Shown here piece by piece: positions 1-64,000 of a stretch of DNA of 64,000 nucleotides. A model generated the notes under the pieces. The model saw only the letters and a list, made by a program, of their open reading frames with translations, was not told the DNA's origin and made no database searches. Origin of the DNA: Sneathiella sedimenti (lineage in GTDB: Bacteria > Pseudomonadota > Alphaproteobacteria > Sneathiellales > Sneathiellaceae); NCBI RefSeq assembly GCF_017313765.1, contig NZ_JAFLNC010000005.1:1-64000 (forward strand), given 5' to 3'. The translations under genes were made by a program, and so were the position numbers. Numbering within the stretch: the stretch's first letter is position 1; every line of letters begins with the position of its first letter.

Positions 1-42
1 ACAGATGTTCCCGCCGGCGATTGAGGCAAAAAACAAAATTAA

Positions 43-119
<77 letters not shown>

Positions 120-129
120 AAACAAGCAG

Positions 130-654
130 TTACATACTTCTCGAAAAATCCGGCACCGCTCGTGTTGTCGCGGCTGTTTCTGTTGTGGCCTCGCCGTTCT
201 GCTCGATATCCTTGATCAGCCACTCCATTTCCCTGATTTCCCGGCGTTGGGCATCAATAATACTGTCGGCAAGTTCCCGGACCCTCAAATCCTTGATGCC
301 TGCCCGCTCACTGGTCAAGAGGGCGATGGAGTGGTGCGGGATCATGGCCCTCATATAGGAAGTGTCGTCAACGGTGATCTGGCTGCGCACAAGCCATAGC
401 GCAAGCGCAAAGACAAGAAAACTGCCTGCATAAATACCAATATTTACAGAGGTTTTCCGATACATATTCAACATAAAACTTAACATAATTACGGTCATTA
501 CCGTGCCCATGAGGCAGGTCATGTAGAAGCGTGTTTCGCTCCAGTATAGATGGCCGGGCTCATAAGTATTGAGATACATCAGGGCAAACATGAGAGCCAT
601 CGATGTGGCAATCATGGCGATAAATTTCCAGTATTTTGCAGGGCTTTCTTTCAT
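130..654 (-). CDS. DUF305 membrane protein
   Basis: The 174-residue product has three hydrophobic helices in its first ~100 residues, then a soluble tail with the DUF305-like signature MIPHHSIALL followed by a helix containing ADSIIDAQRREI. In the family the His pair after Met-Ile-Pro is thought to bind metal, often copper; that role is inferred here. I chose the ATG at 652-654 because GAGAG lies 8 nt upstream. A TTG at 693 would extend it by 13 residues but has no ribosome binding site. The gene points towards the tRNA and stands alone. Exact function is unknown. Confidence 0.8.
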   Translation of the reverse strand: MKESPAKYWKFIAMIATSMALMFALMYLNTYEPGHLYWSETRFYMTCLMGTVMTVIMLSFMLNMYRKTSVNIGIYAGSFLVFALALWLVRSQITVDDTSYMRAMIPHHSIALLTSERAGIKDLRVRELADSIIDAQRREIREMEWLIKDIEQNGEATTETAATTRAVPDFSRSM

Positions 655-958
655 CCGTTTCACTCTCTTTTGCAGGCGGTGTTTGTCAATCAACGCCGGT
701 AGAGTGCAAAAGTTCCAATGGTGGCAACGCGGGAGAAGGCCTCTAGGCTGTCAGCTGATGTCATTAAGGGGATATCCAGGCCACAGTTCCGGCTGCGATG
801 GATGGGCGAAAAATCGAACAGCGTTTCGTCACAAAAAAATTTTCGTGCCGGGCTTTTCACCCTTGCCGCCTTGCTATCATGAAAATGACATGCCTATAGT
901 AATAGCGACGAAAATTTAAGAATAGAATGATGCTCATAGGTGAAGCCGAAATATTGCC

Positions 959-2629
959 ATGAAAGAAATATCGACGAAACATCCAGGCGGAGTGGCTCTT
1001 CTTGCGGAGCCGATCCTGAACAAGGGCACGGCGTTTTCTGTTGAGGAACGGGAGAAATACGGCCTGCTTGGCCTGTTGCCGCCGCATGTTGAAACCCTGC
1101 CGGAACAGACGGACCGCGCGTACGAGGCACTCAAGGCGAAAGACACCGATCTCGAGCGGCATATCTATCTGCGGGCACTTCAGGACACGAATGAGGTGCT
1201 TTTCTATAATCTGGTGATCAGCCATGTGGCGGAGATGATGCCGCTGATCTATACCCCGGTGGTGGGCGAGGCCTGCGAGAAATTCAGCGAGATTTACCGA
1301 CGGCCGCGCGGCCTGTTTATCTCCTACCCGCAACGGGACGAGATCGACAGAATCCTCGACAACGCCATGAACGAGACGGTGAAGGCGATTGTCGTCACCG
1401 ACGGGGAACGTATTCTTGGCCTGGGTGATCAGGGAACCGGCGGCATGGGCATTCCCATCGGCAAGCTTGCGCTCTATACGGCGGCGGGCGGGGTGGACCC
1501 GTCCGTGACTCTGCCGATAATCCTTGATGTCGGCACGAATAACGAGGAACGGCTTAAGGATCCGCTCTATATTGGCTGGCGCGAAAAACGCATCAGCGGC
1601 GACGACTATTTCGAGTTTGTCGACCGGTTTGTGCAGGCGGTAAAACGCAAATGGCCGAATGTCCTTCTGCAATTTGAGGATTTCGCACAAGCGCATGCGG
1701 AACCCCTGCTCGCGAAATACCGCGATGAGCTCTGTACCTATAACGACGATATTCAGGGCACGGCCGCGGTGGCGGCGGGCACCTTGCTGGCGGCCTGCAA
1801 GATGCTGGGCAAACCGCTCTCGGCCCATCATATCGCCTTTCTCGGTGCCGGGTCGGCAGGCGCGGGGATTGCCGAGCAGCTAATCCGGATCATGAAGGAC
1901 GAGGGCCTGACCGACGCGGAAGCCCGCGAGCGGATCTATATGGTCGATCGCTACGGCTTGCTCCATAGTGAAATGGACGGCCTGATGGCGTTTCAGGAGC
2001 GCCTGGTCCAGGATCATGCGTCGGTAGCGTCCTGGTCGAGTTCCAGTGATGGCAGTGTCAGCCTTCTGGATGTGGTGAAGAATGGTATGCCGGGCATCCT
2101 GATTGGTGTATCGGGCCAGCATGGCCTGTTTTCCGAGCAGGTCGTTCGCGAGATGGCGAAGAATACAGAGCGCCCCATCATTTTTCCGCTCTCCAACCCG
2201 ACCTCGAAGGCGGAGGCCGTTCCCGCGGATATTCTGGAATGGACCGACGGCAAGGCGCTGATCGGGACGGGGAGCCCGTTCGCTCCGGTTACCTACAAGG
2301 GGCAGGTCCATCATATTGCCCAGAGCAACAATACCTATATTTTTCCGGGGGTTGGCCTTGGCGTTCTCGCTTCCGAGGCAACACGGGTGACGGATAACAT
2401 GTTCATGGCGTCATCCCAGGCGCTCGCCGATCTGTCGCCCGCGCTGAAAGACCCGGCGGCGCCCCTGTTGCCGCCTGTCTCCGATATCCGCGCCGTCAGC
2501 AGGGCGGTGGCGTTCGCGGTGGCCCGGCAGGCGGTTGCCGATAAGGTGGCGCCCGACCGGAGCGACGAAGAACTTGAACGATGTATTGACGCGGCGGTCT
2601 GGACACCCGTCTATAACAAACTCACCTGA
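959..2629 (+). CDS. maeA: NAD-dependent malic enzyme (oxidative decarboxylating)
   Basis: The 556-residue protein matches the long SfcA/MaeA-type malic enzyme that converts malate to pyruvate and CO2 in the cytosol. Visible landmarks are the N-terminal YGLLGLLPP motif, [11 protein letters not shown], the substrate loop [12 protein letters not shown], the metal-site stretch LLQFEDFAQ followed by [12 protein letters not shown], and the Rossmann motif [12 protein letters not shown]. The length is normal for the family (~560) and nothing is truncated. AGGTGA sits about 15 nt before the ATG, so the ribosome binding site is weak. It is followed after 26 bp by the VOC protein and may be co-transcribed with it. 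Confidence 0.95.
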
Positions 2630-2655
2630 GATACTGATTTACAGAGGGTTATTTC

Positions 2656-3903
2656 ATGGCATTTGATTACGCGGGCTATCAGCCGAAGGGGGACAAGAAG
2701 AATTCAGAGTTCTTCAATGAATTTCGCCAGCGGATTTACGAGCGGCGCAAATCCAGCGGGATCGAGGATCTGGTCGGCAATATGAAAAGCCTGGTGATGC
2801 AGGTGGAGCCGGGGACGAGTCTCGCGACGATGATCGAGCTTTATGAGATGACACCTTACCGCCATACAGCGAGCTATATCGGTGATACCCATAAATTTCA
2901 TGTGCTGCACAGCCGTCCGGTGTTTCCGGCCCTCATCCTGATGGAACCTTTGAGCGCGGCGTTCGAGGAGTATATCACCCGCGTCAACCGAATGTATCCG
3001 CTTTCGCGCGCAACCCCCCACAGCCGCTATGTCGGGGAGATCTACGAGAGCGTGAGCAATGATGAGGTCCGTAAAGCCCTTGAGGATCAGGCCGTTCGGT
3101 TCGAATATAGCGGAGAGGTGGAAAATCCCTTCTACGCGGCTGACGGGTTTCTTTTCACCATGCCGTCGGACTTCACCGGCAACCGGGTTGGTTACAGCGG
3201 CCTCAACTTCAATGATCCTGACAGCCTTGGTCTTGGTGGGCGCTATGCACTGACGGCGGCGGATCAGGCGAAGCTTGATGAGGCGGCGGACTTTGCCGAG
3301 GCTTCGGGGGTCGGGGAGCTTCTTCTCGGGGTGGATCATATGGCGACCCGTATACTCGCGGCGGATCGCGAGGATGCCATTCTCGAATTCCTCACCCAGG
3401 TGCCCTATTATTTCTGGGGCGCATACAACATCATGGACATGAATTCCTCGACCAACGTCAACCGGAACGGGTCGGTGATGGATGACAAGCTCTCCCCGGC
3501 GAAGGTATTCACGGCAAACAATACACCGTCATTCGTCAATTCCTTCGAGAACAAGCCCATGCCGACGGAGACGTTCGTACGTAACTACGGTCGGCGGATG
3601 CATCATATCGCGATCGAGGTGCAGGACGGCGATCATGCGGCGGGCGAGAAAAATGTCGATTTTGTTGTCGGTACCCTGAAGGAAAAGGGGGTGGACTTCC
3701 TCGCCCATGTGGTCGGGGAATGCAAGGATGAGCCGAACCTGAAACAGATATTCTCGAAGCATTCGAAAAACACCATCCTGATCACGGAATATGTGGAACG
3801 GTGCCACGGCTTTGACGGCTTCTTCACCAAGGATAATGTTGCCGCCCTGACCGAAGCGGCGGGACAGGACGAGCAATTCAAGCATGGACAGGTCTTCGAC
3901 TGA
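2656..3903 (+). CDS. VOC-superfamily, HPPD-like non-haem iron protein
   Basis: The 415-residue protein has a C-terminal half resembling the catalytic half of 4-hydroxyphenylpyruvate dioxygenase. Three residues fit the two-His one-Glu iron triad of that fold: H228 in GVDHMATR, H316 or H317 in RRMHHIAIEV, and E378 in ILITEYVER, followed by a GFFTKDN segment like the HPPD C-terminal helix. The N-terminal ~200 residues do not look like a clean VOC repeat. It lies 26 bp after malic enzyme and 56 bp before an FMN oxidoreductase. Dioxygenase chemistry is inferred; the substrate is unknown and I would not call it HPPD itself. The ribosome binding site is AGAGGG upstream of the ATG. Confidence 0.7.
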   Translation: MAFDYAGYQPKGDKKNSEFFNEFRQRIYERRKSSGIEDLVGNMKSLVMQVEPGTSLATMIELYEMTPYRHTASYIGDTHKFHVLHSRPVFPALILMEPLSAAFEEYITRVNRMYPLSRATPHSRYVGEIYESVSNDEVRKALEDQAVRFEYSGEVENPFYAADGFLFTMPSDFTGNRVGYSGLNFNDPDSLGLGGRYALTAADQAKLDEAADFAEASGVGELLLGVDHMATRILAADREDAILEFLTQVPYYFWGAYNIMDMNSSTNVNRNGSVMDDKLSPAKVFTANNTPSFVNSFENKPMPTETFVRNYGRRMHHIAIEVQDGDHAAGEKNVDFVVGTLKEKGVDFLAHVVGECKDEPNLKQIFSKHSKNTILITEYVERCHGFDGFFTKDNVAALTEAAGQDEQFKHGQVFD

Positions 3904-3917
3904 CGGGTTAATTTCAG

Positions 3918-3952
3918 AAACTAAAACTAAAACTAAAACAGGGACAGGGACG
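3918..3952 (+). repeat. Tandem hexamer tracts before the FMN oxidoreductase
   Basis: The 56-bp gap contains about three and a half copies of the hexamer AAAACT (3918-3939) followed directly by two copies of GGGACA (last base changed). The GGGAC units are the only Shine-Dalgarno-like sequence for the ATG at 3960. Copy-number change would move the spacing between the upstream stop and this ribosome binding site. Confidence 0.7.
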
Positions 3953-3959
3953 GCGCAAA

Positions 3960-5537
3960 ATGGCTCGTAATATCTTTTTCGGAATATCCGCCGTAGGATT
4001 ACTCCTGATATTTCTCGTGCAGTTTTTCTGGCCACCGATCCTTCACCTTCTCTGGCTGTTGGTCCCCTATATCCTGCTCGGCCTGTATGACATGCATTAC
4101 GCGAACCATAATGTGTTGCGTAACTACCCGGTCGTCGGGCATTTACGCTATGCCCTTGAGTTTATCAGCCCGGAAATCCAGCAGTATTTTATCGAGACCA
4201 ATGAAAGCGGACGGCCCTATAACCGGATGCAGCGCAACCTTGTCTATGCGCGCGCGAATAAAGGACTGGACACGCAGCCCTTCGGGACGCAGTGGGATAT
4301 CCGCGATGTCGGTTATCAGCGGGCGAGCCATTCATTGATGCCCAAGCATGTCGCGCCGGAAAAGGCGCGCGTTCTGGTCGGGGGTCCGCAGTGCAAGAAG
4401 CCCTATAATGCCTCTCGTCTCAATATCTCCGCCATGAGCTTTGGGGCCCTTAGCCCGAATGCGATCCATGCCCTGAATGCCGGGGCAAAACGCGGCGGGT
4501 TTGCCCACAACACCGGGGAAGGGGGGCTCAGCCCCTATCATCTGGCGGGCGGCGGCGACATTGTCTGGCAGATCGGCACGGGATATTTTGGCTGCCGTAC
4601 GGCAGAGGGCAATTTCGACCCCGAGAAATTTAAGGCAAATGCCAACCGTGACGTGGTCAAGATGATCGAAATCAAGCTGAGCCAGGGAGCCAAGCCGGCC
4701 CATGGCGGCGTGCTGCCCGCGGCCAAGGTGGATGAGGAAATCTCCAGAATTCGGGGCGTTCCCATGGGCAAGGATGTTCTTTCGCCACCGGCCCATTCCG
4801 CCTTCTCCTCGCCGGAAGGGCTGCTGCAATTCGTTGAGGACCTGCGCACCATGACCGAAGGCAAGCCCGTTGGGTTCAAGCTCTGTATTGGGCGCCGGAG
4901 CGAGTTTATGGGCATTTGCAAGGCCATGCTGAAAACCGGCATCCTGCCTGATTTCATCACCGTCGACGGGGCAGAGGGAGGCACCGGCGCTGCGCCGCTT
5001 GAATTTTCAAATCGTCTTGGGGTTCCCATCGATGAGGCGCTGATCTTTGTTCATAACTGCCTTGTCGGGATTGGGCTCAGAAAAGATATCCGCATCATCG
5101 CCAGCGGCAAGGTTGTCACCGGTTTCGACCTGATGGAGAAAATTGCCCTCGGCGCGGATATGTGCAATGTCGCGCGGCCGATGATGTTCGCGCTTGGCTG
5201 CATCCAGTCGCTCCGCTGCAATACAAATACCTGCCCGACCGGGATTGCCACCCAGGATCGCATTCGTGCCCGCGCCGTGGATGTCGCGACCCGGCAGGAG
5301 CATGTGGCCAACTATCACAACGCGACGATCGAGAGTTTCCGCGAGCTTCTTGGCGCCATCGGTCTGGATGACCCCGAAGACCTGACCCCGCACCATATCT
5401 ATCAGCGGGTCGCGGATCACACGGAACGGGCGACAGACGAGATCTATGATTATCTCGACGAGCGGGAGCTCCTGTCAGAGACGATCCGCCCGTCCTACCG
5501 CGATGACTGGCAGAGCGCCCGCGCCGAGGCTTTCTAG
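3960..5537 (+). CDS. FMN-binding glutamate-synthase-family protein, membrane-anchored
   Basis: The 525-residue protein belongs to the GltB FMN-domain family that lacks the amidotransferase part. Two hydrophobic helices lie in residues ~5-45, then the FMN barrel with SAMSFGALSPNAIHALN, HNTGEGGLSPYH and TVDGAEGGTGAAPLEF. A Cys triad (C414, C420, C425 in CIQSLRCNTNTCPTG) matches the 3Fe-4S ligands of glutamate synthase. Without a glutaminase domain it cannot be a whole glutamate synthase; stand-alone family members are poorly characterised. The stop overlaps the convergent ClC gene through the palindrome CTAG. It needs Fe-S clusters, as supplied by the suf operon near 50 kb. Confidence 0.88.
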   Translation: MARNIFFGISAVGLLLIFLVQFFWPPILHLLWLLVPYILLGLYDMHYANHNVLRNYPVVGHLRYALEFISPEIQQYFIETNESGRPYNRMQRNLVYARANKGLDTQPFGTQWDIRDVGYQRASHSLMPKHVAPEKARVLVGGPQCKKPYNASRLNISAMSFGALSPNAIHALNAGAKRGGFAHNTGEGGLSPYHLAGGGDIVWQIGTGYFGCRTAEGNFDPEKFKANANRDVVKMIEIKLSQGAKPAHGGVLPAAKVDEEISRIRGVPMGKDVLSPPAHSAFSSPEGLLQFVEDLRTMTEGKPVGFKLCIGRRSEFMGICKAMLKTGILPDFITVDGAEGGTGAAPLEFSNRLGVPIDEALIFVHNCLVGIGLRKDIRIIASGKVVTGFDLMEKIALGADMCNVARPMMFALGCIQSLRCNTNTCPTGIATQDRIRARAVDVATRQEHVANYHNATIESFRELLGAIGLDDPEDLTPHHIYQRVADHTERATDEIYDYLDERELLSETIRPSYRDDWQSARAEAF

Positions 5538-7261
5538 GCTTTTTGCAGGATTGCCGCATCCTTCAGCGTGTTCGATATTTCCGTCACGGTGACCACCCCG
5601 ACGATATCCGCCGCCATTTTGGCGTCCGGTGCGGTGGAGACAAGGGCGAATTCCGCCTTTTGATCCTTTAGCTGTTGCAGCACATCAACCATACCCAATG
5701 CCTCTGGGACAACCAGATATTTCCCCGGTGCACCGACAGAGAGGGGTTCCTCAGGCCGGCTTTTATCGACAAAGCGCTGTTCGGCGACCGAAACTCGACC
5801 CTCTCGCGTCCAGATCACGATACCGGGGCTGTCCGGGGGCGTTTCCCCTTCAGGCAGGGTCGTGAAGTTGCGTGTCATGATATCCTTGATTTCTTTTGCG
5901 GCGAGAAAGGCGGATGTCATCCCTTCCGGTACCGAACGGCCACGCCGGTTGAGCTTCAGGGTATAGATACTGGCGGGGGACAGATGACGGCGCACCGCAT
6001 AGGCCGCAGCTGTTGTAAGAACCGTTGGCAGCACGGTGTTATGATCGCCGGTCATCTCCGCCAGCATCACGACGCTTGTAAAGACCGCGCCGGTAGTGGA
6101 CCCGATCATCGCCGCCATCCCGGCAATCGCGAATACCGTGATCCCGACTTCAAGCCCCGGAAAGATCATATGCATGACGCTGCCGAAGGCCGCGCCAAGT
6201 GTTGCACCCATGAACAGGGACGGGGAGAACACGCCGCCGGAGGCGCCTGAACCGAGCGTTAGGCAGGTCGCGACCATTTTCAGCGCAAACAGCAGCAGCA
6301 GAAACCACGGATCGGAGAGGGCGCTTGTCAGCACATCAAGGATGGTCGCATAACCGACGCCCTGCACATAGAAGTGCCCGGCATACAGCTGCATTACATA
6401 GATCATCACTCCGACGACCGCCATGCCAAGCATGTGCCGGCTGTAATAGTTACCGGGCATCGCGTCGAACTTGTCTTCCGCCCAGTAGATCGCCCGGATG
6501 AAGACAGTCGCTGCAACACCGCAGATCAGGCCAAAGGGCAGGAACAGGATCAGGCCCCAGTTCGCGCCGATCCCGAAGTCCGGAATTTGCAGCGCCGGCA
6601 CATCGAAGCTCGGGGTCATGCTCAGGAGCTGGCGGCCGATATAGGTCGCCAGAATGGTCGAGGTAACAACGAGGAGAATGCTCTGCGCGCTGACCGAGAC
6701 CAGTAACAGCTCGACCGCGAACAAGATGCCGCCAAGCGGCGCGTTGAAGGTGGCCGCGATCCCGGCGCCCGCGCCAGCCGCCACCAGAATGATCCGTTGA
6801 CGGGGCGGCATGGCAATCCAGCTGCCCATCATCGATCCGAAGGTCGCCCCGATCTGGATGATCGGCCCTTCGCGGCCGATGGCCCCGCCGCTACCGATGG
6901 AAAGGGCGGAGGCGAGGGATTTGACGACAACCACGACAGGCCGGATATGTCCCCCGTTATAATAGATGGCGTCCATCACCTCCGGCACGCCATGGCCCTT
7001 GGCCTCCGGCGCAAAGGTCTTGACCAGCCAGGCGACACCGACCGCCCCGATGACCGGGACAAGGATCACCCAGATGCCCCAGACATCGGTGGGGGTATGG
7101 ACATTGGCATCATAATGAAGGCTGAATTGTCCAAGAAACAGAAGGTTGTGAAACAAGCCAATCAACAATCGGAATATCCAGGCACCAATACCAGCGATAA
7201 CACCGATAAAGACGGCAAGCACACATAGTAACACAATACTGCGGTTTTCAGTCTCCGGCAC
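5534..7261 (-). CDS. ClC-type chloride channel/antiporter with C-terminal CBS region
   Basis: The 575-residue protein carries the ClC signatures GSGGAIGREGPIIQIGA (selectivity filter GREGP) and GSGASGGVFSPSLFMGA, with about ten hydrophobic helices over residues 10-420. The C-terminal ~130 residues include two segments resembling CBS halves (around IKDIMTRNF and VVTVTEISNTL). The start is GTG at 7259-7261, preceded by GGGAGA at a good distance; the MPETENRS start fits the first helix. Family members move Cl- or exchange Cl- for H+. The gene diverges from the EEP hydrolase across 171 bp and converges on the FMN enzyme. Confidence 0.92.
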   Translation of the reverse strand: MPETENRSIVLLCVLAVFIGVIAGIGAWIFRLLIGLFHNLLFLGQFSLHYDANVHTPTDVWGIWVILVPVIGAVGVAWLVKTFAPEAKGHGVPEVMDAIYYNGGHIRPVVVVVKSLASALSIGSGGAIGREGPIIQIGATFGSMMGSWIAMPPRQRIILVAAGAGAGIAATFNAPLGGILFAVELLLVSVSAQSILLVVTSTILATYIGRQLLSMTPSFDVPALQIPDFGIGANWGLILFLPFGLICGVAATVFIRAIYWAEDKFDAMPGNYYSRHMLGMAVVGVMIYVMQLYAGHFYVQGVGYATILDVLTSALSDPWFLLLLFALKMVATCLTLGSGASGGVFSPSLFMGATLGAAFGSVMHMIFPGLEVGITVFAIAGMAAMIGSTTGAVFTSVVMLAEMTGDHNTVLPTVLTTAAAYAVRRHLSPASIYTLKLNRRGRSVPEGMTSAFLAAKEIKDIMTRNFTTLPEGETPPDSPGIVIWTREGRVSVAEQRFVDKSRPEEPLSVGAPGKYLVVPEALGMVDVLQQLKDQKAEFALVSTAPDAKMAADIVGVVTVTEISNTLKDAAILQKA

Positions 7262-7432
7262 TTACATCTCCCTTAATGCTCTGTTTTTTCGTCAACATTA
7301 TATTTTGGCCTTGGAAATACAGTATTAATCCAGTTTACACACGCTAAATCTTTGGGATTTATTGTTCTTTCTGCTAATTTTTTTGAAAAAGTGCCTGCTA
7401 TGTTACGCATATGTTGAGTCAGAGGAGAGAAA

Positions 7433-8422
7433 ATGTCTGAACCCTTACCATCCTGGCGAGAGACGACCGTGCCGGTTCCTGTTGCCAGCGAGATGGAGAC
7501 CCTGCGCCAGACCCTCGATCTCGATGTTCCACCAAAGCGCGACGTCAGCCGCAACCTGCTGATCGCGACCTGGAATATCAAGGCCTTTTCCTCGCTGACC
7601 GAAAAATGGCTGGCGGATGATAACGACAGCCCGAAGCGGGACTATCGCGGTCTCTGGGCAATTACCGAGATAATCTCGCGGTTTGATGTAATTGCCCTGC
7701 AGGAAATCAAGGGGGACCTGAAGGCATTACGAACAATGATGAAAACGTTGGGCCCGGACTGGCAGTTCCTGATGACCGATGTCACCCGCGGAGATGCGGG
7801 CAATAGCGAACGGATGGGATTTATTTTCGACAGCCGCCGCGTCCGGCTTTCAGGGCTTGCTGGCGAGCTGGTAATCCCTGAGGATGGAGTCATTGGCAGT
7901 GGCGCGTTGCAGAGGCAGTTTGCCCGCACGCCCTATGCGGTCAGTTTTATCGCCGGCAAGGATACCTTTATCCTGACCACCCTGCATGTGGATTTCGGCG
8001 CCGACTCCGCGGGACGCATCCCGGAACTGAAAGGCATTGCCGACTGGCTCTATGAGTGGGCCGGGCAGGCAAATGCCTACGGGCAGAACTTTATCGCGCT
8101 TGGTGATTTCAATATCGACCGTCATGGCGACGCGCTCTGGCAGGCCTTCACCAGCACGGGCCTGACTGTACCGCCGGAATTGCACGCGGTGAGAAGATCC
8201 ATCTTTGCGAAAGACAACGATCCGCAGCTCAATAAATATTATGATCAGCTGGCCTGGTTCGAAAGCGGCGGCAAGCGGAAGCTCAACCTTGAATATGTGA
8301 CGGCGGGCAGTTTCGATTTCGTGCCGCTCCTTTATACGGAAACGGATTTCACCAATGCCTCGAAACAGCACCGCCTGTCAGATCATTATCCGCTCTGGGC
8401 GGAGTTCAACTGCCGGAGCTGA
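7433..8422 (+). CDS. Endonuclease/exonuclease/phosphatase (EEP) family protein
   Basis: The 329-residue protein has the EEP fold motifs in order: ATWNIKAF near residue 45, DVIALQEIKGD (metal-binding Glu) near 85, TLHVDFG, ALGDFNIDRHGD (catalytic Asp/Asn) near 225, and RLSDHYPLWAEF (SDH motif) near the C-terminus. This is the complete Mg-dependent phosphoesterase set. Substrate could be DNA, a phospholipid or an inositol phosphate; no signal peptide is obvious, so a cytosolic enzyme is likelier. GAGGAGAG precedes the ATG. It ends 3 bp before the convergent aldo/keto reductase. Confidence 0.88.
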   Translation: MSEPLPSWRETTVPVPVASEMETLRQTLDLDVPPKRDVSRNLLIATWNIKAFSSLTEKWLADDNDSPKRDYRGLWAITEIISRFDVIALQEIKGDLKALRTMMKTLGPDWQFLMTDVTRGDAGNSERMGFIFDSRRVRLSGLAGELVIPEDGVIGSGALQRQFARTPYAVSFIAGKDTFILTTLHVDFGADSAGRIPELKGIADWLYEWAGQANAYGQNFIALGDFNIDRHGDALWQAFTSTGLTVPPELHAVRRSIFAKDNDPQLNKYYDQLAWFESGGKRKLNLEYVTAGSFDFVPLLYTETDFTNASKQHRLSDHYPLWAEFNCRS

Positions 8423-8425
8423 CGC

Positions 8426-9418
8426 CTAGCCATAGACTGCCGTCCCCCAAAGCTGGTTATGGCTATAACGGGCCCCATGGGCAAAACCGAGGGGGAGGAT
8501 CTTCTCGATCTCCGCAAGGTCGGCGGCCGTAAGGTTCATGGCGTCCGCCTCCGCGCATTCCTGCATATGATCGGCACTCCGGGTGCCGGGGATCGGGATC
8601 ATGTCGCCGTCCTGTGCCAGCACCCAGGCGATGGCGAGCGTTGCCGGGGAGACGCCCTTGTCGGCGGCCAGGGCGTTGAAGGGCTCGATCGCCTTCATAT
8701 TGAAGGTGAAGTTCGGCTCGACAAAGCGGGGATTGTTCTTGCGGAAATCCGTGTCGGAGAAGGTTGCGGGATCGAGGGGTTTCCTGCTGAAAATACCCCG
8801 CCCGACGGGAGAGAAGGGAACGAAGGTCACGCCAAGATCCCGGCAGGCCTGAACCATGCCCAGCTCCGGCAGGCGGGTCCAGATGGAATACTCACTCTGC
8901 ACCGCCATTACCGGATGGACTGCATGGGCGCGGCGCAGGGTGGCGGGCGCAATCTCGGAAAAGCCGAAACCGCCGATCTTGCCCTCCTTCTTGAACTTGA
9001 CCAGGGTTTCCACCACTTCCTCGACCGGGCGGCTCTGGTCCTGCCGATGGATGTAGTAGAGGTCGACATACTCGACACCAAGACGCTTAAGTGATTTCTC
9101 AAGTTCACCGCGTAAATATGCCTCACTGTTATCAAATGTGCGTTCCGTCGCGCCGGGTTCGCGCTTGATGCCGCCCTTTGTCGCGATCTTGAAGAAATTC
9201 GGGTGATCCTTGATAAAGGCCCCGATAACTTCTTCCGATTTCCCCGCGCCATAGACATTGGAGGTATCGAGGAAATCCACCCCGAGATCCATCGCCTTGG
9301 CCAGCGTCGCATGGCTTTCCGTGATGTCCGTTGCCCCGTAAAAACCTGCAAAACTCATACAGCCAAGGCCCACAGCCCCCACCATCAGTCCGTCATTTCC
9401 AAGCGGTCGCTTCTGCAT
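8426..9418 (-). CDS. Aldo/keto reductase
   Basis: The 330-residue (alpha/beta)8 barrel protein shows the full catalytic tetrad of the family: D51, Y56 (DTSNVYG), K81 (IATKGG) and H124 (YYIHRQD). The C-terminal IPIPGTRSADHMQEC segment is the NADPH phosphate-binding loop. It resembles the YajO/Tas/AKR13-like group of NADPH-dependent carbonyl reductases; the natural substrate is not evident. AAGGAAG lies ahead of the ATG at 9418. It diverges from the thioredoxin-fold isomerase across about 105 bp, so the two may share a control region. Confidence 0.93.
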   Translation of the reverse strand: MQKRPLGNDGLMVGAVGLGCMSFAGFYGATDITESHATLAKAMDLGVDFLDTSNVYGAGKSEEVIGAFIKDHPNFFKIATKGGIKREPGATERTFDNSEAYLRGELEKSLKRLGVEYVDLYYIHRQDQSRPVEEVVETLVKFKKEGKIGGFGFSEIAPATLRRAHAVHPVMAVQSEYSIWTRLPELGMVQACRDLGVTFVPFSPVGRGIFSRKPLDPATFSDTDFRKNNPRFVEPNFTFNMKAIEPFNALAADKGVSPATLAIAWVLAQDGDMIPIPGTRSADHMQECAEADAMNLTAADLAEIEKILPLGFAHGARYSHNQLWGTAVYG

Positions 9419-9523
9419 ATAACAACTTCCTTTTTTTCAGCGTCTTGTTTTTTATCCAATAATGTTACTATGTTAGGATCACGGCGCAAGCGGTTAAAAA
9501 AATAAATAGAAGGGACCGACCCC

Positions 9524-10132
9524 ATGCATAAACTTGAGTTTTTCTTTGATTGTTCCAGCCCCTGGACTTTTCTGGCTTTTGAAAGCCTGCAGCAGATGCT
9601 GACCCGTCATCCTGACCTGGAAGTCCAGTATCGGCCGTTCCTGGTGGGTGGGGTTTTCAATACCGTCAATCCCTCGGTTTATGCCTCTCGCGAGAACCCG
9701 GTGATCCCCAAGCAGCGCTATGGCAAGAAGGACCTGCAGGACTGGGCAGACTATGTCGGCATCAAGATCATTCCGGCGTCCGACCTGTCCGTTTTCCCCG
9801 TCAACAGCGTCAAGGCCATGCGCGGCGCCTTTGTCGCGATTGAAGAGGAATGCCTTGTCCCTTATGCCCGCCGGGTGTTTGAGCGGTACTGGAGCGAGGG
9901 CGCGGATATCTCGCAGGAAGAGGAACTGAACGGCATTATTGCTCATGTCGGGCTCGACAAGTTCGATTTCTACGACAAGATCAATGATCAAAAATACAAG
10001 GATATGCTGAAGGACAATACCACGGAAGTGATCGAGCGGGGCGGGTTCGGCACGCCAACGATGTTCCTCGATGGCACGGACATGTATTTCGGGAACGACC
10101 GCTTCCAGCTCATCGAAGCGAAACTAAAATAA
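9524..10132 (+). CDS. 2-hydroxychromene-2-carboxylate isomerase / kappa-GST-like (DsbA fold)
   Basis: The 202-residue thioredoxin-fold protein begins KLEFFFDCSSPWTFLAFE, where the Ser-Ser-Pro-Trp replaces the DsbA CxxC, and ends with FGTPTMFLDG, the cis-Pro loop. This is the pattern of HCCA isomerases and kappa-class GSTs, which use glutathione as cofactor. In aromatic degradation the enzyme acts on naphthalene-type intermediates, but no such pathway lies here, so a general glutathione-dependent role is equally likely. AGAAGGGA precedes the ATG. The GST gene follows after 25 bp, suggesting one transcript. Confidence 0.88.
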   Translation: MHKLEFFFDCSSPWTFLAFESLQQMLTRHPDLEVQYRPFLVGGVFNTVNPSVYASRENPVIPKQRYGKKDLQDWADYVGIKIIPASDLSVFPVNSVKAMRGAFVAIEEECLVPYARRVFERYWSEGADISQEEELNGIIAHVGLDKFDFYDKINDQKYKDMLKDNTTEVIERGGFGTPTMFLDGTDMYFGNDRFQLIEAKLK

Positions 10133-10157
10133 TAGCCAGTTTTCATAAGGTATTAAA

Positions 10158-10856
10158 ATGATTGATCTTTATTACTGGCCTACACCAAACGGCTGGAAAA
10201 TTTCCATCGCACTTGAGGAGATGGGGCTGGATTATCGCGTGGTGCCGGTGAATATCGGCAAGGGCGAACAGTTTGAGCCGGATTTCCTGAAAATCAGCCC
10301 CAACAACCGTATGCCGGCCATCATCGACCAGGACCCGGCGGATGGTGGGGAGCCGATTTCCGTTTTCGAGACCGGGGCGATTCTCATTTATCTTGCCGAA
10401 AAGTGCGGCAAATTCCTGCCGAGCGACCTTCGCGGCCGGAAAGAGGTGATCGAATGGGTGATGTGGCAGATGGGCGGCCTTGGCCCGATGCTCGGTCAGA
10501 ATGGGCATTTCAAGTTCTATGCGCCCGAAAAAATTCCTTACGCGCAGGAACGCTACTCCACCGAGGTACTCCGGCTCTTTGACGTGCTGAATTCCCGGCT
10601 GGAAGGGCGGGACTATATCTGCGGGGAATATTCCATCGCCGATATGGCCTGCTGGCCGTGGATCATCACCTATAAACGTCAGGAGATTGACCTCGGCGAG
10701 TTTCCCAATATCCGCCGCTGGTATGACAATCTGAAAACCCGTCCGGCACTCCGGCGCGGCTATGAGGTCGGGCGGGAGTTGAGCAAGCCGACCGGGAAAT
10801 GGAGCGAGGAATCGCGCAAACACCTGACGGCGCAACGCCGACCCAACAGGGGCTGA
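10158..10856 (+). CDS. Glutathione S-transferase, nu class (YfcG/YghU-like)
   Basis: The 232-residue protein has an N-terminal thioredoxin-like domain starting LYYWPTPNGWKISIALEE, with the TPNGWK motif typical of nu-class (YfcG/Ure2-like) GSTs and NNRMPAIID as the cis-Pro loop, then the helical domain with CGEYSIADMACWPW. Nu-class enzymes often have disulfide-bond reductase activity towards glutathione disulfides. It follows the HCCA-isomerase-like gene and precedes a membrane protein by 10 bp, so it is probably the middle of a three-gene transcript. Confidence 0.92.
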   Translation: MIDLYYWPTPNGWKISIALEEMGLDYRVVPVNIGKGEQFEPDFLKISPNNRMPAIIDQDPADGGEPISVFETGAILIYLAEKCGKFLPSDLRGRKEVIEWVMWQMGGLGPMLGQNGHFKFYAPEKIPYAQERYSTEVLRLFDVLNSRLEGRDYICGEYSIADMACWPWIITYKRQEIDLGEFPNIRRWYDNLKTRPALRRGYEVGRELSKPTGKWSEESRKHLTAQRRPNRG

Positions 10857-10866
10857 CCGGCCCGCG

Positions 10867-11307
10867 ATGACGGCGGCCGTCGCCTATGCGAGCCTGTTCG
10901 TCAGCGCGTTTCTCTCCGCAACGCTGTTTCCGGGAACATCGGAGGCGGCGTTTGCGTTGCTGTTGAGTGACGGAATCGGTGCCCCCGTTTGGCTCTTCGT
11001 TGCGGCCGTGGCGGGGAATGTGCTGGGGTCAGTGGTAAACTGGTTCCTCGGTCGGTTCTTCGCTAAGTTCCGGGACCGGCGATGGTTTCCGATCAAGGAA
11101 ATACATTATGCCCGCGCAGTCCGTTGGTTCGACACATACGGAAAATGGTCGCTATTGCTGGCATGGGCACCAATAATCGGCGATCCGCTCACCATCGTTG
11201 CCGGCGCCCTTCGCGTGCATTTCGGATTCTTTTTGCTGCTGGTGACCCTGGGTAAATCAGCGCGGTACCTGTTTATTCTTCAGGCCGCGCTCATTTGGAT
11301 GGGCTAG
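10867..11307 (+). CDS. YqaA-family inner-membrane protein
   Basis: The 146-residue protein has four to five hydrophobic helices and the YqaA/DedA (VTT) layout: an N-terminal re-entrant stretch SATLFPGTSEAAF, then GNVLGSVVNWFLGRF and LLLAWAPIIGDPLTIVAGALR. YqaA proteins are short relatives of the DedA family implicated in membrane homeostasis and lipid movement; the precise role is not known. The ribosome binding site is poor and the gene starts 10 bp after the GST, so translation may be coupled. It ends immediately beside the convergent SH3-domain gene. Confidence 0.85.
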   Translation: MTAAVAYASLFVSAFLSATLFPGTSEAAFALLLSDGIGAPVWLFVAAVAGNVLGSVVNWFLGRFFAKFRDRRWFPIKEIHYARAVRWFDTYGKWSLLLAWAPIIGDPLTIVAGALRVHFGFFLLLVTLGKSARYLFILQAALIWMG

Positions 11308-11691
11308 TTAGTCCGGGCGGTCGGCCTCAAGATACTGGCCGGCGGTCCAGCCAACCATGCCGTTATACTGGATATTGCACCATTTCCGCCGGGTCTCGAC
11401 CTTGCGAACGGCCGTCGTGGAGTTGCGCCATTCCAGATAGGGCATCCCCACATGGCAGCCCAAATTGACAATCCCGTCCGTCTCGGCGGGAAGGGCGCCA
11501 ATTTTCTTGGCCTTGATGGAGGGGTCTTTCCGGACATTCAACGTTGCGCCCGGTTTCATCTTGACCCGGAAAAATTCGGGGTGGTCCACATCCGCCTGCG
11601 CCGTAGAGGCGAGGGGGGCTATCAGGACACTCAGGGCCGCTGCCATAACGCCCATGCGGAGAGAAGTTTTAATGGTGGAAATCGCCTTCAT
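11308..11691 (-). CDS. Exported SH3-domain protein
   Basis: From the ATG at 11689-11691 the product has 127 residues: a Sec signal peptide (MKAISTIKTSLRMGVMAAAL and on to an ASTAQA cleavage-like end), then a bacterial SH3 domain with the LNVRKDPS and GWTAGQYLEAD signatures. Such domains bind peptidoglycan or partner proteins in the periplasm. An ATG 14 codons upstream (11733) is open, but the signal peptide starts neatly at the chosen Met; AGGA lies 13 nt ahead, so the start is not certain. The gene converges on yqaA with no gap. Confidence 0.8.
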   Translation of the reverse strand: MKAISTIKTSLRMGVMAAALSVLIAPLASTAQADVDHPEFFRVKMKPGATLNVRKDPSIKAKKIGALPAETDGIVNLGCHVGMPYLEWRNSTTAVRKVETRRKWCNIQYNGMVGWTAGQYLEADRPD

Positions 11692-12148
11692 TGCGACAAA
11701 TACATCCTGTCTATAGCTCACGTCACACCTCATCTGGCTAGTAATCTAAATCGACACTTGCAGATGATCAACAAAAGTTATTAAAAAACGGTTGTTAAGA
11801 AAGGTTAAGAATTTATGAAATGTGCCCGCCGGGACGATAATGTGATTGTCGGCACAGAAATTTTCCACGGATATCTTTAACCAGACGCCCATATCCGGCC
11901 GGTCTTTTCCGGCTTTTTAGTTAACCATAGTCAACGTGAATTTTGTTAAGTACCGGTTTAGACAAAGAGAAATCCGGACCGGATGGTAAATTTTTCCAGC
12001 GCTAATTCCGATATGGAGAAATATGTTTTAATGCATTGATTTTTATTAAAAATTTTTTGTTTATTTTTTTTGGTTTATCCCCCGTATGGGGTATGCGATG
12101 GCCTTTCTCCTTCGATACTCTTATCACATTGAAAGTCCATCAGGCGTC
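11692..12148. other. AT-rich intergenic region with hairpins
   Basis: This ~450-bp stretch separates the SH3 gene from the acidic unknown gene. It contains inverted arms TGTGCC (11820) and GGCACA (about 11850), and on the plus strand GCCGG-TCTTTT-CCGGC followed by five T (11898-11918), which looks like a short intrinsic terminator without an evident upstream plus-strand gene. Long A and T runs follow from about 12000. No supported coding frame was seen except a possible 21-codon upstream extension of the next gene. Confidence 0.5.
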
Positions 12149-12736
12149 ATGAAAATGGCCCTGCCAGACAATTTTTTGGATATTGAAATGTCATTTAACG
12201 AGATTGGCGAGGATATACTTTTTGCGGGGGATGAAAGCGACACGCTGTTCATTTCCTCGGTTGAGTATAATCATGAAGCCGCAGAAACGATTAAGAATTT
12301 CTCTTACATGCTCGGCGACGAGGGGGAGGAGTTCCACACGGATTCCGCTGTCCTTAACGACGATACAGTCGACGTTGCGGGCCTCATTAATAGTGAGGAG
12401 ACTCTTCTCGATCTTGATCAGATTATCGCCGCGACCATGCCCGAAGAGACAGGTGCATTGCCGGCGTTCTCTTTGGAGACAGTTATGCCCGACTTCACCG
12501 AGAATGGCATTAACCTTGATCAGCTTTTTGATGTCATGCGGATTAGCACAGACTGCTCCTATACCGAGACTCCCGATCTTTTGACCGCAATGTCGACTTC
12601 AACCGATTATGACGGCCAGCAGGAAGGAACCCTGTTTGATAGTTCCAGCCTGCCTGTCTCTGCGCTCGACAGCCTTGGCCCCCATGCCGGGATCGATGAT
12701 ATGTTCAATACACTGGTTATCAGCGACGAAAGCTGA
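12149..12736 (+). CDS. Acidic protein of unknown function
   Basis: From the ATG at 12149 (AGG a few bases upstream) the product is 195 residues, strongly acidic, with many Asp, Glu, Ser and Thr and very few basic residues. There is no signal peptide, membrane segment, Cys pair or repeat. A longer start at 12086 would add 21 residues with a different, more basic composition and looks wrong. Coding is plausible because the reading frame is long, has balanced codons and is followed by a gene in the same direction. I do not recognise the family; a partner-binding or largely disordered protein is possible but unproven. Confidence 0.6.
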   Translation: MKMALPDNFLDIEMSFNEIGEDILFAGDESDTLFISSVEYNHEAAETIKNFSYMLGDEGEEFHTDSAVLNDDTVDVAGLINSEETLLDLDQIIAATMPEETGALPAFSLETVMPDFTENGINLDQLFDVMRISTDCSYTETPDLLTAMSTSTDYDGQQEGTLFDSSSLPVSALDSLGPHAGIDDMFNTLVISDES

Positions 12737-12839
12737 GCGGCGAGGGTCTTGCTGTTGAACTAGTCACGTCACATTGACTTTGACGGCGCCTCCGGTTCGG
12801 TTATCATTCTCCTAAATTAGAATAAAAAAAGGGGGAAAA

Positions 12840-14387
12840 ATGACCGCAATCGACGATACCAACGTATTCCTGCCCGACCTCTGGCATACCCACGCCACCT
12901 TCAGCCCGGATAAAGATGCCCTGATCTGCGGTAATATCCGCCGTTCCTGGGGAGAGTTCGACAAGAATATGAGCCGGATCGCCAACGCGCTGATGGCCCG
13001 CGGGATCGGCCGGGGCGACAAGGTCGCGGTGCTGGTCAGCAACAATATTGAGGCGGTGGAGATTATCTACGGTGTGACGCGGGCCGGTGCCTGCGTGGTG
13101 CCGCTCAGCGGGTTACTGACGGCGGAACAGCTCGCCGTCCTGATTGACGACTGCGACGCCTCCTTCCTGATTGCGACCAACAGCTATCTTGAACGGATCG
13201 AGACGATCCGGGACAGGCTCACCAAAATTGACGCCGGGAATTTTATCGCGGCAGACTTCCGGGCCGAGGGCTGGGTGGAATTCGTGCATTTTCTTGAAAA
13301 TGCTTCCGATCAAATGCCGACGGTTGATTACCGGCTTGAGGATGACTTCAACATCATCTACAGCTCCGGCACGACGGGGCTGCCGAAGGGGATTGTCCAG
13401 ACCCACCGGGCGCGGCAGCACTGGTCCTACAGCAACGCGCTTGAACTACGCTTTCACAGCGATGCCCGGGCGATGACGACAACCTCCCTTTATTCCAACG
13501 GCACCTGGTTGATGATGCTGCCCGTGCTGTTTGTTGGCGGCACGCTGGTGATCCTGCCGGAATTCAGCCCGGAGGCGTTCCTGAAAACGGCGGTTGAGCA
13601 TAAGATCACCCATACCTTCATGGTCCCGACACAATTTATCGTCACCCTCGATCACCCGGAATTCGATGACTACGACCTTGGCCATCTTGAGACGGTTCTC
13701 TGCGCGGGATCACCGCTCCGTCCGGATACGAAAGCGGACGTCCTCAAGCGTTTGACGCCCAACCTGGTTGAGCTTTATGGTTGTTCGGAGGGATTTGGCT
13801 CCATGTGCAAGCCCCATATGCATGCCATCAAGCCGGGCAGCGTTGGCCTGCCGGTGCTGGGCTTCGATCTCAAGATCTTCGATGATGACGGCAAGGAACT
13901 GGCACGCGGGGAGTCCGGTGAGATTTGCGGCTATGGCGCGGGCATGATGAAGGCCTATTACAAGCGCGAGGAACAGACAGCGGAAATCATCGTCAAGGAC
14001 AGGCATGGGCGGTCCTTCCTCCGGTCGGGTGATATTGGCCGTATCGACGAGGATGGTTATCTCTATATCATGGACCGCAAGAAGGACATGATCATCTCGG
14101 GCGGGTTCAATATCTTCCCGACGGATATCGAGACGATCATCGGGGAGCATCCGGATGTCCTCGACGTCACCGTGATCGGCATCCCCCATGAAAAATGGGG
14201 AGAGACCCCGCTCGCGCTCATTATTGGGCGGAAAGGTCTTGAGGATACGGCGGAAATTGTGAGCTGGGCCAATAACCGTCTTGCCAAGAGCCAGCGGATC
14301 ATCGACGCGGAACTGCGCGACGAATTCCCGCGCAATGCCCTTGGCAAGGTGGTCAAACGTGAACTCAGGGATCCCTACTGGAAGTGA
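12840..14387 (+). CDS. Acyl-CoA synthetase (class I adenylate-forming, AMP-binding)
   Basis: The 515-residue protein contains the adenylation motifs: the P-loop YSSGTTGLPKGIVQTH near residue 180, the YGCSEGFG motif near 312, SGDIGRIDEDGYLYIMDRKKDMIISGG near 400-430, and the C-terminal catalytic Lys in PRNALGKVVKREL. It activates a carboxylic acid as acyl-AMP and transfers it to CoA. Length and motif order are normal for medium/long-chain or aryl-CoA ligases; the substrate is not evident. AAAAAGGGGG precedes the ATG. The hydrolase-OsmC fusion follows after 25 bp, so both are probably co-expressed. Confidence 0.93.
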   Translation: MTAIDDTNVFLPDLWHTHATFSPDKDALICGNIRRSWGEFDKNMSRIANALMARGIGRGDKVAVLVSNNIEAVEIIYGVTRAGACVVPLSGLLTAEQLAVLIDDCDASFLIATNSYLERIETIRDRLTKIDAGNFIAADFRAEGWVEFVHFLENASDQMPTVDYRLEDDFNIIYSSGTTGLPKGIVQTHRARQHWSYSNALELRFHSDARAMTTTSLYSNGTWLMMLPVLFVGGTLVILPEFSPEAFLKTAVEHKITHTFMVPTQFIVTLDHPEFDDYDLGHLETVLCAGSPLRPDTKADVLKRLTPNLVELYGCSEGFGSMCKPHMHAIKPGSVGLPVLGFDLKIFDDDGKELARGESGEICGYGAGMMKAYYKREEQTAEIIVKDRHGRSFLRSGDIGRIDEDGYLYIMDRKKDMIISGGFNIFPTDIETIIGEHPDVLDVTVIGIPHEKWGETPLALIIGRKGLEDTAEIVSWANNRLAKSQRIIDAELRDEFPRNALGKVVKRELRDPYWK

Positions 14388-14412
14388 TCCCCAACCGGAG
14401 AAGGAGAGGCAG

Positions 14413-15633
14413 ATGCGCTCGGAAAAAGTGATGTTCGAAGGGACCAGTGGTCAACTGGCGGCACGGCTGGATCTGCCAGTCGGCGCACCGTTGATGTATG
14501 CGCTGTTCGCCCATTGCTTCACCTGCTCGAAGGAAGTGTTCGCCGCCTCACGCGTCGCCGGTGCCCTTGCCAATCTCGGCATCGCCACGCTGCGGTTTGA
14601 TTTTACCGGCCTCGGGGAGAGTGACGGGGAATTCGAGAATACCAATTTCACCTCCAATATCGCCGATCTCCTCTGTGCGGCGGAATTTCTCGCGGAGAAA
14701 TATGAGGCCCCGAAACTGCTGATCGGTCACAGTCTGGGCGGGGCAGCGGTGCTGGCGGCCGCCTCTGAGATACCGGATGCAAAAGCCGTGGCCACCATCG
14801 GCGCGCCTTTCGATCCGGCCCATGTCGGGCAGCATTTTGTTGACCAGCATGAGAAGATAAAGAAAGAGGGAGTCGTCAAGGTCGACATCGGCGGGCGACC
14901 CTTTAATGTCAGCCGCCAGTTCCTGGAGGATATCGAGGACCAGAAGCAGGCGGACAAGCTCGGCAAGCTGCGCAAGGCCCTGCTGGTCTTTCATAGCCCC
15001 ATCGACAATGTGGTCGGGATCAATAACGCCACCAATATTTTCGTCGCCGCCAAGCATCCGAAAAGCTTTATCTCGCTCGACAAGGCCGATCACCTGCTCA
15101 GCCGCAAGCAGGATTCCCAGTATGTTGCAGAAGTGATCGCGAGCTGGGCGAAACGCTATATTCCCGATCTTTCCCGCTCGTTGCCCAAGACGGGCCTGCG
15201 GGCCGGGGAGGGGGATACCCTGGTCATCGGGGCGCCGCCTGAGAAATTCCTGCAATATGTCGACAGCAGCGGGCACTCCCTGCTTTCCGACGAACCGCTC
15301 GACTATGGCGGTACAAACCGCGGGCCTTCGCCCTATGACCTGCTGCTGTCCGGCCTTGGGGCCTGCACCTCCATGACCATCAGGATGTATGCGGATCGCA
15401 AGAAATGGCCGCTCGAGAATGTCGCCGTGCGGCTCAGCCACAAGAAAATTCACGCAAAAGACTGCGCCGATTGCGAGGAAAAGACCGGCAAGATCGATGT
15501 GATTGACCGGGAAATAGAACTTACCGGCGAATTATCCGACGAGCAGAAGGACCGCCTGATGGAAATCGCCGATCGCTGTCCGGTGCATCAGACCCTGCAT
15601 TCCGAAGTAAAAATCAACACGGTCATGGCGTGA
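14413..15633 (+). CDS. Bifunctional alpha/beta hydrolase-OsmC fusion protein
   Basis: The 406-residue protein has two parts. Residues 1-~250 form an alpha/beta hydrolase with the nucleophile elbow GHSLGG (S107) and a late KADHLLS His. Residues ~265-406 form an OsmC/Ohr domain with the two redox Cys, C318 in LGACTSMT and C389 in RCPVHQT. OsmC proteins reduce organic hydroperoxides through such Cys pairs. The start at 14413 has AAGGAGAG upstream; an earlier open frame reading from 14281 overlaps the synthetase and is not used. This fusion is a recognised architecture; pairing with a ligase suggests handling of acyl or lipid peroxide substrates, which is inference. Confidence 0.9.
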
Positions 15634-15955
15634 TGGTGGGGCTCGGCTCATGTGCCCGGCGCCGGCTTGAGGGCGGCTTCTGATATCCGGTGCAGGGATC
15701 AGGTCGTTCTTTTATCGAAAAAATGCGAGTAAACCGATTCAATCATAGTTTCGCCATGATTGTATTGGATACTTGTAAAATGGGTAAAAATTTATAAAAA
15801 AGCATCATAAATGCCACAGAATAAACCCATCTGAAAATTCCTTCTGCCGAGATCATCGCAAATTAACGATATATTAATAATTTCCTGTGAAATTATCTAT
15901 AGGACCATTGTGACCATCGTTTTTGTATTGAGTATCGATGTAAGGAATTTTTCAC
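15634..15955. other. Intergenic region upstream of the histidine kinase
   Basis: About 320 bp without a gene, turning AT-rich after 15710. It holds a 7-bp inverted repeat, CAATCAT and ATGATTG separated by 9 bp (15740-15762), which could be a regulator site. No terminator with a T-run follows the fusion gene, so read-through is possible. Nothing else is supported. Confidence 0.5.
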
Positions 15956-17707
15956 GTGACGGAGCATTTTCATAGGAATTTCGGGGTTATTCTCGCCTTT
16001 TTGGCGGCGCTTTTTGCCTTGCTTTTTTTCTGGACCTATCAGGTTTATACGGTGAATGCACCGGCCCGTTGGCTGGACGCGGACCAGCATTTCAGCGCCA
16101 CCACCAATAACAGCGAACAGGTGATGAGCCTTGTCGGTTTCCACAATATGGTCCACAACTATAAAGATTATTTAATTCGGGGAAATATTGAGGACAAAAA
16201 CCAGTTCTTCACCCATTTCGATGATGCCCGCGAAGAGTTGCAAATCCTCCGGGCGCATTTTGGGGAAGCTGTCGAGACGGAAATCGCGGCAATTGACGCG
16301 ACGCTCCGCGATTATTTCGTGTCCATTAACCGCGTCGATCAACTGCGCGAAGAGGGCAAGTCCATTGCCGAGATCGACAGTGCCATCTCTATCAATGATA
16401 AACCTGCGTTCGACGCCTTTCGTAAAATCCTTGATCTCTATGAAAAAGAGAAAGCGGAAGTCCGCACGCTGGTCCTCGGGGCGATGGATCAGGACCGCAA
16501 TAACCTGCAGTCTCTCTACACCACTCTGCTGGCGATCGGCCTGCTGCTGACCATTGCGGTCGTGATGGGATTGCGGTTTGAGTATCTGAAGCGCCGCGCG
16601 CTCCAGGAGAAATCTGAAACCAAGTCACTTCTGGAAGGGTTCCTCGACTATTCGACCGTGCCGTTCCTCCTTGCCGGACCGGACAAGATCATCCGCCACT
16701 GCAACAAAGCCGCGGCGCGCCTTCTGGAAACCAAGCCCGGCAATCTCGTCGGCGCCTCCCTCACGCAGATTATCGATGCCGACCTGCCACGCAGCGAGGT
16801 GCAGTCTTTCGAAAACGGGCGGGCCAGCCGGATCAGCACGGTGATCGAGCTGCAAAGCGGCCGCAAGTTGCCGGTGCGCGCCGATTTTTCCACCAACCGG
16901 GACGGCACCATGCGGATCGTCGCCCTGTTCGACCAGAGTTCCGAACTCAAGATCCGCGAGCGGATCCTGTTTGAGGCGGAGCACAAGCTGACCAACGATA
17001 CCATCGACGGCAGCCTTTCCATACGCCGGGATATCCAGAAGTTCAATGAACTGGTGGCGGAGTTTGCGGCGCATATTGGAGAGGACAAGAAGGACTTTGC
17101 CCGCAGGGCGCTTGAAATCGCGGAATCCCTCAAAACTGATGTTTCCGATTTCGTGTCGCGGGCCAACCCGGTGACCGAAGGGCGCCTTGCCGTCAATCTC
17201 GACGGACCGGTGACGCAGAAGATCAGCCAGACAATCGCTGACACGTTGGAGAAGTTCAACACGGTTATCCAGGACAAGCAACTGATGTTCAACTGGGTCA
17301 ACCATGTACCGGAGGGGCGCGAGATAGATTTTCCCGCGCAGCTGCGCCGGATCCTGGACAACCTCGTCAGCAACGCCATCAACTACACGAAAACGGGTGG
17401 GGCGATCAAGATCACCACCTCGCTGGAGGGAGAGCGGCTGATGCTGAAAATCGAGGATACCGGCATCGGGATCGAGGAAGAGGATATTCCACGCATCTTT
17501 GAACGTGGCGTGCGGATGAAGAATGCCGCGCAGATGTGCGGCGGTCTCGGTATCGGCCTCTATTCGGTGCAGGAAACCTTGCGCAATCTCGGTGGGGAGA
17601 TCACTTGCACGTCCTATGCAGGGATTGGCTCTGATTTCGTGGTCAAGATTCCCATGAGCCAGCAGCCGGGGACGTTAAGCCTCGTGACCACGGCATCCGC
17701 CTCCTAG
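15956..17707 (+). CDS. Orphan sensor histidine kinase with PAS domain
   Basis: The 583-residue protein has an N-terminal membrane helix (~9-30), a ~155-residue periplasmic helical sensor, a second membrane helix (~186-207), a PAS-like domain (~220-330), an unusual dimerisation region and a C-terminal HATPase_c domain with N-box (DNLVSNAINY, from D468), G1 box DTGIGIEEEDIP and G2 box GGLGIGLYSV. The likely phospho-acceptor is H343 in FEAEHKLTND, which departs from the usual HELRTPL box. The start is GTG with AAGGA upstream. No response regulator gene lies in the window, so its partner is elsewhere. It overlaps the convergent gntR stop through CTAG. Confidence 0.88.
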   Translation: MTEHFHRNFGVILAFLAALFALLFFWTYQVYTVNAPARWLDADQHFSATTNNSEQVMSLVGFHNMVHNYKDYLIRGNIEDKNQFFTHFDDAREELQILRAHFGEAVETEIAAIDATLRDYFVSINRVDQLREEGKSIAEIDSAISINDKPAFDAFRKILDLYEKEKAEVRTLVLGAMDQDRNNLQSLYTTLLAIGLLLTIAVVMGLRFEYLKRRALQEKSETKSLLEGFLDYSTVPFLLAGPDKIIRHCNKAAARLLETKPGNLVGASLTQIIDADLPRSEVQSFENGRASRISTVIELQSGRKLPVRADFSTNRDGTMRIVALFDQSSELKIRERILFEAEHKLTNDTIDGSLSIRRDIQKFNELVAEFAAHIGEDKKDFARRALEIAESLKTDVSDFVSRANPVTEGRLAVNLDGPVTQKISQTIADTLEKFNTVIQDKQLMFNWVNHVPEGREIDFPAQLRRILDNLVSNAINYTKTGGAIKITTSLEGERLMLKIEDTGIGIEEEDIPRIFERGVRMKNAAQMCGGLGIGLYSVQETLRNLGGEITCTSYAGIGSDFVVKIPMSQQPGTLSLVTTASAS

Positions 17708-18414
17708 AGGCGGGTCACACCCTTCTCCCTGAGGGTGTCGGCGATCTGGGCGCTGAGCCATTTGCTATGCTCGAGGTAACAGTCGCGTGCAGCCTTCTCA
17801 TTGGCCGCGAGCAGGAACGTCTTGATCTCGTTATGATCCCGGAGACAGCGGTCCCGATGCTCCGGCCCGATATGGCGCAGGGCCTCAAAATTGGCGCGCT
17901 GTATGACATCACGGAAGGACAAGCCAATCTCCTGCAGCTTGGCGTTCCCGTTCAGGATAAACAGGCTGCGGTGAAATCTCTCGTCCGCGTCGGCCCAGGC
18001 GTCCTCGTCCGCACTCCGGAGCGCGGTTTCCTCTCCCGACAGCGCATACAGCAGCGGCATGATATCCGTTCGCGACAGCCGCCGCGCACAGATATTGCCG
18101 ATCGCCTGCAGCTCCAGCCCGGCGACGACCTGATGATATCCTGACAACTCTTCCGCGCTGAGGGCGAGAATGCGGATTCCGCGCTTGGGCACGATCTCCA
18201 CCACCTTCTCGGTCTGCAGACGCAGCATCGCCTCCCGGATCGGGGTCCGGCTCATATTCAGTTGACGCTCGATCTCGGGAATATTGATAAAGCTGTCGAG
18301 CGGTATTTTGCCCGCGTTGATCTCCGCCTTGATGGCCGAATAGGCCATGTCGGTCAGCGATTGCTTTCGCGGCACCAGGGACGGGCGCACTTTATATTGC
18401 AGGGCAGTTGTCAT
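17704..18414 (-). CDS. GntR-family transcriptional regulator (FCD/FadR type)
   Basis: The 236-residue protein has an N-terminal winged helix-turn-helix (NIPEIERQLNMSRTPIREAMLRLQTEKVVEIVPKRGIRI) and an all-helical FCD ligand domain with conserved acidic and His residues (DERFHRSLF, HRDRCLRDHNEI) that commonly bind a metal and carboxylate ligands. It lies 110 bp downstream of, and on the same strand as, the NitT/TauT-type ABC operon, so it may control that operon. The ribosome binding site is weak. It converges on the histidine kinase gene. Confidence 0.92.
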   Translation of the reverse strand: MTTALQYKVRPSLVPRKQSLTDMAYSAIKAEINAGKIPLDSFINIPEIERQLNMSRTPIREAMLRLQTEKVVEIVPKRGIRILALSAEELSGYHQVVAGLELQAIGNICARRLSRTDIMPLLYALSGEETALRSADEDAWADADERFHRSLFILNGNAKLQEIGLSFRDVIQRANFEALRHIGPEHRDRCLRDHNEIKTFLLAANEKAARDCYLEHSKWLSAQIADTLREKGVTRL

Positions 18415-18492
18415 AATGTGCCAAGTCTGCCACCGGGATGGTTGAAAAACAGTTAATTATGCGCCGGCTTTATCGGATTTTCCTAAAAATTA

Positions 18493-18507
18493 TCCGGAAT
18501 TTTCGGA
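18493..18507. promoter_or_regulatory. Imperfect palindrome upstream of gntR
   Basis: The 15-bp sequence TCCGGAATTTTCGGA is an imperfect inverted repeat (TCCG arms) in the 110-bp gap ahead of gntR; the related TCGGATTTTCC lies beside it at 18473-18483. Position about 80 bp before the gntR start is compatible with an autoregulatory operator, but no experiment or consensus supports this directly. Confidence 0.4.
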
Positions 18508-18524
18508 CCCATCTGAAAAACGCG

Positions 18525-19340
18525 TTAGGCGCGCCATTTCAGGAAGTATTTCTCGGCCCGCCCAATGATCCAGGCGAAAATCAGCCCGAGACAGGAAAGA
18601 ATGGCAACGCCGGTAATCAGCTGGTCCGTCGCCATCAGGCTGCCGGCGATCAGGATATAGGCGCCGATCCCGTATTCCGCCGCGATCATTTCCGCCGCAA
18701 CCAGCAGGATGATGGCGATGGCCGCGGAAATCCGTGTGCCGGAAAGAATGGCGGGCAGGGCGCCCGGCAGGATGACCTTGCGGATGATCGACATTCGCGT
18801 AAGGCCGAAGGACTGGCCCATGCGGATCAGGCCGCGGTCCACATTGTCGATGCCGCCATAGGTCGCGATAACCGTCGGGAAGAAGGTGCCGAACAGGATG
18901 GTAGCAACCTTTGATCCCTCGCCAATGCCGAACCAGATGATGAACAGCGGCAGAAGCGCGATTTTCGGGATCGGGAAGATCGCCGAGACAAGCGGTTGCA
19001 GGCCCGACCGGGCAATCGAGAACAGCCCGATCAGGGTGCCGACAATGATGCCGAGCATGGTGCCCGAGAACCAACCGATCAACAGCCGCTGCAGCGAGGC
19101 TGCGAGATGCTGCCAGAGAAGCCCCGTGTTCACGAGGTTCATGAAGGCCTCGAACGCCTCCGACGGGGCAGGCAGGATCAGCGGGCTGATAAAGCCGGTG
19201 CGACATCCCCATTCCCAGAAGGCGATCAGGCCGATAAAGACGATGGGCGCGACAATTTTCTTGGGACGCGGCAAGAAGCCGCCACCCCGGAAGGGAACCG
19301 GTTTTCCGGTCAGTGTGTCTTCGACGGATTTATCGCTCAT
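18525..19340 (-). CDS. ABC transporter permease, NitT/TauT (SsuC-like) type
   Basis: The 271-residue integral membrane protein has about six helices and a BPD-transport motif SFGLTRMSIIRKVILPGALPAILSGTRI, the EAA loop that contacts the ATPase. It belongs to the nitrate/sulfonate/taurine/pyrimidine-precursor permease family. The ATG at 19340 overlaps the end of the ATPase gene by 11 bp with a GGAG ribosome binding site inside that gene, showing translational coupling. An upstream frame to 19373 is not needed. Substrate cannot be read from the permease. Confidence 0.92.
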   Translation of the reverse strand: MSDKSVEDTLTGKPVPFRGGGFLPRPKKIVAPIVFIGLIAFWEWGCRTGFISPLILPAPSEAFEAFMNLVNTGLLWQHLAASLQRLLIGWFSGTMLGIIVGTLIGLFSIARSGLQPLVSAIFPIPKIALLPLFIIWFGIGEGSKVATILFGTFFPTVIATYGGIDNVDRGLIRMGQSFGLTRMSIIRKVILPGALPAILSGTRISAAIAIILLVAAEMIAAEYGIGAYILIAGSLMATDQLITGVAILSCLGLIFAWIIGRAEKYFLKWRA

Positions 19341-20100
19341 CCACAAGCTCCATATCGGCGGCGCGGGCCTCATCGCGCATCAGGTTCCAGAGACGTTTCT
19401 GAATGGCTTCCAGCTCCAGATTTTCACTGGTCCGGTCACTTAGCGGCATGGCAATCTCGACGATATCGCGGATTTCTCCGGGACGGCGGGACAGCACGAC
19501 AATCTTGTGGCCGAGCCGGACCGCTTCCGCAAGGTTATGGGTGACGTAGGCGGCGGTATAGTTTTCCTTCTCCCAGAGATCGACGAGATCATCCATGAGA
19601 AGCTCCCGCGTCTGGGAATCGAGGGCGGACAGCGGCTCATCCATCAGCAGGACGGCGGGCCGGACGGAGAGGGCGCGGGCAATGGCGACGCGCTGTTTCA
19701 TGCCGCCGGACAGCTGCCGGGGATAGGCCTTCCTGAAATCGCTCAGTTTCGTGCGGGCAAGCACATCGGCAATGATCTCCTCGCGGGCGGCGGCATCGAG
19801 GGGGTGGTTCTCCAGCACGAGGCTGATATTCCCCTCCACCGTGCGCCAGGGAAGGAGCGCGAAATCCTGGAAGATATAGGTAAGCGGGTTGAGGCAGTCT
19901 GCCGGCGGATCGCCGAGTTGCAGCACCTCGCCCGACGCGGGGCGCTCCAGCCCGCCGATCATGCGGAGCAGGGTTGACTTCCCGCAGCCGGACGGCCCGA
20001 TGATGCAGACAATCTGCCCCTGCTTGATATCAAGATTGATATCGCGAAGGACCTCAACCTCATCGTAACGGTGCGTGATATTGCGAAGATTGAGGTCCAT
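19330..20100 (-). CDS. ABC transporter ATPase, NitT/TauT type
   Basis: From the ATG at 20100 the product is 256 residues with Walker A GPSGCGKST, Q-loop FQDFALLPW, signature LSGGMKQR, Walker B VLLMDEP and the switch His in VTHNLAEA. It energises the permease encoded next. Family members of this subgroup import sulfonates, nitrate, taurine or thiamine precursors. The 31 codons upstream of 20100 overlap the substrate-binding gene and are not likely translated. The gap to the binding-protein stop is 7 bp. Confidence 0.93.
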   Translation of the reverse strand: MDLNLRNITHRYDEVEVLRDINLDIKQGQIVCIIGPSGCGKSTLLRMIGGLERPASGEVLQLGDPPADCLNPLTYIFQDFALLPWRTVEGNISLVLENHPLDAAAREEIIADVLARTKLSDFRKAYPRQLSGGMKQRVAIARALSVRPAVLLMDEPLSALDSQTRELLMDDLVDLWEKENYTAAYVTHNLAEAVRLGHKIVVLSRRPGEIRDIVEIAMPLSDRTSENLELEAIQKRLWNLMRDEARAADMELVDER

Positions 20101-20107
20101 CGGCTGA

Positions 20108-21142
20108 TCAGAACGTCTCGACGAAGTTACTGTTGACCAGCGTCTCGATCGTGATGTCTTCCTTGACAAGGCCTTCCGCCTTGAACCAGTCAAGCTGGTC
20201 CTGAATATTCGTCAGGTTAAGGGCAGCGTCCTTGTTGACGCGCATCGCACCGTTGCGGATGGACGGGCCGGCCTTTTCGATCGGCTGGTCGGCATACACA
20301 TATTTATGGATCAGTGCCACCATGGCGGTGGCACCTTCCTCGCCTTCGCTCTTGTCGACAAGGGCGGCATTGAAGTCATCCGCGCCCCTGGAGAAAGCTT
20401 TGAGGAAGCGCTTGGCGAGGTCGGGCTTGGTCTCGGCAATTTCAGTCGAGGTAAAGACCGTCGTTACCTGATAGTCGGGGATATAGTCGGCAACCATACC
20501 GATCTGCATAACGGCGCCGCCTTTCAACAGGGCCTTGGCGATATGCGGCACGATGGTCCAGCTGTCGACCTGTCCGGATTTGAGCGCCCCGATAACCGCG
20601 CCAACCTTCTGCAGCGGTACAAGCTTCATGTCCGCGGTGGAGAACCCTTCCTTCTCGGCGATCTTGGAGGCCATATAATGGAAGGAGGAGCCGGCCTGCG
20701 TGATGCCGAAGCTCCGGCCTTTCAGTTTTTCCGGGCTGGTGATGCCCTCATCATAGGCCGCCTTGGAGACGAGAATGATCTGGCCGTCAATGCCGGGCTC
20801 TTCCTGCAACGCGCCACCAATCACCTTGATCGCGCCCTTTTCCGCGAGGTTGATCAATCCGCCGGAAATCGCAGTGATGCCGAAATCCACATCACCCGAG
20901 GCAATGGCAACGGCCATCGGCTGTGCAGCCTGGAAGAACTTGAACTCGACTTCCAGACCTTCGTCCGTGAAATAGCCTTTCTCGAATGCGACGAAGCTCG
21001 GCGCATGCGAAGTGAAGCGGAGCGCGCCGACCGTGATCTTGTCTGCGGCAGCAGCGGTGAGGGCGGTGCCCCCGAAGGCAGTGAGGGCCACAAGGCTGCC
21101 CAGAACCGCTTTTTTAAACGACCGTCTTGATAGCGACATCAT
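20108..21142 (-). CDS. ABC transporter substrate-binding protein, NMT1/SsuA-like
   Basis: The 344-residue exported protein has a signal peptide (RRSFKKAVLGSLVALTAFGG ending in an Ala-rich AAAA cut region), then a periplasmic binding fold beginning ITVGALRFTSHAPSFVAFEKGYF, the usual start of the NitT/TauT binding family. It is the first gene of a binding protein-ATPase-permease operon, with gntR just beyond. GGGAGGA lies before the double Met start. Candidate ligands in this family include sulfonates, nitrate and pyrimidine precursors; the sequence alone does not choose between them. Confidence 0.9.
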   Translation of the reverse strand: MMSLSRRSFKKAVLGSLVALTAFGGTALTAAAADKITVGALRFTSHAPSFVAFEKGYFTDEGLEVEFKFFQAAQPMAVAIASGDVDFGITAISGGLINLAEKGAIKVIGGALQEEPGIDGQIILVSKAAYDEGITSPEKLKGRSFGITQAGSSFHYMASKIAEKEGFSTADMKLVPLQKVGAVIGALKSGQVDSWTIVPHIAKALLKGGAVMQIGMVADYIPDYQVTTVFTSTEIAETKPDLAKRFLKAFSRGADDFNAALVDKSEGEEGATAMVALIHKYVYADQPIEKAGPSIRNGAMRVNKDAALNLTNIQDQLDWFKAEGLVKEDITIETLVNSNFVETF

Positions 21143-21240
21143 GGAATTATTCCTCCCGAAAGGACTGATATAGGTGTCTTGAAAATTTGGCCTCTATCTA
21201 CGAGGTTAAGCCGCCGCGAGTCAATTCATAAACTGCGGCT

Positions 21241-22371
21241 CTATTGCCCGGCAATCCAGCTTTTCTCGACCTGAAATTTCTGATTGAGACAGACAATATC
21301 AGCGCGGTAGCCTCTGGCGATCAGGCCATGAGATCGAGAGAGTCCGAGGAACTCCGCCGGAACTGCCGTCGCCATCTGGATGGCCTCCTCCAGCGGAAGG
21401 TCCAGCAGGGTAACGGCATTGCGAACAGCCGACGTCATATCAAGGGCGGAGCCGGCCAGTGTTCCATCCTTGGTGGTCAAGCGACCATCCTTGAGGGTGA
21501 TTTCCCTATTCCCCAACATCAGGCGGGTTGCCTGGGTGTCGATGGTGGACATGGCGTCGGTGACCAGCATCATGCGATCGAGGCCCTTCGCCGCGATGGC
21601 AACTTTCAAGGTTGCCGGATGGACATGATACCCGTCATTGATAAAGCCGCAGTAACAGTCGGAGCAGGTGAGGGCCGCCCCGATCAGGCCGGGTTCGCGA
21701 CTCTCCATCGGGGGCATGGCGTTATAGAGATGGGTAACGCCGGTCAGGCCCGCGGCAATAGCAGCCTGCATTTCGTCGAAACTGGCGGTGCTATGTCCGG
21801 CGGAGACATGCACGCCTTTTTCCGATAGCTCCCGAATAATGGTGGTTGGCACTTTTTCAGGCGCAAGAGTGACGAGCACCTTGCCGAGATCGCCCGCGGT
21901 CACCAGATCGACAAAGCGGTCATCGACGGTGCGGATATGCACCTCCTCATGGACGCCCTTACGCGCCGCATTCAGATAGGGGCCTTCAAAATGTAGGCCG
22001 AGAATACCGGGCATGCCTGTCGCGATTGCCTCCCGGATCAGGCCTGCAACCCGTTCCATCGTCTCCCAGCTATCGGTGATCAGGGTCGGCAGCATCGCCG
22101 TGGTGCCGTACTTTCGGTGGGCGGCGGCAATGGTTGCGATATCGGCGAGGGATTTCGCCTCGTTCAGCAGTATCCCGCCGCCGCCATTCACCTGCGTATC
22201 GATAAAACCGGGGACGAGGCGCCGTCCGTCAAGATTTTCACATTCATAGTCAGCCGGGCATTCCGCTTCCCGGCAGATACCGGCGATCTGTCCATCCTCG
22301 ATCAAAAGCGCGAGTTCATCCTGCCAGCTATGGCCTGTCAGGATTTCCGCGTTCATGAGTGCCTTTTTCAT
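21241..22371 (-). CDS. nagA: N-acetylglucosamine-6-phosphate deacetylase
   Basis: The 376-residue amidohydrolase has the NagA landmarks: PGFIDTQVNGGGGILLNE near residue 55, a metal Glu in LGLHFEGPYLNAARKGVH, HVSAGHSTAS, GVTHLYNAMPPM and the catalytic Asp in MLVTDAMS. It converts GlcNAc-6-phosphate to glucosamine-6-phosphate and acetate in the cytosol. The start overlaps the nagK stop by 4 bp (ATGA), so the kinase product feeds this enzyme directly. No glucosamine-6-phosphate deaminase is in the window. Confidence 0.95.
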   Translation of the reverse strand: MKKALMNAEILTGHSWQDELALLIEDGQIAGICREAECPADYECENLDGRRLVPGFIDTQVNGGGGILLNEAKSLADIATIAAAHRKYGTTAMLPTLITDSWETMERVAGLIREAIATGMPGILGLHFEGPYLNAARKGVHEEVHIRTVDDRFVDLVTAGDLGKVLVTLAPEKVPTTIIRELSEKGVHVSAGHSTASFDEMQAAIAAGLTGVTHLYNAMPPMESREPGLIGAALTCSDCYCGFINDGYHVHPATLKVAIAAKGLDRMMLVTDAMSTIDTQATRLMLGNREITLKDGRLTTKDGTLAGSALDMTSAVRNAVTLLDLPLEEAIQMATAVPAEFLGLSRSHGLIARGYRADIVCLNQKFQVEKSWIAGQ

Positions 22372-23279
22372 ATGCGAACCTTTCCGGTCTTGTTGATAAG
22401 CCCGGTCCGGTTGTTGATCAGCCGGAGCGCCCCGTCAAAAACGTCCCCCCGGGCTTGCGCCTCATAGCGGCCATAGGCCTTGTCGAGCCAGGGTCGGATC
22501 GGTTCGGCAAAGCCGCCGATATGGTGAATCTCGCCCACGCCCCGCTTGACGAGCGCGCGGATAAGCTGGTTGACCTCCTTGGCGACGGTAAGCACAAGGT
22601 TCTTTGCGACCTCATCTTCCGCATGGGCATGTTCAATGACGATGGCGGCAAGCGCCCCGTAATCAGCGGGCTTCGCCGTGCGTGCCCAACGGGACACCTC
22701 CGCCGGATGGATCCCGACCTCGGCCAGCAGTTTCTTGCAGAAAGGTGAGGAGGGAAGAATATTGTCATAGGCCTGCAACGCGCGGCGGACAGCAAGATGC
22801 CCCAGGCGGGCGCCCGACCCCTGGTCAGACACCGGAAAGCCCCAGCCGCCAATATAGAATTTTTCCTTCCCTTTGACCGCGAAGCCACAGGATCCGGTGC
22901 CGGTGATCAGCAGGCCGCCATCCCCACCGGCGAAGGCGCCCAATTGGGCGACAAAGGCATCCGTTTCCGCCGTCATGGAGGCGAAGGGGTGAGGCGTGCG
23001 CAGAAACTCCTTGCGCCGTTCAGTCTCGACCAGGCCTGCCATGGCGAAGCCGGCATGCAGGCGGGAAAGCGGGATTGTCGGTCCGTCCAGCTTGGCCAGC
23101 GCATCGCGGGTCGCACGGAAAATCTCACTCAGCACGGCTTCCAGGCCAAGCGAGGCATTGGCGGGGCCGCCCCAACCCTCGCAGAGCAGTTGGCCATCCT
23201 CATCAAAAAGCCGCACCCGGCAACTGGTGCCGCCACAATCCGCCGCCAGATAAACAGGTGTTTCATCGGATGCTTTCAT
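22368..23279 (-). CDS. nagK: N-acetylglucosamine kinase (BadF/BcrA ATPase family)
   Basis: The 303-residue protein has the ASKHA phosphate-1 motif LAADCGGTSCRVRLFD at the N-terminus, a GGLLITGTGSCGFAV phosphate-2 region and VSDQGSGARLGHLAVRRAL, matching the eukaryotic-type NAGK/BadF family. Upstream of nagA with a 4-bp overlap, it most likely phosphorylates cytosolic GlcNAc, which points to peptidoglycan or chitin-derived amino sugar recycling without a PTS. GGGAGG lies 13 nt before the ATG. Other sugar or glucosamine kinase activity is possible. Confidence 0.88.
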   Translation of the reverse strand: MKASDETPVYLAADCGGTSCRVRLFDEDGQLLCEGWGGPANASLGLEAVLSEIFRATRDALAKLDGPTIPLSRLHAGFAMAGLVETERRKEFLRTPHPFASMTAETDAFVAQLGAFAGGDGGLLITGTGSCGFAVKGKEKFYIGGWGFPVSDQGSGARLGHLAVRRALQAYDNILPSSPFCKKLLAEVGIHPAEVSRWARTAKPADYGALAAIVIEHAHAEDEVAKNLVLTVAKEVNQLIRALVKRGVGEIHHIGGFAEPIRPWLDKAYGRYEAQARGDVFDGALRLINNRTGLINKTGKVRI

Positions 23280-23381
23280 GAAGTGCCGCTAGCCTCCCTA
23301 ACTTAAAGAAAATTCTTATTCCCTTTGTTCCAAAATGAAATTCGGTCCCGGGCTTTGTGTCTATAGTATTGCGCTAAGTAA

Positions 23382-24608
<1,227 letters not shown>

Positions 24609-24614
24609 CGATCC

Positions 24615-26189
24615 CTACCAGACGCCGAAATAGATGCCGCGTTTTTTCGCGGTATCCGTCTTCTTCTCGATCTCTGCATGGGACGTCGTCGTGCGATTGC
24701 GCCGGTGACGGAGCCATTGATTGAGCCGCTCTTCCATCTCGGCACGGATTTCCTTATGCAAATCGCTGGTGCCTAGATCAATCAGCTCATCCGGGTCTTT
24801 CTGCAGGTCGAAAAGCTGCGGCCGGAACATGTCATAGGAGATATATTTCCAGCGCTCGGTCCGGAGCATATAGGCGCGCGCATGATCCGGTGAAAGCTCC
24901 AGCGACAGACGTGCGCCGCGCCAGGAATAGTCCGCCTCGCTTATCACGAAATCGCGCCATTCGGAGCTGTTGTCTCCCTCGAGCAGCGGCAGAAAGGATT
25001 TTCCTTCCAGCACATGGGGTTTAGCCTCCCCACCGAGCGCCTCGATAAAGGTTGGAATAAGGTCAATCGCCTCGATCAGCGCGTGAAGCTCGCTGCCGCG
25101 TGTGGAATTGCACGCACTGTCCGGATTGGAGACGATCATCGGGATACGGACGCTTTCCTCATGGAACATCTCCTTCTCGCCGAGCCAGTGGTCGCCGAGA
25201 TAGTCCCCGTGATCGCTGGTCAGGACAATCATCGTATCGTCGAGCCGGCCCTGTTCCTCGAGAAAGGTCATCAGCCGGCCGATGTGATCGTCAATTTCCG
25301 TGATCAGGCCCATATAGGCAGGAATGACATGACGGCGTTTTGTCTCGTCGGAGAAATTGACGCTTTCCTCATGCTTCATAAATGCCTCGATCACCGGATG
25401 CGGGTCTTCCCTTTCCCTCTCGCCGCGGTTGGCGGCGATCACATCCGACTCCGAATACATATTGTGATACGGGGCGGGTGCGATATAGGGCCAGTGCGGC
25501 TTGATATAGCTGAGGTGCAGGCACCAGGGTGTCTCCCCCAACTCGGTGATCTTCTGCATGGCCCGGTCGGTCATATAGGCGGTCTCCGAATGCGCCTTGT
25601 CCACCCGGGCGGGCAGATGGGTATTACGGAGATACCAGCCACTGACCACGTTCTCCGTTTCATCCACGCCGGAATTTGCATAGGTATGCCAGGGATTGTC
25701 GCCGACATACCCGTTGTCCCGGAGATAGACGTTATAGGCAAGGTTCGGGTCGGTGAAGGCGTCGGGATGCAGGCCGTCGTCGCGCTCCCAGGGTTCAAAG
25801 CCGCATTCGGCGGCGAGGACGCCCTGAACGCTGCTCCTGTCGATGCCGAGGCGCTTCATTCCCTCGATATCGGCGGCCATATGGGTCTTGCCGACCAGCC
25901 CGGCGGAAACCCCGAGGTCGCGCATGTGATCGCCCAGTGTCGGCTCGCCTACTTTAAGCGGGACGCCATTATAGGTCGCGCCATGGGACTGCACATAGCG
26001 CCCGGTATAGAAGGACATGCGCGAGGACCCGCACACCGGCGCCTGGCAAAAGCTGTTGGTGAACCGGACACCGCGCGCCGCCAGGGCGTCGATATTCGGG
26101 GTCTTGATGGTCGGATGGCCGGTGCAGGCGAGATAGTCCCACCGCAGCTGGTCACACATGATGAAGAGGATGTTTTTTACGCTGCCCAT
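24615..26189 (-). CDS. Sulfatase / phosphonate monoester hydrolase-like enzyme
   Basis: The 524-residue alkaline-phosphatase-superfamily protein opens with NILFIMCDQLRWDYL (metal Asp D13) and has the nucleophile motif APVCGSSRMSFYTGRY, where C53 would be matured to formylglycine and R57 is the conserved Arg. The motif is C-G-S-S-R rather than the textbook C-x-P/A-x-R, so the position before Arg+1 is Ser. TSDHGDYLGDH supplies further metal ligands. No signal peptide, so the enzyme is cytosolic; similarity of layout is greatest to phosphonate monoester hydrolases. Substrate unknown. It converges on pobA with 6 bp between stops. Confidence 0.88.
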   Translation of the reverse strand: MGSVKNILFIMCDQLRWDYLACTGHPTIKTPNIDALAARGVRFTNSFCQAPVCGSSRMSFYTGRYVQSHGATYNGVPLKVGEPTLGDHMRDLGVSAGLVGKTHMAADIEGMKRLGIDRSSVQGVLAAECGFEPWERDDGLHPDAFTDPNLAYNVYLRDNGYVGDNPWHTYANSGVDETENVVSGWYLRNTHLPARVDKAHSETAYMTDRAMQKITELGETPWCLHLSYIKPHWPYIAPAPYHNMYSESDVIAANRGEREREDPHPVIEAFMKHEESVNFSDETKRRHVIPAYMGLITEIDDHIGRLMTFLEEQGRLDDTMIVLTSDHGDYLGDHWLGEKEMFHEESVRIPMIVSNPDSACNSTRGSELHALIEAIDLIPTFIEALGGEAKPHVLEGKSFLPLLEGDNSSEWRDFVISEADYSWRGARLSLELSPDHARAYMLRTERWKYISYDMFRPQLFDLQKDPDELIDLGTSDLHKEIRAEMEERLNQWLRHRRNRTTTSHAEIEKKTDTAKKRGIYFGVW

Positions 26190-26223
26190 GTCTTTTCGTT
26201 TCTTGTCTTTATTATGTGCTTTC

Positions 26224-26610
26224 TCAGATTACCGGGTCATCCAGCCGGTCCATGTAAAAGGAGACATATCCCTTGATGTCGAGCATTTCCTCAAAAGGAT
26301 CTTCATAGGACCAGGCGAGATTATTCTCGATCCCGAAATTCCAGTAGCTCGCCATGCCCTTATAGGGACAATAGGTATCCTTGTCCGACATGGTGGCGAG
26401 ATCGAGACGGACATCCTCGGGCGGGAAATAAACCACTGGCGGATAGTCTCCCTCGCGCAGGATAATGGCGCGCCGACTGCGGGCGAGGACTTTATCCTGC
26501 AGGGTCGCGACAAATTCCCGATCCGGACTTTCCAGGACAATTCGATAGTCCGGGTTCTTGGCAAAACCGGGGGATGGTTCGGCGGCGCCAGGGGTTACTT
26601 CCGTTTCCAT
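26224..26610 (-). CDS. DUF427 domain protein
   Basis: The 128-residue protein matches DUF427: RAIILREGDYPPVVYFPPEDV, then DKDTYCPYKGMASYW and the tail IKGYVSFYMDRLDDPVI. The Cys-Pro-Tyr-Lys-Gly motif is characteristic of this beta-tent fold family, whose biochemical function is not established. The ATG at 26610 has GGAGAC a few bases upstream; upstream codons to 26667 are not needed. It lies 34 bp upstream of the sulfatase on the same strand, so the two may be co-transcribed. Confidence 0.9.
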   Translation of the reverse strand: METEVTPGAAEPSPGFAKNPDYRIVLESPDREFVATLQDKVLARSRRAIILREGDYPPVVYFPPEDVRLDLATMSDKDTYCPYKGMASYWNFGIENNLAWSYEDPFEEMLDIKGYVSFYMDRLDDPVI

Positions 26611-26685
26611 AATTATGTCTCCGTTATAATTTGCGGGACGGGCGGTCAGTATGGCCGTGCTTTTCACCGGAACACAAGGGTGTTT

Positions 26686-27372
26686 TTACCGGTCTTTTGC
26701 GGGAACCGGGCCGGTAAGGTCGCTCGGCGCGTGCAGGGTCATCTTCTCGTCCGTCATCGGATGGTGAAATTCAAGTCTCTCCGCATGGAGTTGCAGCCGC
26801 CCGGCACGCTTGCGAATGGCCGGGCTCGCGTAAAACCGGTCGCCGAGGATGGCGTGGCCGATCGCGGCGCAATGCAGGCGGAGTTGATGGGTGCGGCCGG
26901 TCTTCGGATATAATGCCAGCAGGGTCGCATCCGGCAGGCGTTCCAGTACAGTCCAGCAGGTGAGGGAGGGTTTGCCGTTCTCCCTGTCGATTTTCTGCAA
27001 CGGGCGGTTCGGCCAGTCGACCGCGAGCGGAAGATCGATCTCGCCTGCATCCAGCCGCAGCGGGCCATCGACCCAGGCGAGATAGCGTTTTTGAACCTTT
27101 CGCTCGGCAAACAGGAGGCTGAGCCGGCGGTGCGCCTCCGCCCCCTTGCCGAACAGTAGGATGCCGGAGGTGTCCATATCCAGCCGGTGAACGGTGCGCG
27201 CATTGCGATCATGCGCCTTCGCCCGCGCCTCCGCGCAGTCGCTCAAATGGTCACCCCGACCGGGCACAGAGAGAAGGCCGCTTGGCTTGTTCAGCGCCAG
27301 CAGATGTTCATCCTCAAAAAGGATGTCGCGGGCGTGCGGTTGTGGCGGGTTATAGTCGGGTGTCGGTGTCAC
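26686..27372 (-). CDS. RluA-family pseudouridine synthase
   Basis: The 228-residue protein has the RluA catalytic motif HRLDMDTSGILLF (catalytic Asp) near residue 62, ALNKPSGLLSVPG near the N-terminus and PKTGRTHQLRLHCAAIGHAILGD near 160. It isomerises uridine in rRNA or tRNA. There is no S4 domain, as in RluA itself rather than RluC/D. The start is GTG, 4 bp after the gdx stop on the same strand, so expression may partly depend on the guanidine-responsive transcript upstream. Confidence 0.92.
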   Translation of the reverse strand: MTPTPDYNPPQPHARDILFEDEHLLALNKPSGLLSVPGRGDHLSDCAEARAKAHDRNARTVHRLDMDTSGILLFGKGAEAHRRLSLLFAERKVQKRYLAWVDGPLRLDAGEIDLPLAVDWPNRPLQKIDRENGKPSLTCWTVLERLPDATLLALYPKTGRTHQLRLHCAAIGHAILGDRFYASPAIRKRAGRLQLHAERLEFHHPMTDEKMTLHAPSDLTGPVPAKDR

Positions 27373-27376
27373 GAGG

Positions 27377-27697
27377 TCAGGCGTCCGACGACATGTTCAT
27401 CAGCACCAGACCGGAAACGATCAGCAGCGCGGCGATCACCCGCATCGGGCTTGCCAGTTCGCCAAGCACGAAAACCCCGACGAGGAATGCCCCGACCGCG
27501 CCGATCCCCGTCCACACCGTGTAGGCTGTGCCGAGCGGCAGGGCGCGCATGGCCAGCGACAGCAACGCGAAGCTCGCGATCATGGTGACGATGGTGACGA
27601 TACTGGGCGTGAGGCGGGAAAATCCTTCCGACTGCTTCATCGAGTAGGCCCAAATAATTTCAAGAATGCCGGCGGCGACAAGGTAGATCCAGGCCAT
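27377..27697 (-). CDS. gdx: Guanidinium exporter of the SMR family
   Basis: The 106-residue protein has four transmembrane helices and closely follows the SugE/Gdx pattern: AAGILEIIWAYSMKQSEGFSRLTPS with the central E13 that binds guanidinium and protons, then GTAYTVWTGIGAVGAF and LGELASPMRV. Gdx proteins work as dual-topology dimers in the inner membrane, exporting guanidinium for protons. The identification is reinforced by the guanidine-II riboswitch directly upstream. AAGGAG precedes the ATG at 27697. Confidence 0.95.
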   Translation of the reverse strand: MAWIYLVAAGILEIIWAYSMKQSEGFSRLTPSIVTIVTMIASFALLSLAMRALPLGTAYTVWTGIGAVGAFLVGVFVLGELASPMRVIAALLIVSGLVLMNMSSDA

Positions 27698-27701
27698 TTC
27701 T

Positions 27702-27761
27702 TGGCTCCTTCAAATGGCCGGGTCGTCCCGGAAATCACGTAAGCTGCAAGGGTCGTCCCTT
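27702..27761 (-). promoter_or_regulatory. Guanidine-II (mini-ykkC) riboswitch controlling gdx
   Basis: On the minus strand two hairpins carry identical ACGA loops: AAGGG-ACGA-CCCTT (27748-27761) and CCGGG-ACGA-CCCGG (27718-27731), separated by a 16-nt linker. This is the exact architecture of the guanidine-II class: paired small stem-loops with ACGR loops that dimerise around guanidinium. The gdx Shine-Dalgarno (27705-27710) lies 7 nt past the second hairpin, fitting translational control in which ligand frees the ribosome binding site. Confidence 0.95.
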
Positions 27762-27816
27762 TCCCCGCCTAGATAATATATGAGGCGGGGGCACGCAAGG
27801 GGAATCGGCGACAGGC

Positions 27817-28500
27817 TCAGCCGCGCTCCAGCCTCGCCGCATTGACCATCTGCCGGGTCTTGAAGCCGAGATCTTCATAAACCCGGATTGCCCGCACATT
27901 GGTGGAGAAAACATGGAGATAAGGCGTCTCGCCCCGGTCCAGGATTCGCTCCGCCACCCGGATGCAGAGCGCATGGGCGAGGCCACGGCCGAGATGATCG
28001 GGATGGGTGCATACGCCGCTTATCTCGGTATACCCCGGATGCTTGAAGCGTTCCCCCGCCATAGCGATGAGCTTGCCGTCCTCCTTCACGCCCCAATAGT
28101 CCCCGAGAAGACGGGTGTCACGAAGGTAGGGGCCGGGCCTTGTCAGCAGTGCCAGCGCCAGCATATCCTCCGCATCCGCGTCGGTCAGCTTCTCGATATG
28201 AGGGATGTTCTTCCGCGATGCCGCCAGCTTCTGCAGCACCATCTGGTTTCCTTTTCCGGCCATTGCCGCGCGGATCCCGTCGGGCAGGATGATGGGGGCT
28301 ACCTGTATAAGGAAAAGATTGCCATTGTCCGGCATGACCCGGGCGAGAGAGGCCAGGCTGGCGGCGCTGTCGTCTTTGGTGCCGGCAAATATGCTTACCT
28401 CCTGTCGGAAACGCCGGGCGGCCTCATCGCCGACCGCAAATGCCGTGTGGCTGGTGGAGAGGGAATGCCAGATCGGCCGGTCAAGTATATGACTATCCAT
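27817..28500 (-). CDS. GNAT-family N-acetyltransferase
   Basis: The 227-residue protein has a C-terminal GNAT domain with GVCTHPDHLGRGLAHALC, the acetyl-CoA pyrophosphate loop (pattern R/QxxGxG/A), and YLHVFSTNVRAIRVYEDLGF, the closing strand-helix. The N-terminal half resembles the FR47-like subgroup. The ATG at 28500 overlaps the marR stop by 8 bp and has GGAGGGACAGG upstream, so it is coupled to marR; the frame running to 28533 is not required. The acceptor substrate is unknown. Confidence 0.88.
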   Translation of the reverse strand: MDSHILDRPIWHSLSTSHTAFAVGDEAARRFRQEVSIFAGTKDDSAASLASLARVMPDNGNLFLIQVAPIILPDGIRAAMAGKGNQMVLQKLAASRKNIPHIEKLTDADAEDMLALALLTRPGPYLRDTRLLGDYWGVKEDGKLIAMAGERFKHPGYTEISGVCTHPDHLGRGLAHALCIRVAERILDRGETPYLHVFSTNVRAIRVYEDLGFKTRQMVNAARLERG

Positions 28501-29002
28501 CCTGTCCCTCCATTTTCGTCTTTTCCGCCGCATTGATCCGCTGGAACAGGGACCTGTCCTTCAGGGCGTTTTCCAGAGTGTCGAGTTGGTCGAGAAGGGG
28601 GGCCTGCCTATTGTCACAGAGTTCGGCGAGGCACGCGTCGATCAACGGCCAGACATCGCGTTCCCCCCGTTGTACCAGCACGCGCCCCTGCTCGGTAAGG
28701 GTCACGACCTTGGTGCGCTGGTCCTTGCGCCCGCGCGCTACCCGGACGACGCCCTGTTTGGCAAGCTGGCCCACGGTCCTTGTAATGCCGGGTTGACTGA
28801 CACCAAGGGCCTCGGCGAGATCCCCGACCGTCAGGGGCCCAAGGTCATCAAGGGCGGCAAGCAGGGGACAATGGGCTGTTTGCACCGGAATTTCCTCGGC
28901 ATCGAAGAGCTGCTGGACATCCGCCTGCAGGCGGTCACCGATACGTTTCAGGCGGGTGCCGAGGGTCAGATACCCCTTACGGCGAACAAAATCATCAACC
29001 AT
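28493..29002 (-). CDS. MarR-family transcriptional regulator
   Basis: From the ATG at 29002 (GAGGA six bases upstream) the product has 169 residues with a winged helix: LTVGDLAEALGVSQPGITRTVGQLAKQGVVRVARGRKDQRTKVVTLTEQG. The DxR wing (KDQR) is the MarR signature. It is the first gene of a two-gene unit with the acetyltransferase and probably regulates itself through the tandem repeats just upstream. A frame extending to 29062 crosses these repeats and is not likely translated. Confidence 0.9.
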   Translation of the reverse strand: MVDDFVRRKGYLTLGTRLKRIGDRLQADVQQLFDAEEIPVQTAHCPLLAALDDLGPLTVGDLAEALGVSQPGITRTVGQLAKQGVVRVARGRKDQRTKVVTLTEQGRVLVQRGERDVWPLIDACLAELCDNRQAPLLDQLDTLENALKDRSLFQRINAAEKTKMEGQDG

Positions 29003-29023
29003 GTCGGTCCTCATTCTGTCATT

Positions 29024-29056
29024 TATATAACAAGATATATAACAAGCTATATTAAG
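29024..29056. promoter_or_regulatory. Tandem repeats TATATAACAAG upstream of marR
   Basis: TATATAACAAG occurs at 29024-29034 and again at 29036-29046, exactly 12 bp apart, with a degenerate third copy TATATTAAG at 29048-29056. The array lies 22-54 bp ahead of the marR ATG on the minus strand, where the promoter should be. Each copy also fits a loose palindrome TATA-N6-TATA. Binding by the adjacent MarR protein is inferred. Confidence 0.6.
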
Positions 29057-29124
29057 TGTCAATGAGGAAGGAGAAGCAGTCCCGATATCAGAAAAGTCTC
29101 CATGTCGGGGCGCTATTAAAAAAA

Positions 29125-29191
29125 GTAAGGCACATACCTAACTATTATTGACAACGAGCCGGAAATTTATATAGTTAGGCCCATGCCTAAC
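29125..29191 (+). promoter_or_regulatory. Twin operator and promoter of arsR
   Basis: Two 18-bp inverted repeats, GTAAGG-N6-CCTAAC (29125-29142) and the perfect GTTAGG-N6-CCTAAC (29174-29191), bracket a consensus -35 TTGACA (29148-29153) and a -10 TATAGT (29170-29175) with 16-bp spacing. The second palindrome covers the -10 edge, the predicted start site near 29182 and the ATG at 29183, which sits in its spacer. No Shine-Dalgarno is present, so the transcript looks leaderless. Autoregulation by the ArsR product is inferred. Confidence 0.75.
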
Positions 29192-29515
29192 AATCATTCT
29201 GACATAGACAGTTTATTCCGTACGCTTGCCGATCCGACACGGCGGGCCGTTGTCGACAGGCTGTCACAGGGCCCGGCAACGGTCGCGGAACTGGCGAAAC
29301 CTTTCCCGATGGCCCTGCCGTCCTTTTTGCAGCATCTCGGTGTGCTGGAGAAGGGGAACATCATCACCACAAAGAAAGTCGGTCGTGTCCGCACCTGTTA
29401 TCTCCAGCCGGAAGCGCTGAAGGTTATCGAGGGCTGGCTCGCGGACCGTCGCACCATGTGGGTGAGGCGCCTCGATGCGCTTGAGCAGTATCTGGACAAT
29501 GACCAACTTGGCTAG
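29183..29515 (+). CDS. ArsR-family transcriptional regulator
   Basis: The 110-residue protein is a winged helix: LFRTLADPTRRAVVDRLSQGPATVAELAKPFPMALPSFLQHLGVLEKGNIITTKKVGRVRTCYL. It lacks the metal-binding Cys of classical ArsR and resembles the subgroup paired with SRPBCC (AHSA1) proteins. The start ATG lies in the middle of a perfect operator palindrome and has no Shine-Dalgarno. The SRPBCC gene follows after 9 bp, forming the common two-gene unit. Confidence 0.93.
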   Translation: MPNNHSDIDSLFRTLADPTRRAVVDRLSQGPATVAELAKPFPMALPSFLQHLGVLEKGNIITTKKVGRVRTCYLQPEALKVIEGWLADRRTMWVRRLDALEQYLDNDQLG

Positions 29516-29524
29516 GAGCAACCA

Positions 29525-29986
29525 ATGACAGAGTTACCGACCGCCGTTCACGAGACTATTGCCGTCAGCCGCGTGTTCAAGGCGGCGCCCACGCGGGTGT
29601 TTGCGGCCTGGACAGACCCGGAATCGCGCAAGAAATGGGAACCCACACCGGAGGGGATGGAGATGATCTATGAGAATTTCGATTTTCGCCCCGGCGGGCT
29701 GGAGCGCAGTGAAATGCAACAGGACGGCACCACGCTTGTTGGATTTGAAACCCGTTTTCTCGATATCGTTGCCGATCAGCGCATTGTCTCTACCGTTGCG
29801 GTCAACGCGGACGGCGGGGTGATGAGCTGTTCCCTGCATACAATCGAGTTCCAGCCCGAGGGCACCGGCACCCGCCTGATCTGTCATGAACAGGTGGCAT
29901 GGCTGAACGGCATGAATATGCGCAGCGAGCATGAAGGGGGCTGGGCGGTCTTGTTGGAAAGACTCGCCGCCGTTGTCGACGGCTGA
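29525..29986 (+). CDS. SRPBCC (AHSA1-like) protein
   Basis: The 153-residue protein has a START-like (AHSA1/CalC) fold: SRVFKAAPTRVFAAWTDPESRKKW at the start, FDFRPGG, and the C-terminal NGMNMRSEHEGGWAVLLERLAAVV helix that lines the cavity. Such proteins bind hydrophobic ligands or act as stress-related partners; a specific role is unknown. It shares a transcript with arsR (AGGAG at the gene junction) and ends just before a strong terminator. Confidence 0.9.
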   Translation: MTELPTAVHETIAVSRVFKAAPTRVFAAWTDPESRKKWEPTPEGMEMIYENFDFRPGGLERSEMQQDGTTLVGFETRFLDIVADQRIVSTVAVNADGGVMSCSLHTIEFQPEGTGTRLICHEQVAWLNGMNMRSEHEGGWAVLLERLAAVVDG

Positions 29987-29990
29987 ACTG

Positions 29991-30029
29991 AAAAGACGCC
30001 GCGCGCTTCGGCGACGGCGTCTTTTTTTT
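29991..30029. terminator. Bidirectional intrinsic terminator
   Basis: A 10-bp stem AAAGACGCCG / CGGCGTCTTT encloses a 13-nt GC-rich loop and runs into eight T on the plus strand; on the minus strand the stem ends in TTTT. It lies between the convergent SRPBCC and acyl-CoA dehydrogenase genes and probably ends both transcripts. Confidence 0.9.
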
Positions 30030-30041
30030 AAGCAGGGAAAA

Positions 30042-31184
30042 TCAGTCGGCGAGAAGGTCGCGGCTGATGATTTCCTTCATGATTTCCGTTGTGCCGCCGG
30101 CAATGCGGGCCATCCGGTTATCGGCCCAGGCGCGGCAGATCGGATATTCCCACATATAGCCATAGCCGCCATGCAGCTGCACGCAGTCATCGAGGACCTG
30201 CCAGAGAACCTCGGTCGATTGCATCTTCGCCATGGCGGCGGTGACGGAATCAAGCTCGCCTTTCAGATGCGCGGCAATGCATTTGTCGACGAAGGCCCGC
30301 ATCATCACCGCCTTCGACTTGATCTCGGCCAGCTTGAAACGGGTGTTCTGGAACTCGGCAATGCTCTGGCCGAATGCCTTGCGCTCTTTCGTATACTCAA
30401 CGGTCCACTCGAGCGCGGTCTCGATACTGGTGGCGGAGCGGACGGCGATGACCAGCCGTTCCTGCGGAAGCTGCTGCATCAACTGCTTAAAGCCCCGCCC
30501 TTCAACGCCGAGCAGGTTGGATTTCGGCACCCGCACGTCATTGAAGAAGAGTTCCGACGTGTCCTGCGCCTTGTAGCCCGCTTTTTCGAGATTGCGGCCG
30601 CGTGAGAAACCTTCCCTATCGCCCTCGACCAGTACCAGGGATACACCCTTGCCACCGGCGGCGGGATCGGTCTTGCAGGCAACCACGATAAGATCGGCCA
30701 ACTGACCATTACTGATAAAGACCTTCTGGCCGTTGATCACATAGTCATCCCCGTCGGCAATAGCGGTGGTGCGGATATTCTGCAGGTCAGATCCGGCGCC
30801 GGGTTCGCTCATGGCCACGGCGACGATAACCTCGCCCTTGACCATTTTGGGCAGCCAGTGTTTCTTTTGCTCTTCCGTGCCATAGGCGGTGATATAGGGC
30901 GCGACAATTTCCGAATGCAGATGGAAGGAGGGGCCGCTGGTCCCGGCGCGCGCCAGTTCCTCAAGGAAGATCGCGCCGAACAGGAAATCACCGCCGGCGC
31001 CGCCATACTCCTCCGGTACGGAGGTGCAGAGAAACCCGCCTTCGCCGGCTTCCAGCCAGACTTCCCGGCTCACCTGGCCGTCTTTTTCCCACTGGGCATG
31101 AAAGGGGGCAATCCGCTCCTCGACAAAGCGGCGGGCAGAGGCCCGGAAAAGTTCATGTTCTTCACTGAATAGCTCGCGCTGCAT
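30042..31184 (-). CDS. Acyl-CoA dehydrogenase
   Basis: The 380-residue flavoprotein has VAMSEPGAGSDLQNIRTTA (substrate/FAD loop) near residue 123, the FAD Arg/Gln segment RKAFGQSIAEFQ near 275, and the C-terminal LHGGYGYMWEYPICRAWADNRMARIAGGTTEIMKEII. The position homologous to the catalytic Glu of medium-chain enzymes lies in this tail. It oxidises acyl-CoA to enoyl-CoA; chain length is not readable. GAGGAAG precedes the ATG. No other beta-oxidation gene is adjacent, so it stands alone. Confidence 0.94.
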   Translation of the reverse strand: MQRELFSEEHELFRASARRFVEERIAPFHAQWEKDGQVSREVWLEAGEGGFLCTSVPEEYGGAGGDFLFGAIFLEELARAGTSGPSFHLHSEIVAPYITAYGTEEQKKHWLPKMVKGEVIVAVAMSEPGAGSDLQNIRTTAIADGDDYVINGQKVFISNGQLADLIVVACKTDPAAGGKGVSLVLVEGDREGFSRGRNLEKAGYKAQDTSELFFNDVRVPKSNLLGVEGRGFKQLMQQLPQERLVIAVRSATSIETALEWTVEYTKERKAFGQSIAEFQNTRFKLAEIKSKAVMMRAFVDKCIAAHLKGELDSVTAAMAKMQSTEVLWQVLDDCVQLHGGYGYMWEYPICRAWADNRMARIAGGTTEIMKEIISRDLLAD

Positions 31185-31503
31185 GACAGCTTCCTCTTTT
31201 TATTGTTATTGTTCATGTGGGGTCCGTTATAATACCCCGCCGCGCCATTGTAAATTCAAGCTTCGTTATGTGGCCTTCATTTAGTTTTACGGCACCCTTA
31301 TGAGACGTTTCTCCAATATTTATGGTTAATTTTTTACAGTAAAAACAATAGTTTGACAGTTGTATAAAATTTATTATAAATCTAATTTATATATTCACGG
31401 TTCATGTTTGTTTATAGGGTCGTTTTTAAATGACATTTGTGAGCCATCCAGGCGCTGACAGTTACGGCGCTCACATCTAAAGCGCTTAAACTCGGGGGAA
31501 ATA
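31185..31503. other. AT-rich intergenic region
   Basis: About 320 bp between the divergent acyl-CoA dehydrogenase and the PEP-CTERM gene. The centre is very AT-rich. GTGAGC (31440) and GCTCAC (31469) form a 6-bp inverted repeat 30 bp before the PEP-CTERM start and could be a regulatory site. No reading frame or RNA is supported. Confidence 0.5.
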
Positions 31504-32088
31504 ATGAAGAAATTACTGGGATTGGCTCTCATCAGCGGATTGTTTTTTTCTGTAAATGCGGAGGCTGCACTCTATCGCGTTGATTTCAGCGGCACGGTGG
31601 ATGATGGGACTTATAATGGGTATTTCACCTATGATAATGCGGGTCTGGACCTGAACGGTTTCAATAGCTCGCCCGGTGGTTTATACTCCACGGCGTTGCC
31701 GGAGGATGGGCTGGAAACTTCCCTGGCAATGAATATTAGCTCTTCAAGCGTTTCGGGAAGCTTTGATGAAACGACGGCGGGATCGGCTTGGTTGAATTTC
31801 ACGGCGGGTGAATTGACCGGCTGGTTGATTGGAGGCAATAATTCAGGTTTTACCAGTGTTTCATCAAGCACTGCGCTTGATTTTAGTTTGGTCGATAACG
31901 CCTTTGTTACTAATACGGGATTAGGTTACGGCGGTCTAATTTTTGGATCTGGCCCTGATTGGCAGGTGACGGAACTTTCCGCCGTGCCGCTGCCGGGCGC
32001 GGTCTGGGCGTTTGGCGCCGGATTGCTCGGCCTGCTCGGGCTGAAGCGTCGGCGGAAGATGAAGATGCTGCGTACCGCCACCGCGTAA
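31504..32088 (+). CDS. Exported PEP-CTERM sorting-domain protein
   Basis: The 194-residue protein has a Sec signal peptide (MKKLLGLALISGLFFSVNAE with cleavage near AEA), a Ser/Thr/Gly-rich middle with low lysine content, and a C-terminal sorting signal: VPLPGAVW, a hydrophobic helix (FGAGLLGLLGL) and a basic KRRRK tail. This is the VPLPA/PEP-CTERM variant that exosortases process for surface or exopolysaccharide-associated proteins. The mature domain is unrecognised. GGGGGAAAT precedes the ATG and a terminator follows. A related protein is at 38.6 kb. Confidence 0.87.
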   Translation: MKKLLGLALISGLFFSVNAEAALYRVDFSGTVDDGTYNGYFTYDNAGLDLNGFNSSPGGLYSTALPEDGLETSLAMNISSSSVSGSFDETTAGSAWLNFTAGELTGWLIGGNNSGFTSVSSSTALDFSLVDNAFVTNTGLGYGGLIFGSGPDWQVTELSAVPLPGAVWAFGAGLLGLLGLKRRRKMKMLRTATA

Positions 32089-32110
32089 CGCGCCCTATGT
32101 TGAACTAGAA

Positions 32111-32137
32111 AAGCCCGGCATTCGCCGGGTTTTTTTA
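32111..32137 (+). terminator. Intrinsic terminator after the PEP-CTERM gene
   Basis: Stem CCCGGC-ATTC-GCCGGG followed by a run of eight T, 22 bp after the stop codon at 32088. Confidence 0.9.
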
Positions 32138-32716
32138 TACCCGTAAAAGACGGATAGGTTATTTTCTGGCGATATTTGACTTTCTTCCGCCGGGCCTTAT
32201 CCTTTACGGAATAAACAGGGAGTGCGTTGGACGGGCGGTGAGGGGCGGTTTTTCACTGGACTGTCCTATTAATATTCTTGGAAAATTCAATCAAAGACTA
32301 AATATTCATTAAATGTAAAAAAAGTAAAAAACTCTATTTTTCTTTTCTATTAATTTGTCAATAACGTTAATTCTGATCGTGTAGTTACTGCCAAAGTAAT
32401 TGAATTTCAGTGGTGTATATTTAATATAGTTTTTATATAGCATCTTTTTAACTTGATGATTTATTTTTTAATTTTTTTAGTTAAATAATATTTTTTGCTA
32501 TCTCCATTGACGGATATCGCCTCGTTTCACTATGCTGTACGTCAACCAAGTTTATCAATGATTGAAATTGCGACATAATTTGCGGTGAACAGGAAAATTA
32601 TGGTCGCAATATGGACAAAAAGACCGTCGAAAAAATGAGACAGTTACATTAATAAACCAAAATATACTGAAATATTCGGAAATTGATCTAATAATTGAAC
32701 AGGGAGTTTAACTACA
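32138..32716. other. AT-rich intergenic region upstream of the oligopeptide operon
   Basis: About 580 bp, largely A/T (especially 32280-32520), without a supported gene, RNA or palindrome. It must contain the promoter of the peptide-transport operon; I could not place -35/-10 boxes with confidence. The last 16 bp carry AGGGAG, the ribosome binding site of the next gene. Confidence 0.5.
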
Positions 32717-34393
32717 ATGTCAGTCAAGAAGATGGATCATGAGATGCCGGGACGCATCCATCCCAAAATTGAAGTTGTCACAGAACAATTTCGCAGCGGG
32801 AAAATGGATCGCCGTGAATTCCTCCGTACCTCCACCTTGCTCGGTCTTTCCGCCGCCGCCGCCTATTCGATAGTCGGTATCGCTGATCCTACCATAAAGG
32901 CCGAAGCGGCCACGCCGAAGAAGGGCGGTATCCTGAAGGTGTCGATGGAAGTGCAGGAGATGAATGATCCTGCTGTCTATAGCTGGACTCCGCCGTCGAA
33001 CGTCGCCCGCCAGATGTGCGAATATCTTGTGATTACAGGTGCCGACAATGTGACCCGCCCCTATCTGGCGGAGAGCTGGTCCGCGTCCGACGATCTCAAG
33101 ACCTGGACATTTAACCTCCGCAAGGGTGTGAAATGGCATAACGGCGATGACTTCAACGCCGATGACGTGATGTTCAATTTCACCCGCTGGCTCGATCCGG
33201 CAACCGGTTCCTCCAATGTCGGGCTGTTCGACTCCATGCTCACCAGCGAGGGCGAGGGCGACAACGCGACGAAGAAGATGACGCCGGGCGCCATCGAGAA
33301 AGTCGATGACTACACCATCCGCCTGAACCTGAACTCACCGGTCCTGTCGATCCCGGAAAATCTCTATAACTATCCGACGATGATCGTTCACCGCGACTTC
33401 AAGGGAAACCTTGTCGAGCAGCCGAATGGCACGGGTCCGTTCACCCTCGTTGATTTTGCCGTTGGCGAAAAGGCGATCCTGAAACGGGTTGACCAGCCTT
33501 ACTGGGGCGGGGACGTCTATCTCGACGAAATCCATTACTTCGACCATGGCGCGGGTTCCGCCGCACAGCTGGCGGCCGTCGCCTCCGGCCAGGTGGACAT
33601 GAACTATGAGTTCGATATTGCCTCTCTCGGCATGGCGCAGTCCATTCCGGGGATGAAAATCCTCGAAGCCCGGACCGCACAGACCGGTGTGATGCGCATG
33701 AACATTACGCAGAAGCCGTTTGATGACAAACGTGTCCGTCAGGCACTCATGTATTGTGTCGACGCGGAAAAGTATAACGAGCTTGTCTATCAGGGCCGCG
33801 GCGATGTCGGCGAGCATCACCATGTTTCCCCGATCCATCCTGAATATTATCCGCTGAACCGGCGGGAGCGGGATATCGACAAAGCCAAGCTCCTGCTCGC
33901 CGAGGCGGGTTATCCGGACGGGCTGGAACTGACCATCGACGTCGGCAACACCAATGGCCCATGGCAGCAGCAGGTCTGCGAAATCCTGAAAGACCAGGCG
34001 GCAGAGGCGGGGATAACCCTGAACCTCAACCTGATGCCCGCATCCAAGTACTGGGAAGTCTGGGCAACCACGCCATTTGGCATTACCGCCTGGACCCATC
34101 GTCCGCTTGGCACCATGGTCTTGAGCCTGGCCTATCGCTCCGGTGTTCCGTGGAACGAGACGGGGTATAGCAATCCCGCGTTCGAAAAGGCCCTCGATAA
34201 AGCTGAATCGCTGGTGGATGCTGAAAAGCGCAAGGCCGCCATGGAGGAAGTCCAACAGATCCTCCAGGATGACGCCATCATGATCCAGCCGATCTGGCAG
34301 CCAAAATTCTTCCTGGCGAGCGAGAAGGTCATGAATGTGGAAGCGCATCCGACCCAGTACCACCAGTTCTATAAAGTCTGGATCGACAGCTAA
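32717..34393 (+). CDS. ABC transporter substrate-binding protein, family 5 (peptide type), Tat-exported
   Basis: The 558-residue protein has a late Tat signal, [14 protein letters not shown] (R32-R33), after a 30-residue N-extension, then a family-5 binding domain with [35 protein letters not shown], the DppA/OppA signature. It should deliver peptides, opines or related solutes to the two permeases downstream. AGGGAG precedes the ATG. A perfect 13-bp hairpin follows the stop and may stabilise this part of the message so that more binding protein than permease is made. Confidence 0.93.
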
Positions 34394-34404
34394 ATCAAGA
34401 AATG

Positions 34405-34437
34405 CAGTTAAGGGCGATATGATGTCGCCCTTAACTG
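34405..34437 (+). promoter_or_regulatory. Strong intercistronic hairpin
   Basis: CAGTTAAGGGCGA and its exact complement TCGCCCTTAACTG form a 13-bp perfect stem around a 7-nt loop, between the binding-protein stop and the first permease. It lacks a T-run, so a message-stabilising or partial-termination element is likelier than a true terminator. Confidence 0.85.
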
Positions 34438-34473
34438 ATTCTGGTGCTTATTCGCCCCGAGGGGAGCATTAAT

Positions 34474-35406
34474 ATGCTGATACTGGCGTCTCGTCGATTT
34501 CTCTCAATGGCCCTCATCATGGTCATTGTTTCCTTTACGCTTTTCGCAATATTTGAATCCGACAAGCTGGCTGTTGCCGGAAAGGTTCTTGGACCTTATT
34601 CCAACACGGAACAGCGGGAGCTCTGGCTTGAGCAGAACGGCTATAACGAGCCGTTCCTCGAACGATACATCACCTGGGTCGGCAATGCGCTCACCGGTGA
34701 TTTCGGCTATTCCATTCAGTATAAATCTCCGGTTTCAGAGGTGCTCTGGCCCCGGCTGGGCAACACCGCCATTCTGGCCGGCCTGTATATGCTCTTCATG
34801 ATCCCGCTCTCGCTCACCTTGGGGGTGATTGCCGGCATGAAGGAAGGATCGGTGCAGGACCGGGTTGTCTCGGTGGGATCGGTGCTGACGACATCGGTGC
34901 CGGAATTCGCCTCCGCCACCTTCTTTTCCGCCATTTTTGTGTTCTGGCTGGGCTGGCTGCCCGGCACCTCGGCAATGACCAGCGGGTTTAGCTGGGCGGA
35001 GATATTCCTGCCCGTCTTCGTGCTGGTGATGTACGGCTTTGGCTATACCACGCGCATGACACGCGCCTCGATGGCGGAGGTGATGACGTCCCACTATATC
35101 CGCACCGCGGTGCTGAAGGGCATCCCCTATCGCCGGGTGATCATGAGACATGCGCTGCGTAATGCGCTGATCGCGCCGTTCACCGTGATCATCCTGCAGC
35201 TCAACTGGCTGCTCTCCGGCGTGATCGTGGTTGAAGTGTTCTTCGCCTACAAGGGGTTCGGCAAACTGCTTCTCGATGCCGCCCTGTTTGGCGATATTTT
35301 CGTGATCGAGGCCTGTACTCTTGTCGCCGTGTTTGTCGCGGTATTCTCGCAATTCATCTCGGATATCGGCTACACGCTGCTTAATCCGCGGATCCGGTTT
35401 ACATAA
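34474..35406 (+). CDS. ABC transporter permease, DppB-like
   Basis: The 310-residue membrane protein starts at ATG 34474 with GAGGGGAGC upstream; the frame running to 34444 is not needed. It has an N-terminal helix, an extracytoplasmic segment ending with GYSIQYKSPVSEVLWPRLGNTAIL, then the permease core with the EAA loop TAVLKGIPYRRVIMRHALRNALIAPFT. This is the DppB/OppB type, forming a heterodimer with the next permease for peptide uptake. Confidence 0.93.
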   Translation: MLILASRRFLSMALIMVIVSFTLFAIFESDKLAVAGKVLGPYSNTEQRELWLEQNGYNEPFLERYITWVGNALTGDFGYSIQYKSPVSEVLWPRLGNTAILAGLYMLFMIPLSLTLGVIAGMKEGSVQDRVVSVGSVLTTSVPEFASATFFSAIFVFWLGWLPGTSAMTSGFSWAEIFLPVFVLVMYGFGYTTRMTRASMAEVMTSHYIRTAVLKGIPYRRVIMRHALRNALIAPFTVIILQLNWLLSGVIVVEVFFAYKGFGKLLLDAALFGDIFVIEACTLVAVFVAVFSQFISDIGYTLLNPRIRFT

Positions 35407-35419
35407 GGGGGGGACGGTT

Positions 35420-36304
35420 ATGACAGCTGAAGTTCAGAACAATGACGACGCCCCATCCGCGATCGGCAAATTCTTCAAATCGATTGGTCTGCTGCGGGAG
35501 AGCCCGATTGCCGTCTTCGGCCTGGCCCTGATTTTGTTCTGGGTCATCCTGGCAATCCTGGCGCCGGTCCTGCCGCTATATGACCCGAATGCCCCGCTGG
35601 AACCGTTCAAGTTCCCGCTTTCTGAGGCACGCGATGGCGGCTTGTACTGGCTCGGGACCGATCACAAGGGCCGGGACATTCTCTCGCGGGTCATATTCGG
35701 CGCGCAGCAGGTGCTGATCTGGGCGACGATGGCAACATTGGTGGCCTATATTGTCGGCATGTTGATGGGGGTGGTCGCGGGCTATCTCGGCGGCTGGTGG
35801 GACGAGGTGATCTCCTTTGTTTCCAACGTATTGCTCTCCTTCCCGGTGATCGTACTCTATATCATCATCATCACCTATCTCGGCGCGACGGGATTTAACA
35901 TCGTGCTCGCCGTGACCTTTGCCTCGGCACCGGGGATCATGCGTATCGTGCGGGGTCTCGTGCTCGACCTTCGAACGCGGGACTATATTTTCGCGGCCCA
36001 AACCCGAGGCGAAAGCTCGATCTATATCATGCTGGTGGAACTTCTGCCGAATGCTCGGGGACCGCTGATCGTTGATGCCTGCCTGCGCCTTGGCTATACG
36101 ACCATCACCATCGCCATGCTCGGCTATCTCGGTCTCGGGCTGCCACCGCCAGATCCGGACTGGGGCAAGATGATTGCGGAAACTCAGCCCCTTGGCAGTT
36201 TTGCCGGACATATGGCGATTGTTCCGGCGGCGGCGATTTCCTCGCTGGTGCTTGGGTTTAACCTGCTGGCCGATGGTCTGCGTGAAATTTCAATGAGAGA
36301 CTAG
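35420..36304 (+). CDS. ABC transporter permease, DppC-like
   Basis: The 294-residue protein is a DppC/OppC-type permease: an N-terminal OppC_N helix (ESPIAVFGLALILFWVILAI), the WLGTDHKGRDILSRVIFGAQ signature and the EAA loop FAAQTRGESSIYIMLVELLPNARGPLIVDACLRLG. ATG 35420 has a GGGGGGAC stretch upstream. It pairs with the DppB-like partner 13 bp before it and is followed within 10 bp by the ATPase gene. Confidence 0.93.
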   Translation: MTAEVQNNDDAPSAIGKFFKSIGLLRESPIAVFGLALILFWVILAILAPVLPLYDPNAPLEPFKFPLSEARDGGLYWLGTDHKGRDILSRVIFGAQQVLIWATMATLVAYIVGMLMGVVAGYLGGWWDEVISFVSNVLLSFPVIVLYIIIITYLGATGFNIVLAVTFASAPGIMRIVRGLVLDLRTRDYIFAAQTRGESSIYIMLVELLPNARGPLIVDACLRLGYTTITIAMLGYLGLGLPPPDPDWGKMIAETQPLGSFAGHMAIVPAAAISSLVLGFNLLADGLREISMRD

Positions 36305-36314
36305 GAGTATTGTG

Positions 36315-38408
36315 ATGGAACAGACACCCATTCTGGAATGCCGCAATCTCTGCATCTCCTATGATACACGCGGCGGGGAAATCCCGGCCGTCATCGACTT
36401 TAACCTGAAGGTAATGCCGGGGCAGGGCGTCGGCATCGTCGGGGAGAGCGGCTGCGGCAAGTCCACCGTGGCCCTCGCGATCATGCAGTATCTCGGCTCC
36501 AACGGCTATATCAAGAGCGGGGAGATCTTCTTCCACGGGCGCGATATGCGCACCATGTCGGAAGAGGAACTGCGCGCGTTGCGGGGTTCCAAGATCGCCA
36601 TGATCTATCAGGAACCGATGGCTTCCCTCAACCCGTCGATGAAGATCGGCGACCAGTTGGCGGAAGTACCACTCTACCATGAGGATGTCACCCGGTCCGA
36701 AGCGATGTCACGCGCCCTCGAGCTGCTGGAGGCGGTGAAGCTGCCGGACCCGAAGCGGATCATGAACAGCTATCCGCACCAGATTTCCGGCGGGCAGCAG
36801 CAGCGCGTGGTGATTGCCATGGCGCTCCTGTCGAAGCCGGACCTGCTGCTCCTCGATGAGCCGACCACCGCGCTCGATGTGACGGTGGAGCGGGGGATTG
36901 TCGAGCTGGTCAAGGAAATCTCCGCCGAGTTCGGCACCTCGATGATCTATATTTCCCATAACCTCGGGCTTATACTGGACACCTGCGACCGGGTGACAGT
37001 GATGTATTCCGGCGAGGCGGTGGAGGATGGCACGGTCAACGAGGTCTTCGACGCCATGAAACATCCCTATACGAGCGGGTTGTTTGCCTCGATCCCCCTG
37101 CCCGGTGCCGACAAGAACGAGCGGCCGCTGGTCCCGATCCCGGGCCAGTTGCCGCTGCCGCATCAGCGGCCAAAGGGCTGCTTTTTCGGGCCGCGCTGCG
37201 CCTTCTTCACGGACGGTGTCTGCAATACCGACAAGGTCGACATGCGCCCTGTCCCCGGAGACGAGGGACATCGGGTGCGCTGCGCCCGGTTTGAGGAGAT
37301 CGACTGGTCAGAGGGCGACCATGAGGCCGTCACGGTCAAATCGGTCAAATCGGGCAAGATCGTGCTCGATGTGAAAAACATGAAGAAATATTACGAGATC
37401 CGCTCAAGCTCGATTTTCGCCATGATCCGCGGCGATGCGGTGAAGACCGTGAAGGCGAACGAGAATATCAACTTCAACGCCCGTGAAGCGGAGACCGTCG
37501 CCATCGTCGGGGAATCCGGCTGTGGCAAGTCAACCTTCGCGAAAGTCCTGATGGGGCTGGAGGAGGCCACGGACGGGGAGGTGATCCTGAATGGGGAGGA
37601 TCTCGCCCATGTCTCCGTGCAGAAGCGCAAGGCGCGTACCGTCGGGCATCTGCAGATGGTCTTCCAGAACCCGTTCGATACCCTCAATCCGTCCCATTCC
37701 GTCGGCAGCCAGATTGCCCGCGTGATCCGGAAATTCGGGGTCGAGAAGGAACCGGAGAAGGTGCGCGAGAAGGTCAATGAACTGCTCGACCTGGTAAAAC
37801 TCCCACGCGACTTCGCCCACCGACGGCCCCGCCAGCTATCCGGCGGCCAGAAGCAGCGCATCGGTATCGCCCGCGCCTTTGCCGGCAATCCGGCGGTTGT
37901 TGTGGCCGATGAGCCGGTCTCGGCGCTCGATGTGTCGGTTCAGGCGGCGGTGACGGGTCTGCTGACCGAGATCCAGAATGACCTTCGTTCGACGCTTCTC
38001 TTTATCAGTCATGACCTGAGCGTCGTCCGCTACCTCTCTGATCGGGTTGTGGTTATGTATCTTGGCCATATCGTGGAGCAGGGGACAACGGACGAGGTCT
38101 TCTCGCCGCCCTACCATCCCTACACGGAGGCGCTCCTGTCCGCCGTGCCGATTGCCGATACGTCGGTCGAGCAGAAACAAATCATCCTGAAGGGCGATAT
38201 CCCGTCGGCGGTGAACCCGCCGCCCGGCTGCCCGTTCCAGACCCGCTGCCCGCGCAAGATCGGCAGCATCTGCGAGACGGAAATGCCGCCGGTGAAGGAA
38301 CTCTCGCCCGGCCATACGATCCTCTGCCACCTCGAGGATGACGAGCTGAACGCCATGGAGCCGGTGATCGTCATGCATGATGAGGAAAAGACCGCCTCGG
38401 CCAGCTAA
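36315..38408 (+). CDS. Fused dual-domain peptide ABC transporter ATPase (DppD-DppF type)
   Basis: The 697-residue protein carries two complete ABC ATPases in one chain. Each half has GESGCGKST (Walker A), a signature (SGGQQQR then SGGQKQR), Walker B ([14 protein letters not shown] then [14 protein letters not shown]) and an oligopeptide C-terminal extension with Cys clusters (CFFGPRCAF and [10 protein letters not shown]) that in relatives can bind Fe-S. The start is ATG 36315, 7 nt after AGGAG; a GTG at 36312 is less likely. It powers the DppB/C-like permeases. A terminator follows. Confidence 0.95.
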
Positions 38409-38429
38409 TCCCGCCATAATTCCAAGCTT

Positions 38430-38457
38430 AAAAGGCGCTCAACGGGGCGCCTTTTTT
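38430..38457 (+). terminator. Intrinsic terminator of the oligopeptide operon
   Basis: Stem AAAGGCGC / GCGCCTTT around an 8-nt loop, ending in six T, 22 bp after the ATPase stop. Its sequence is nearly repeated at 39347-39373 after the next gene. Confidence 0.92.
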
Positions 38458-38566
38458 GTGCCTTTCCGGGGCAAGCGCATTAACCATAGTTGAAATTATT
38501 ATTGCTATCAAGAGTAGAACCAATATAGTTTTAATAAAATATATTTAAAATTGTATTGAGGGGATC

Positions 38567-39322
38567 ATGAAACATATTATTCGGATTACTTCGGCACTTC
38601 TTATCAGTTTAGGACTGGCAACAACAGCCCAGGCCGCCTCCTATAGCTTTTCAACGGCAGATTCACCGTTGTACGGTACAAATCCCGCCAATTTTTGGTC
38701 GAGCGATTTGAATCAAGGATGGTGGTCCTCCGGGTATGATAACAAAAACGATAATCCCAACATCGTCGTAGGTGATTCCACGAATTATCTTTACCGAAAC
38801 TTTTTCACTTTTGATCTGTCAGGCTTGTCGTTAGCTCCTGATGAAGTAATTGTCAGTGCGTCTTTCTCTGGATTTACTCACACTATTGAAGTTGCGGGCG
38901 GCCTATTTGAAACGGTTGAGTTTTTTGATGTCTCTACGGACGCAGGGACGTTGAACTATAACGTAGCTGCCAATCCAGCGATCTATGAGGATTTGGGGAC
39001 CGGTAAAAGTTACGGAAGCCGTGATTTCTACGCATCGGAATCAAATACTAATTTTTCGATGGCATTGAATGACAATGCCATTGCCGATATCACAACGGCA
39101 CAAAACGGATGGTTTTCAATTGGTGGTATGTTGACAACGTTGGACAATTCCGGTCAGCCTGAATGGGTATTTGCCTTTTCCAATGAAGATGTTGCTCCCT
39201 ACAAGCTCGACATAGAAACCCAGATCTCCGCCGTGCCGCTGCCGGCCGCGTTGCCGCTCTATGGTGCGGGCCTTGCGGTCTTGGGCTTTGTTGGCTGGCG
39301 GAAGAAGCGTAAAGCGGCTTGA
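38567..39322 (+). CDS. Exported VPLPA-CTERM sorting-domain protein
   Basis: The 251-residue protein has a Sec signal peptide (MKHIIRITSALLISLGLATT, cleavage near AQA), an aromatic- and Ser/Asn-rich middle domain of unknown fold and a C-terminal VPLPAALPLYGAGLAVLGFVGWRKKRK, the VPLPA-CTERM exosortase-sorting pattern. GAGGGG precedes the ATG. It has its own terminator and, unusually, an almost identical terminator in front of it. Function is unknown; surface or extracellular-matrix location is inferred from the sorting signal. Confidence 0.88.
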   Translation: MKHIIRITSALLISLGLATTAQAASYSFSTADSPLYGTNPANFWSSDLNQGWWSSGYDNKNDNPNIVVGDSTNYLYRNFFTFDLSGLSLAPDEVIVSASFSGFTHTIEVAGGLFETVEFFDVSTDAGTLNYNVAANPAIYEDLGTGKSYGSRDFYASESNTNFSMALNDNAIADITTAQNGWFSIGGMLTTLDNSGQPEWVFAFSNEDVAPYKLDIETQISAVPLPAALPLYGAGLAVLGFVGWRKKRKAA

Positions 39323-39346
39323 ACTTCAGGGTCATATCCCATCCAG

Positions 39347-39373
39347 AAAGGCGCTCAGTGGGGCGCCTTTTTT
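39347..39373 (+). terminator. Intrinsic terminator after the VPLPA-CTERM gene
   Basis: Stem AAAGGCGC / GCGCCTTT around an 8-nt loop, then a T-run. About 28 of 31 bases match the terminator at 38430-38457. Confidence 0.92.
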
Positions 39374-39477
39374 GTGCGGAAAATCTACAAAAAACAGCAG
39401 CAAATTAACGGTTTCTTTATCCTGTTTGCCTAGGCTGTAGGCTCCCCCCGGTTTTTGGGCAGGGTTGAAGGATAGAG

Positions 39478-40245
39478 ATGACACCGGATACGCAGGAATA
39501 TTCGCAATTTGTGGTCCAGACGCTGTTTGATACCAAATGGCGCAGCTTCGGCCGTTATGACACCGAAAAACCGGCACAGGATATCGCCCGCCAACTCATT
39601 GAGGAGTGGGGCGGTCAGCGCGTGCGTATCCTCGGCGGCTATTTCTCGCCGGAGAAGAACCGCAATGTCTATCACACAGTCGAGATCACCGAGCGGCAGC
39701 GCTTTCGCGATACCCGCGCGTTCAAGAATTCAAAGTTTTTCATCGGCAGCACGGCCCTCGGCGCGGCGATGCTCGCCATCTTTCTCGTTGGCTACAGCCT
39801 GGTGGCGCCCATGTCCTCCATGGCGGACGACGGGAAGGGACCGGAGCTGGCCGTAAACAAACGACCGACCCCGATCGCTCCCATTGTCAAGCCCGTCAAT
39901 TTGCGTGCACGCTTTACTGAAGTCATCAAGGTCCCCTACGACCGGGTATGGGACTTCGATCGCGTGCCCCTGCGCCTTCGCGGCGAGTGGAGCACGGCTT
40001 GCAATACAGACGGAGGCAAAGTTGTCCTCGGCGAACGGGAGCTGATCCCTTCTGAGGAAGAGTCACGCACACCGCTGACGTCCGTCTGGCAGACCGGCCA
40101 GCGCTACGGCCTGGTCCGTGAGGGCGGTTCTGTTGATATGGTGGACATGATCTCTGCGGATCGTCTGCAGAAGATCGGCACCATGAACCGCCTCGGCGAG
40201 TTTGTCGCCGATACCACCGGTGCCATCCTGAAACGCTGTCTCTGA
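39478..40245 (+). CDS. Unknown single-pass membrane protein
   Basis: The 255-residue protein has a soluble N-terminal ~85 residues rich in charged residues, one hydrophobic segment (STALGAAMLAIFLVGYSLVA, about 91-110) and a ~145-residue outside domain with two Cys (one in STACNTD, one near the C-terminus in LKRCL). A Pro-rich linker follows the membrane helix. No family is recognised. AAGGATAGAG precedes the ATG. It stands alone after the VPLPA-CTERM terminator and before an AT-rich patch. Confidence 0.7.
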   Translation: MTPDTQEYSQFVVQTLFDTKWRSFGRYDTEKPAQDIARQLIEEWGGQRVRILGGYFSPEKNRNVYHTVEITERQRFRDTRAFKNSKFFIGSTALGAAMLAIFLVGYSLVAPMSSMADDGKGPELAVNKRPTPIAPIVKPVNLRARFTEVIKVPYDRVWDFDRVPLRLRGEWSTACNTDGGKVVLGERELIPSEEESRTPLTSVWQTGQRYGLVREGGSVDMVDMISADRLQKIGTMNRLGEFVADTTGAILKRCL

Positions 40246-40702
40246 AGGCGAGGACCCTGCCAACCTGCACGCTATCGTCAGACTGGCCGCTCCCGGCCTT
40301 ATAGGGGCCGATCTATCCCCGGACAGACGCCGCCCGGCAAACCGATTTACGAATACCCGCAAGACTGACGGTACAAAACGCCGGGTACCCTTTATTCGCA
40401 TATATATGGAATTTGGCTGAAGGGGCAGCCACCCCTCCCACGCATTATAAGGCGACATTGCGCCTCAACGTGAAGATGTAATTATACGATACTATTGCGC
40501 GTTTTGCAAGATTTTTAATTTTGTCAGTAAGTTAAAAAAATACCTAATTATATATTTCACTAACGAATGCATTTATAAACTTCAAATAACCGTATACAGA
40601 GAATGTCTGAAATCTCAAAACTAAGTTAAGCTTGGCATCCATAACTCAATTAGTATACAACCAATAAGGTTGTTTATGTTCTTTCAATTAAGGATAACGA
40701 CG
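40246..40702. other. Intergenic region, left edge of AT-rich patch
   Basis: About 450 bp. The first half keeps the local composition and contains a GGCCG-CTCC-CGGCC hairpin (about 40287-40300) that could end the upstream transcript, though without a T-run. From about 40480 the sequence becomes strongly AT-rich and stays so to about 41880, marking a compositional break. No gene is supported before the one starting at 40703. Confidence 0.5.
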
Positions 40703-41779
40703 ATGCCAAAAGAGCCCTATAGTGAAGATAGAAAGTTAGTGAAAACTGAAATATCCTTACCTATAGATCGTGATCATTTTATAGAATTTATTTCTGGTCT
40801 CTTAGGTAAGCCGCAATCAATTGAAAAAACTTACGCTGGTCAATTCGAAATTTCTGTCGAAGATATAATAAATACTCATCATTTAGTCGCGCAACGCTTA
40901 AACCAACAAAACGATTCAGCCTTAGTGCAGTTTATTGTGTCAGTTAGTTATGATGATGGATCTACTGTTCACTTAAATAGCCTGCACGATTTTCAATCTT
41001 ATCGAGAGGTCAAGCCTTTAGTCTGTGTGTCTGTTAACCTTACCTGGGTTTATTTAGTCAAATTTCAAAAAAAAGACGCTCCAGAGAAACAGCAGATCGA
41101 CTTAACTTTTTCTGCTGGCAACAATTATGATACTGTATTATTGGAACCAATTATTTTTTCGTCAACGACGAAACCAGTTCGCCTATTCAGACACGGAATA
41201 AAACTGAGAATAGAACATACTGAAAGAACTTGGGGTAATGATATTGAATCATTGCTCGATGGACATATTAAAACCCTAATTAGGGAACCTAAAAATGCCC
41301 AAAAATGGGTATCTTCAAATAACGGAAAAATAGGTCTTCTTGTTGGGATATTGTTTTTTTTAGGCGCTATTTATGGATCAATTCGCGCCACACAGAACTT
41401 CATAGAGTATAACAAAAACACATATATTGATATTATTAAAAATTATACAGAAATTTCACAAAAGATTAATGAAAAAATTGATTATATAGCAAACGCATTA
41501 TTAGGAGGTGTGTGGAATCTATTCGATTATTATATTGCTACTTTTCTTTTTGTATCATTTTTTACATCTATATTTCTTGGAATTTGGGTTTCAAGTCGCG
41601 CAGATACTCGAAGGCCGAGTTTTATACTCATTTCTCAAGAATCTAAAAATAAGAAAATTGAATATGATAACAAACATAAGAGAGATTGGGCGATGTTCTT
41701 TATTTCCGTCGTTATTAGCTTAGTAATTGGCATTGTCTCAAATATAATTTTTAACGAATATGTGTCGGAAATTTTATAG
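40703..41779 (+). CDS. Unknown three-helix membrane protein in an AT-rich patch
   Basis: The 358-residue product has a soluble N-terminal ~205 residues, then a membrane helix (IGLLVGILFFLGAIYGSI, about 216-233), a charged linker that looks helical (YTEISQKINEKIDYIANALL), a second helix (YYIATFLFVSFFTSIFLGIW) and a C-terminal third helix (AMFFISVVISLVIGIVSNIIF). No catalytic motif is seen. GC is about a third, far below the neighbours, and AT-ending codons dominate, so recent acquisition is likely. ATG 40703 has AAGGA 8 nt upstream; ATG 40676 with AAGG is an alternative. Function unknown; phage defence is only a speculation. Confidence 0.75.
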   Translation: MPKEPYSEDRKLVKTEISLPIDRDHFIEFISGLLGKPQSIEKTYAGQFEISVEDIINTHHLVAQRLNQQNDSALVQFIVSVSYDDGSTVHLNSLHDFQSYREVKPLVCVSVNLTWVYLVKFQKKDAPEKQQIDLTFSAGNNYDTVLLEPIIFSSTTKPVRLFRHGIKLRIEHTERTWGNDIESLLDGHIKTLIREPKNAQKWVSSNNGKIGLLVGILFFLGAIYGSIRATQNFIEYNKNTYIDIIKNYTEISQKINEKIDYIANALLGGVWNLFDYYIATFLFVSFFTSIFLGIWVSSRADTRRPSFILISQESKNKKIEYDNKHKRDWAMFFISVVISLVIGIVSNIIFNEYVSEIL

Positions 41780-41897
41780 TGATGAATTGTCAAGTAGTTG
41801 TGAAATCAACTTTTTTTGCCTATTAAATGAAATACGCTGTTGTATCAAATCACTAGATTATTCGAAAACTTTCATTTTTACGTGATTGGCTAAAACG

Positions 41898-42203
41898 CTA
41901 CCCACCCATCCCAGAATACTGCATCCCGAATATCGCTGCGAAGCCGAGCGCCATGGTGATCACGACGTTATTGGTGAGGATGGCCACGGCAAGCGCGAAG
42001 GCGGCGGCGATCCAGGTGAGGGAGCTCGCGTCGGCGAGGGAGGTGGCGACAAGGGCGACGATCAGGCAGCCCGGCAGGTCATCGAGCAGGGTTTTAAGCC
42101 GCTCATTGCGCAGGATGGCCTGTCCGCCGATCAGCCCGGCGAGGCGGAGGCCATAGGCCCCGACAGCAAGAAAGGCAATCAGCAGCCAGTGGTCGAGGGT
42201 CAT
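41898..42203 (-). CDS. azlD: AzlD-family branched-chain amino acid exporter subunit
   Basis: The 101-residue protein has four hydrophobic helices and the AzlD pattern (TLDHWLLIAFLAVGAYGLRLAG, then LDDLPGCLIVALVATSL and ILTNNVVITMALG). AzlD works with AzlC to export branched-chain amino acids. The ATG overlaps the azlC stop by 4 bp (ATGA), so translation is coupled; upstream frame to 42368 lies inside azlC and is ignored. Confidence 0.9.
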   Translation of the reverse strand: MTLDHWLLIAFLAVGAYGLRLAGLIGGQAILRNERLKTLLDDLPGCLIVALVATSLADASSLTWIAAAFALAVAILTNNVVITMALGFAAIFGMQYSGMGG

Positions 42204-42886
42204 GGCGTCTCCCCCGTCCTGGCCTGCCAACAGAGGAGGGCGGCGACAGCCATGCCGGCGAGGCTGCCGAGCAGGATGGCATAGGCACTCTCCACCCCGA
42301 GGTTTATCAGCAGGATTGTCGCCGCGAAGGTGACCGCCCAGGGCGCGATATTGCGCCGCCCGCGCCACATCGCCCGCGCCATCGCGATAAAGGCCGCGGT
42401 AAAGGCAAAACCGAGGCCATAGCTCGCGAGATCGGGCATCGACTGGCCGAGCAGGGCACCGAGCGCGGTGGATGTCGTCCAGCTGGTCATCAGGGTGAGG
42501 CCGGAGCCGATCAGGAAGGCGGCGCCGATTCTCGGGTCCTGCGCATGTCTCGCCATGGTGAGGGCCCAGTTCTCATCCCCCGTGATATGAATGGCGACCA
42601 GCTTCTGCCAGAGCGGGATATCCTTTAAAATCGCGCTGAGCGAGGCGATGATGCCGAGATAGCGGAGGTTGAGCGCAATCCCGGCGAGGGCCGCACCGAT
42701 CACCAGCCCATCCATGCCGAAGCGCTCCACCGCGACAATCTGCGACGAGCCCGCATGCACGGAAAAACTCATCAGCGCCACGCCCCACCACGGATAACCC
42801 GACTGCGCCGCGAGAATGCCAAAGGCAAAGCCATAGGCCGCCGCGCCGAGGGCAAAGGGCAGAATACCGTAAAATCCCTGTTTCAT
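42200..42886 (-). CDS. azlC: AzlC-family branched-chain amino acid exporter
   Basis: The 228-residue inner-membrane protein has the AzlC signatures ILPFALGAAAYGFAFGILAAQSG, MSFSVHAGSSQIVAVE and LNLRYLGIIASLSAILKD, with six to seven helices. It is the main subunit of the branched-chain amino acid exporter, coupled to azlD. The ATG is followed by QGFYG; GGGGAGAG lies upstream on the minus strand. Confidence 0.92.
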   Translation of the reverse strand: MKQGFYGILPFALGAAAYGFAFGILAAQSGYPWWGVALMSFSVHAGSSQIVAVERFGMDGLVIGAALAGIALNLRYLGIIASLSAILKDIPLWQKLVAIHITGDENWALTMARHAQDPRIGAAFLIGSGLTLMTSWTTSTALGALLGQSMPDLASYGLGFAFTAAFIAMARAMWRGRRNIAPWAVTFAATILLINLGVESAYAILLGSLAGMAVAALLCWQARTGETP

Positions 42887-42986
42887 GGGGAGAGAATAGC
42901 GCTGCCCCTAAGTGATGGCGAGCGAACTATTGTCCCAAGGACAAGTTTAAACGGGTCAGCAGATACCGACAGGCGGGCGGAGGTCG

Positions 42987-43547
42987 CTAACTATCCTGCC
43001 CATGCAGCTCGACGTCGTGGGAGGAATATTTTGAAAGGATTTTCACGGCCTTCCGTCCATGCGCCTCATCCCGGGCACGGACCCAGAGAATAAGGCCCCC
43101 GCGGTCGATCTGTTCCTGCAGATATTTCGCGTGACGATCCCCGACAATCTTGGCCAGAACACCGCCGATCGCAGCACCGGCACCGCCTGCCGCCACTGCG
43201 GCGCCGATGGTCAGCGCGAGGGGACCGCCGGCCGCGACAGTAATGCCGGTTGCGGTGGCGGCTGCTATGTAGAGCGGGGTGCCGATCAGGGCGCCCTTGG
43301 TCTCGGATAACATCTCGTTGGGCACAAAGGTTGTTGTCGGGACATTGGGCTCAGCCGCAATATCCTCGACCCTGTTGTAGATATGGCCGAGCTTTTCCTC
43401 GACCGTTTTCTCCCCCGCGACGAAGCTCAAATCCGCCAGGTCGAACCCGGAATTCTCCAATTCATCGATGGCGCCCTGCATTGACTCCAGGTCTTCGAAA
43501 ATCGATACGGCTTCTCGGACGAGGTCGGACTTTTCAACAGATGACAT
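42987..43547 (-). CDS. Glycine-zipper membrane-associated stress-like protein, unknown
   Basis: The 186-residue protein has an N-terminal ~60 residues resembling general-stress-17M/YflT-type domains (VREAVSIFEDLESMQGAIDELENSGFDLADLSFVAGEK), then a Gly/Ala-rich hydrophobic block (ATGITVAAGGPLALTIGAAVAAGGAGAAIGGVLAKIVG, about 105-145) typical of glycine zippers, and a short soluble tail with RGGLILWVRARDE. I chose ATG 43547 with AAGGAG upstream; a longer frame is not supported. Membrane insertion is likely; function is unknown. Confidence 0.75.
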   Translation of the reverse strand: MSSVEKSDLVREAVSIFEDLESMQGAIDELENSGFDLADLSFVAGEKTVEEKLGHIYNRVEDIAAEPNVPTTTFVPNEMLSETKGALIGTPLYIAAATATGITVAAGGPLALTIGAAVAAGGAGAAIGGVLAKIVGDRHAKYLQEQIDRGGLILWVRARDEAHGRKAVKILSKYSSHDVELHGQDS

Positions 43548-43675
43548 TAAGCGGCTCCTTTCCGGTTTGCCGGGCATGGGCAACGGCCATGCCCGTTGGG
43601 TCTTTGAACCGGACCAACGCAGGACACAGGAAAAAGTTCCCCCTTCGGGAGGAAAGAATTGCCGGCGCGAGTGGG

Positions 43676-44356
43676 TCAGACCGGGAAGGTTTTCAGGAAG
43701 GCTTTTTCTCCCGCCACATTGAAGGCGACGATGCGGGAATTCTCCACCCGCTTTGCCCATCCGAGATCGTAGAAACGGGTGAGCAGGGCGCTCCCCAACG
43801 ATCCGGCGAGGTGGCTGCGCCGGTTGCTCCAGTCGAGGCAGGACTTGCAGAGCGGGCGGCGGAGTTTCTCCAGCGGCTCGAAATCAATCTCAAATTCCTC
43901 GAAAAAAGCTTTGCCATCGCCGGTCAGGCCGAGACCTTCCGTCTCCGGCGTGAGGAAATTCTTCGCGAGCAGACTGTCCATCATGCGCACGCCAAGATCG
44001 CCGGCAAGATGGTTATAGCAGACGCGGGAATAACGGAGCGCGGGGTCTTTCGGCCCTGTCCGGGTGCGGAGATGGCCCTTCTTTGCGGCGAAGCCCATCA
44101 TTGCCTCCAGCACGCTGCCGACATCATCATCGGCGAGGGTGAAATAGCGGTAACGCCCCTGCTTGCGTTGCCGCAAGAGACCGCCGGCCTCCATCTTCGA
44201 AAGATGCGAACTGGCTGTCTGGACGGTAACGCCCGCTTCACCCGCCAGTTCGGTTGCCGTCAGCGCCTTGCCCGAGAGCAGCGCCGTCAGCATATTCGCG
44301 CGCGCCGGGTCCCCGATGAGGGAACCTAGAAAGGCTATGTCCGGTCCTTCTTTCAT
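43676..44356 (-). CDS. ArsR-family transcriptional regulator with C-terminal extension
   Basis: The 226-residue protein has an N-terminal winged helix (LIGDPARANMLTALLSGKALTATELAGEAGVTVQTASSHLSKMEAGGLLRQRKQGRYRYFTL) and a ~125-residue C-terminal domain with a CxxC-like pair (LCKSCLDW) and conserved RYSRVCYNHLAGDLG. This longer ArsR type is common in proteobacteria; the signal is unknown, but Cys placement would allow a metal or redox signal. It diverges from the NIPSNAP gene across 70 bp and is the likely regulator of it. Confidence 0.9.
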   Translation of the reverse strand: MKEGPDIAFLGSLIGDPARANMLTALLSGKALTATELAGEAGVTVQTASSHLSKMEAGGLLRQRKQGRYRYFTLADDDVGSVLEAMMGFAAKKGHLRTRTGPKDPALRYSRVCYNHLAGDLGVRMMDSLLAKNFLTPETEGLGLTGDGKAFFEEFEIDFEPLEKLRRPLCKSCLDWSNRRSHLAGSLGSALLTRFYDLGWAKRVENSRIVAFNVAGEKAFLKTFPV

Positions 44357-44426
44357 AGTTCGATGGTAAGCGAAGCATTAATGTCGTGCAAGGGGTAAAA
44401 TAAGGGCCTCACAGAAGGAGTGACTG

Positions 44427-44759
44427 ATGATTACCTGCTTTATCCGCTACCATATCGACCCGACAAAGAAGAGCCAGTTCATTCGCTACGCTGAGAACTG
44501 GGGCGAGGCGATCCCGCGTTGCGGTGCCGACCTGATCGGCTATTTCGCACCGCATGAGGGATCGAGCACGCTCGCCTACGGGGTGTATAACATTGAAAAT
44601 CTGGCGGCCTATGAGCAGTACCGCGCGCGGCTTGCCGCCGATCCGATGGGACGGGAGAATTATGAGTTTGCGCAATCCAAAAAATTCATCCTGCGCGAGG
44701 ACCGGACCTTCCTCAAGCTTGCGTCCCATCCGCCGGGTGGCAAACCCGGCGAACGGTAA
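44427..44759 (+). CDS. NIPSNAP-family protein
   Basis: The 110-residue ferredoxin-like protein has [39 protein letters not shown] and [23 protein letters not shown], the NIPSNAP pattern. The family has no fixed enzymatic role. AGAAGGAG precedes the ATG. It diverges from the ArsR gene and probably belongs to its regulon. It converges on the DJ-1/PfpI gene with 11 bp between stops. Confidence 0.9.
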
Positions 44760-44770
44760 CAAGTAGCGCG

Positions 44771-45466
44771 TCAGGCTGCCTTTGCGGCCCTGATCCGGTC
44801 TATCAAGGCCTCCGCCACCCCGGTGGAGGACGCCGGGTTCTGCCCGGTGATAAGATTGCCATCCACGACCGTATGAGGTGCCCAGTCGGCCCCCTTGGAA
44901 TAGTGGCCGCCGTTTTTGGTCAGCGCATCTTCCACCAGGAACGGCACAACCTTGGTCAGGCCGGCGGCTTCCTCCTCGCTGTTGGCGAAGCCTGTGACCT
45001 TGCGACCGGAGACGAGCGGGGTCCCCTTCGCATCTTTGGTATGACGGAAGACGCCGGGTGCATGGCACACCGCCGCGATGGGAAGATCCTTCATAGCAAA
45101 AGCTTCGATCAGGCTGATGCTGTTCTTGTCTTCCGCAAGATCCCAGAGCGGGCCATGCCCACCGGGATAGAAGACCCCGTCAAACTTACTGTAATCAATA
45201 TCCGCGAGGACTTCCGTCTTTGCCAGGGCATCCTGCGTGGCGTTATCACCCTTGAAACGGCGCGTATCGTCCGTCTGGGACTCTGGCGCGTCGCTTTTCG
45301 GATCGACAGGAGGCTGTCCGCCCTTGGGCGAGGCCAGCACGATATGGGCGCCAGCGTCTTTAAGCGCATAGTAAGGTGCCGCGAATTCCTCTAGCCAGAA
45401 TCCTGTTTTCTCACCCGTATCGCCCAGTTTGTCGTGGGAGGTCAGGACCATTAGAATATTCATCAT
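44771..45466 (-). CDS. DJ-1/PfpI-family protein (type 1 amidotransferase fold, Hsp31-like)
   Basis: The 231-residue protein has the nucleophile elbow AAVCHAPGVF, the acid GVFYPGGHGPLWDL and an N-terminal NILMVLTSHDKLGDTGEKTGFWLEE, as in the YhbO/Hsp31-like glyoxalase III/deglycase group. Cys, His and Glu residues of that type can dismutate methylglyoxal or protect against glycation. Location upstream of a 10-bp palindrome (45600) suggests regulated expression. GAAG lies before the ATG; it starts MMNIL. Confidence 0.9.
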   Translation of the reverse strand: MMNILMVLTSHDKLGDTGEKTGFWLEEFAAPYYALKDAGAHIVLASPKGGQPPVDPKSDAPESQTDDTRRFKGDNATQDALAKTEVLADIDYSKFDGVFYPGGHGPLWDLAEDKNSISLIEAFAMKDLPIAAVCHAPGVFRHTKDAKGTPLVSGRKVTGFANSEEEAAGLTKVVPFLVEDALTKNGGHYSKGADWAPHTVVDGNLITGQNPASSTGVAEALIDRIRAAKAA

Positions 45467-45599
45467 ATTCTTCCTTTGTCATGCGTGTTTGGTTTCGTTT
45501 TCCGCGTTCGGTAAAACGTCTTCGGCGAAGGTTGAGCGGGAACATCCCGCCCGCCCGGATTGTCCCCGGTAATGCGGGGCGACCTGTCGCTGTGACCTG

Positions 45600-45609
45600 T
45601 ACCTAGGTA
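45600..45609. promoter_or_regulatory. 10-bp palindrome upstream of the DJ-1/PfpI gene
   Basis: TACCTAGGTA is a perfect 10-bp palindrome 134 bp upstream of the DJ-1/PfpI start, inside the ~250-bp gap that also carries a CCCCG-GTAATG-CGGGG hairpin. It may be an operator; no protein is assigned. Confidence 0.35.
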
Positions 45610-45715
45610 TGCAGACAGGGTATTTCCAGAAGTAAATCCGAAAAGGACATTATGTCGCGAAAATGTGACCCGGCGGCCGCCCGGATGGGCCACACGGCAG
45701 AAAACACAAGGCGAA

Positions 45716-47008
45716 CTACGCCGCGTCTTCCGTTGGCAAAAGAGACGCGGGCAGGCCGTCTTTCGCAAGCAGTGGTCGGCGCATGGCGAACAGGCGGCTC
45801 GCTTCCTCGGTCTTGCCAAGCTGCAGCAGGGCGTGGAGGAGCGTAAACTCGATCAGGTCGCGCTGTGCGTTGCTGCCGCCGAGTCGTTCATGGCTGCTCA
45901 TCAGCGGGAGCAGTCCGTCTACCACTTTTTGCCAGTCTGCGGCGGCAAATGCCCCGAACACATCGGCAAGGGCACGTACCATGTCGCTTGCGAAACCGGC
46001 GTCTGCCTCCTTCAGCTTCTGGAGCGCCACCTCATTGCCTGCCATGGCATGGGCGAGGGCGGCATGGGCATCGGCAAAGCTGACGCCAGGATCAGGGAAA
46101 TAGATGGTGGCATAATCGCTGGTTTCCTGCCAGAGATCCTCACGTCTCTTTTGACCGGCAAATTCCGCGCGCAAAAGAAATGCGGCCATATCATTGAGCA
46201 CATTGATTGGCGGACCCCAGGCACGTCCCGGACGTACTGACTTTTCTAATGTCTCCCAGGCGGACTCAAGATGGCCGAGATCAAGGGCCCACAGCGCCTC
46301 ATGCCAGCTGATATGGCAATGCATCAGGCTTGCGGGATCATAGGATTTAAGCCAGTCCCGGGTAAACTCCCATCCGGCTTGATGCTCCCCGGCCTCGTAA
46401 TGAAAATGACCTTTGTAGTGGGCAGCATTGGCATTTGCCGGGTTGGCCTCGTAGGACCGTTCAATGATCGGCTCGGCTTCGCTTAATCGGCCCAACTCTG
46501 ACAGTGCGAAGGCATAGACAGAATCAAACCACCAGTCCGCCTCAAAATGATCTTTCAGGTTGTCGTAAAACGCGAAAATCTCGGCGTCCCGTCCCGTTCT
46601 CCCGCTGAAGCCGATCAGTCCAAACACTCCAGCGCAGGGTTGCAGGATGAGCATGTCACGCGGATAGTCGGCCACATGGGTCTTGATGGCCTCATAGGCG
46701 GCGGTACTCTTCCCGTCGATCAGTTGCCCGATTATGGCGATGTGAGATTGCTCACGCGCCGTATAACCGTTGCCAAGTTCGCGCGCAGAGATCATGGCCT
46801 TCACCGCCTCTGTCGGGCGGGCATACATCTGGTGATGACGGGCGAGGGCGGCATGGGCCAGCACGAAGGAGGGATCATGGCTGATCGCCTGCTCAAAGGC
46901 CTCGCCGGCGCTGGCCTGCGCCGCGAGGAAAAGGTTAACCCCTTCGTCATAGGCGTCCAGTGCCGCGCGGGAGCCGGTGCTTACCTCATTGCCGTAAAGA
47001 TCCTGCAT
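45716..47008 (-). CDS. Tetratricopeptide-repeat protein, TTC38-like
   Basis: The 430-residue protein follows the TTC38 family: LDAYDEGVNLFLAAQASAGEAFEQAISHDPSFVLAHAALARHHQM, then WWFDSVYAFALSELGRLSEAEPIIERSYEANPANANAAHYKGHFHYEAGE, HISWHEALWALDLGHLESA and a helical C-terminal third. TPR-like helix pairs give a scaffold; the enzymatic role, if any, is unknown. The start at 47008 is not strongly supported because AGGA is only 2 nt upstream; the frame opens at 47053. The gene stands alone between the DJ-1 gene and the suf operon. Confidence 0.8.
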   Translation of the reverse strand: MQDLYGNEVSTGSRAALDAYDEGVNLFLAAQASAGEAFEQAISHDPSFVLAHAALARHHQMYARPTEAVKAMISARELGNGYTAREQSHIAIIGQLIDGKSTAAYEAIKTHVADYPRDMLILQPCAGVFGLIGFSGRTGRDAEIFAFYDNLKDHFEADWWFDSVYAFALSELGRLSEAEPIIERSYEANPANANAAHYKGHFHYEAGEHQAGWEFTRDWLKSYDPASLMHCHISWHEALWALDLGHLESAWETLEKSVRPGRAWGPPINVLNDMAAFLLRAEFAGQKRREDLWQETSDYATIYFPDPGVSFADAHAALAHAMAGNEVALQKLKEADAGFASDMVRALADVFGAFAAADWQKVVDGLLPLMSSHERLGGSNAQRDLIEFTLLHALLQLGKTEEASRLFAMRRPLLAKDGLPASLLPTEDAA

Positions 47009-47115
47009 ATTCCTTATTTTCCTCTGTTTGGTCGCCGCAGAGAAGACTAACAATTTGAGGATTTTATGTCACGGGTGCTCTTCGCGAAAGTATTTTCCGG
47101 ACAATTTGTCAGGGA

Positions 47116-47544
47116 TCAGGGTTGGACAACCTTCAGCCCGGCGTCTTTCCAGCCGTCAAATCCGGCGTCAAGGTGATGGACATTGGTGATGCCGCTGGCC
47201 CGCATGAGCGGGAGGGTATTGCCGCTGCGTCCACCGGATTTGCAGTGGAGGAGATAGGTCGCCGTCGGGTCAAGGGCGGCGATCCGGTCATCGAAGTCGG
47301 CGGCGAAATAATCGATATTGATCGCCCCTTCAATGTGGCCGCTGTTGAATTCCTCGGGTTTGCGGACATCAAGGACGACAACGTCCGGCTTTTCTTTCAG
47401 TAGCGCATCGGCTTCAAGGGGTGTCACAATCCGGTATCCATACTTATCTATAATTTCAGTGGCTTGAAGTGGCGGGATCACAGAAAGGGTGAAAACCGCA
47501 AGGACGACAAGCGCCACCATCGACAACAGGAAGACAGGGCGCAT
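47116..47544 (-). CDS. Membrane-anchored rhodanese-like sulfurtransferase
   Basis: The 142-residue protein has an N-terminal hydrophobic segment (FLLSMVALVVLAVFTLSVI, about 5-22) and a single rhodanese domain with DVRKPEEFNSGHIEGAINI and the active-site loop LLHCKSGGRSG (C101). Catalytic Cys transfers persulfide sulfur. It is the last gene of the suf operon, 16 bp after sufA, with a perfect GGAGGTGATC ribosome binding site. The membrane anchor suggests sulfur relay at the inner membrane, or a periplasmic domain if the helix is a signal anchor. Confidence 0.9.
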   Translation of the reverse strand: MRPVFLLSMVALVVLAVFTLSVIPPLQATEIIDKYGYRIVTPLEADALLKEKPDVVVLDVRKPEEFNSGHIEGAINIDYFAADFDDRIAALDPTATYLLHCKSGGRSGNTLPLMRASGITNVHHLDAGFDGWKDAGLKVVQP

Positions 47545-47560
47545 GATCACCTCCAGGCGG

Positions 47561-47899
47561 CTAGACGTGGAAGGAGGAGCCGCAGCCGCAACGGCCTTTT
47601 TCATTGGGGTTTTCGAAGGTGAAGCGTGATTGCAGCCCTTCTTCCAGCCAGTCCATCTCGGTGCCCGCAACAAACTGCACAGCGTCATGATCGATCAGCA
47701 GGGTAATGTCGCCCGCCGCGACCACCGCATCGTCCGGTTTCTGGTCCGAGGCATAGTCCATGGTGTAGCTGAGGCCGTTGCAGCCGGTATTGGTAATCCC
47801 AATCCGCAGGCCGAGCGGCTTTTCAGGTGCCTTGCCGAGCAGCGACTTAACCCGCGCGGCGGCACGATCTGTCAATGTCATAATTTGCGTTTCAGTCAT
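47561..47899 (-). CDS. sufA: SufA-type iron-sulfur carrier protein (HesB/IscA)
   Basis: The 112-residue protein has the three A-type carrier Cys: C40 in TGCNGLSY and C104, C106 in GRCGCGSSF. Such proteins receive a [4Fe-4S] or [2Fe-2S] cluster from the SufBCD scaffold and pass it to targets. It lies 32 bp downstream of sufT and 16 bp upstream of the rhodanese, on the same minus-strand operon. Naming as sufA is by operon context. Confidence 0.93.
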   Translation of the reverse strand: MTETQIMTLTDRAAARVKSLLGKAPEKPLGLRIGITNTGCNGLSYTMDYASDQKPDDAVVAAGDITLLIDHDAVQFVAGTEMDWLEEGLQSRFTFENPNEKGRCGCGSSFHV

Positions 47900-47931
47900 A
47901 ATTCACCTGTACCATACATATAAGGACGGTC

Positions 47932-48300
47932 TTAAAACATTCCAAGGTCGAGCTTTGCGGCGTCCGACATATTATCAGGGTTCCACGGCGGATCCCACAG
48001 GATTTCCACCTCGACATTCTTCACACCCTCGACGGGCATAATGGCATCGCGGACCCAGATCGGGATTTCGCCAGCGACGGGGCAGCCCGGCGCGGTCAGG
48101 GTCATGCCGACGAAGACATCGCCGTTATCCGAGATATCAATCACATAGATCAGGCCGAGATCGAAGATATTGACCGGGATTTCCGGGTCATACACCTCAC
48201 GCAGCGCTGCAACAATGGGAGCCTCCAGCGGCGATCCGCTGCTGCCTTCCTCAAACGGGCCGGTTGCAACGGGACGTTCAATTTTCTCAATTGCAGTCAT
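47932..48300 (-). CDS. sufT: SufT-like DUF59 Fe-S assembly protein
   Basis: The 122-residue protein has the MIP18/DUF59 motif REVYDPEIPVNIFDLGLIYVIDISDNG and LTAPGCPVAGEIP with its single Cys, then EILWDPPWNPDNMSDAAK. SufT proteins help load Fe-S clusters onto targets. It is in the suf operon 3 bp after sufU, in line with its common operon position in alphaproteobacteria. Confidence 0.93.
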   Translation of the reverse strand: MTAIEKIERPVATGPFEEGSSGSPLEAPIVAALREVYDPEIPVNIFDLGLIYVIDISDNGDVFVGMTLTAPGCPVAGEIPIWVRDAIMPVEGVKNVEVEILWDPPWNPDNMSDAAKLDLGMF

Positions 48301-48303
48301 CTT

Positions 48304-48759
48304 CTACTCCGTCGAGACTTCATTCTTGTCATCCATGGCCGAGGTCATGGCGTGCCAGGCGAGGGTGGCGCATTTGACGCGCATGGGAAATTCCTTTACG
48401 CCCGCCAGCATCATCAGCCGTTCCGTATCCTCGCCGGCGTCGAAATCATTTTCCTCGCCTTTTACCAGCTTCTGGAAGCCGTCGAAGATTTGCCGGGCCT
48501 CGGATTCCGTCTTGCCCTTGATGATATCCGTCATCATCGAGGCGGAGGCGAGGGAAATGGCGCAGCCCTTGCCCTCAAACGCCGCATCCTCGATCAGGCC
48601 GTTATGGCCCAGCTTGAGATAGACATTGACCGTATCGCCGCACAGCGGGTTATATCCATGCGCCTCGTGGTTCGCATCCTCCGGATGACGGAAGTTGCGG
48701 GGGTTCTTGCTGTGATCAAGGATCACTTCCTGATAAAGTTCTCTCAAGTCATCAAGCAT
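48304..48759 (-). CDS. sufU: SufU-type Fe-S assembly / sulfur-acceptor protein
   Basis: The 151-residue protein has the conserved zinc/sulfur-acceptor residues C40 and D42 (YNPLCGD), C66 (FEGKGCAIS) and C130 (RVKCATLAW). SufU takes persulfide from SufS and hands it to SufB, replacing the role of SufE. It begins within TGATG at the sufS stop, so the two are translationally coupled. No sufE is seen here, consistent with SufU as the sulfur acceptor. Confidence 0.95.
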   Translation of the reverse strand: MLDDLRELYQEVILDHSKNPRNFRHPEDANHEAHGYNPLCGDTVNVYLKLGHNGLIEDAAFEGKGCAISLASASMMTDIIKGKTESEARQIFDGFQKLVKGEENDFDAGEDTERLMMLAGVKEFPMRVKCATLAWHAMTSAMDDKNEVSTE

Positions 48760-49991
48760 CAGCCGAAAATCTCCTGTACCGATTTCACCGCCGAGACGAG
48801 GGCATCGACATCGGCGCGGTTGTTGTAAAGCGCAAAGGACGCACGGGCCGTGGCCGCCACATCGAAATGATCCATCAGCGGCTGGGCGCAATGATGGCCG
48901 ACCCGGATGGCAACGCCGCCGCGATCGACAATGGTGCCGATGTCATGGGGATGAATGCCGTCAAGGGTGAAAGAGATGATCGCGGCTTTATGTTTTGCCT
49001 GACCAATGATCCGCAAGCTGTTGATCTGGCTGAGTTGTTCGGTTGCGTAGGCGAGCAGCATCTGCTCATGTGCGCCGATCTTGTCGAACCCGATCTCGTT
49101 TACATAGTTGATCGCCGCGCCGAGGCCGATGGCCTGCACGATGGGCGGCGTTCCCGCCTCGAACTTCGAATGACCCTTGGCGTAGGTTGTTTTGGCAAAG
49201 GTTACCCGCTCGATCATGTCCCCGCCGCCGAGGAAGGGCGGCATGGCGTCCAGAAGGTCGGCCTTGCCGTACAGAACCCCGATGCCGGTCGGCCCGAAGA
49301 CCTTGTGACCGGTGAAGACATAGAAATCCACGTCCAGGTCCTGCATGTCAATCTTCATATGCGGCGCGGCCTGGCTCCCATCGATCAGGACCACCGCGCC
49401 CGCATCGTGGGCGGCCTTGATAATCTCTTTCACCGGGGTAATCGTGCCGATGGCGTTGGAGATATGGGTGACCGCGACGATCTTCGTCTTCGGCCCCAGC
49501 ATCTCAAGATAGGTATCCAGCATGAACTCCCCATGCTCATCGATGGGGACGGCCTTGACAACGGCACCGGTTCTCTCGGCAATCAACTGCCACGGCACGA
49601 TATTCGAGTGATGCTCCAGCGTGGAAAGGAGTATCTCGTCGCCGGGTTTCAGATTGGCCCCACCGTAGGATTGCGCCACCAGGTTGATGCTCTCGGTCGC
49701 GTTCTTGGTGAAGATAATCTCTTCAACGCTGGCCGCATTCATATGGGCGCGGACAATCTCCCGCGCACCCTCATAAAGCTCGGTCGAGACCTGGCTCAGG
49801 TAATGCACGCCGCGATGGACATTGGCGTAGGTTTCCGCATAGGCGCGCTGCACCGCGTCCAGCACAACAGTCGGTTTCTGCGCCGACGCGCCGCTGTCCA
49901 TAAAGGCGAGGGGCCTGCCATGCACTTCCCGGGAAAAAATCGGGAAATCGCGGCGGATTTTCTCTACATCATAGGTTTTCATGTCATTCAT
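48759..49991 (-). CDS. sufS: Cysteine desulfurase SufS
   Basis: The 410-residue PLP enzyme of group II has the PLP-Lys in FTGHKVFGPTGIGVLYG and the catalytic Cys C368 in RVGHHCAQPLM. It turns L-cysteine into alanine and an enzyme persulfide for cluster assembly. It starts 3 bp after sufD with MNDMKTYDVEKIRRDFPIFS and couples to sufU by a one-base overlap. Confidence 0.96.
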   Translation of the reverse strand: MNDMKTYDVEKIRRDFPIFSREVHGRPLAFMDSGASAQKPTVVLDAVQRAYAETYANVHRGVHYLSQVSTELYEGAREIVRAHMNAASVEEIIFTKNATESINLVAQSYGGANLKPGDEILLSTLEHHSNIVPWQLIAERTGAVVKAVPIDEHGEFMLDTYLEMLGPKTKIVAVTHISNAIGTITPVKEIIKAAHDAGAVVLIDGSQAAPHMKIDMQDLDVDFYVFTGHKVFGPTGIGVLYGKADLLDAMPPFLGGGDMIERVTFAKTTYAKGHSKFEAGTPPIVQAIGLGAAINYVNEIGFDKIGAHEQMLLAYATEQLSQINSLRIIGQAKHKAAIISFTLDGIHPHDIGTIVDRGGVAIRVGHHCAQPLMDHFDVAATARASFALYNNRADVDALVSAVKSVQEIFG

Positions 49992-49994
49992 GGA

Positions 49995-51293
49995 CTACAC
50001 CTTATCCATCCAGCGGGCGGTGACGGCGGCAAAATACTCCCGAACGTCGTCGTTGGAGACTTCTTCCAGCACGTCGGCAAGGAAGGCATCTATCAGCATC
50101 TTGCGTGCCGTCTTCTCCTCGATCCCGCGTGATTGCAGGTAAAACAGGGCATCCTCGTCGAGTTCGCCCGAGGATGCGCCATGGCTGCATTTCACGTCAT
50201 CAGCATGAATCTCAAGTTCCGGCTTGACCGCGACCGACGCGCGGTCAGACAACAGAAGCGCCCGGCTCAACTGATCGCCGGAAACTTGCTGCGCATCCGG
50301 AACGATCTGGATCTTGCCCTGAAAGACGCCTTGCGCCTCGTCATCGAGAATACCCTTGTAGATCTGGCGGCTGACGTTTTCCGGGACCAAATGTCGGGTG
50401 ATCGTCGTGGTGTCGCAATGCTGCGTTCCGCGCATCAGATAGGCGCCGTTGAGAATGCTTTCCGCGCCACCGCCAAGAATGCGGGTTTCCAGCTCATTCC
50501 GCGAAAGACGGGCGCCGGTTGACAGGGCAAAATTCTCGTAAACGGCCCCTTCGGCCAGTTCCGTATCCGTATTGGCGAGATGAAAGGCGTCAGCGCTCTC
50601 GGCCTGGTATTTATAGTGATTGAGCCGCGCGCCCTTATCAAGCGTGATATCGGTCACCGGATTGGCGAAATAGGCATGACCGTCCACGCCGGCATGTTCT
50701 TCAACAAGGGTGACGGTGGCTTTTTCGCCAAGGTGGATAACATTGCGCATATGATGGGCATTTGCTCCCGTTCCCGCAACACTGACGAAGCGGATCAGGA
50801 TTGGCGCGTCCAGCGTGACGCCAGGCGCGGCGTTCAGCACGACGCCATCTTCCATGAAGGCGGTATTGAGCGCGACAACGGCGCGCTTGTCGTCTGCCTC
50901 CGTGCCCAGCAGGGCGCTGTTGCCCACATCCAGCTCGGCGGCGAGGGAGGTGAGCTTCACACCATCCGGCAAGCGATCAAGACGGCTGTCCTGCTCCGAG
51001 AAGCGACCGTTGACAAAGGTCATGACATGGGGCGTCTCAAATTCGGCGGCGGGCAGGGCGGCATTCGCCGGTGCGTCCGTCGTCTTGATCCCCTTGGTCA
51101 GCGCCGTGAGGTTGGTAAAGCGCCATTCCTCAACTTTCCGGCCCGGAAAATCGAGCGATGCGAAACGGGCAAGGCCGCTTTTCCGCAGGGCCGCGACCGC
51201 CGGGCTGTTATGGCCGGGCAGGGAGCCGCTTGCCGCACTAAAGCGATCAACATAAGTCTGAGCTAATGGCGTTAAGTTTTTCATTTCACTCAC
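49995..51293 (-). CDS. sufD: SufD subunit of the SufBCD scaffold
   Basis: The 432-residue protein has the SufB/D core: LNHYKYQAESADAFHL, ILGGGAESILNGAYLMRGTQHCDTTT, FQGKIQIVPDAQQVSGDQLSRALLLSD and the C-terminal DDVKCSHGASSGELDEDALFYLQSRG. SufD pairs with SufB and SufC2 to build clusters and helps iron delivery. It follows sufC by 9 bp. Confidence 0.96.
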   Translation of the reverse strand: MSEMKNLTPLAQTYVDRFSAASGSLPGHNSPAVAALRKSGLARFASLDFPGRKVEEWRFTNLTALTKGIKTTDAPANAALPAAEFETPHVMTFVNGRFSEQDSRLDRLPDGVKLTSLAAELDVGNSALLGTEADDKRAVVALNTAFMEDGVVLNAAPGVTLDAPILIRFVSVAGTGANAHHMRNVIHLGEKATVTLVEEHAGVDGHAYFANPVTDITLDKGARLNHYKYQAESADAFHLANTDTELAEGAVYENFALSTGARLSRNELETRILGGGAESILNGAYLMRGTQHCDTTTITRHLVPENVSRQIYKGILDDEAQGVFQGKIQIVPDAQQVSGDQLSRALLLSDRASVAVKPELEIHADDVKCSHGASSGELDEDALFYLQSRGIEEKTARKMLIDAFLADVLEEVSNDDVREYFAAVTARWMDKV

Positions 51294-51302
51294 TAATTCC
51301 TA

Positions 51303-52046
51303 TTAGGCTGCGCTCAGGGCCGCATAGCCTTTTTCTTCCAGTTCATGCGCCAGTGATTTGTCGCCCGATTTGACGATCTTCCCATCCGCCAGGACATGCA
51401 CGAAATCCGGCACGATATAGTCCAGAAGCCGCTGGTAATGGGTGATGATCAGTCCGGCGCGTTCCGGGCTGCGCAGGCGGTTGACGCCATCGGCGGCAAT
51501 TTTGAGTGCATCGATATCAAGTCCGCTATCTGTCTCGTCGAGCAGCATCAGGTCCGGCTCCAGCAGGGACATCTGCAAGACCTCGTTCCGTTTCTTCTCG
51601 CCGCCGGAGAAACCGACATTGACGGCGCGCTTCAGCATGTCGTCCTTGATGTCGAGCTCTTTCGTCTTCTCGCGGATCAGTTTCAGGAATTCCATGGCGT
51701 CCACTTCAGGCTCGCCCCGGTATTTCCGCTGCGCGTTATAGGCCGTTTTCAGGAAGGTTGCGGAGGCAACCCCCGGAATTTCCACCGGATACTGAAAGGC
51801 GAGGAAAATACCCTTTGACGCCCGCTCATCCGGTGACAGCGCCAGCAGGTCCTCGCCCTTGTAGAGGACTTCCCCCGAGGTCACTTCATAACCGTCACGA
51901 CCGGCCAGCACGTAGGACAACGTGCTTTTCCCGGCGCCGTTCGGGCCCATAATCGCATGAATCTCGCCTGCCTTGATGGTGAGATTGATGCCTTTCAGGA
52001 TTTCCTTGCCGCCAACGGTGGCATGCAGATTCTTGATTTCCAACAT
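51303..52046 (-). CDS. sufC: SufC ATPase of the SufBCD scaffold
   Basis: The 247-residue ABC-type ATPase has Walker [17 protein letters not shown], the signature [13 protein letters not shown] and Walker [16 protein letters not shown], a typical SufC set with no membrane domain. It drives conformational change in the SufBCD complex. The ATG at 52046 has AAGGAAAG upstream; a longer frame to 52160 overlaps sufB and is ignored. Confidence 0.96.
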
Positions 52047-52062
52047 AACTATTTGTCTTTCC

Positions 52063-53532
<1,470 letters not shown>

Positions 53533-53535
53533 TTA

Positions 53536-54009
53536 TTACTCCGCTTGGGTTTGGACGGACTGCTCGGTCATCCCGAACGGCCGCGCCGCAGTGCTTACAT
53601 TCTCCGTGTCGTGACACATATCGGACAGCGTCACTTCCTCGAGCGCGGTATTGAGCGCCCTGTTGATCTTTTCCCAGCCGCCGCGCATCGGGCAGCAGGA
53701 TTCCACCGAGCAGTCATCCACGCTGTCATCAACGCAGGAGGTGACCGCGACCGGTCCTTCCATCGCGCGAACAATCTCGGCGATCGAGATATCCTTTGGT
53801 GCCTTCGCGAGGCTGTAACCGCCGTGGGCGCCGCGCTGTGAATTCAGGAACGGGCTTTTGGCGAGGATGCGCAGGATTTTCGCCGCCGTCGGTACCGGTA
53901 AGCCCGTGTAGAGCGACACATCCGGCGCGGTCATTGTCCGGCCCGGCAGTCGCGCCATTTCGGACATGATCACCACGCCATAGTCGGTCATTTTGCTCAG
54001 CTTGATCAT
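53536..54009 (-). CDS. Rrf2-family SUF regulator
   Basis: The 157-residue protein has a winged helix (MTAPDVSLYTGLPVPTAAKILRILAKSPFLNSQRGAHGGY) and a Cys cluster (C92, C100, C105, C106 in SCVDDSVDDCSVESCCP) that can ligate an Fe-S cluster, as in IscR and the SUF-operon regulators. As first gene of the suf operon it should sense cluster status and repress or adjust the operon. The ATG at 54009 is chosen; a frame reading further upstream (to 54105) crosses the promoter area and is ignored. Name not assigned because sufR/iscR usage differs. Confidence 0.93.
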   Translation of the reverse strand: MIKLSKMTDYGVVIMSEMARLPGRTMTAPDVSLYTGLPVPTAAKILRILAKSPFLNSQRGAHGGYSLAKAPKDISIAEIVRAMEGPVAVTSCVDDSVDDCSVESCCPMRGGWEKINRALNTALEEVTLSDMCHDTENVSTAARPFGMTEQSVQTQAE

Positions 54010-54265
54010 GATATTATCTATATCGTACCAAATTAGTCTCTTTTCAAGAGATTTATAACAGACGGATTTGGTCTTGTATATAGAAGGGGCATAAAATTCT
54101 GGCAAGCGGCGTATTGCCGCAACAGCGTTTATTTTCCCGATTTATGGCCCGTTGCCAGACATCTATCGCTCAGGCAGGGAAAAATCCGCCTGCACCTCGG
54201 GAAAAAAGGGCAGATTCGTTGGAAAGTGGCTTGACAAAAGGCCCCGGCCTGCCGTTTAAATAACG
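54010..54265. other. Divergent control region between suf operon and structured RNA
   Basis: About 255 bp. Minus-strand: the suf promoter should lie in the AT-rich sequence near 54010-54060 (TTGAAA and TACGAT- or TATAGA-like boxes), close to the regulator start. Plus-strand: TTGACA at 54231-54236 and TTTAAA at 54255-54260 (18-bp spacing) form a good promoter pointing to the structured RNA. The middle (54090-54225) shows nothing supported. Confidence 0.5.
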
Positions 54266-54377
54266 CCATGGCATACAACATGAACATTATTGTGGTGAAG
54301 ATTCTCTCCATTCCCCGAATGGCGGAAGTCCGTATGCCGTAACGCAACCGACCCAACCGCCTTCGAGGCGGTTTTTT
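54266..54377 (+). ncRNA. Structured small RNA or leader candidate
   Basis: A transcript of about 110 nt is framed by a consensus promoter (TTGACA 54231, TTTAAA 54255) and an intrinsic terminator (AACCGCC-TTCGA-GGCGGTT plus TTTT, 54355-54377). Inside it, ATGGCATAC (54268-54276) pairs with GTATGCCGT (54332-54340) as a 9-bp stem with one G-U, and CCATTC-CCC-GAATGG (54308-54322) forms an inner hairpin. It also contains a 24-codon open frame starting at ATG 54268 without a ribosome binding site. I do not recognise a known RNA class; sRNA, attenuator leader and small peptide remain open. Confidence 0.6.
54355..54377 (+). terminator. Intrinsic terminator of the structured transcript
   Basis: Seven-bp stem AACCGCC / GGCGGTT with a TTCGA loop, followed by a T-run, 44 bp before the next gene start. 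Confidence 0.88.
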
Positions 54378-54420
54378 AATGCTCCGTCTCCGAAGGCCCC
54401 CAAAACCAGGAGACGACGAC

Positions 54421-54963
54421 ATGTTACTCGAGACCCCTCAGGAAACCACCCCGCCCGGCGAGGAGCCGGACTGTCGACCGACAGAACCGGTTCTCTATCT
54501 GCTGGCCGGCAAGATCGGCGCGGGCAAGTCGACACTTGCCGCCACCCTCGCGCGGCGGCCCAAAACCCTTCTGTTCTCGGAAGACACCCTGCTGTCAGAG
54601 CTGTATCCCGGCGAAGTCACTGACATCAGCAACTATATCCGCTGTTCCCTCCGGCTGAAATATGCGCTGAAGGATCATATCGTCAGTCTGCTCAAGTCCG
54701 GCTTCTCCGTCGTGCTCGACTTTCCCGCCAATACGCCCGACGGCCGCCGCTGGGGCAAGGAACTGTTCGAGGCCGCCGGAGTCCCGCATGAACTGCATTA
54801 TCTCGACATCCCGAACACGATCTGCAAGTCGCGGCTGCGGGCCCGTAACGCGAAGGGCGAGCATCCCTTCCAGACGAGCGATGCCGATTTCGACAAGATC
54901 ACCAGCTACTTCATCCCGCCGATGCCGGAAGAAGGCTTCAACATCATTCGCCATGTGAAATAA
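54421..54963 (+). CDS. Small P-loop ATPase/kinase (AAA_33-like)
   Basis: The 180-residue protein has a Walker A GKIGAGKST (about 30-38), followed by a SEDTLLSELYPGEV strand and RLKYALKDHIVSLLKSGFSVVLDFPANTPDGRRWGKELF, and later LDIPNTICKSRLRARN, the layout of small nucleotide-kinase-like ATPases (AAA_33, sometimes zeta-toxin relatives). No antitoxin partner is adjacent, so a toxin role is not supported. AGGAGAC precedes the ATG; the terminator 44 bp upstream would limit read-through. Confidence 0.82.
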   Translation: MLLETPQETTPPGEEPDCRPTEPVLYLLAGKIGAGKSTLAATLARRPKTLLFSEDTLLSELYPGEVTDISNYIRCSLRLKYALKDHIVSLLKSGFSVVLDFPANTPDGRRWGKELFEAAGVPHELHYLDIPNTICKSRLRARNAKGEHPFQTSDADFDKITSYFIPPMPEEGFNIIRHVK

Positions 54964-55013
54964 ATCCCAAAGGCCGTCAAAGGGAATTGCCGGGAAGGGT
55001 GACAGACACGCGT

Positions 55014-55934
55014 CTAACTCTTGTCACCCGGTCCCGCAGTGCGCGCTTCTGCTAGCACCCAGTTTCGAAAAGCGGCTATCTTTGGCTGCTCAGCGCCATC
55101 TTTTGTGCTGAGCAGGTAGTAACGGAAATTAAAGGGAGTGCTAATGCCCGGATCGAAAGGATGTACAAGGCGGCCAGCGGCGATGTCATCTGCAACCAGA
55201 ACATCGGCAACCAACGCAACGCCCTGTCCATCGCGCGCAGCCTGCACCGCCATATTTTCCAAATTGAAATGCGGACCACGGGTCGGTTCGATGTCATGTA
55301 GCCCGGCCGCCAGCAGCCACATGCGCCAGCTTGTCTCAGCATCACTCCAGTCGATGTGCAGCAGGGTATGATGGCGAAGATCGTCAGGCTCCCGCAAGGG
55401 ATTTTCCCCTTCTAAAAGGGCAGGGCTACAAACCGGCGTATTGACCGGGGTCAACAGATGGTCGACGCGCACTCCGCTATAGCCGCCGGGACCAAAGCGG
55501 ATGGCAACATCGGCAGAGTCGCGCGTCAGATCGACCAGACGGTCGGTGCCATCAATGCGGATTTCGATGTCCGGATGCAGGCTGCGGAAACGCTCAAGCC
55601 GCGGCATCAACCACATGGCGCCGAACGATGGACTGACACTGATGGTTAAAACGCCACTCTCACAGTGGGCGCGCATCTGCTCTACTCCTTGTGACAGCTT
55701 GTCAAACCCCTGAATAAGTGTCGGCAGTGCTGCCTGACCGGCAACGGTGAGGCGCAGCGACCGGGTCAGGCGATGGAACAGAGGTACATTGAGAATTTCC
55801 TCAAGTGCCTTTACCTGATGACTAACGGCGCCCGGCGTGACATTCAGCTCCTCCGCCGCCTTGGTGAAGCTGAGGTGCCGGGCCGCTGCTTCGAAAGCCC
55901 GAAGGGCGTTCAGGGGTGGAAGGGGCCGGGTCAT
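55014..55934 (-). CDS. LysR-family transcriptional regulator (GcvA-like)
   Basis: The 306-residue protein has the LysR helix-turn-helix LNALRAFEAAARHLSFTKAAEELNVTPGAVSHQVKALEEILNVPLFHRLTRSLRLT and a type-2 effector domain with SVSPSFGAMWLMPRLERF. It resembles GcvA-type regulators. It diverges from the DUF1127 gene across ~190 bp; an ACAT-ATA-ATGT inverted repeat near 55955 could be its site. Target genes are not apparent. Confidence 0.92.
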   Translation of the reverse strand: MTRPLPPLNALRAFEAAARHLSFTKAAEELNVTPGAVSHQVKALEEILNVPLFHRLTRSLRLTVAGQAALPTLIQGFDKLSQGVEQMRAHCESGVLTISVSPSFGAMWLMPRLERFRSLHPDIEIRIDGTDRLVDLTRDSADVAIRFGPGGYSGVRVDHLLTPVNTPVCSPALLEGENPLREPDDLRHHTLLHIDWSDAETSWRMWLLAAGLHDIEPTRGPHFNLENMAVQAARDGQGVALVADVLVADDIAAGRLVHPFDPGISTPFNFRYYLLSTKDGAEQPKIAAFRNWVLAEARTAGPGDKS

Positions 55935-56128
55935 TTTCTATACATGAGATAATCTAACATATAATGTGATATCTTCTCGTTTGTTGAAGCCTCTAACAGT
56001 GCATATTCTCTACGTATAATCAAGTCGAAACAGCCTTGATACGTAATGGTCGCAAGCAGGCATAGTTTAAATATTCTCATTTAACTACTGTCGACGGCCA
56101 GTCAAACAGAGAACTGATGGAGGATTCC

Positions 56129-56422
56129 ATGAACTTGTTACAGTTGCAACGCGATCTCCACCCAAGCCTTCAGGCGCAGCAGCCTGAACGGACTGTTCAG
56201 CCAATCTCCTGGAGCCGGCGGTTGTTTAATTCTCTGCTTTCGGTATTCGCCCGCTCGATCCAAAATCGCGCCAAGCACCATGAACTTAGGGTCCTGGATC
56301 CTCGTGCCCTGAAAGATATTGGGTTGGATGGTTCTCAAATCGACACAACGATTGAGGAGAGAATAGAGAGGGAAAGAAGGATGAAACTCAGGCCGGGTCG
56401 GCATATTTCCTTACGCAGATGA
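56129..56422 (+). CDS. DUF1127 domain protein
   Basis: The 97-residue basic protein has the C-terminal DUF1127 signature RVLDPRALKDIGLDGSQI. DUF1127 proteins are short, arginine-rich alphaproteobacterial regulators, several of which bind RNA or influence phosphate and sRNA metabolism. The ATG at 56129 has GGAGG upstream; the ATG at 56117 would place the ribosome binding site inside the gene. It is the only gene between lysR and the ABC-F gene. Confidence 0.85.
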   Translation: MNLLQLQRDLHPSLQAQQPERTVQPISWSRRLFNSLLSVFARSIQNRAKHHELRVLDPRALKDIGLDGSQIDTTIEERIERERRMKLRPGRHISLRR

Positions 56423-56540
56423 ACGCCTCGCCCGCCAGACAAATGCGTACTGGAATAAGGAATTTACGGTATAAAATTGCCCGTCCGTATATTCAGTGTT
56501 AAAAGGCCGCTGAACTCATATCTTATTTGGCGAAAATTCC

Positions 56541-58361
56541 ATGGCGGCTCCCATTCTGGCCCTGCAAAACGCCCGCATCACTTTCGGCGGCGGCGATCTG
56601 TTCTCTGATATCTCGCTCGGGATCGAGCCGGGGATGCGTATTGCCCTGATGGGGCGGAACGGCTCGGGCAAGTCGACGCTCCTGAAGGCGATCGCGGGTG
56701 ATATCGACCTCGACGGCGGGGAACGATTTCTGCAGAGCGGGGTCAAGGTAAGTTACCTCCGGCAGCAGCCGATTATCGTGCCGGGCCGCACTGTGTTTGC
56801 GCAGGTGCAGTCAGGCCTGCCGGCCGACGGGGAGGGCGAGGACCTCGGCTATCTGGTCGACCAGGTGCTGCATGGCGTCGGCATTGACGGGGATCGTCTG
56901 CTCGAAACCCTATCCGGCGGGGAGGCGCGACGCGTCAGCCTGGCCGAAGCGTTGGTCTCCGATCCCGACGTGCTGCTCCTCGACGAACCGACCAACCATC
57001 TTGATATCAAGACGATCCTCTGGCTGGAGGGGGAGTTGACGGCCTACAAGGGCGCGCTGATGATCATCAGCCATGACCGGCAGTTCCTGAAAAACCTGAC
57101 CAACCGGCTGTTCTGGCTCGATCGCGGCAAGCTGCGCACCCATGGCAAGGGCTTCGCGGCCTTTGATGAATGGTCGGAGGAAATTCTCCGTCGGGAGGAA
57201 GTGGAAACCAAGAAACTCGACAAGAAAATCGCCGAGGAGACAGACTGGTCCCGCAAGGGCATCACCGCGCGGCGCGCCCGTAATGAGGGCCGTATTCGCG
57301 CGCTCCATCGCCTGCGGGCAGAACGGGCCGAGCGGCTGGCCCCGGTCGGGTCGGCCAAGCTCTCCGTCAAGAGCGGCGCGAAAAGCGGCCGGGTGGTGGT
57401 CGAGGCGACCGATATCTCCATGACCTATGAGGGGGAGGGCGGCGAACCGCGCGAGGTTCTCGCAAAATTCTCAACCAAGATCCTGCGGGGCGACCGGGTC
57501 GGCATTATCGGGCCGAACGGCGCGGGCAAGACAACGCTGCTTAAAATCCTGATGGGGGAGCTTAAACCCACCACCGGTGACGTGAAGCTCGGCACCAATC
57601 TCACCCCGGCCATTTTCGATCAGCATCGCGACAGCCTCGATCCGGAGATGAGCCTCTGGGATACACTCGCAGACCCGGGCAGCGGGCAGCTTCTCGTGCG
57701 GGGGGAGGTACGCCATGTGGTGGCCTATCTCCGCGATTTCCTGTTTGAGGACCGGCAGGCGAAAAGCCCGGTCAAGGCGCTTTCCGGCGGGGAGAAAAAC
57801 CGGCTTCTGCTGGCCAAGCTGCTGGCGCGGGAGAGCAACTTGCTGATCCTCGACGAGCCGACAAACGACCTCGATATGGAAACCCTCGACCTGCTGCAGG
57901 ATATGCTGAGCGCCTATGACGGCACGCTTCTGGTCGTGAGCCATGACCGTGACTTCCTCGACCAGCTTGTCACCTCGACCATCGTGATCGAGGAGGGCGG
58001 CAAGGTCGATGAATATGTCGGCGGCTATTCCGATTACCGGCGGGCGCAGACAGCGGAGACGAAAAAGACCGCCAAGGCCGCGAAGCCGAAAGAGGCGGCG
58101 GCGAAACCCGCCGCGCCGCGGAAAAAGCTCACCTATAAGGATCAGCGCGATTATGAGCGTCTTCCCGCCGTGATTGAGGAGCTGGAGGCCGCGATCAAGG
58201 CGCTTGAGGCCGATCTCGCCAACCCGGATCTCTTCACCAAAACACCCGAGAAATTCAAGGAAAAGGCCGCCGCGCTCGCCAAGGCCCAGTCCGACAAGGA
58301 CGACGCCGAAACCCGCTGGCTGGAACTCGAAATCCTGCAGGAGGAAATCTCAGCTTCGTGA
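56541..58361 (+). CDS. uup: ABC-F ATPase, Uup type
   Basis: The 606-residue soluble protein has two ABC ATPase domains (Walker A GRNGSGKST at 38-46 and GPNGAGKTT near 322; signatures LSGGEARR and LSGGEKNR) and a C-terminal charged coiled-coil (about 525-606), as in Uup. ABC-F proteins act on ribosomes or DNA intermediates and are not transporters. The ribosome binding site is weak. Its stop lies inside the convergent TetR-family gene end (12-bp overlap). Confidence 0.94.
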   Translation: MAAPILALQNARITFGGGDLFSDISLGIEPGMRIALMGRNGSGKSTLLKAIAGDIDLDGGERFLQSGVKVSYLRQQPIIVPGRTVFAQVQSGLPADGEGEDLGYLVDQVLHGVGIDGDRLLETLSGGEARRVSLAEALVSDPDVLLLDEPTNHLDIKTILWLEGELTAYKGALMIISHDRQFLKNLTNRLFWLDRGKLRTHGKGFAAFDEWSEEILRREEVETKKLDKKIAEETDWSRKGITARRARNEGRIRALHRLRAERAERLAPVGSAKLSVKSGAKSGRVVVEATDISMTYEGEGGEPREVLAKFSTKILRGDRVGIIGPNGAGKTTLLKILMGELKPTTGDVKLGTNLTPAIFDQHRDSLDPEMSLWDTLADPGSGQLLVRGEVRHVVAYLRDFLFEDRQAKSPVKALSGGEKNRLLLAKLLARESNLLILDEPTNDLDMETLDLLQDMLSAYDGTLLVVSHDRDFLDQLVTSTIVIEEGGKVDEYVGGYSDYRRAQTAETKKTAKAAKPKEAAAKPAAPRKKLTYKDQRDYERLPAVIEELEAAIKALEADLANPDLFTKTPEKFKEKAAALAKAQSDKDDAETRWLELEILQEEISAS

Positions 58362-59015
58362 CGGGATCGGTTGCAGGCCACAGGTGCGGAGCACTATGGT
58401 AATGATAAAGTCGGTGGCGGCGTCGAAATCCTCTGCCTTCAGCTTTTTCTTGCGGCCAAGAACGGCGGCCCATTGCACTTCGAAATCCGCCCAAGTCTGG
58501 GTCATTGACCAGATATGAAAGAGAAGGCGCTTGCTATCCACAGGGGCCATGCGGCCTTCCTCGATCCAGTGGTCCAGAATAGCTGCTTTTTCCTCAACCC
58601 ACTCCTTGAGTTCTGTTTCCAGATAGCCGCTGATGCGCGGGGCGCCGCGAATAAGTTCATTGGCGAAGACTTTAGACGCATTGGGCCGGTTTTGCGAAAG
58701 CTGCATTTTCGCGCGGATATAATCGGCGAGGGTGGTTGCGGGATCGTCATTTTCCCCGATTTCCCGGAAGGAGGAGAGCCAGAGCGCGATAATGTCATCA
58801 AGGACAGCGCGGTAGAGTTTCGCCTTGGTGCCGAAATAGTAATGGATATTGGCCTTGGGCAGGCCTGCTTCCTCGGCGATGGCCGCAGTGGTTGCGCCGC
58901 GAAATCCGTTGCCCGCGAAAACCTTCTCGGCCGCCTTCATGATCTTTTCTATATTTTCCTGACGTATCCGACCCTGCGAAGAGTCATCTGCCGTTGCGTT
59001 TGTTTCCGCGTCCAT
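58350..59015 (-). CDS. rutR: TetR-family regulator, RutR-like
   Basis: From ATG 59015 the product has 221 residues. The helix-turn-helix ATTAAIAEEAGLPKANIHYYFGTKAKLYRAVLDDIIALWLSSF and the C-terminal domain (YIRAKMQLSQNRPNASKVFANELIRGAPRISGYLETELKEWVEEKAAILDHWIEEGRMAPVDSKRLLFHIWSMTQTWADF) follow E. coli RutR closely. RutR binds uracil/thymine and represses pyrimidine catabolism through the palindrome TTGACCA-N2-TGGTCAA. A matching site lies in the divergent intergenic region, so this is almost certainly the local repressor. Confidence 0.92.
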   Translation of the reverse strand: MDAETNATADDSSQGRIRQENIEKIMKAAEKVFAGNGFRGATTAAIAEEAGLPKANIHYYFGTKAKLYRAVLDDIIALWLSSFREIGENDDPATTLADYIRAKMQLSQNRPNASKVFANELIRGAPRISGYLETELKEWVEEKAAILDHWIEEGRMAPVDSKRLLFHIWSMTQTWADFEVQWAAVLGRKKKLKAEDFDAATDFIITIVLRTCGLQPIPSRS

Positions 59016-59103
59016 TATCGGCTCTGAATTTGTAATATGCGTATAATTCCCGATTCCTAAATCGACTATTTTTGCCACTTTTGCAACTATTATTAATTAG
59101 AAC

Positions 59104-59119
59104 TTGACCATTTGGTCAG
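59104..59119. promoter_or_regulatory. RutR-type operator between rutR and preT
   Basis: TTGACCATTTGGTCAG is a near-perfect palindrome: half-sites TTGACCA and TGGTCAG around a 2-bp spacer. It agrees with the RutR consensus TTGACCA-N2-TGGTCAA at 15 of 16 positions and lies between the divergent rutR and preT genes. Confidence 0.9.
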
Positions 59120-59200
59120 GATTTGTCTATGGTTTTTCAAGGGCATGAAGCGGCAATTTTTGCGCCGTTATTTTCAAACATGAATATGGGGGTGCGGGTC

Positions 59201-60541
59201 ATGAGCGATATTGCTGCAGGACGGCTTTCTGGAGAGGAACTGGCGGAAAATTTCGCCGATATTCATCCGCCGCTGGACGCAAAATCCGCGCATATCGAGG
59301 CGAGCCGCTGTTACTTCTGCTATGACGCCCCCTGTATGGAAGCCTGCCCGACGGGCATCGACATCCCGAGTTTTATTCGCAAGATTTCAACCGACAATGT
59401 CCGGGGATCCGCGATTGATATCCTGGAAGAGAACATCATGGGCGGGGCCTGTGCGCGGGTTTGCCCGACGGAAGTCCTCTGCGAGGGAGCCTGCGTTCGC
59501 ACCGCGCAGGAAGGCAAGCCTGTCACCATCGGCGCGCTACAGCGTTTTGCAACCGACTGGTTGATGGAAAAGGGGGAGCAGCCTTTTACCCGTGCCGCCA
59601 AAACGGGCAAGAAAGTCGCGATCATCGGCGCCGGTCCGGCGGGGCTTTCGGCGGCGCATCGCCTGTCCCAACTCGGGCATGACTGCGAGGTGTTCGAGGC
59701 GCTCCCGAAATCCGGCGGACTTAATGAATATGGCATTGCCGATTACAAGGTTGTCGATAACTTCGCGCAGAAAGAGGTCGAATTTATTCTCGGTCTCGGC
59801 GGCATTACCGTCCACCACGGCAAGAAACTGGGACAGGAGTTGGCGCTTGGCACCCTTCGAAATGATTTCGATGCGGTTTTTATCGGCAGCGGACAGGGCG
59901 CGGTGCAAGCGCTTGCTCTTGAAGGAGAGAACATTGAAGGGGTCTTTAACGCGGTCGACTATATCGCTGATCTCCGCCAGACGCCGGATAAATCAAAACT
60001 CCCCATCGGGCGGCGTGTTGTGGTTATTGGCGGGGGCAGCACTGCAATCGATATTGCCGTGAAATCAAAACGCCTCGGCGCGGAAGATGTCACCATTGTC
60101 TACCGGCGGGGAGCCGAGGCAATGAGTGCAACCGACGTTGAGCAGAAATTCGCACAAACCAATGGTGTAAAGATCAAGCACTGGATGCAGCCGGTCGGAA
60201 TCATGTCGGACAATGGCGCAGTCAGCGCGGTTGAGTTTGAATATACAAAACAGGGGCCAGATGGAAAACTCATCGGCTCGGGCGAAAAAACAACGATTGA
60301 GGCCGATATGCTGTTCAAGGCGATTGGCCAGTTATTCGTGCCCGATCCTGTCTCTGGCACGGCCGCACAGCTGGAGCTGAAACATGGAAAGATTGCCGTC
60401 GATGACAGTTACGCAACCTCGCTTGAGGGGGTTTACGCGGGTGGCGACTGCATCGACGGCAATGTCGGGCTGACAGTCGCGGCGGTTCAGGATGGCAAGA
60501 AGGCGGCCCTGGCAATCAACGACTATCTGGCGAAGAAATAG
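59201..60541 (+). CDS. preT: Dihydropyrimidine dehydrogenase subunit PreT-like (NAD-linked, Fe-S)
   Basis: The 446-residue protein has an N-terminal Fe-S domain with Cys clusters C37, C40, C45, C49 (RCYFCYDAPCMEACP) and C84, C88, C94, C98, then an FAD-binding GAGPAGLSAAH and an NAD-binding IGGGSTAIDIA, the layout of PreT and of the N-terminal part of eukaryotic DPYD. It passes electrons from NADH to PreA. The start is uncertain: ATG 59201 has a G-rich stretch upstream, but in-frame ATGs at 59129, 59180 and 59186 are possible. It lies 82 bp after the RutR operator. Confidence 0.92.
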   Translation: MSDIAAGRLSGEELAENFADIHPPLDAKSAHIEASRCYFCYDAPCMEACPTGIDIPSFIRKISTDNVRGSAIDILEENIMGGACARVCPTEVLCEGACVRTAQEGKPVTIGALQRFATDWLMEKGEQPFTRAAKTGKKVAIIGAGPAGLSAAHRLSQLGHDCEVFEALPKSGGLNEYGIADYKVVDNFAQKEVEFILGLGGITVHHGKKLGQELALGTLRNDFDAVFIGSGQGAVQALALEGENIEGVFNAVDYIADLRQTPDKSKLPIGRRVVVIGGGSTAIDIAVKSKRLGAEDVTIVYRRGAEAMSATDVEQKFAQTNGVKIKHWMQPVGIMSDNGAVSAVEFEYTKQGPDGKLIGSGEKTTIEADMLFKAIGQLFVPDPVSGTAAQLELKHGKIAVDDSYATSLEGVYAGGDCIDGNVGLTVAAVQDGKKAALAINDYLAKK

Positions 60542-60551
60542 GGAGAGAGAC

Positions 60552-61826
60552 ATGGCTGACCTTTCATATAATTTCGCCGGGATCAAAAGCCCGAACCCCT
60601 TCTGGCTGGCAAGCGCGCCGCCAACGGACAAAGAATATAACGTCGTCCGCGCGTTCGAGGCGGGCTGGGGCGGCGTCGTCTGGAAAACGCTGGGCGAGGA
60701 TCCGCCGGTGGTCAACGTCTCCTCTCGTTATGGCGCGGTCCAATTGAACGGGCAGCGGATGATGGGCTTCAGCAATATCGAGCTGATCACTGACCGTCCG
60801 CTCGATGTGAACCTTGAGGAAATCGCCCGGGTCAAGAAAAACTGGCCCGACCGTGCGGTTGTTGTTTCCCTGATGGTCCCGTGCGAGGAAGAGCCGTGGA
60901 AGCGCATTCTGCGGAAGGTCGAGGATACCGGCGCGGATGGGGTGGAGCTTAATTTTGGCTGCCCCCATGGCATGTCGGAACGGGGCATGGGCTCGGCGGT
61001 GGGGCAGGTGCCGGAATATGTGGAGATGGTGACAAGATGGTGCAAGGAGCATTCAGACCTGCCCGTCATCGTCAAGCTCACCCCGAATATCACCGATATC
61101 CGCACGGCGGCCCGCGCGGCAGTGAGGGGCGGGGCGGATGCCGTTTCCCTCATTAACACGATTAACTCCATCGTCAGTGTCGATCTCGATGTAATGGCAC
61201 CGACGCCGATTGTTGACGGCAAGGGCGCCCACGGCGGTTATTGCGGTCCGGCCGTCAAGCCCATCGCACTCAATATGGTGGCGGAAATCGCCCGCGATCC
61301 GGAATGCAGGGGCATTCCCGTTTCCGGCATTGGCGGCATCGCGAACTGGCGGGACGGGGCGGAGTTCATGGCGCTTGGCTGCGGCTCGGTGCAGGTCTGC
61401 ACCGCCGCCATGCATTATGGGTTCCGCATCGTTGATGACATGATCACCGGATTGTCGAACTGGATGGATGAAAAAGGCTATCGCTCCATTGATGATTTCC
61501 GGTCCATGGCGGTGCCCAATGTCGCCAACTGGAACGAGCTCAACATGAACTATGACATCAAGGCGCGCATCAATCAGGACTCCTGCATCAAGTGCGGCCT
61601 GTGCCATATTACCTGCGAGGATACCTCTCATCAGGCGATCACCGCGACCCGCGTCGAGGGCGCCCGACTTTATGAAGTAGTGGACAAGGAATGTGTGGGC
61701 TGTAATCTCTGCATGTTGGCCTGCCCGGTGGATAATTGCATCACCATGGAGCGGGTGGATAAGGACAAGCCCTACATGAACTGGAACCAGGACCCACGCA
61801 ACCCGTTTTCAACGGCCGCAGAATAG
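60552..61826 (+). CDS. preA: Dihydropyrimidine dehydrogenase subunit PreA-like (FMN, Fe-S)
   Basis: The 424-residue protein has an FMN barrel homologous to dihydroorotate dehydrogenase with the loop NFGCPHGMSERGMG, where C137 aligns with the DPYD catalytic Cys region, GIGGIANWRDGAEFMALG (FMN site), and two C-terminal 4Fe-4S motifs (CIKCGLCHITC and CVGCNLCMLAC). With PreT it reduces uracil or thymine to the dihydro form. It follows preT by 10 bp with GGGAGAGAG upstream of the ATG. Confidence 0.94.
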   Translation: MADLSYNFAGIKSPNPFWLASAPPTDKEYNVVRAFEAGWGGVVWKTLGEDPPVVNVSSRYGAVQLNGQRMMGFSNIELITDRPLDVNLEEIARVKKNWPDRAVVVSLMVPCEEEPWKRILRKVEDTGADGVELNFGCPHGMSERGMGSAVGQVPEYVEMVTRWCKEHSDLPVIVKLTPNITDIRTAARAAVRGGADAVSLINTINSIVSVDLDVMAPTPIVDGKGAHGGYCGPAVKPIALNMVAEIARDPECRGIPVSGIGGIANWRDGAEFMALGCGSVQVCTAAMHYGFRIVDDMITGLSNWMDEKGYRSIDDFRSMAVPNVANWNELNMNYDIKARINQDSCIKCGLCHITCEDTSHQAITATRVEGARLYEVVDKECVGCNLCMLACPVDNCITMERVDKDKPYMNWNQDPRNPFSTAAE

Positions 61827-61841
61827 AGACGAAAGAAACCC

Positions 61842-63077
61842 ATGCAGAATATGAATGTAAAAGGCGATCGGCTTTGGGAAAGTCTGATGGAAATGGCCAA
61901 GATTGGCGCAACGAAGAAGGGGGGCTGCTGCCGCCTCGCGCTCACCGATCTCGACAAGGAAGGCCGCGATCTTTTCTCATCCTGGTGCAACGATGCTGGC
62001 TGCACCATAAAGGTTGACAAGATGGGCAATATCTTCGCCCGCCGCGCCGGAACCCGCGATGACCTGCCGCCGGTGATGACCGGATCGCATCTTGATACCC
62101 AGCCGACCGGCGGGAAGTATGACGGGGTGTTCGGTGTGCTGGCGGGCCTGGAAGTTCTTCGCACCCTCAATGATTTTGATGTCAAGACAGAGCATCCGGT
62201 GGAAGTTGCCGTCTGGACGAACGAGGAAGGCTCTCGCTTCGCGCCGGCCATGGTTGCCTCCGGGGTGTTTGCCGGGGTATTCGACCTTGAATACGGCCTT
62301 TCCCGCGCCGATCTCGACGGCAAGACCATGGGCGAGGAACTGAAGCGTATCGGCTATGCCGGGACAGAGGAAGTCGGTGGTCGCGAGATCAAGGCCTTTT
62401 TCGAGGCGCATATTGAGCAGGGCCCGATCCTTGAACATGAAGAGAAGACCATCGGCGTGGTCATGGGCGCGCAGGGTCAACGCTGGTACGAAATCACCAT
62501 TACCGGGCAGGAGGCCCATGCTGGCCCAACGCCAATGGCACGACGTAAAGATGCGCTTGTCGCGGCATCGAAGATCATTACGGAGGTCAATCGCATCGGC
62601 ATGGATAACCAGCCCTTCGCCTGCGCCACGGTGGGCCTGATCCAGTCGAGCCCGAATTCACGTAATACCATCCCGGGCGAGGTGTTCTTCACCGTCGATT
62701 TCCGCCATCCGAAGGACGAGATTCTCAGCAAGATGGACGCGGAGCTCCGTGCCTTCGCTGAGAAAACCGCCAAGGACGGCGGCTATGAGATGAAGTTTGA
62801 GGAAATCTGGTATTCCCCGCCCGTTGAGTTCGATACGGACTGTGTGAATGCGGTCCGCAAGGGCTCGGAGATTGCGGGGTATAGCCATATGGATATCATT
62901 TCCGGTGCCGGGCATGACGCCTGTTATATTTCCCGCGTCGCCCCGACGGGCATGATCTTCGTTCCCTGCGAAAACGGGATCAGCCATAACGAGGAAGAGG
63001 AAGCGACCCCTGAAGATCTTGCCGCCGGATGTAATGTTCTGCTGCATGCCATAGTGGAGCGGGCCAATATTGTCTGA
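61842..63077 (+). CDS. Zn-dependent amidohydrolase, M20 type (beta-ureidopropionase/carbamoylase-like)
   Basis: The 411-residue peptidase-family M20 protein has the metal and catalytic residues H83 and D94 (GSHLDTQPTGGKYDGVF) and E128-E129 (WTNEEGSRF), as in N-carbamoyl-amino-acid hydrolases and allantoate amidohydrolases. After PreT and PreA in the pathway, hydrolysis of the N-carbamoyl-beta-alanine product is the expected role (PydC/ureidopropionase), inferred from context. GAAAG lies before the ATG. It is followed, with overlap, by the transporter ATPase. Confidence 0.9.
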   Translation: MQNMNVKGDRLWESLMEMAKIGATKKGGCCRLALTDLDKEGRDLFSSWCNDAGCTIKVDKMGNIFARRAGTRDDLPPVMTGSHLDTQPTGGKYDGVFGVLAGLEVLRTLNDFDVKTEHPVEVAVWTNEEGSRFAPAMVASGVFAGVFDLEYGLSRADLDGKTMGEELKRIGYAGTEEVGGREIKAFFEAHIEQGPILEHEEKTIGVVMGAQGQRWYEITITGQEAHAGPTPMARRKDALVAASKIITEVNRIGMDNQPFACATVGLIQSSPNSRNTIPGEVFFTVDFRHPKDEILSKMDAELRAFAEKTAKDGGYEMKFEEIWYSPPVEFDTDCVNAVRKGSEIAGYSHMDIISGAGHDACYISRVAPTGMIFVPCENGISHNEEEEATPEDLAAGCNVLLHAIVERANIV

Positions 63078-63864
63078 TGTTGATTTAAAACCAGTAATCG
63101 AGATTGAAAAACTCAATCTTGTCTTTCAAACGGCGGACACGCCAGTACATGCGCTTTCAGATATCGACTTGACCGTGAATGCGGGGGACTTTGTTTCCTT
63201 CATTGGCCCGTCCGGTTGCGGCAAGACGACCCTGATGAGGGTGATTGCCGATCTGGAGAAACCCACGGGCGGGCATATTTCTGTGAATGGCATGACGCCG
63301 GAGGAGGCACGGCAAAAGCGGGCCTACGGCTATGTGTTTCAGGCCCCGGCGCTCTATCCCTGGCGGACGGTCGAGAAAAACATCATGCTGCCGCTGGAGA
63401 TTATGGGGCTCAGCCGGGAGGAACAGAAGGCGCGGGCCGCACGCAACCTCGCAATGGTCAATCTTGAAGGGTTCGAGAAAAAATTTCCTTGGCAGCTCTC
63501 GGGCGGGATGCAGCAACGGGTCTCTATCGCCCGTGCCCTGTCGGTGGAACCGGATCTGCTGCTGATGGACGAGCCCTTTGGCGCGCTTGACGAGATTACC
63601 CGCGATCACCTGAATGAACAGCTCTTGAAACTTTGGGATACAACGAAGAAGACAGTCATTTTCGTGACACACTCGATCCCGGAGGCGGTCTTTCTCTCCT
63701 CCAAAATTGTGGTGATGAGCCCGCGGCCGGGCAAGGTCATTGACATCATTGAGAGCAACCTGCCGCGGGATCGTACATTGGACATTCGCGAGACACCGGA
63801 GTTTCTTGAAATTTCCCACCGCGTGCGCGAGGGGCTGCGCTCGGGGCATAGCTACGATGACTAA
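63070..63864 (+). CDS. ABC transporter ATPase of the pyrimidine locus
   Basis: The 264-residue ATPase has Walker A GPSGCGKTT, Q-loop VFQAPALYPW, signature LSGGMQQR, Walker B LLLMDEP and switch VTHSIPEA, of the NitT/TauT/ThiZ type. The start is a TTG at 63070 overlapping the M20 stop by 8 bp; GGAG lies upstream and no ATG is in frame nearby, so translational coupling is likely. As part of the pyd locus it probably imports a pyrimidine or its precursor with the permease that follows. Confidence 0.9.
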   Translation: MSDVDLKPVIEIEKLNLVFQTADTPVHALSDIDLTVNAGDFVSFIGPSGCGKTTLMRVIADLEKPTGGHISVNGMTPEEARQKRAYGYVFQAPALYPWRTVEKNIMLPLEIMGLSREEQKARAARNLAMVNLEGFEKKFPWQLSGGMQQRVSIARALSVEPDLLLMDEPFGALDEITRDHLNEQLLKLWDTTKKTVIFVTHSIPEAVFLSSKIVVMSPRPGKVIDIIESNLPRDRTLDIRETPEFLEISHRVREGLRSGHSYDD

Positions 63865-64000
63865 GCCGGCTGAAATCAGCAAGGCGGGGATATGGCGCCG
63901 CCTATATGACGGGAAGAGCTTTCCCGTTTTTGTCGTCGTTCTTAGTTTGTTGATCCTTTGGTATGCGGGCGCGGTCTATATGAATTCCGATCGCCTGATC
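63857..64000 (+). CDS. ABC transporter permease, partial (right edge)
   Basis: The ATG at 63857 overlaps the ATPase stop and opens a frame that runs to the window edge (48 codons). It begins with a basic N-terminus and a hydrophobic segment FPVFVVVLSLLILWYAG, as expected for the NitT/TauT-type permease paired with the upstream ATPase. The rest is outside the window. Confidence 0.8.
   Translation, partial: MTKPAEISKAGIWRRLYDGKSFPVFVVVLSLLILWYAGAVYMNSDRLI

Follow-up and report, generated by a model that had tools for sequence, protein, structure and literature searches.

A putative leaderless attenuator with isoleucine control codons upstream of an AAA_33 kinase gene in Sneathiella sedimenti, and its likeness to Rfam P9 loci

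The attenuators of the enterobacterial ilv, thr and leu systems combine a leader peptide rich in the sensed residues with a choice between the alternative pairings 1:2, 2:3 and 3:4. Rfam family P9 (RF00624) is filed as “Pseudomonas sRNA P9”, and its source is reportedly a 2006 paper. In the alphaproteobacterium Sinorhizobium meliloti, the trpL/rnTrpL RNA starts at the ATG of the leader ORF and is ended by attenuation (PMC7298713). Here we describe an element from a 64,000 nt stretch of Sneathiella sedimenti (contig NZ_JAFLNC010000005.1, positions 1 to 64,000; hereafter the window) that has the leader-peptide and 1:2/2:3/3:4 logic in common with the enterobacterial systems and resembles trpL in its predicted attenuation and in its probable start at the leader-ORF ATG, placed here by promoter spacing. 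Unlike the enterobacterial leaders, its upstream ORF (uORF) sits at the transcript start by promoter geometry, and its target is an orphan P-loop kinase gene with an extra stem over the ribosome-binding site; whereas trpL places Trp codons before trpE(G) (PMC7298713), the element places Ile/Val codons before an AAA_33 gene. Our reading is that it attenuates transcription of the AAA_33 kinase gene by a ribosome-mediated mechanism and senses the charging of Ile-tRNA and, in Sneathiella, probably also of Val-tRNA, and on the comparisons below we give this reading a probability of about 0.78.

The element lies between the divergent rrf2-suf operon (minus strand) and the P-loop gene (plus strand). 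Its features are:

54231-54236 and about 54255-54261, plus strand: predicted promoter, with -35 TTGACA and weak -10 TTTAAAT; start site at or next to A54268
54268-54342, plus strand: uORF of 24 codons, MAYNMNIIVVKILSIPRMAEVRMP and stop; frame kept in 8/8 close copies, Ile excess over 45 leaders
54268-54276 with 54332-54340, plus strand: outer stem ATGGCATAC/GTATGCCGT, found in folds; the uORF start codon lies within it once the RNA is complete
54308-54313 (CCATTC) with 54317-54322 (GAATGG), plus strand: hairpin 1:2, found in 112- and 75-nt folds; its counterpart covaries across 31 leaders
54321-54325, plus strand: region 2 (GGCGG), the antiterminator's 5′ arm; in the sub-transcript 54319-54364 it pairs with region 3
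54357-54361, plus strand: region 3 (CCGCC), common to antiterminator and terminator; three-way covariation with regions 2 and 4 (42 leaders)
54355-54377, plus strand: intrinsic terminator 3:4 (hairpin 54355-54373) with T-run, found by terminator scan and fold
54385-54415, plus strand: stem CGTCTCC/GGAGACG covering the Shine-Dalgarno sequence of the AAA_33 gene; -12.0 kcal/mol, z -3.3
54421-54963, plus strand: AAA_33 P-loop kinase gene, the presumed target

The original prediction, made from these letters alone, had proposed a structured transcript of about 110 nt with a promoter, an outer stem, a 6-bp inner hairpin and a clean intrinsic terminator; these features are real and, in our reading, together form one cis-acting switch. 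The minimum-energy fold of 54266-54377 reaches -34.5 kcal/mol against -25.6 (s.d. 3.2) for shuffles (z -2.76) and contains the outer stem, as predicted, together with the inner hairpin. The inner hairpin also forms in the 75-nt fold, but in a 41-nt local fold without the uORF start seven of the eight closest copies, the window included, favour another pairing. A terminator scan returned two terminator-like sites where 0.9 were expected, among them the hairpin at 54355-54373 with its T-run, and this hairpin folds at -11.8 kcal/mol (z -4.0), which bears out the terminator; the 2:3 sub-transcript 54319-54364 folds at -15.0 kcal/mol (z -2.77). Conservation of the paired segments, proposed as a check, was read for the outer stem: its 7-bp core is invariant in the eight close copies, so that covariation neither supports nor opposes it, and the uORF starts of more distant copies, read by eye, lack it.

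The downstream gene, first described as kinase-like, does encode an AAA_33 P-loop kinase (PF13671, E 6e-28) of 180 residues, with the start codon at 54421 placed from its Shine-Dalgarno sequence and the longest ORF beginning at 54379. A PDB sequence search with this protein returned no relative at E <= 0.01. Its AlphaFold2 model (pLDDT 86) is nearest to polynucleotide-kinase and PFK-2 folds, the closest structures being a GDP-bound fungal kinase, bacterial and mammalian polynucleotide kinases and 6-phosphofructo-2-kinases (query TM about 0.6-0.7). We describe the product as an AAA_33 kinase with a polynucleotide-kinase-like predicted fold, which does not fix the substrate. The stem at 54385-54415 is largely kept in the eight close copies.

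A BLAST/DNA search of 40 genomes, which had been suggested as a check for relatives, placed the element in eight Sneathiella genomes out of 24, its own included, with the uORF intact from ATG to stop in all eight; L009 and L010 were rejected as terminator-only matches (the ninth hit in the genus is a bare terminator). The core sequence occurs in seven public contigs, six from Sneathiella and one labelled “Alphaproteobacteria bacterium”; Sneathiella litorea and S. chungangensis are among the species with the element. A covariance model of the close clade, R1, gave eight strong hits in the genus; three weak hits (L026, L028, L031) proved real on reading and three others (L027, L029, L032) read as unrelated terminators. 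Under stricter filters, R1 found strong hits in the own genome and G003 among 385 genomes of the class, together with a weak but real one in G287 (L033) and a further hit (L034) that was a terminator only; L030 and L035-L038 stayed outside the reading.

A search with the kinase located 20 AAA_33 loci at E <= 1e-36 in the 24 Sneathiella genomes, and by eye 18 of them carry this type of leader upstream while two (G010, G021) carry another class. Ten diverged Sneathiella leaders without the outer stem follow a common plan, in which an ATG just 3′ of a -10-like hexamer opens an Ile- and Val-rich frame 16-24 codons long. GGCGG, a spacer and CCGCC come next, and most of the ten then have a 3′ arm rich in GG and a stem that covers the ribosome-binding site of the next gene. 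The T-run after the 3:4 hairpin is absent in six Sneathiella copies (G005, G007, G009, G015, G019, G023), which may rely more on the second stem. Upstream neighbours vary, from the rrf2-suf side in the close clade to tRNA-Val in G009 and G011, while the leader stays with AAA_33, which indicates that leader and kinase gene move together; an attenuator is expected just upstream of the gene it controls and to be inherited with it, and this is what 18 of the 20 loci present. The same constancy weighs on a different explanation, that of a trans-acting small RNA whose terminator and stems provide stability and whose kinase neighbour is incidental. The strong fold and terminator would suit such an RNA, and rnTrpL of S. 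meliloti acts in trans (PMC7298713), but a leader that keeps its AAA_33 neighbour while its upstream neighbour changes, and that combines a conserved frame with three-way covariation, points to a switch in cis, and we consider a trans-acting small RNA very unlikely as the explanation. The predicted terminated RNA of about 110 nt might also act in trans.

For the attenuator reading, the uORF was compared over 45 leaders, 18 from Sneathiella and 27 from elsewhere, anchored by eye on the uORF ATG. Most of the non-Sneathiella leaders came from 30 P9 loci fetched in a survey of Pseudomonadota; L090-L092 (chance matches by eye), L083 (anchored at a wrong start), and G010 and G021 with their other leader class were left out, and G482 was added. 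In tests that are not independent, as the leaders are related and their uORF starts were chosen by eye, the uORF frame contains 161 Ile codons, compared with 33 and 22 for the two alternative frames, and dinucleotide shuffles gave a mean of 72 and a maximum of 103 in frame; a reduced set of 30 leaders has 110, where shuffles average 48 and reach 67 at most. Frame 0 is strictly the richest in Ile in 38 of the 45 leaders. Val accounts for 12.3% of leader codons in Sneathiella and 5.4% elsewhere, and the order of residues varies across leaders (IIVVKIL, IVAVIL, IVVAII, IIIVIVKV) at constant Ile/Val content. The clustered codons of a sensed amino acid that an attenuator uORF should contain are thus present, and in the window the control codons are likely Ile7, Ile8, Val9 and Val10 (54286-54297) with Ile12 (54301-54303).

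Within the eight close copies most residues of the peptide are conserved, the stop codon exchanges between TAA and TGA, and G013 has an in-frame 3-nt insertion that adds a codon. Conservation of frame and residues in 8/8 copies would be expected of a functional small protein whose mRNA is structured by chance; over the 45 leaders, however, neither the sequence of the peptide nor its length (16-29 residues) is conserved, whereas the Ile content and the RNA switch are, and we find a functional small protein hardly credible.

The promoter had been called near-consensus, which holds for the perfect -35 hexamer but not for the -10, which is weak; a strict sigma-70 scan of 53800-54900 found no promoter, a result that the poor -10 and a spacer of 18-19 bases presumably explain. 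The sequence CTTGACAA is invariant in 8/8 close copies (own included) and TTTAAATA of the -10 region is kept in 6/8; the upstream sequence otherwise drifts. Aligned on the ATG, the 45 leaders display a signal resembling TTGACA between -36 and -31 and a -10 rich in T/A between -13 and -7; 36/45 have C at -1, and no Shine-Dalgarno-like signal precedes the uORF in the profile. The original observation of a 24-codon ATG frame at 54268 without a ribosome binding site agrees with the sequence, which has no Shine-Dalgarno there. Since the -35 and -10 stand at a fixed distance from the ATG and a Shine-Dalgarno signal is missing, the uORF transcripts are probably leaderless, the 5′ end being placed by promoter spacing alone.

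Regions 2, 3 and 4 were counted by a script that by construction finds only GGYGG/CCRCC cores, the MAFFT alignment having misplaced region 3 in several rows, and a core could be defined in 42 of the 45 leaders (G005, G009 and G411 have none). The middle bases of regions 2/3/4 are C,G,C in 25 leaders, T,G,C in 12, C,G,T in three and T,A,T in two; the sixth bases are G,C,G in 27, A,A,T in eight, A,T,A in four, A,T,T in two and G,A,A in one. The A,A,T state is that of the window's clade, in which 3:4 pairs at this position and 2:3 does not. On these counts the predicted antiterminator and terminator co-vary three-way at two positions, as mutually exclusive structures of an attenuator should, over 42 leaders, although the signal is weak in the window's own clade taken alone. 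In that clade 2:3 consists of only five GC pairs, with z between -0.8 and -1.7 against shuffles (-1.2 for the window itself), and 2:3 is among the best 5% of its own shuffles in only 25/45 leaders, in a test for which the terminator finder had taken the 1:2 hairpin instead in four of the 45. Hairpin 1:2 has 86.2% of its cells paired in 31 leaders, against 33-67% when slid, and a covariation of 0.303 against 0.224 (s.d. 0.015); two of its five measures are not clearly above shuffles (double-change pairs 24/500, pair types 229/500).

A ribosome was then simulated as a mask over the 5′ side, with the RNA folded just before region 4 is made. The probability of 2:3 is at least 0.5 at some stall codon in 42/42 leaders; the free RNA disfavours 2:3 in 34 of them and already favours it in eight. 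Ile makes up 122 of 418 productive stall codons and 32 of 448 others. The reduced set of 28 leaders gives 85/299 and 20/238 respectively, a result that holds for three assumed footprints, while in its other two frames Ile is at about 3% and the contrast is absent. In these predicted folds, Ile codons cluster at the positions from which a stalled ribosome would tip the balance towards 2:3.

Comparison between genomes supports the conserved frame, the codon bias, the alternative pairings and the gene linkage, and on the same basis ribosome-mediated attenuation of the kinase gene appears well supported. Expression, stalling and the tRNA as signal are the parts of the model that we infer. The transcript would begin at the A of the uORF ATG or beside it, and this leaderless start is where a ribosome would load. 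If Ile-tRNA, and in Sneathiella probably also Val-tRNA, were scarce, the ribosome would stall on the ATT/GTG codons at 54286-54303 and cover region 1, so that GGCGG (region 2) could pair with CCGCC (region 3), no terminator would form and the kinase gene would be transcribed. Translation to the stop codon would instead place the ribosome over region 2, allowing 3:4 to form and transcription to end; with no ribosome loaded, region 1 would hold region 2, with the same outcome. Termination would release the RNA of about 110 nt, and the kinase gene may be subject to further control at its ribosome-binding site through the second stem (54385-54415). The original prediction had offered an sRNA, a metabolite-sensing leader or a leaderless peptide; in our model attenuator leader and leaderless peptide are one and the same thing, whereas the retention of the uORF as a frame with Ile/Val codons and the covariation of regions 2, 3 and 4 as a termination switch make a free-standing sRNA or a metabolite aptamer less likely.

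At gathering threshold, Rfam recognised only a tRNA and a guanidine-II riboswitch in the whole window. Up to E 10 the element itself had four matches, P9, isrK, lysM-Prevotella and mir-3804, with no riboswitch family among them, and of these only P9 held up. The earlier statement that it matched no known RNA family was nearly right, but the element is a sub-threshold relative of P9, scoring 23.7 bits where the gathering score is 43 and thus falling outside RF00624 by score. It has the layout of that family, with Ile codons in the uORF followed by regions 2 and 3 and the terminator, and P9 presents the same order of Ile-codon uORF, hairpin, GGYGGG, spacer and CCCRCC...GGYGGG terminator. No hit in the 24 Sneathiella genomes exceeds the gathering score, the best being 42.6 bits (G007) and 42.5 bits (G022), the latter a diverged copy of the AAA_33 leader; at E <= 1 the model matches all 24 of these genomes and 5/14 control genomes, so weak hits mean little. 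The hit in G007 (L131, C55:15649-15730) is a separate P9-like leader; the gene after it encodes a GKPGSGKST kinase, an arrangement that other proteobacterial genomes also have.

Across 398 Pseudomonadota genomes RF00624 exceeds its threshold in 17 (18 hits), and in 0/14 control genomes. For 17 of the 18 hits the locus was retrieved and its downstream gene read. Five have a threonine-deaminase-type gene next to them (L063-L067; a PALP match confirms four, L066 is assigned by eye), and L063 and L067 exceed the TIGR01124 (ilvA) cut-off; four precede AAA_33 kinases (L075, L077-L079) and four SnoaL-like genes (L069, L071, L072, L076), all eight confirmed; three precede the GKPGSGKST P-loop kinase (L068, L073, L074), with only sub-cut-off AAA_18 matches; and one runs off the contig end. 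Among sub-threshold hits, L087 precedes an ilvA-type gene over the NF006390 cut-off, L080 an AAA_33 gene and L083 an aspartate kinase gene. In G451, G455 and G528 a single P9 leader is followed by a SnoaL-like gene and then by an AAA_33 gene (L069, L071 and L072 with L113-L115), a shared row which suggests that the two orphan families work together. Conversely, AAA_33 matches at E <= 1e-20 occur in 24 of 249 Pseudomonadota genomes, own included; upstream of these, read by eye, there is a P9-type leader in eight (five directly, three via a SnoaL gene), a second class of leader in three and no recognisable leader in 13. The P9 loci seen here resemble attenuators before ilvA and other genes, and by their sequences they appear to be the same kind of Ile-codon leader switch as the Sneathiella element. 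Our literature search found no paper on the P9 sRNA (RF00624) as an ilvA leader, and the available parts of the sources searched, including PMC2965389, PMC7298713, PMC2659441, PMC3349714 and PMC2864571, contained no description of P9 as an attenuator or as the leader of AAA_33 genes.

The second class of leader has a uORF ending R-I-[S/T/R]-x-P-A-stop, with the stop codon in the 5′ part of a CCCGGCC...GGCCGGG hairpin (loci L048, L049, L096, L101, L103 and L117-L125). Its pattern matched in 9/372 genomes of the class and in 0 controls among the matches listed. Downstream are AAA_33 genes at L121 and L122 (Pfam) and at L123-L125 (by eye), and an NTF2-like DUF6841 gene at L120, with genes at L117 and L119 that look similar by eye but have no Pfam match. 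Its mechanism is probably different, as the motif contains a single Ile codon.

Within Sneathiella, ordinary branched-chain amino acid regulation by leaders like that of the AAA_33 gene was not seen: by eye there is none in the 500 nt upstream of the best ilvB and none in the 330 nt upstream of three ilvA-like loci, none of which exceeds the TIGR01127 cut-off. Upstream of ilvB in G000 (C2; L126) there is a terminator-like hairpin with a T-run and no evident Ile/Val leader peptide. The Ile/Val signal of the Sneathiella element consequently rests on its codons and on P9 before ilvA elsewhere, and Ile-tRNA, plus Val-tRNA, is the likeliest reading of these sequences. The same attenuator could instead answer to a ribosome stalled on the nascent peptide by an antibiotic or other translation stress, with the kinase in a protective role. 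Stalling peptides of macrolide-resistance genes also have Ile/Val stretches, and such a role would accord with a target that is a small kinase and no recognised biosynthetic enzyme and with the lack of such leaders at ilvB and ilvA-like genes of Sneathiella. A residue order that varies at constant Ile/Val content is nevertheless easier to reconcile with codon sensing than with a defined arrest peptide, and P9-type leaders stand before ilvA and, at the one sub-threshold locus L083, before aspartate kinase; we regard stalling by drugs or stress as unlikely and retain tRNA charging as the signal of the attenuator.

Two other observations concern regulation in the window. On the rrf2-suf side of the gap, an inverted repeat ACCAAATTAGTCT/AGACGGATTTGGT at 54027-54039 and 54060-54072 changes in both arms together in G020 and G001 (ACCAATT/AATTGGT) and in only one arm in G018 and G013, and is perhaps the operator of the Rrf2 regulator. 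The guanidine-II riboswitch, at 27718-27764 on the minus strand and above threshold, lies just before a SugE-like SMR transporter ORF (27377-27697, minus strand; 121 bits, SugE cut-off 126), an ordinary arrangement of riboswitch and transporter.

The mechanism proposed for the element is of a known kind; its leaderless form, its orphan-kinase target and the re-reading of P9 are new as far as the literature was searched. A bolder view, which we hold to be quite improbable, is that P9-type leaders define an unrecognised “isoleucyl-tRNA shortage” regulon of orphan genes (polynucleotide-kinase-like AAA_33, the second P-loop kinase family and SnoaL-like genes, sometimes in one operon), in which damage to the tRNA would count as shortage alongside lack of charging, and the kinase would serve RNA/tRNA repair or another translation-stress response. 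If the attenuator reading is true, the Rfam “sRNA gene” P9 becomes a leader-peptide switch, the orphan kinase and SnoaL-like families gain a testable input signal in Ile/Val-tRNA, and a family is added in which leaders starting at their own ATG seem to be common.
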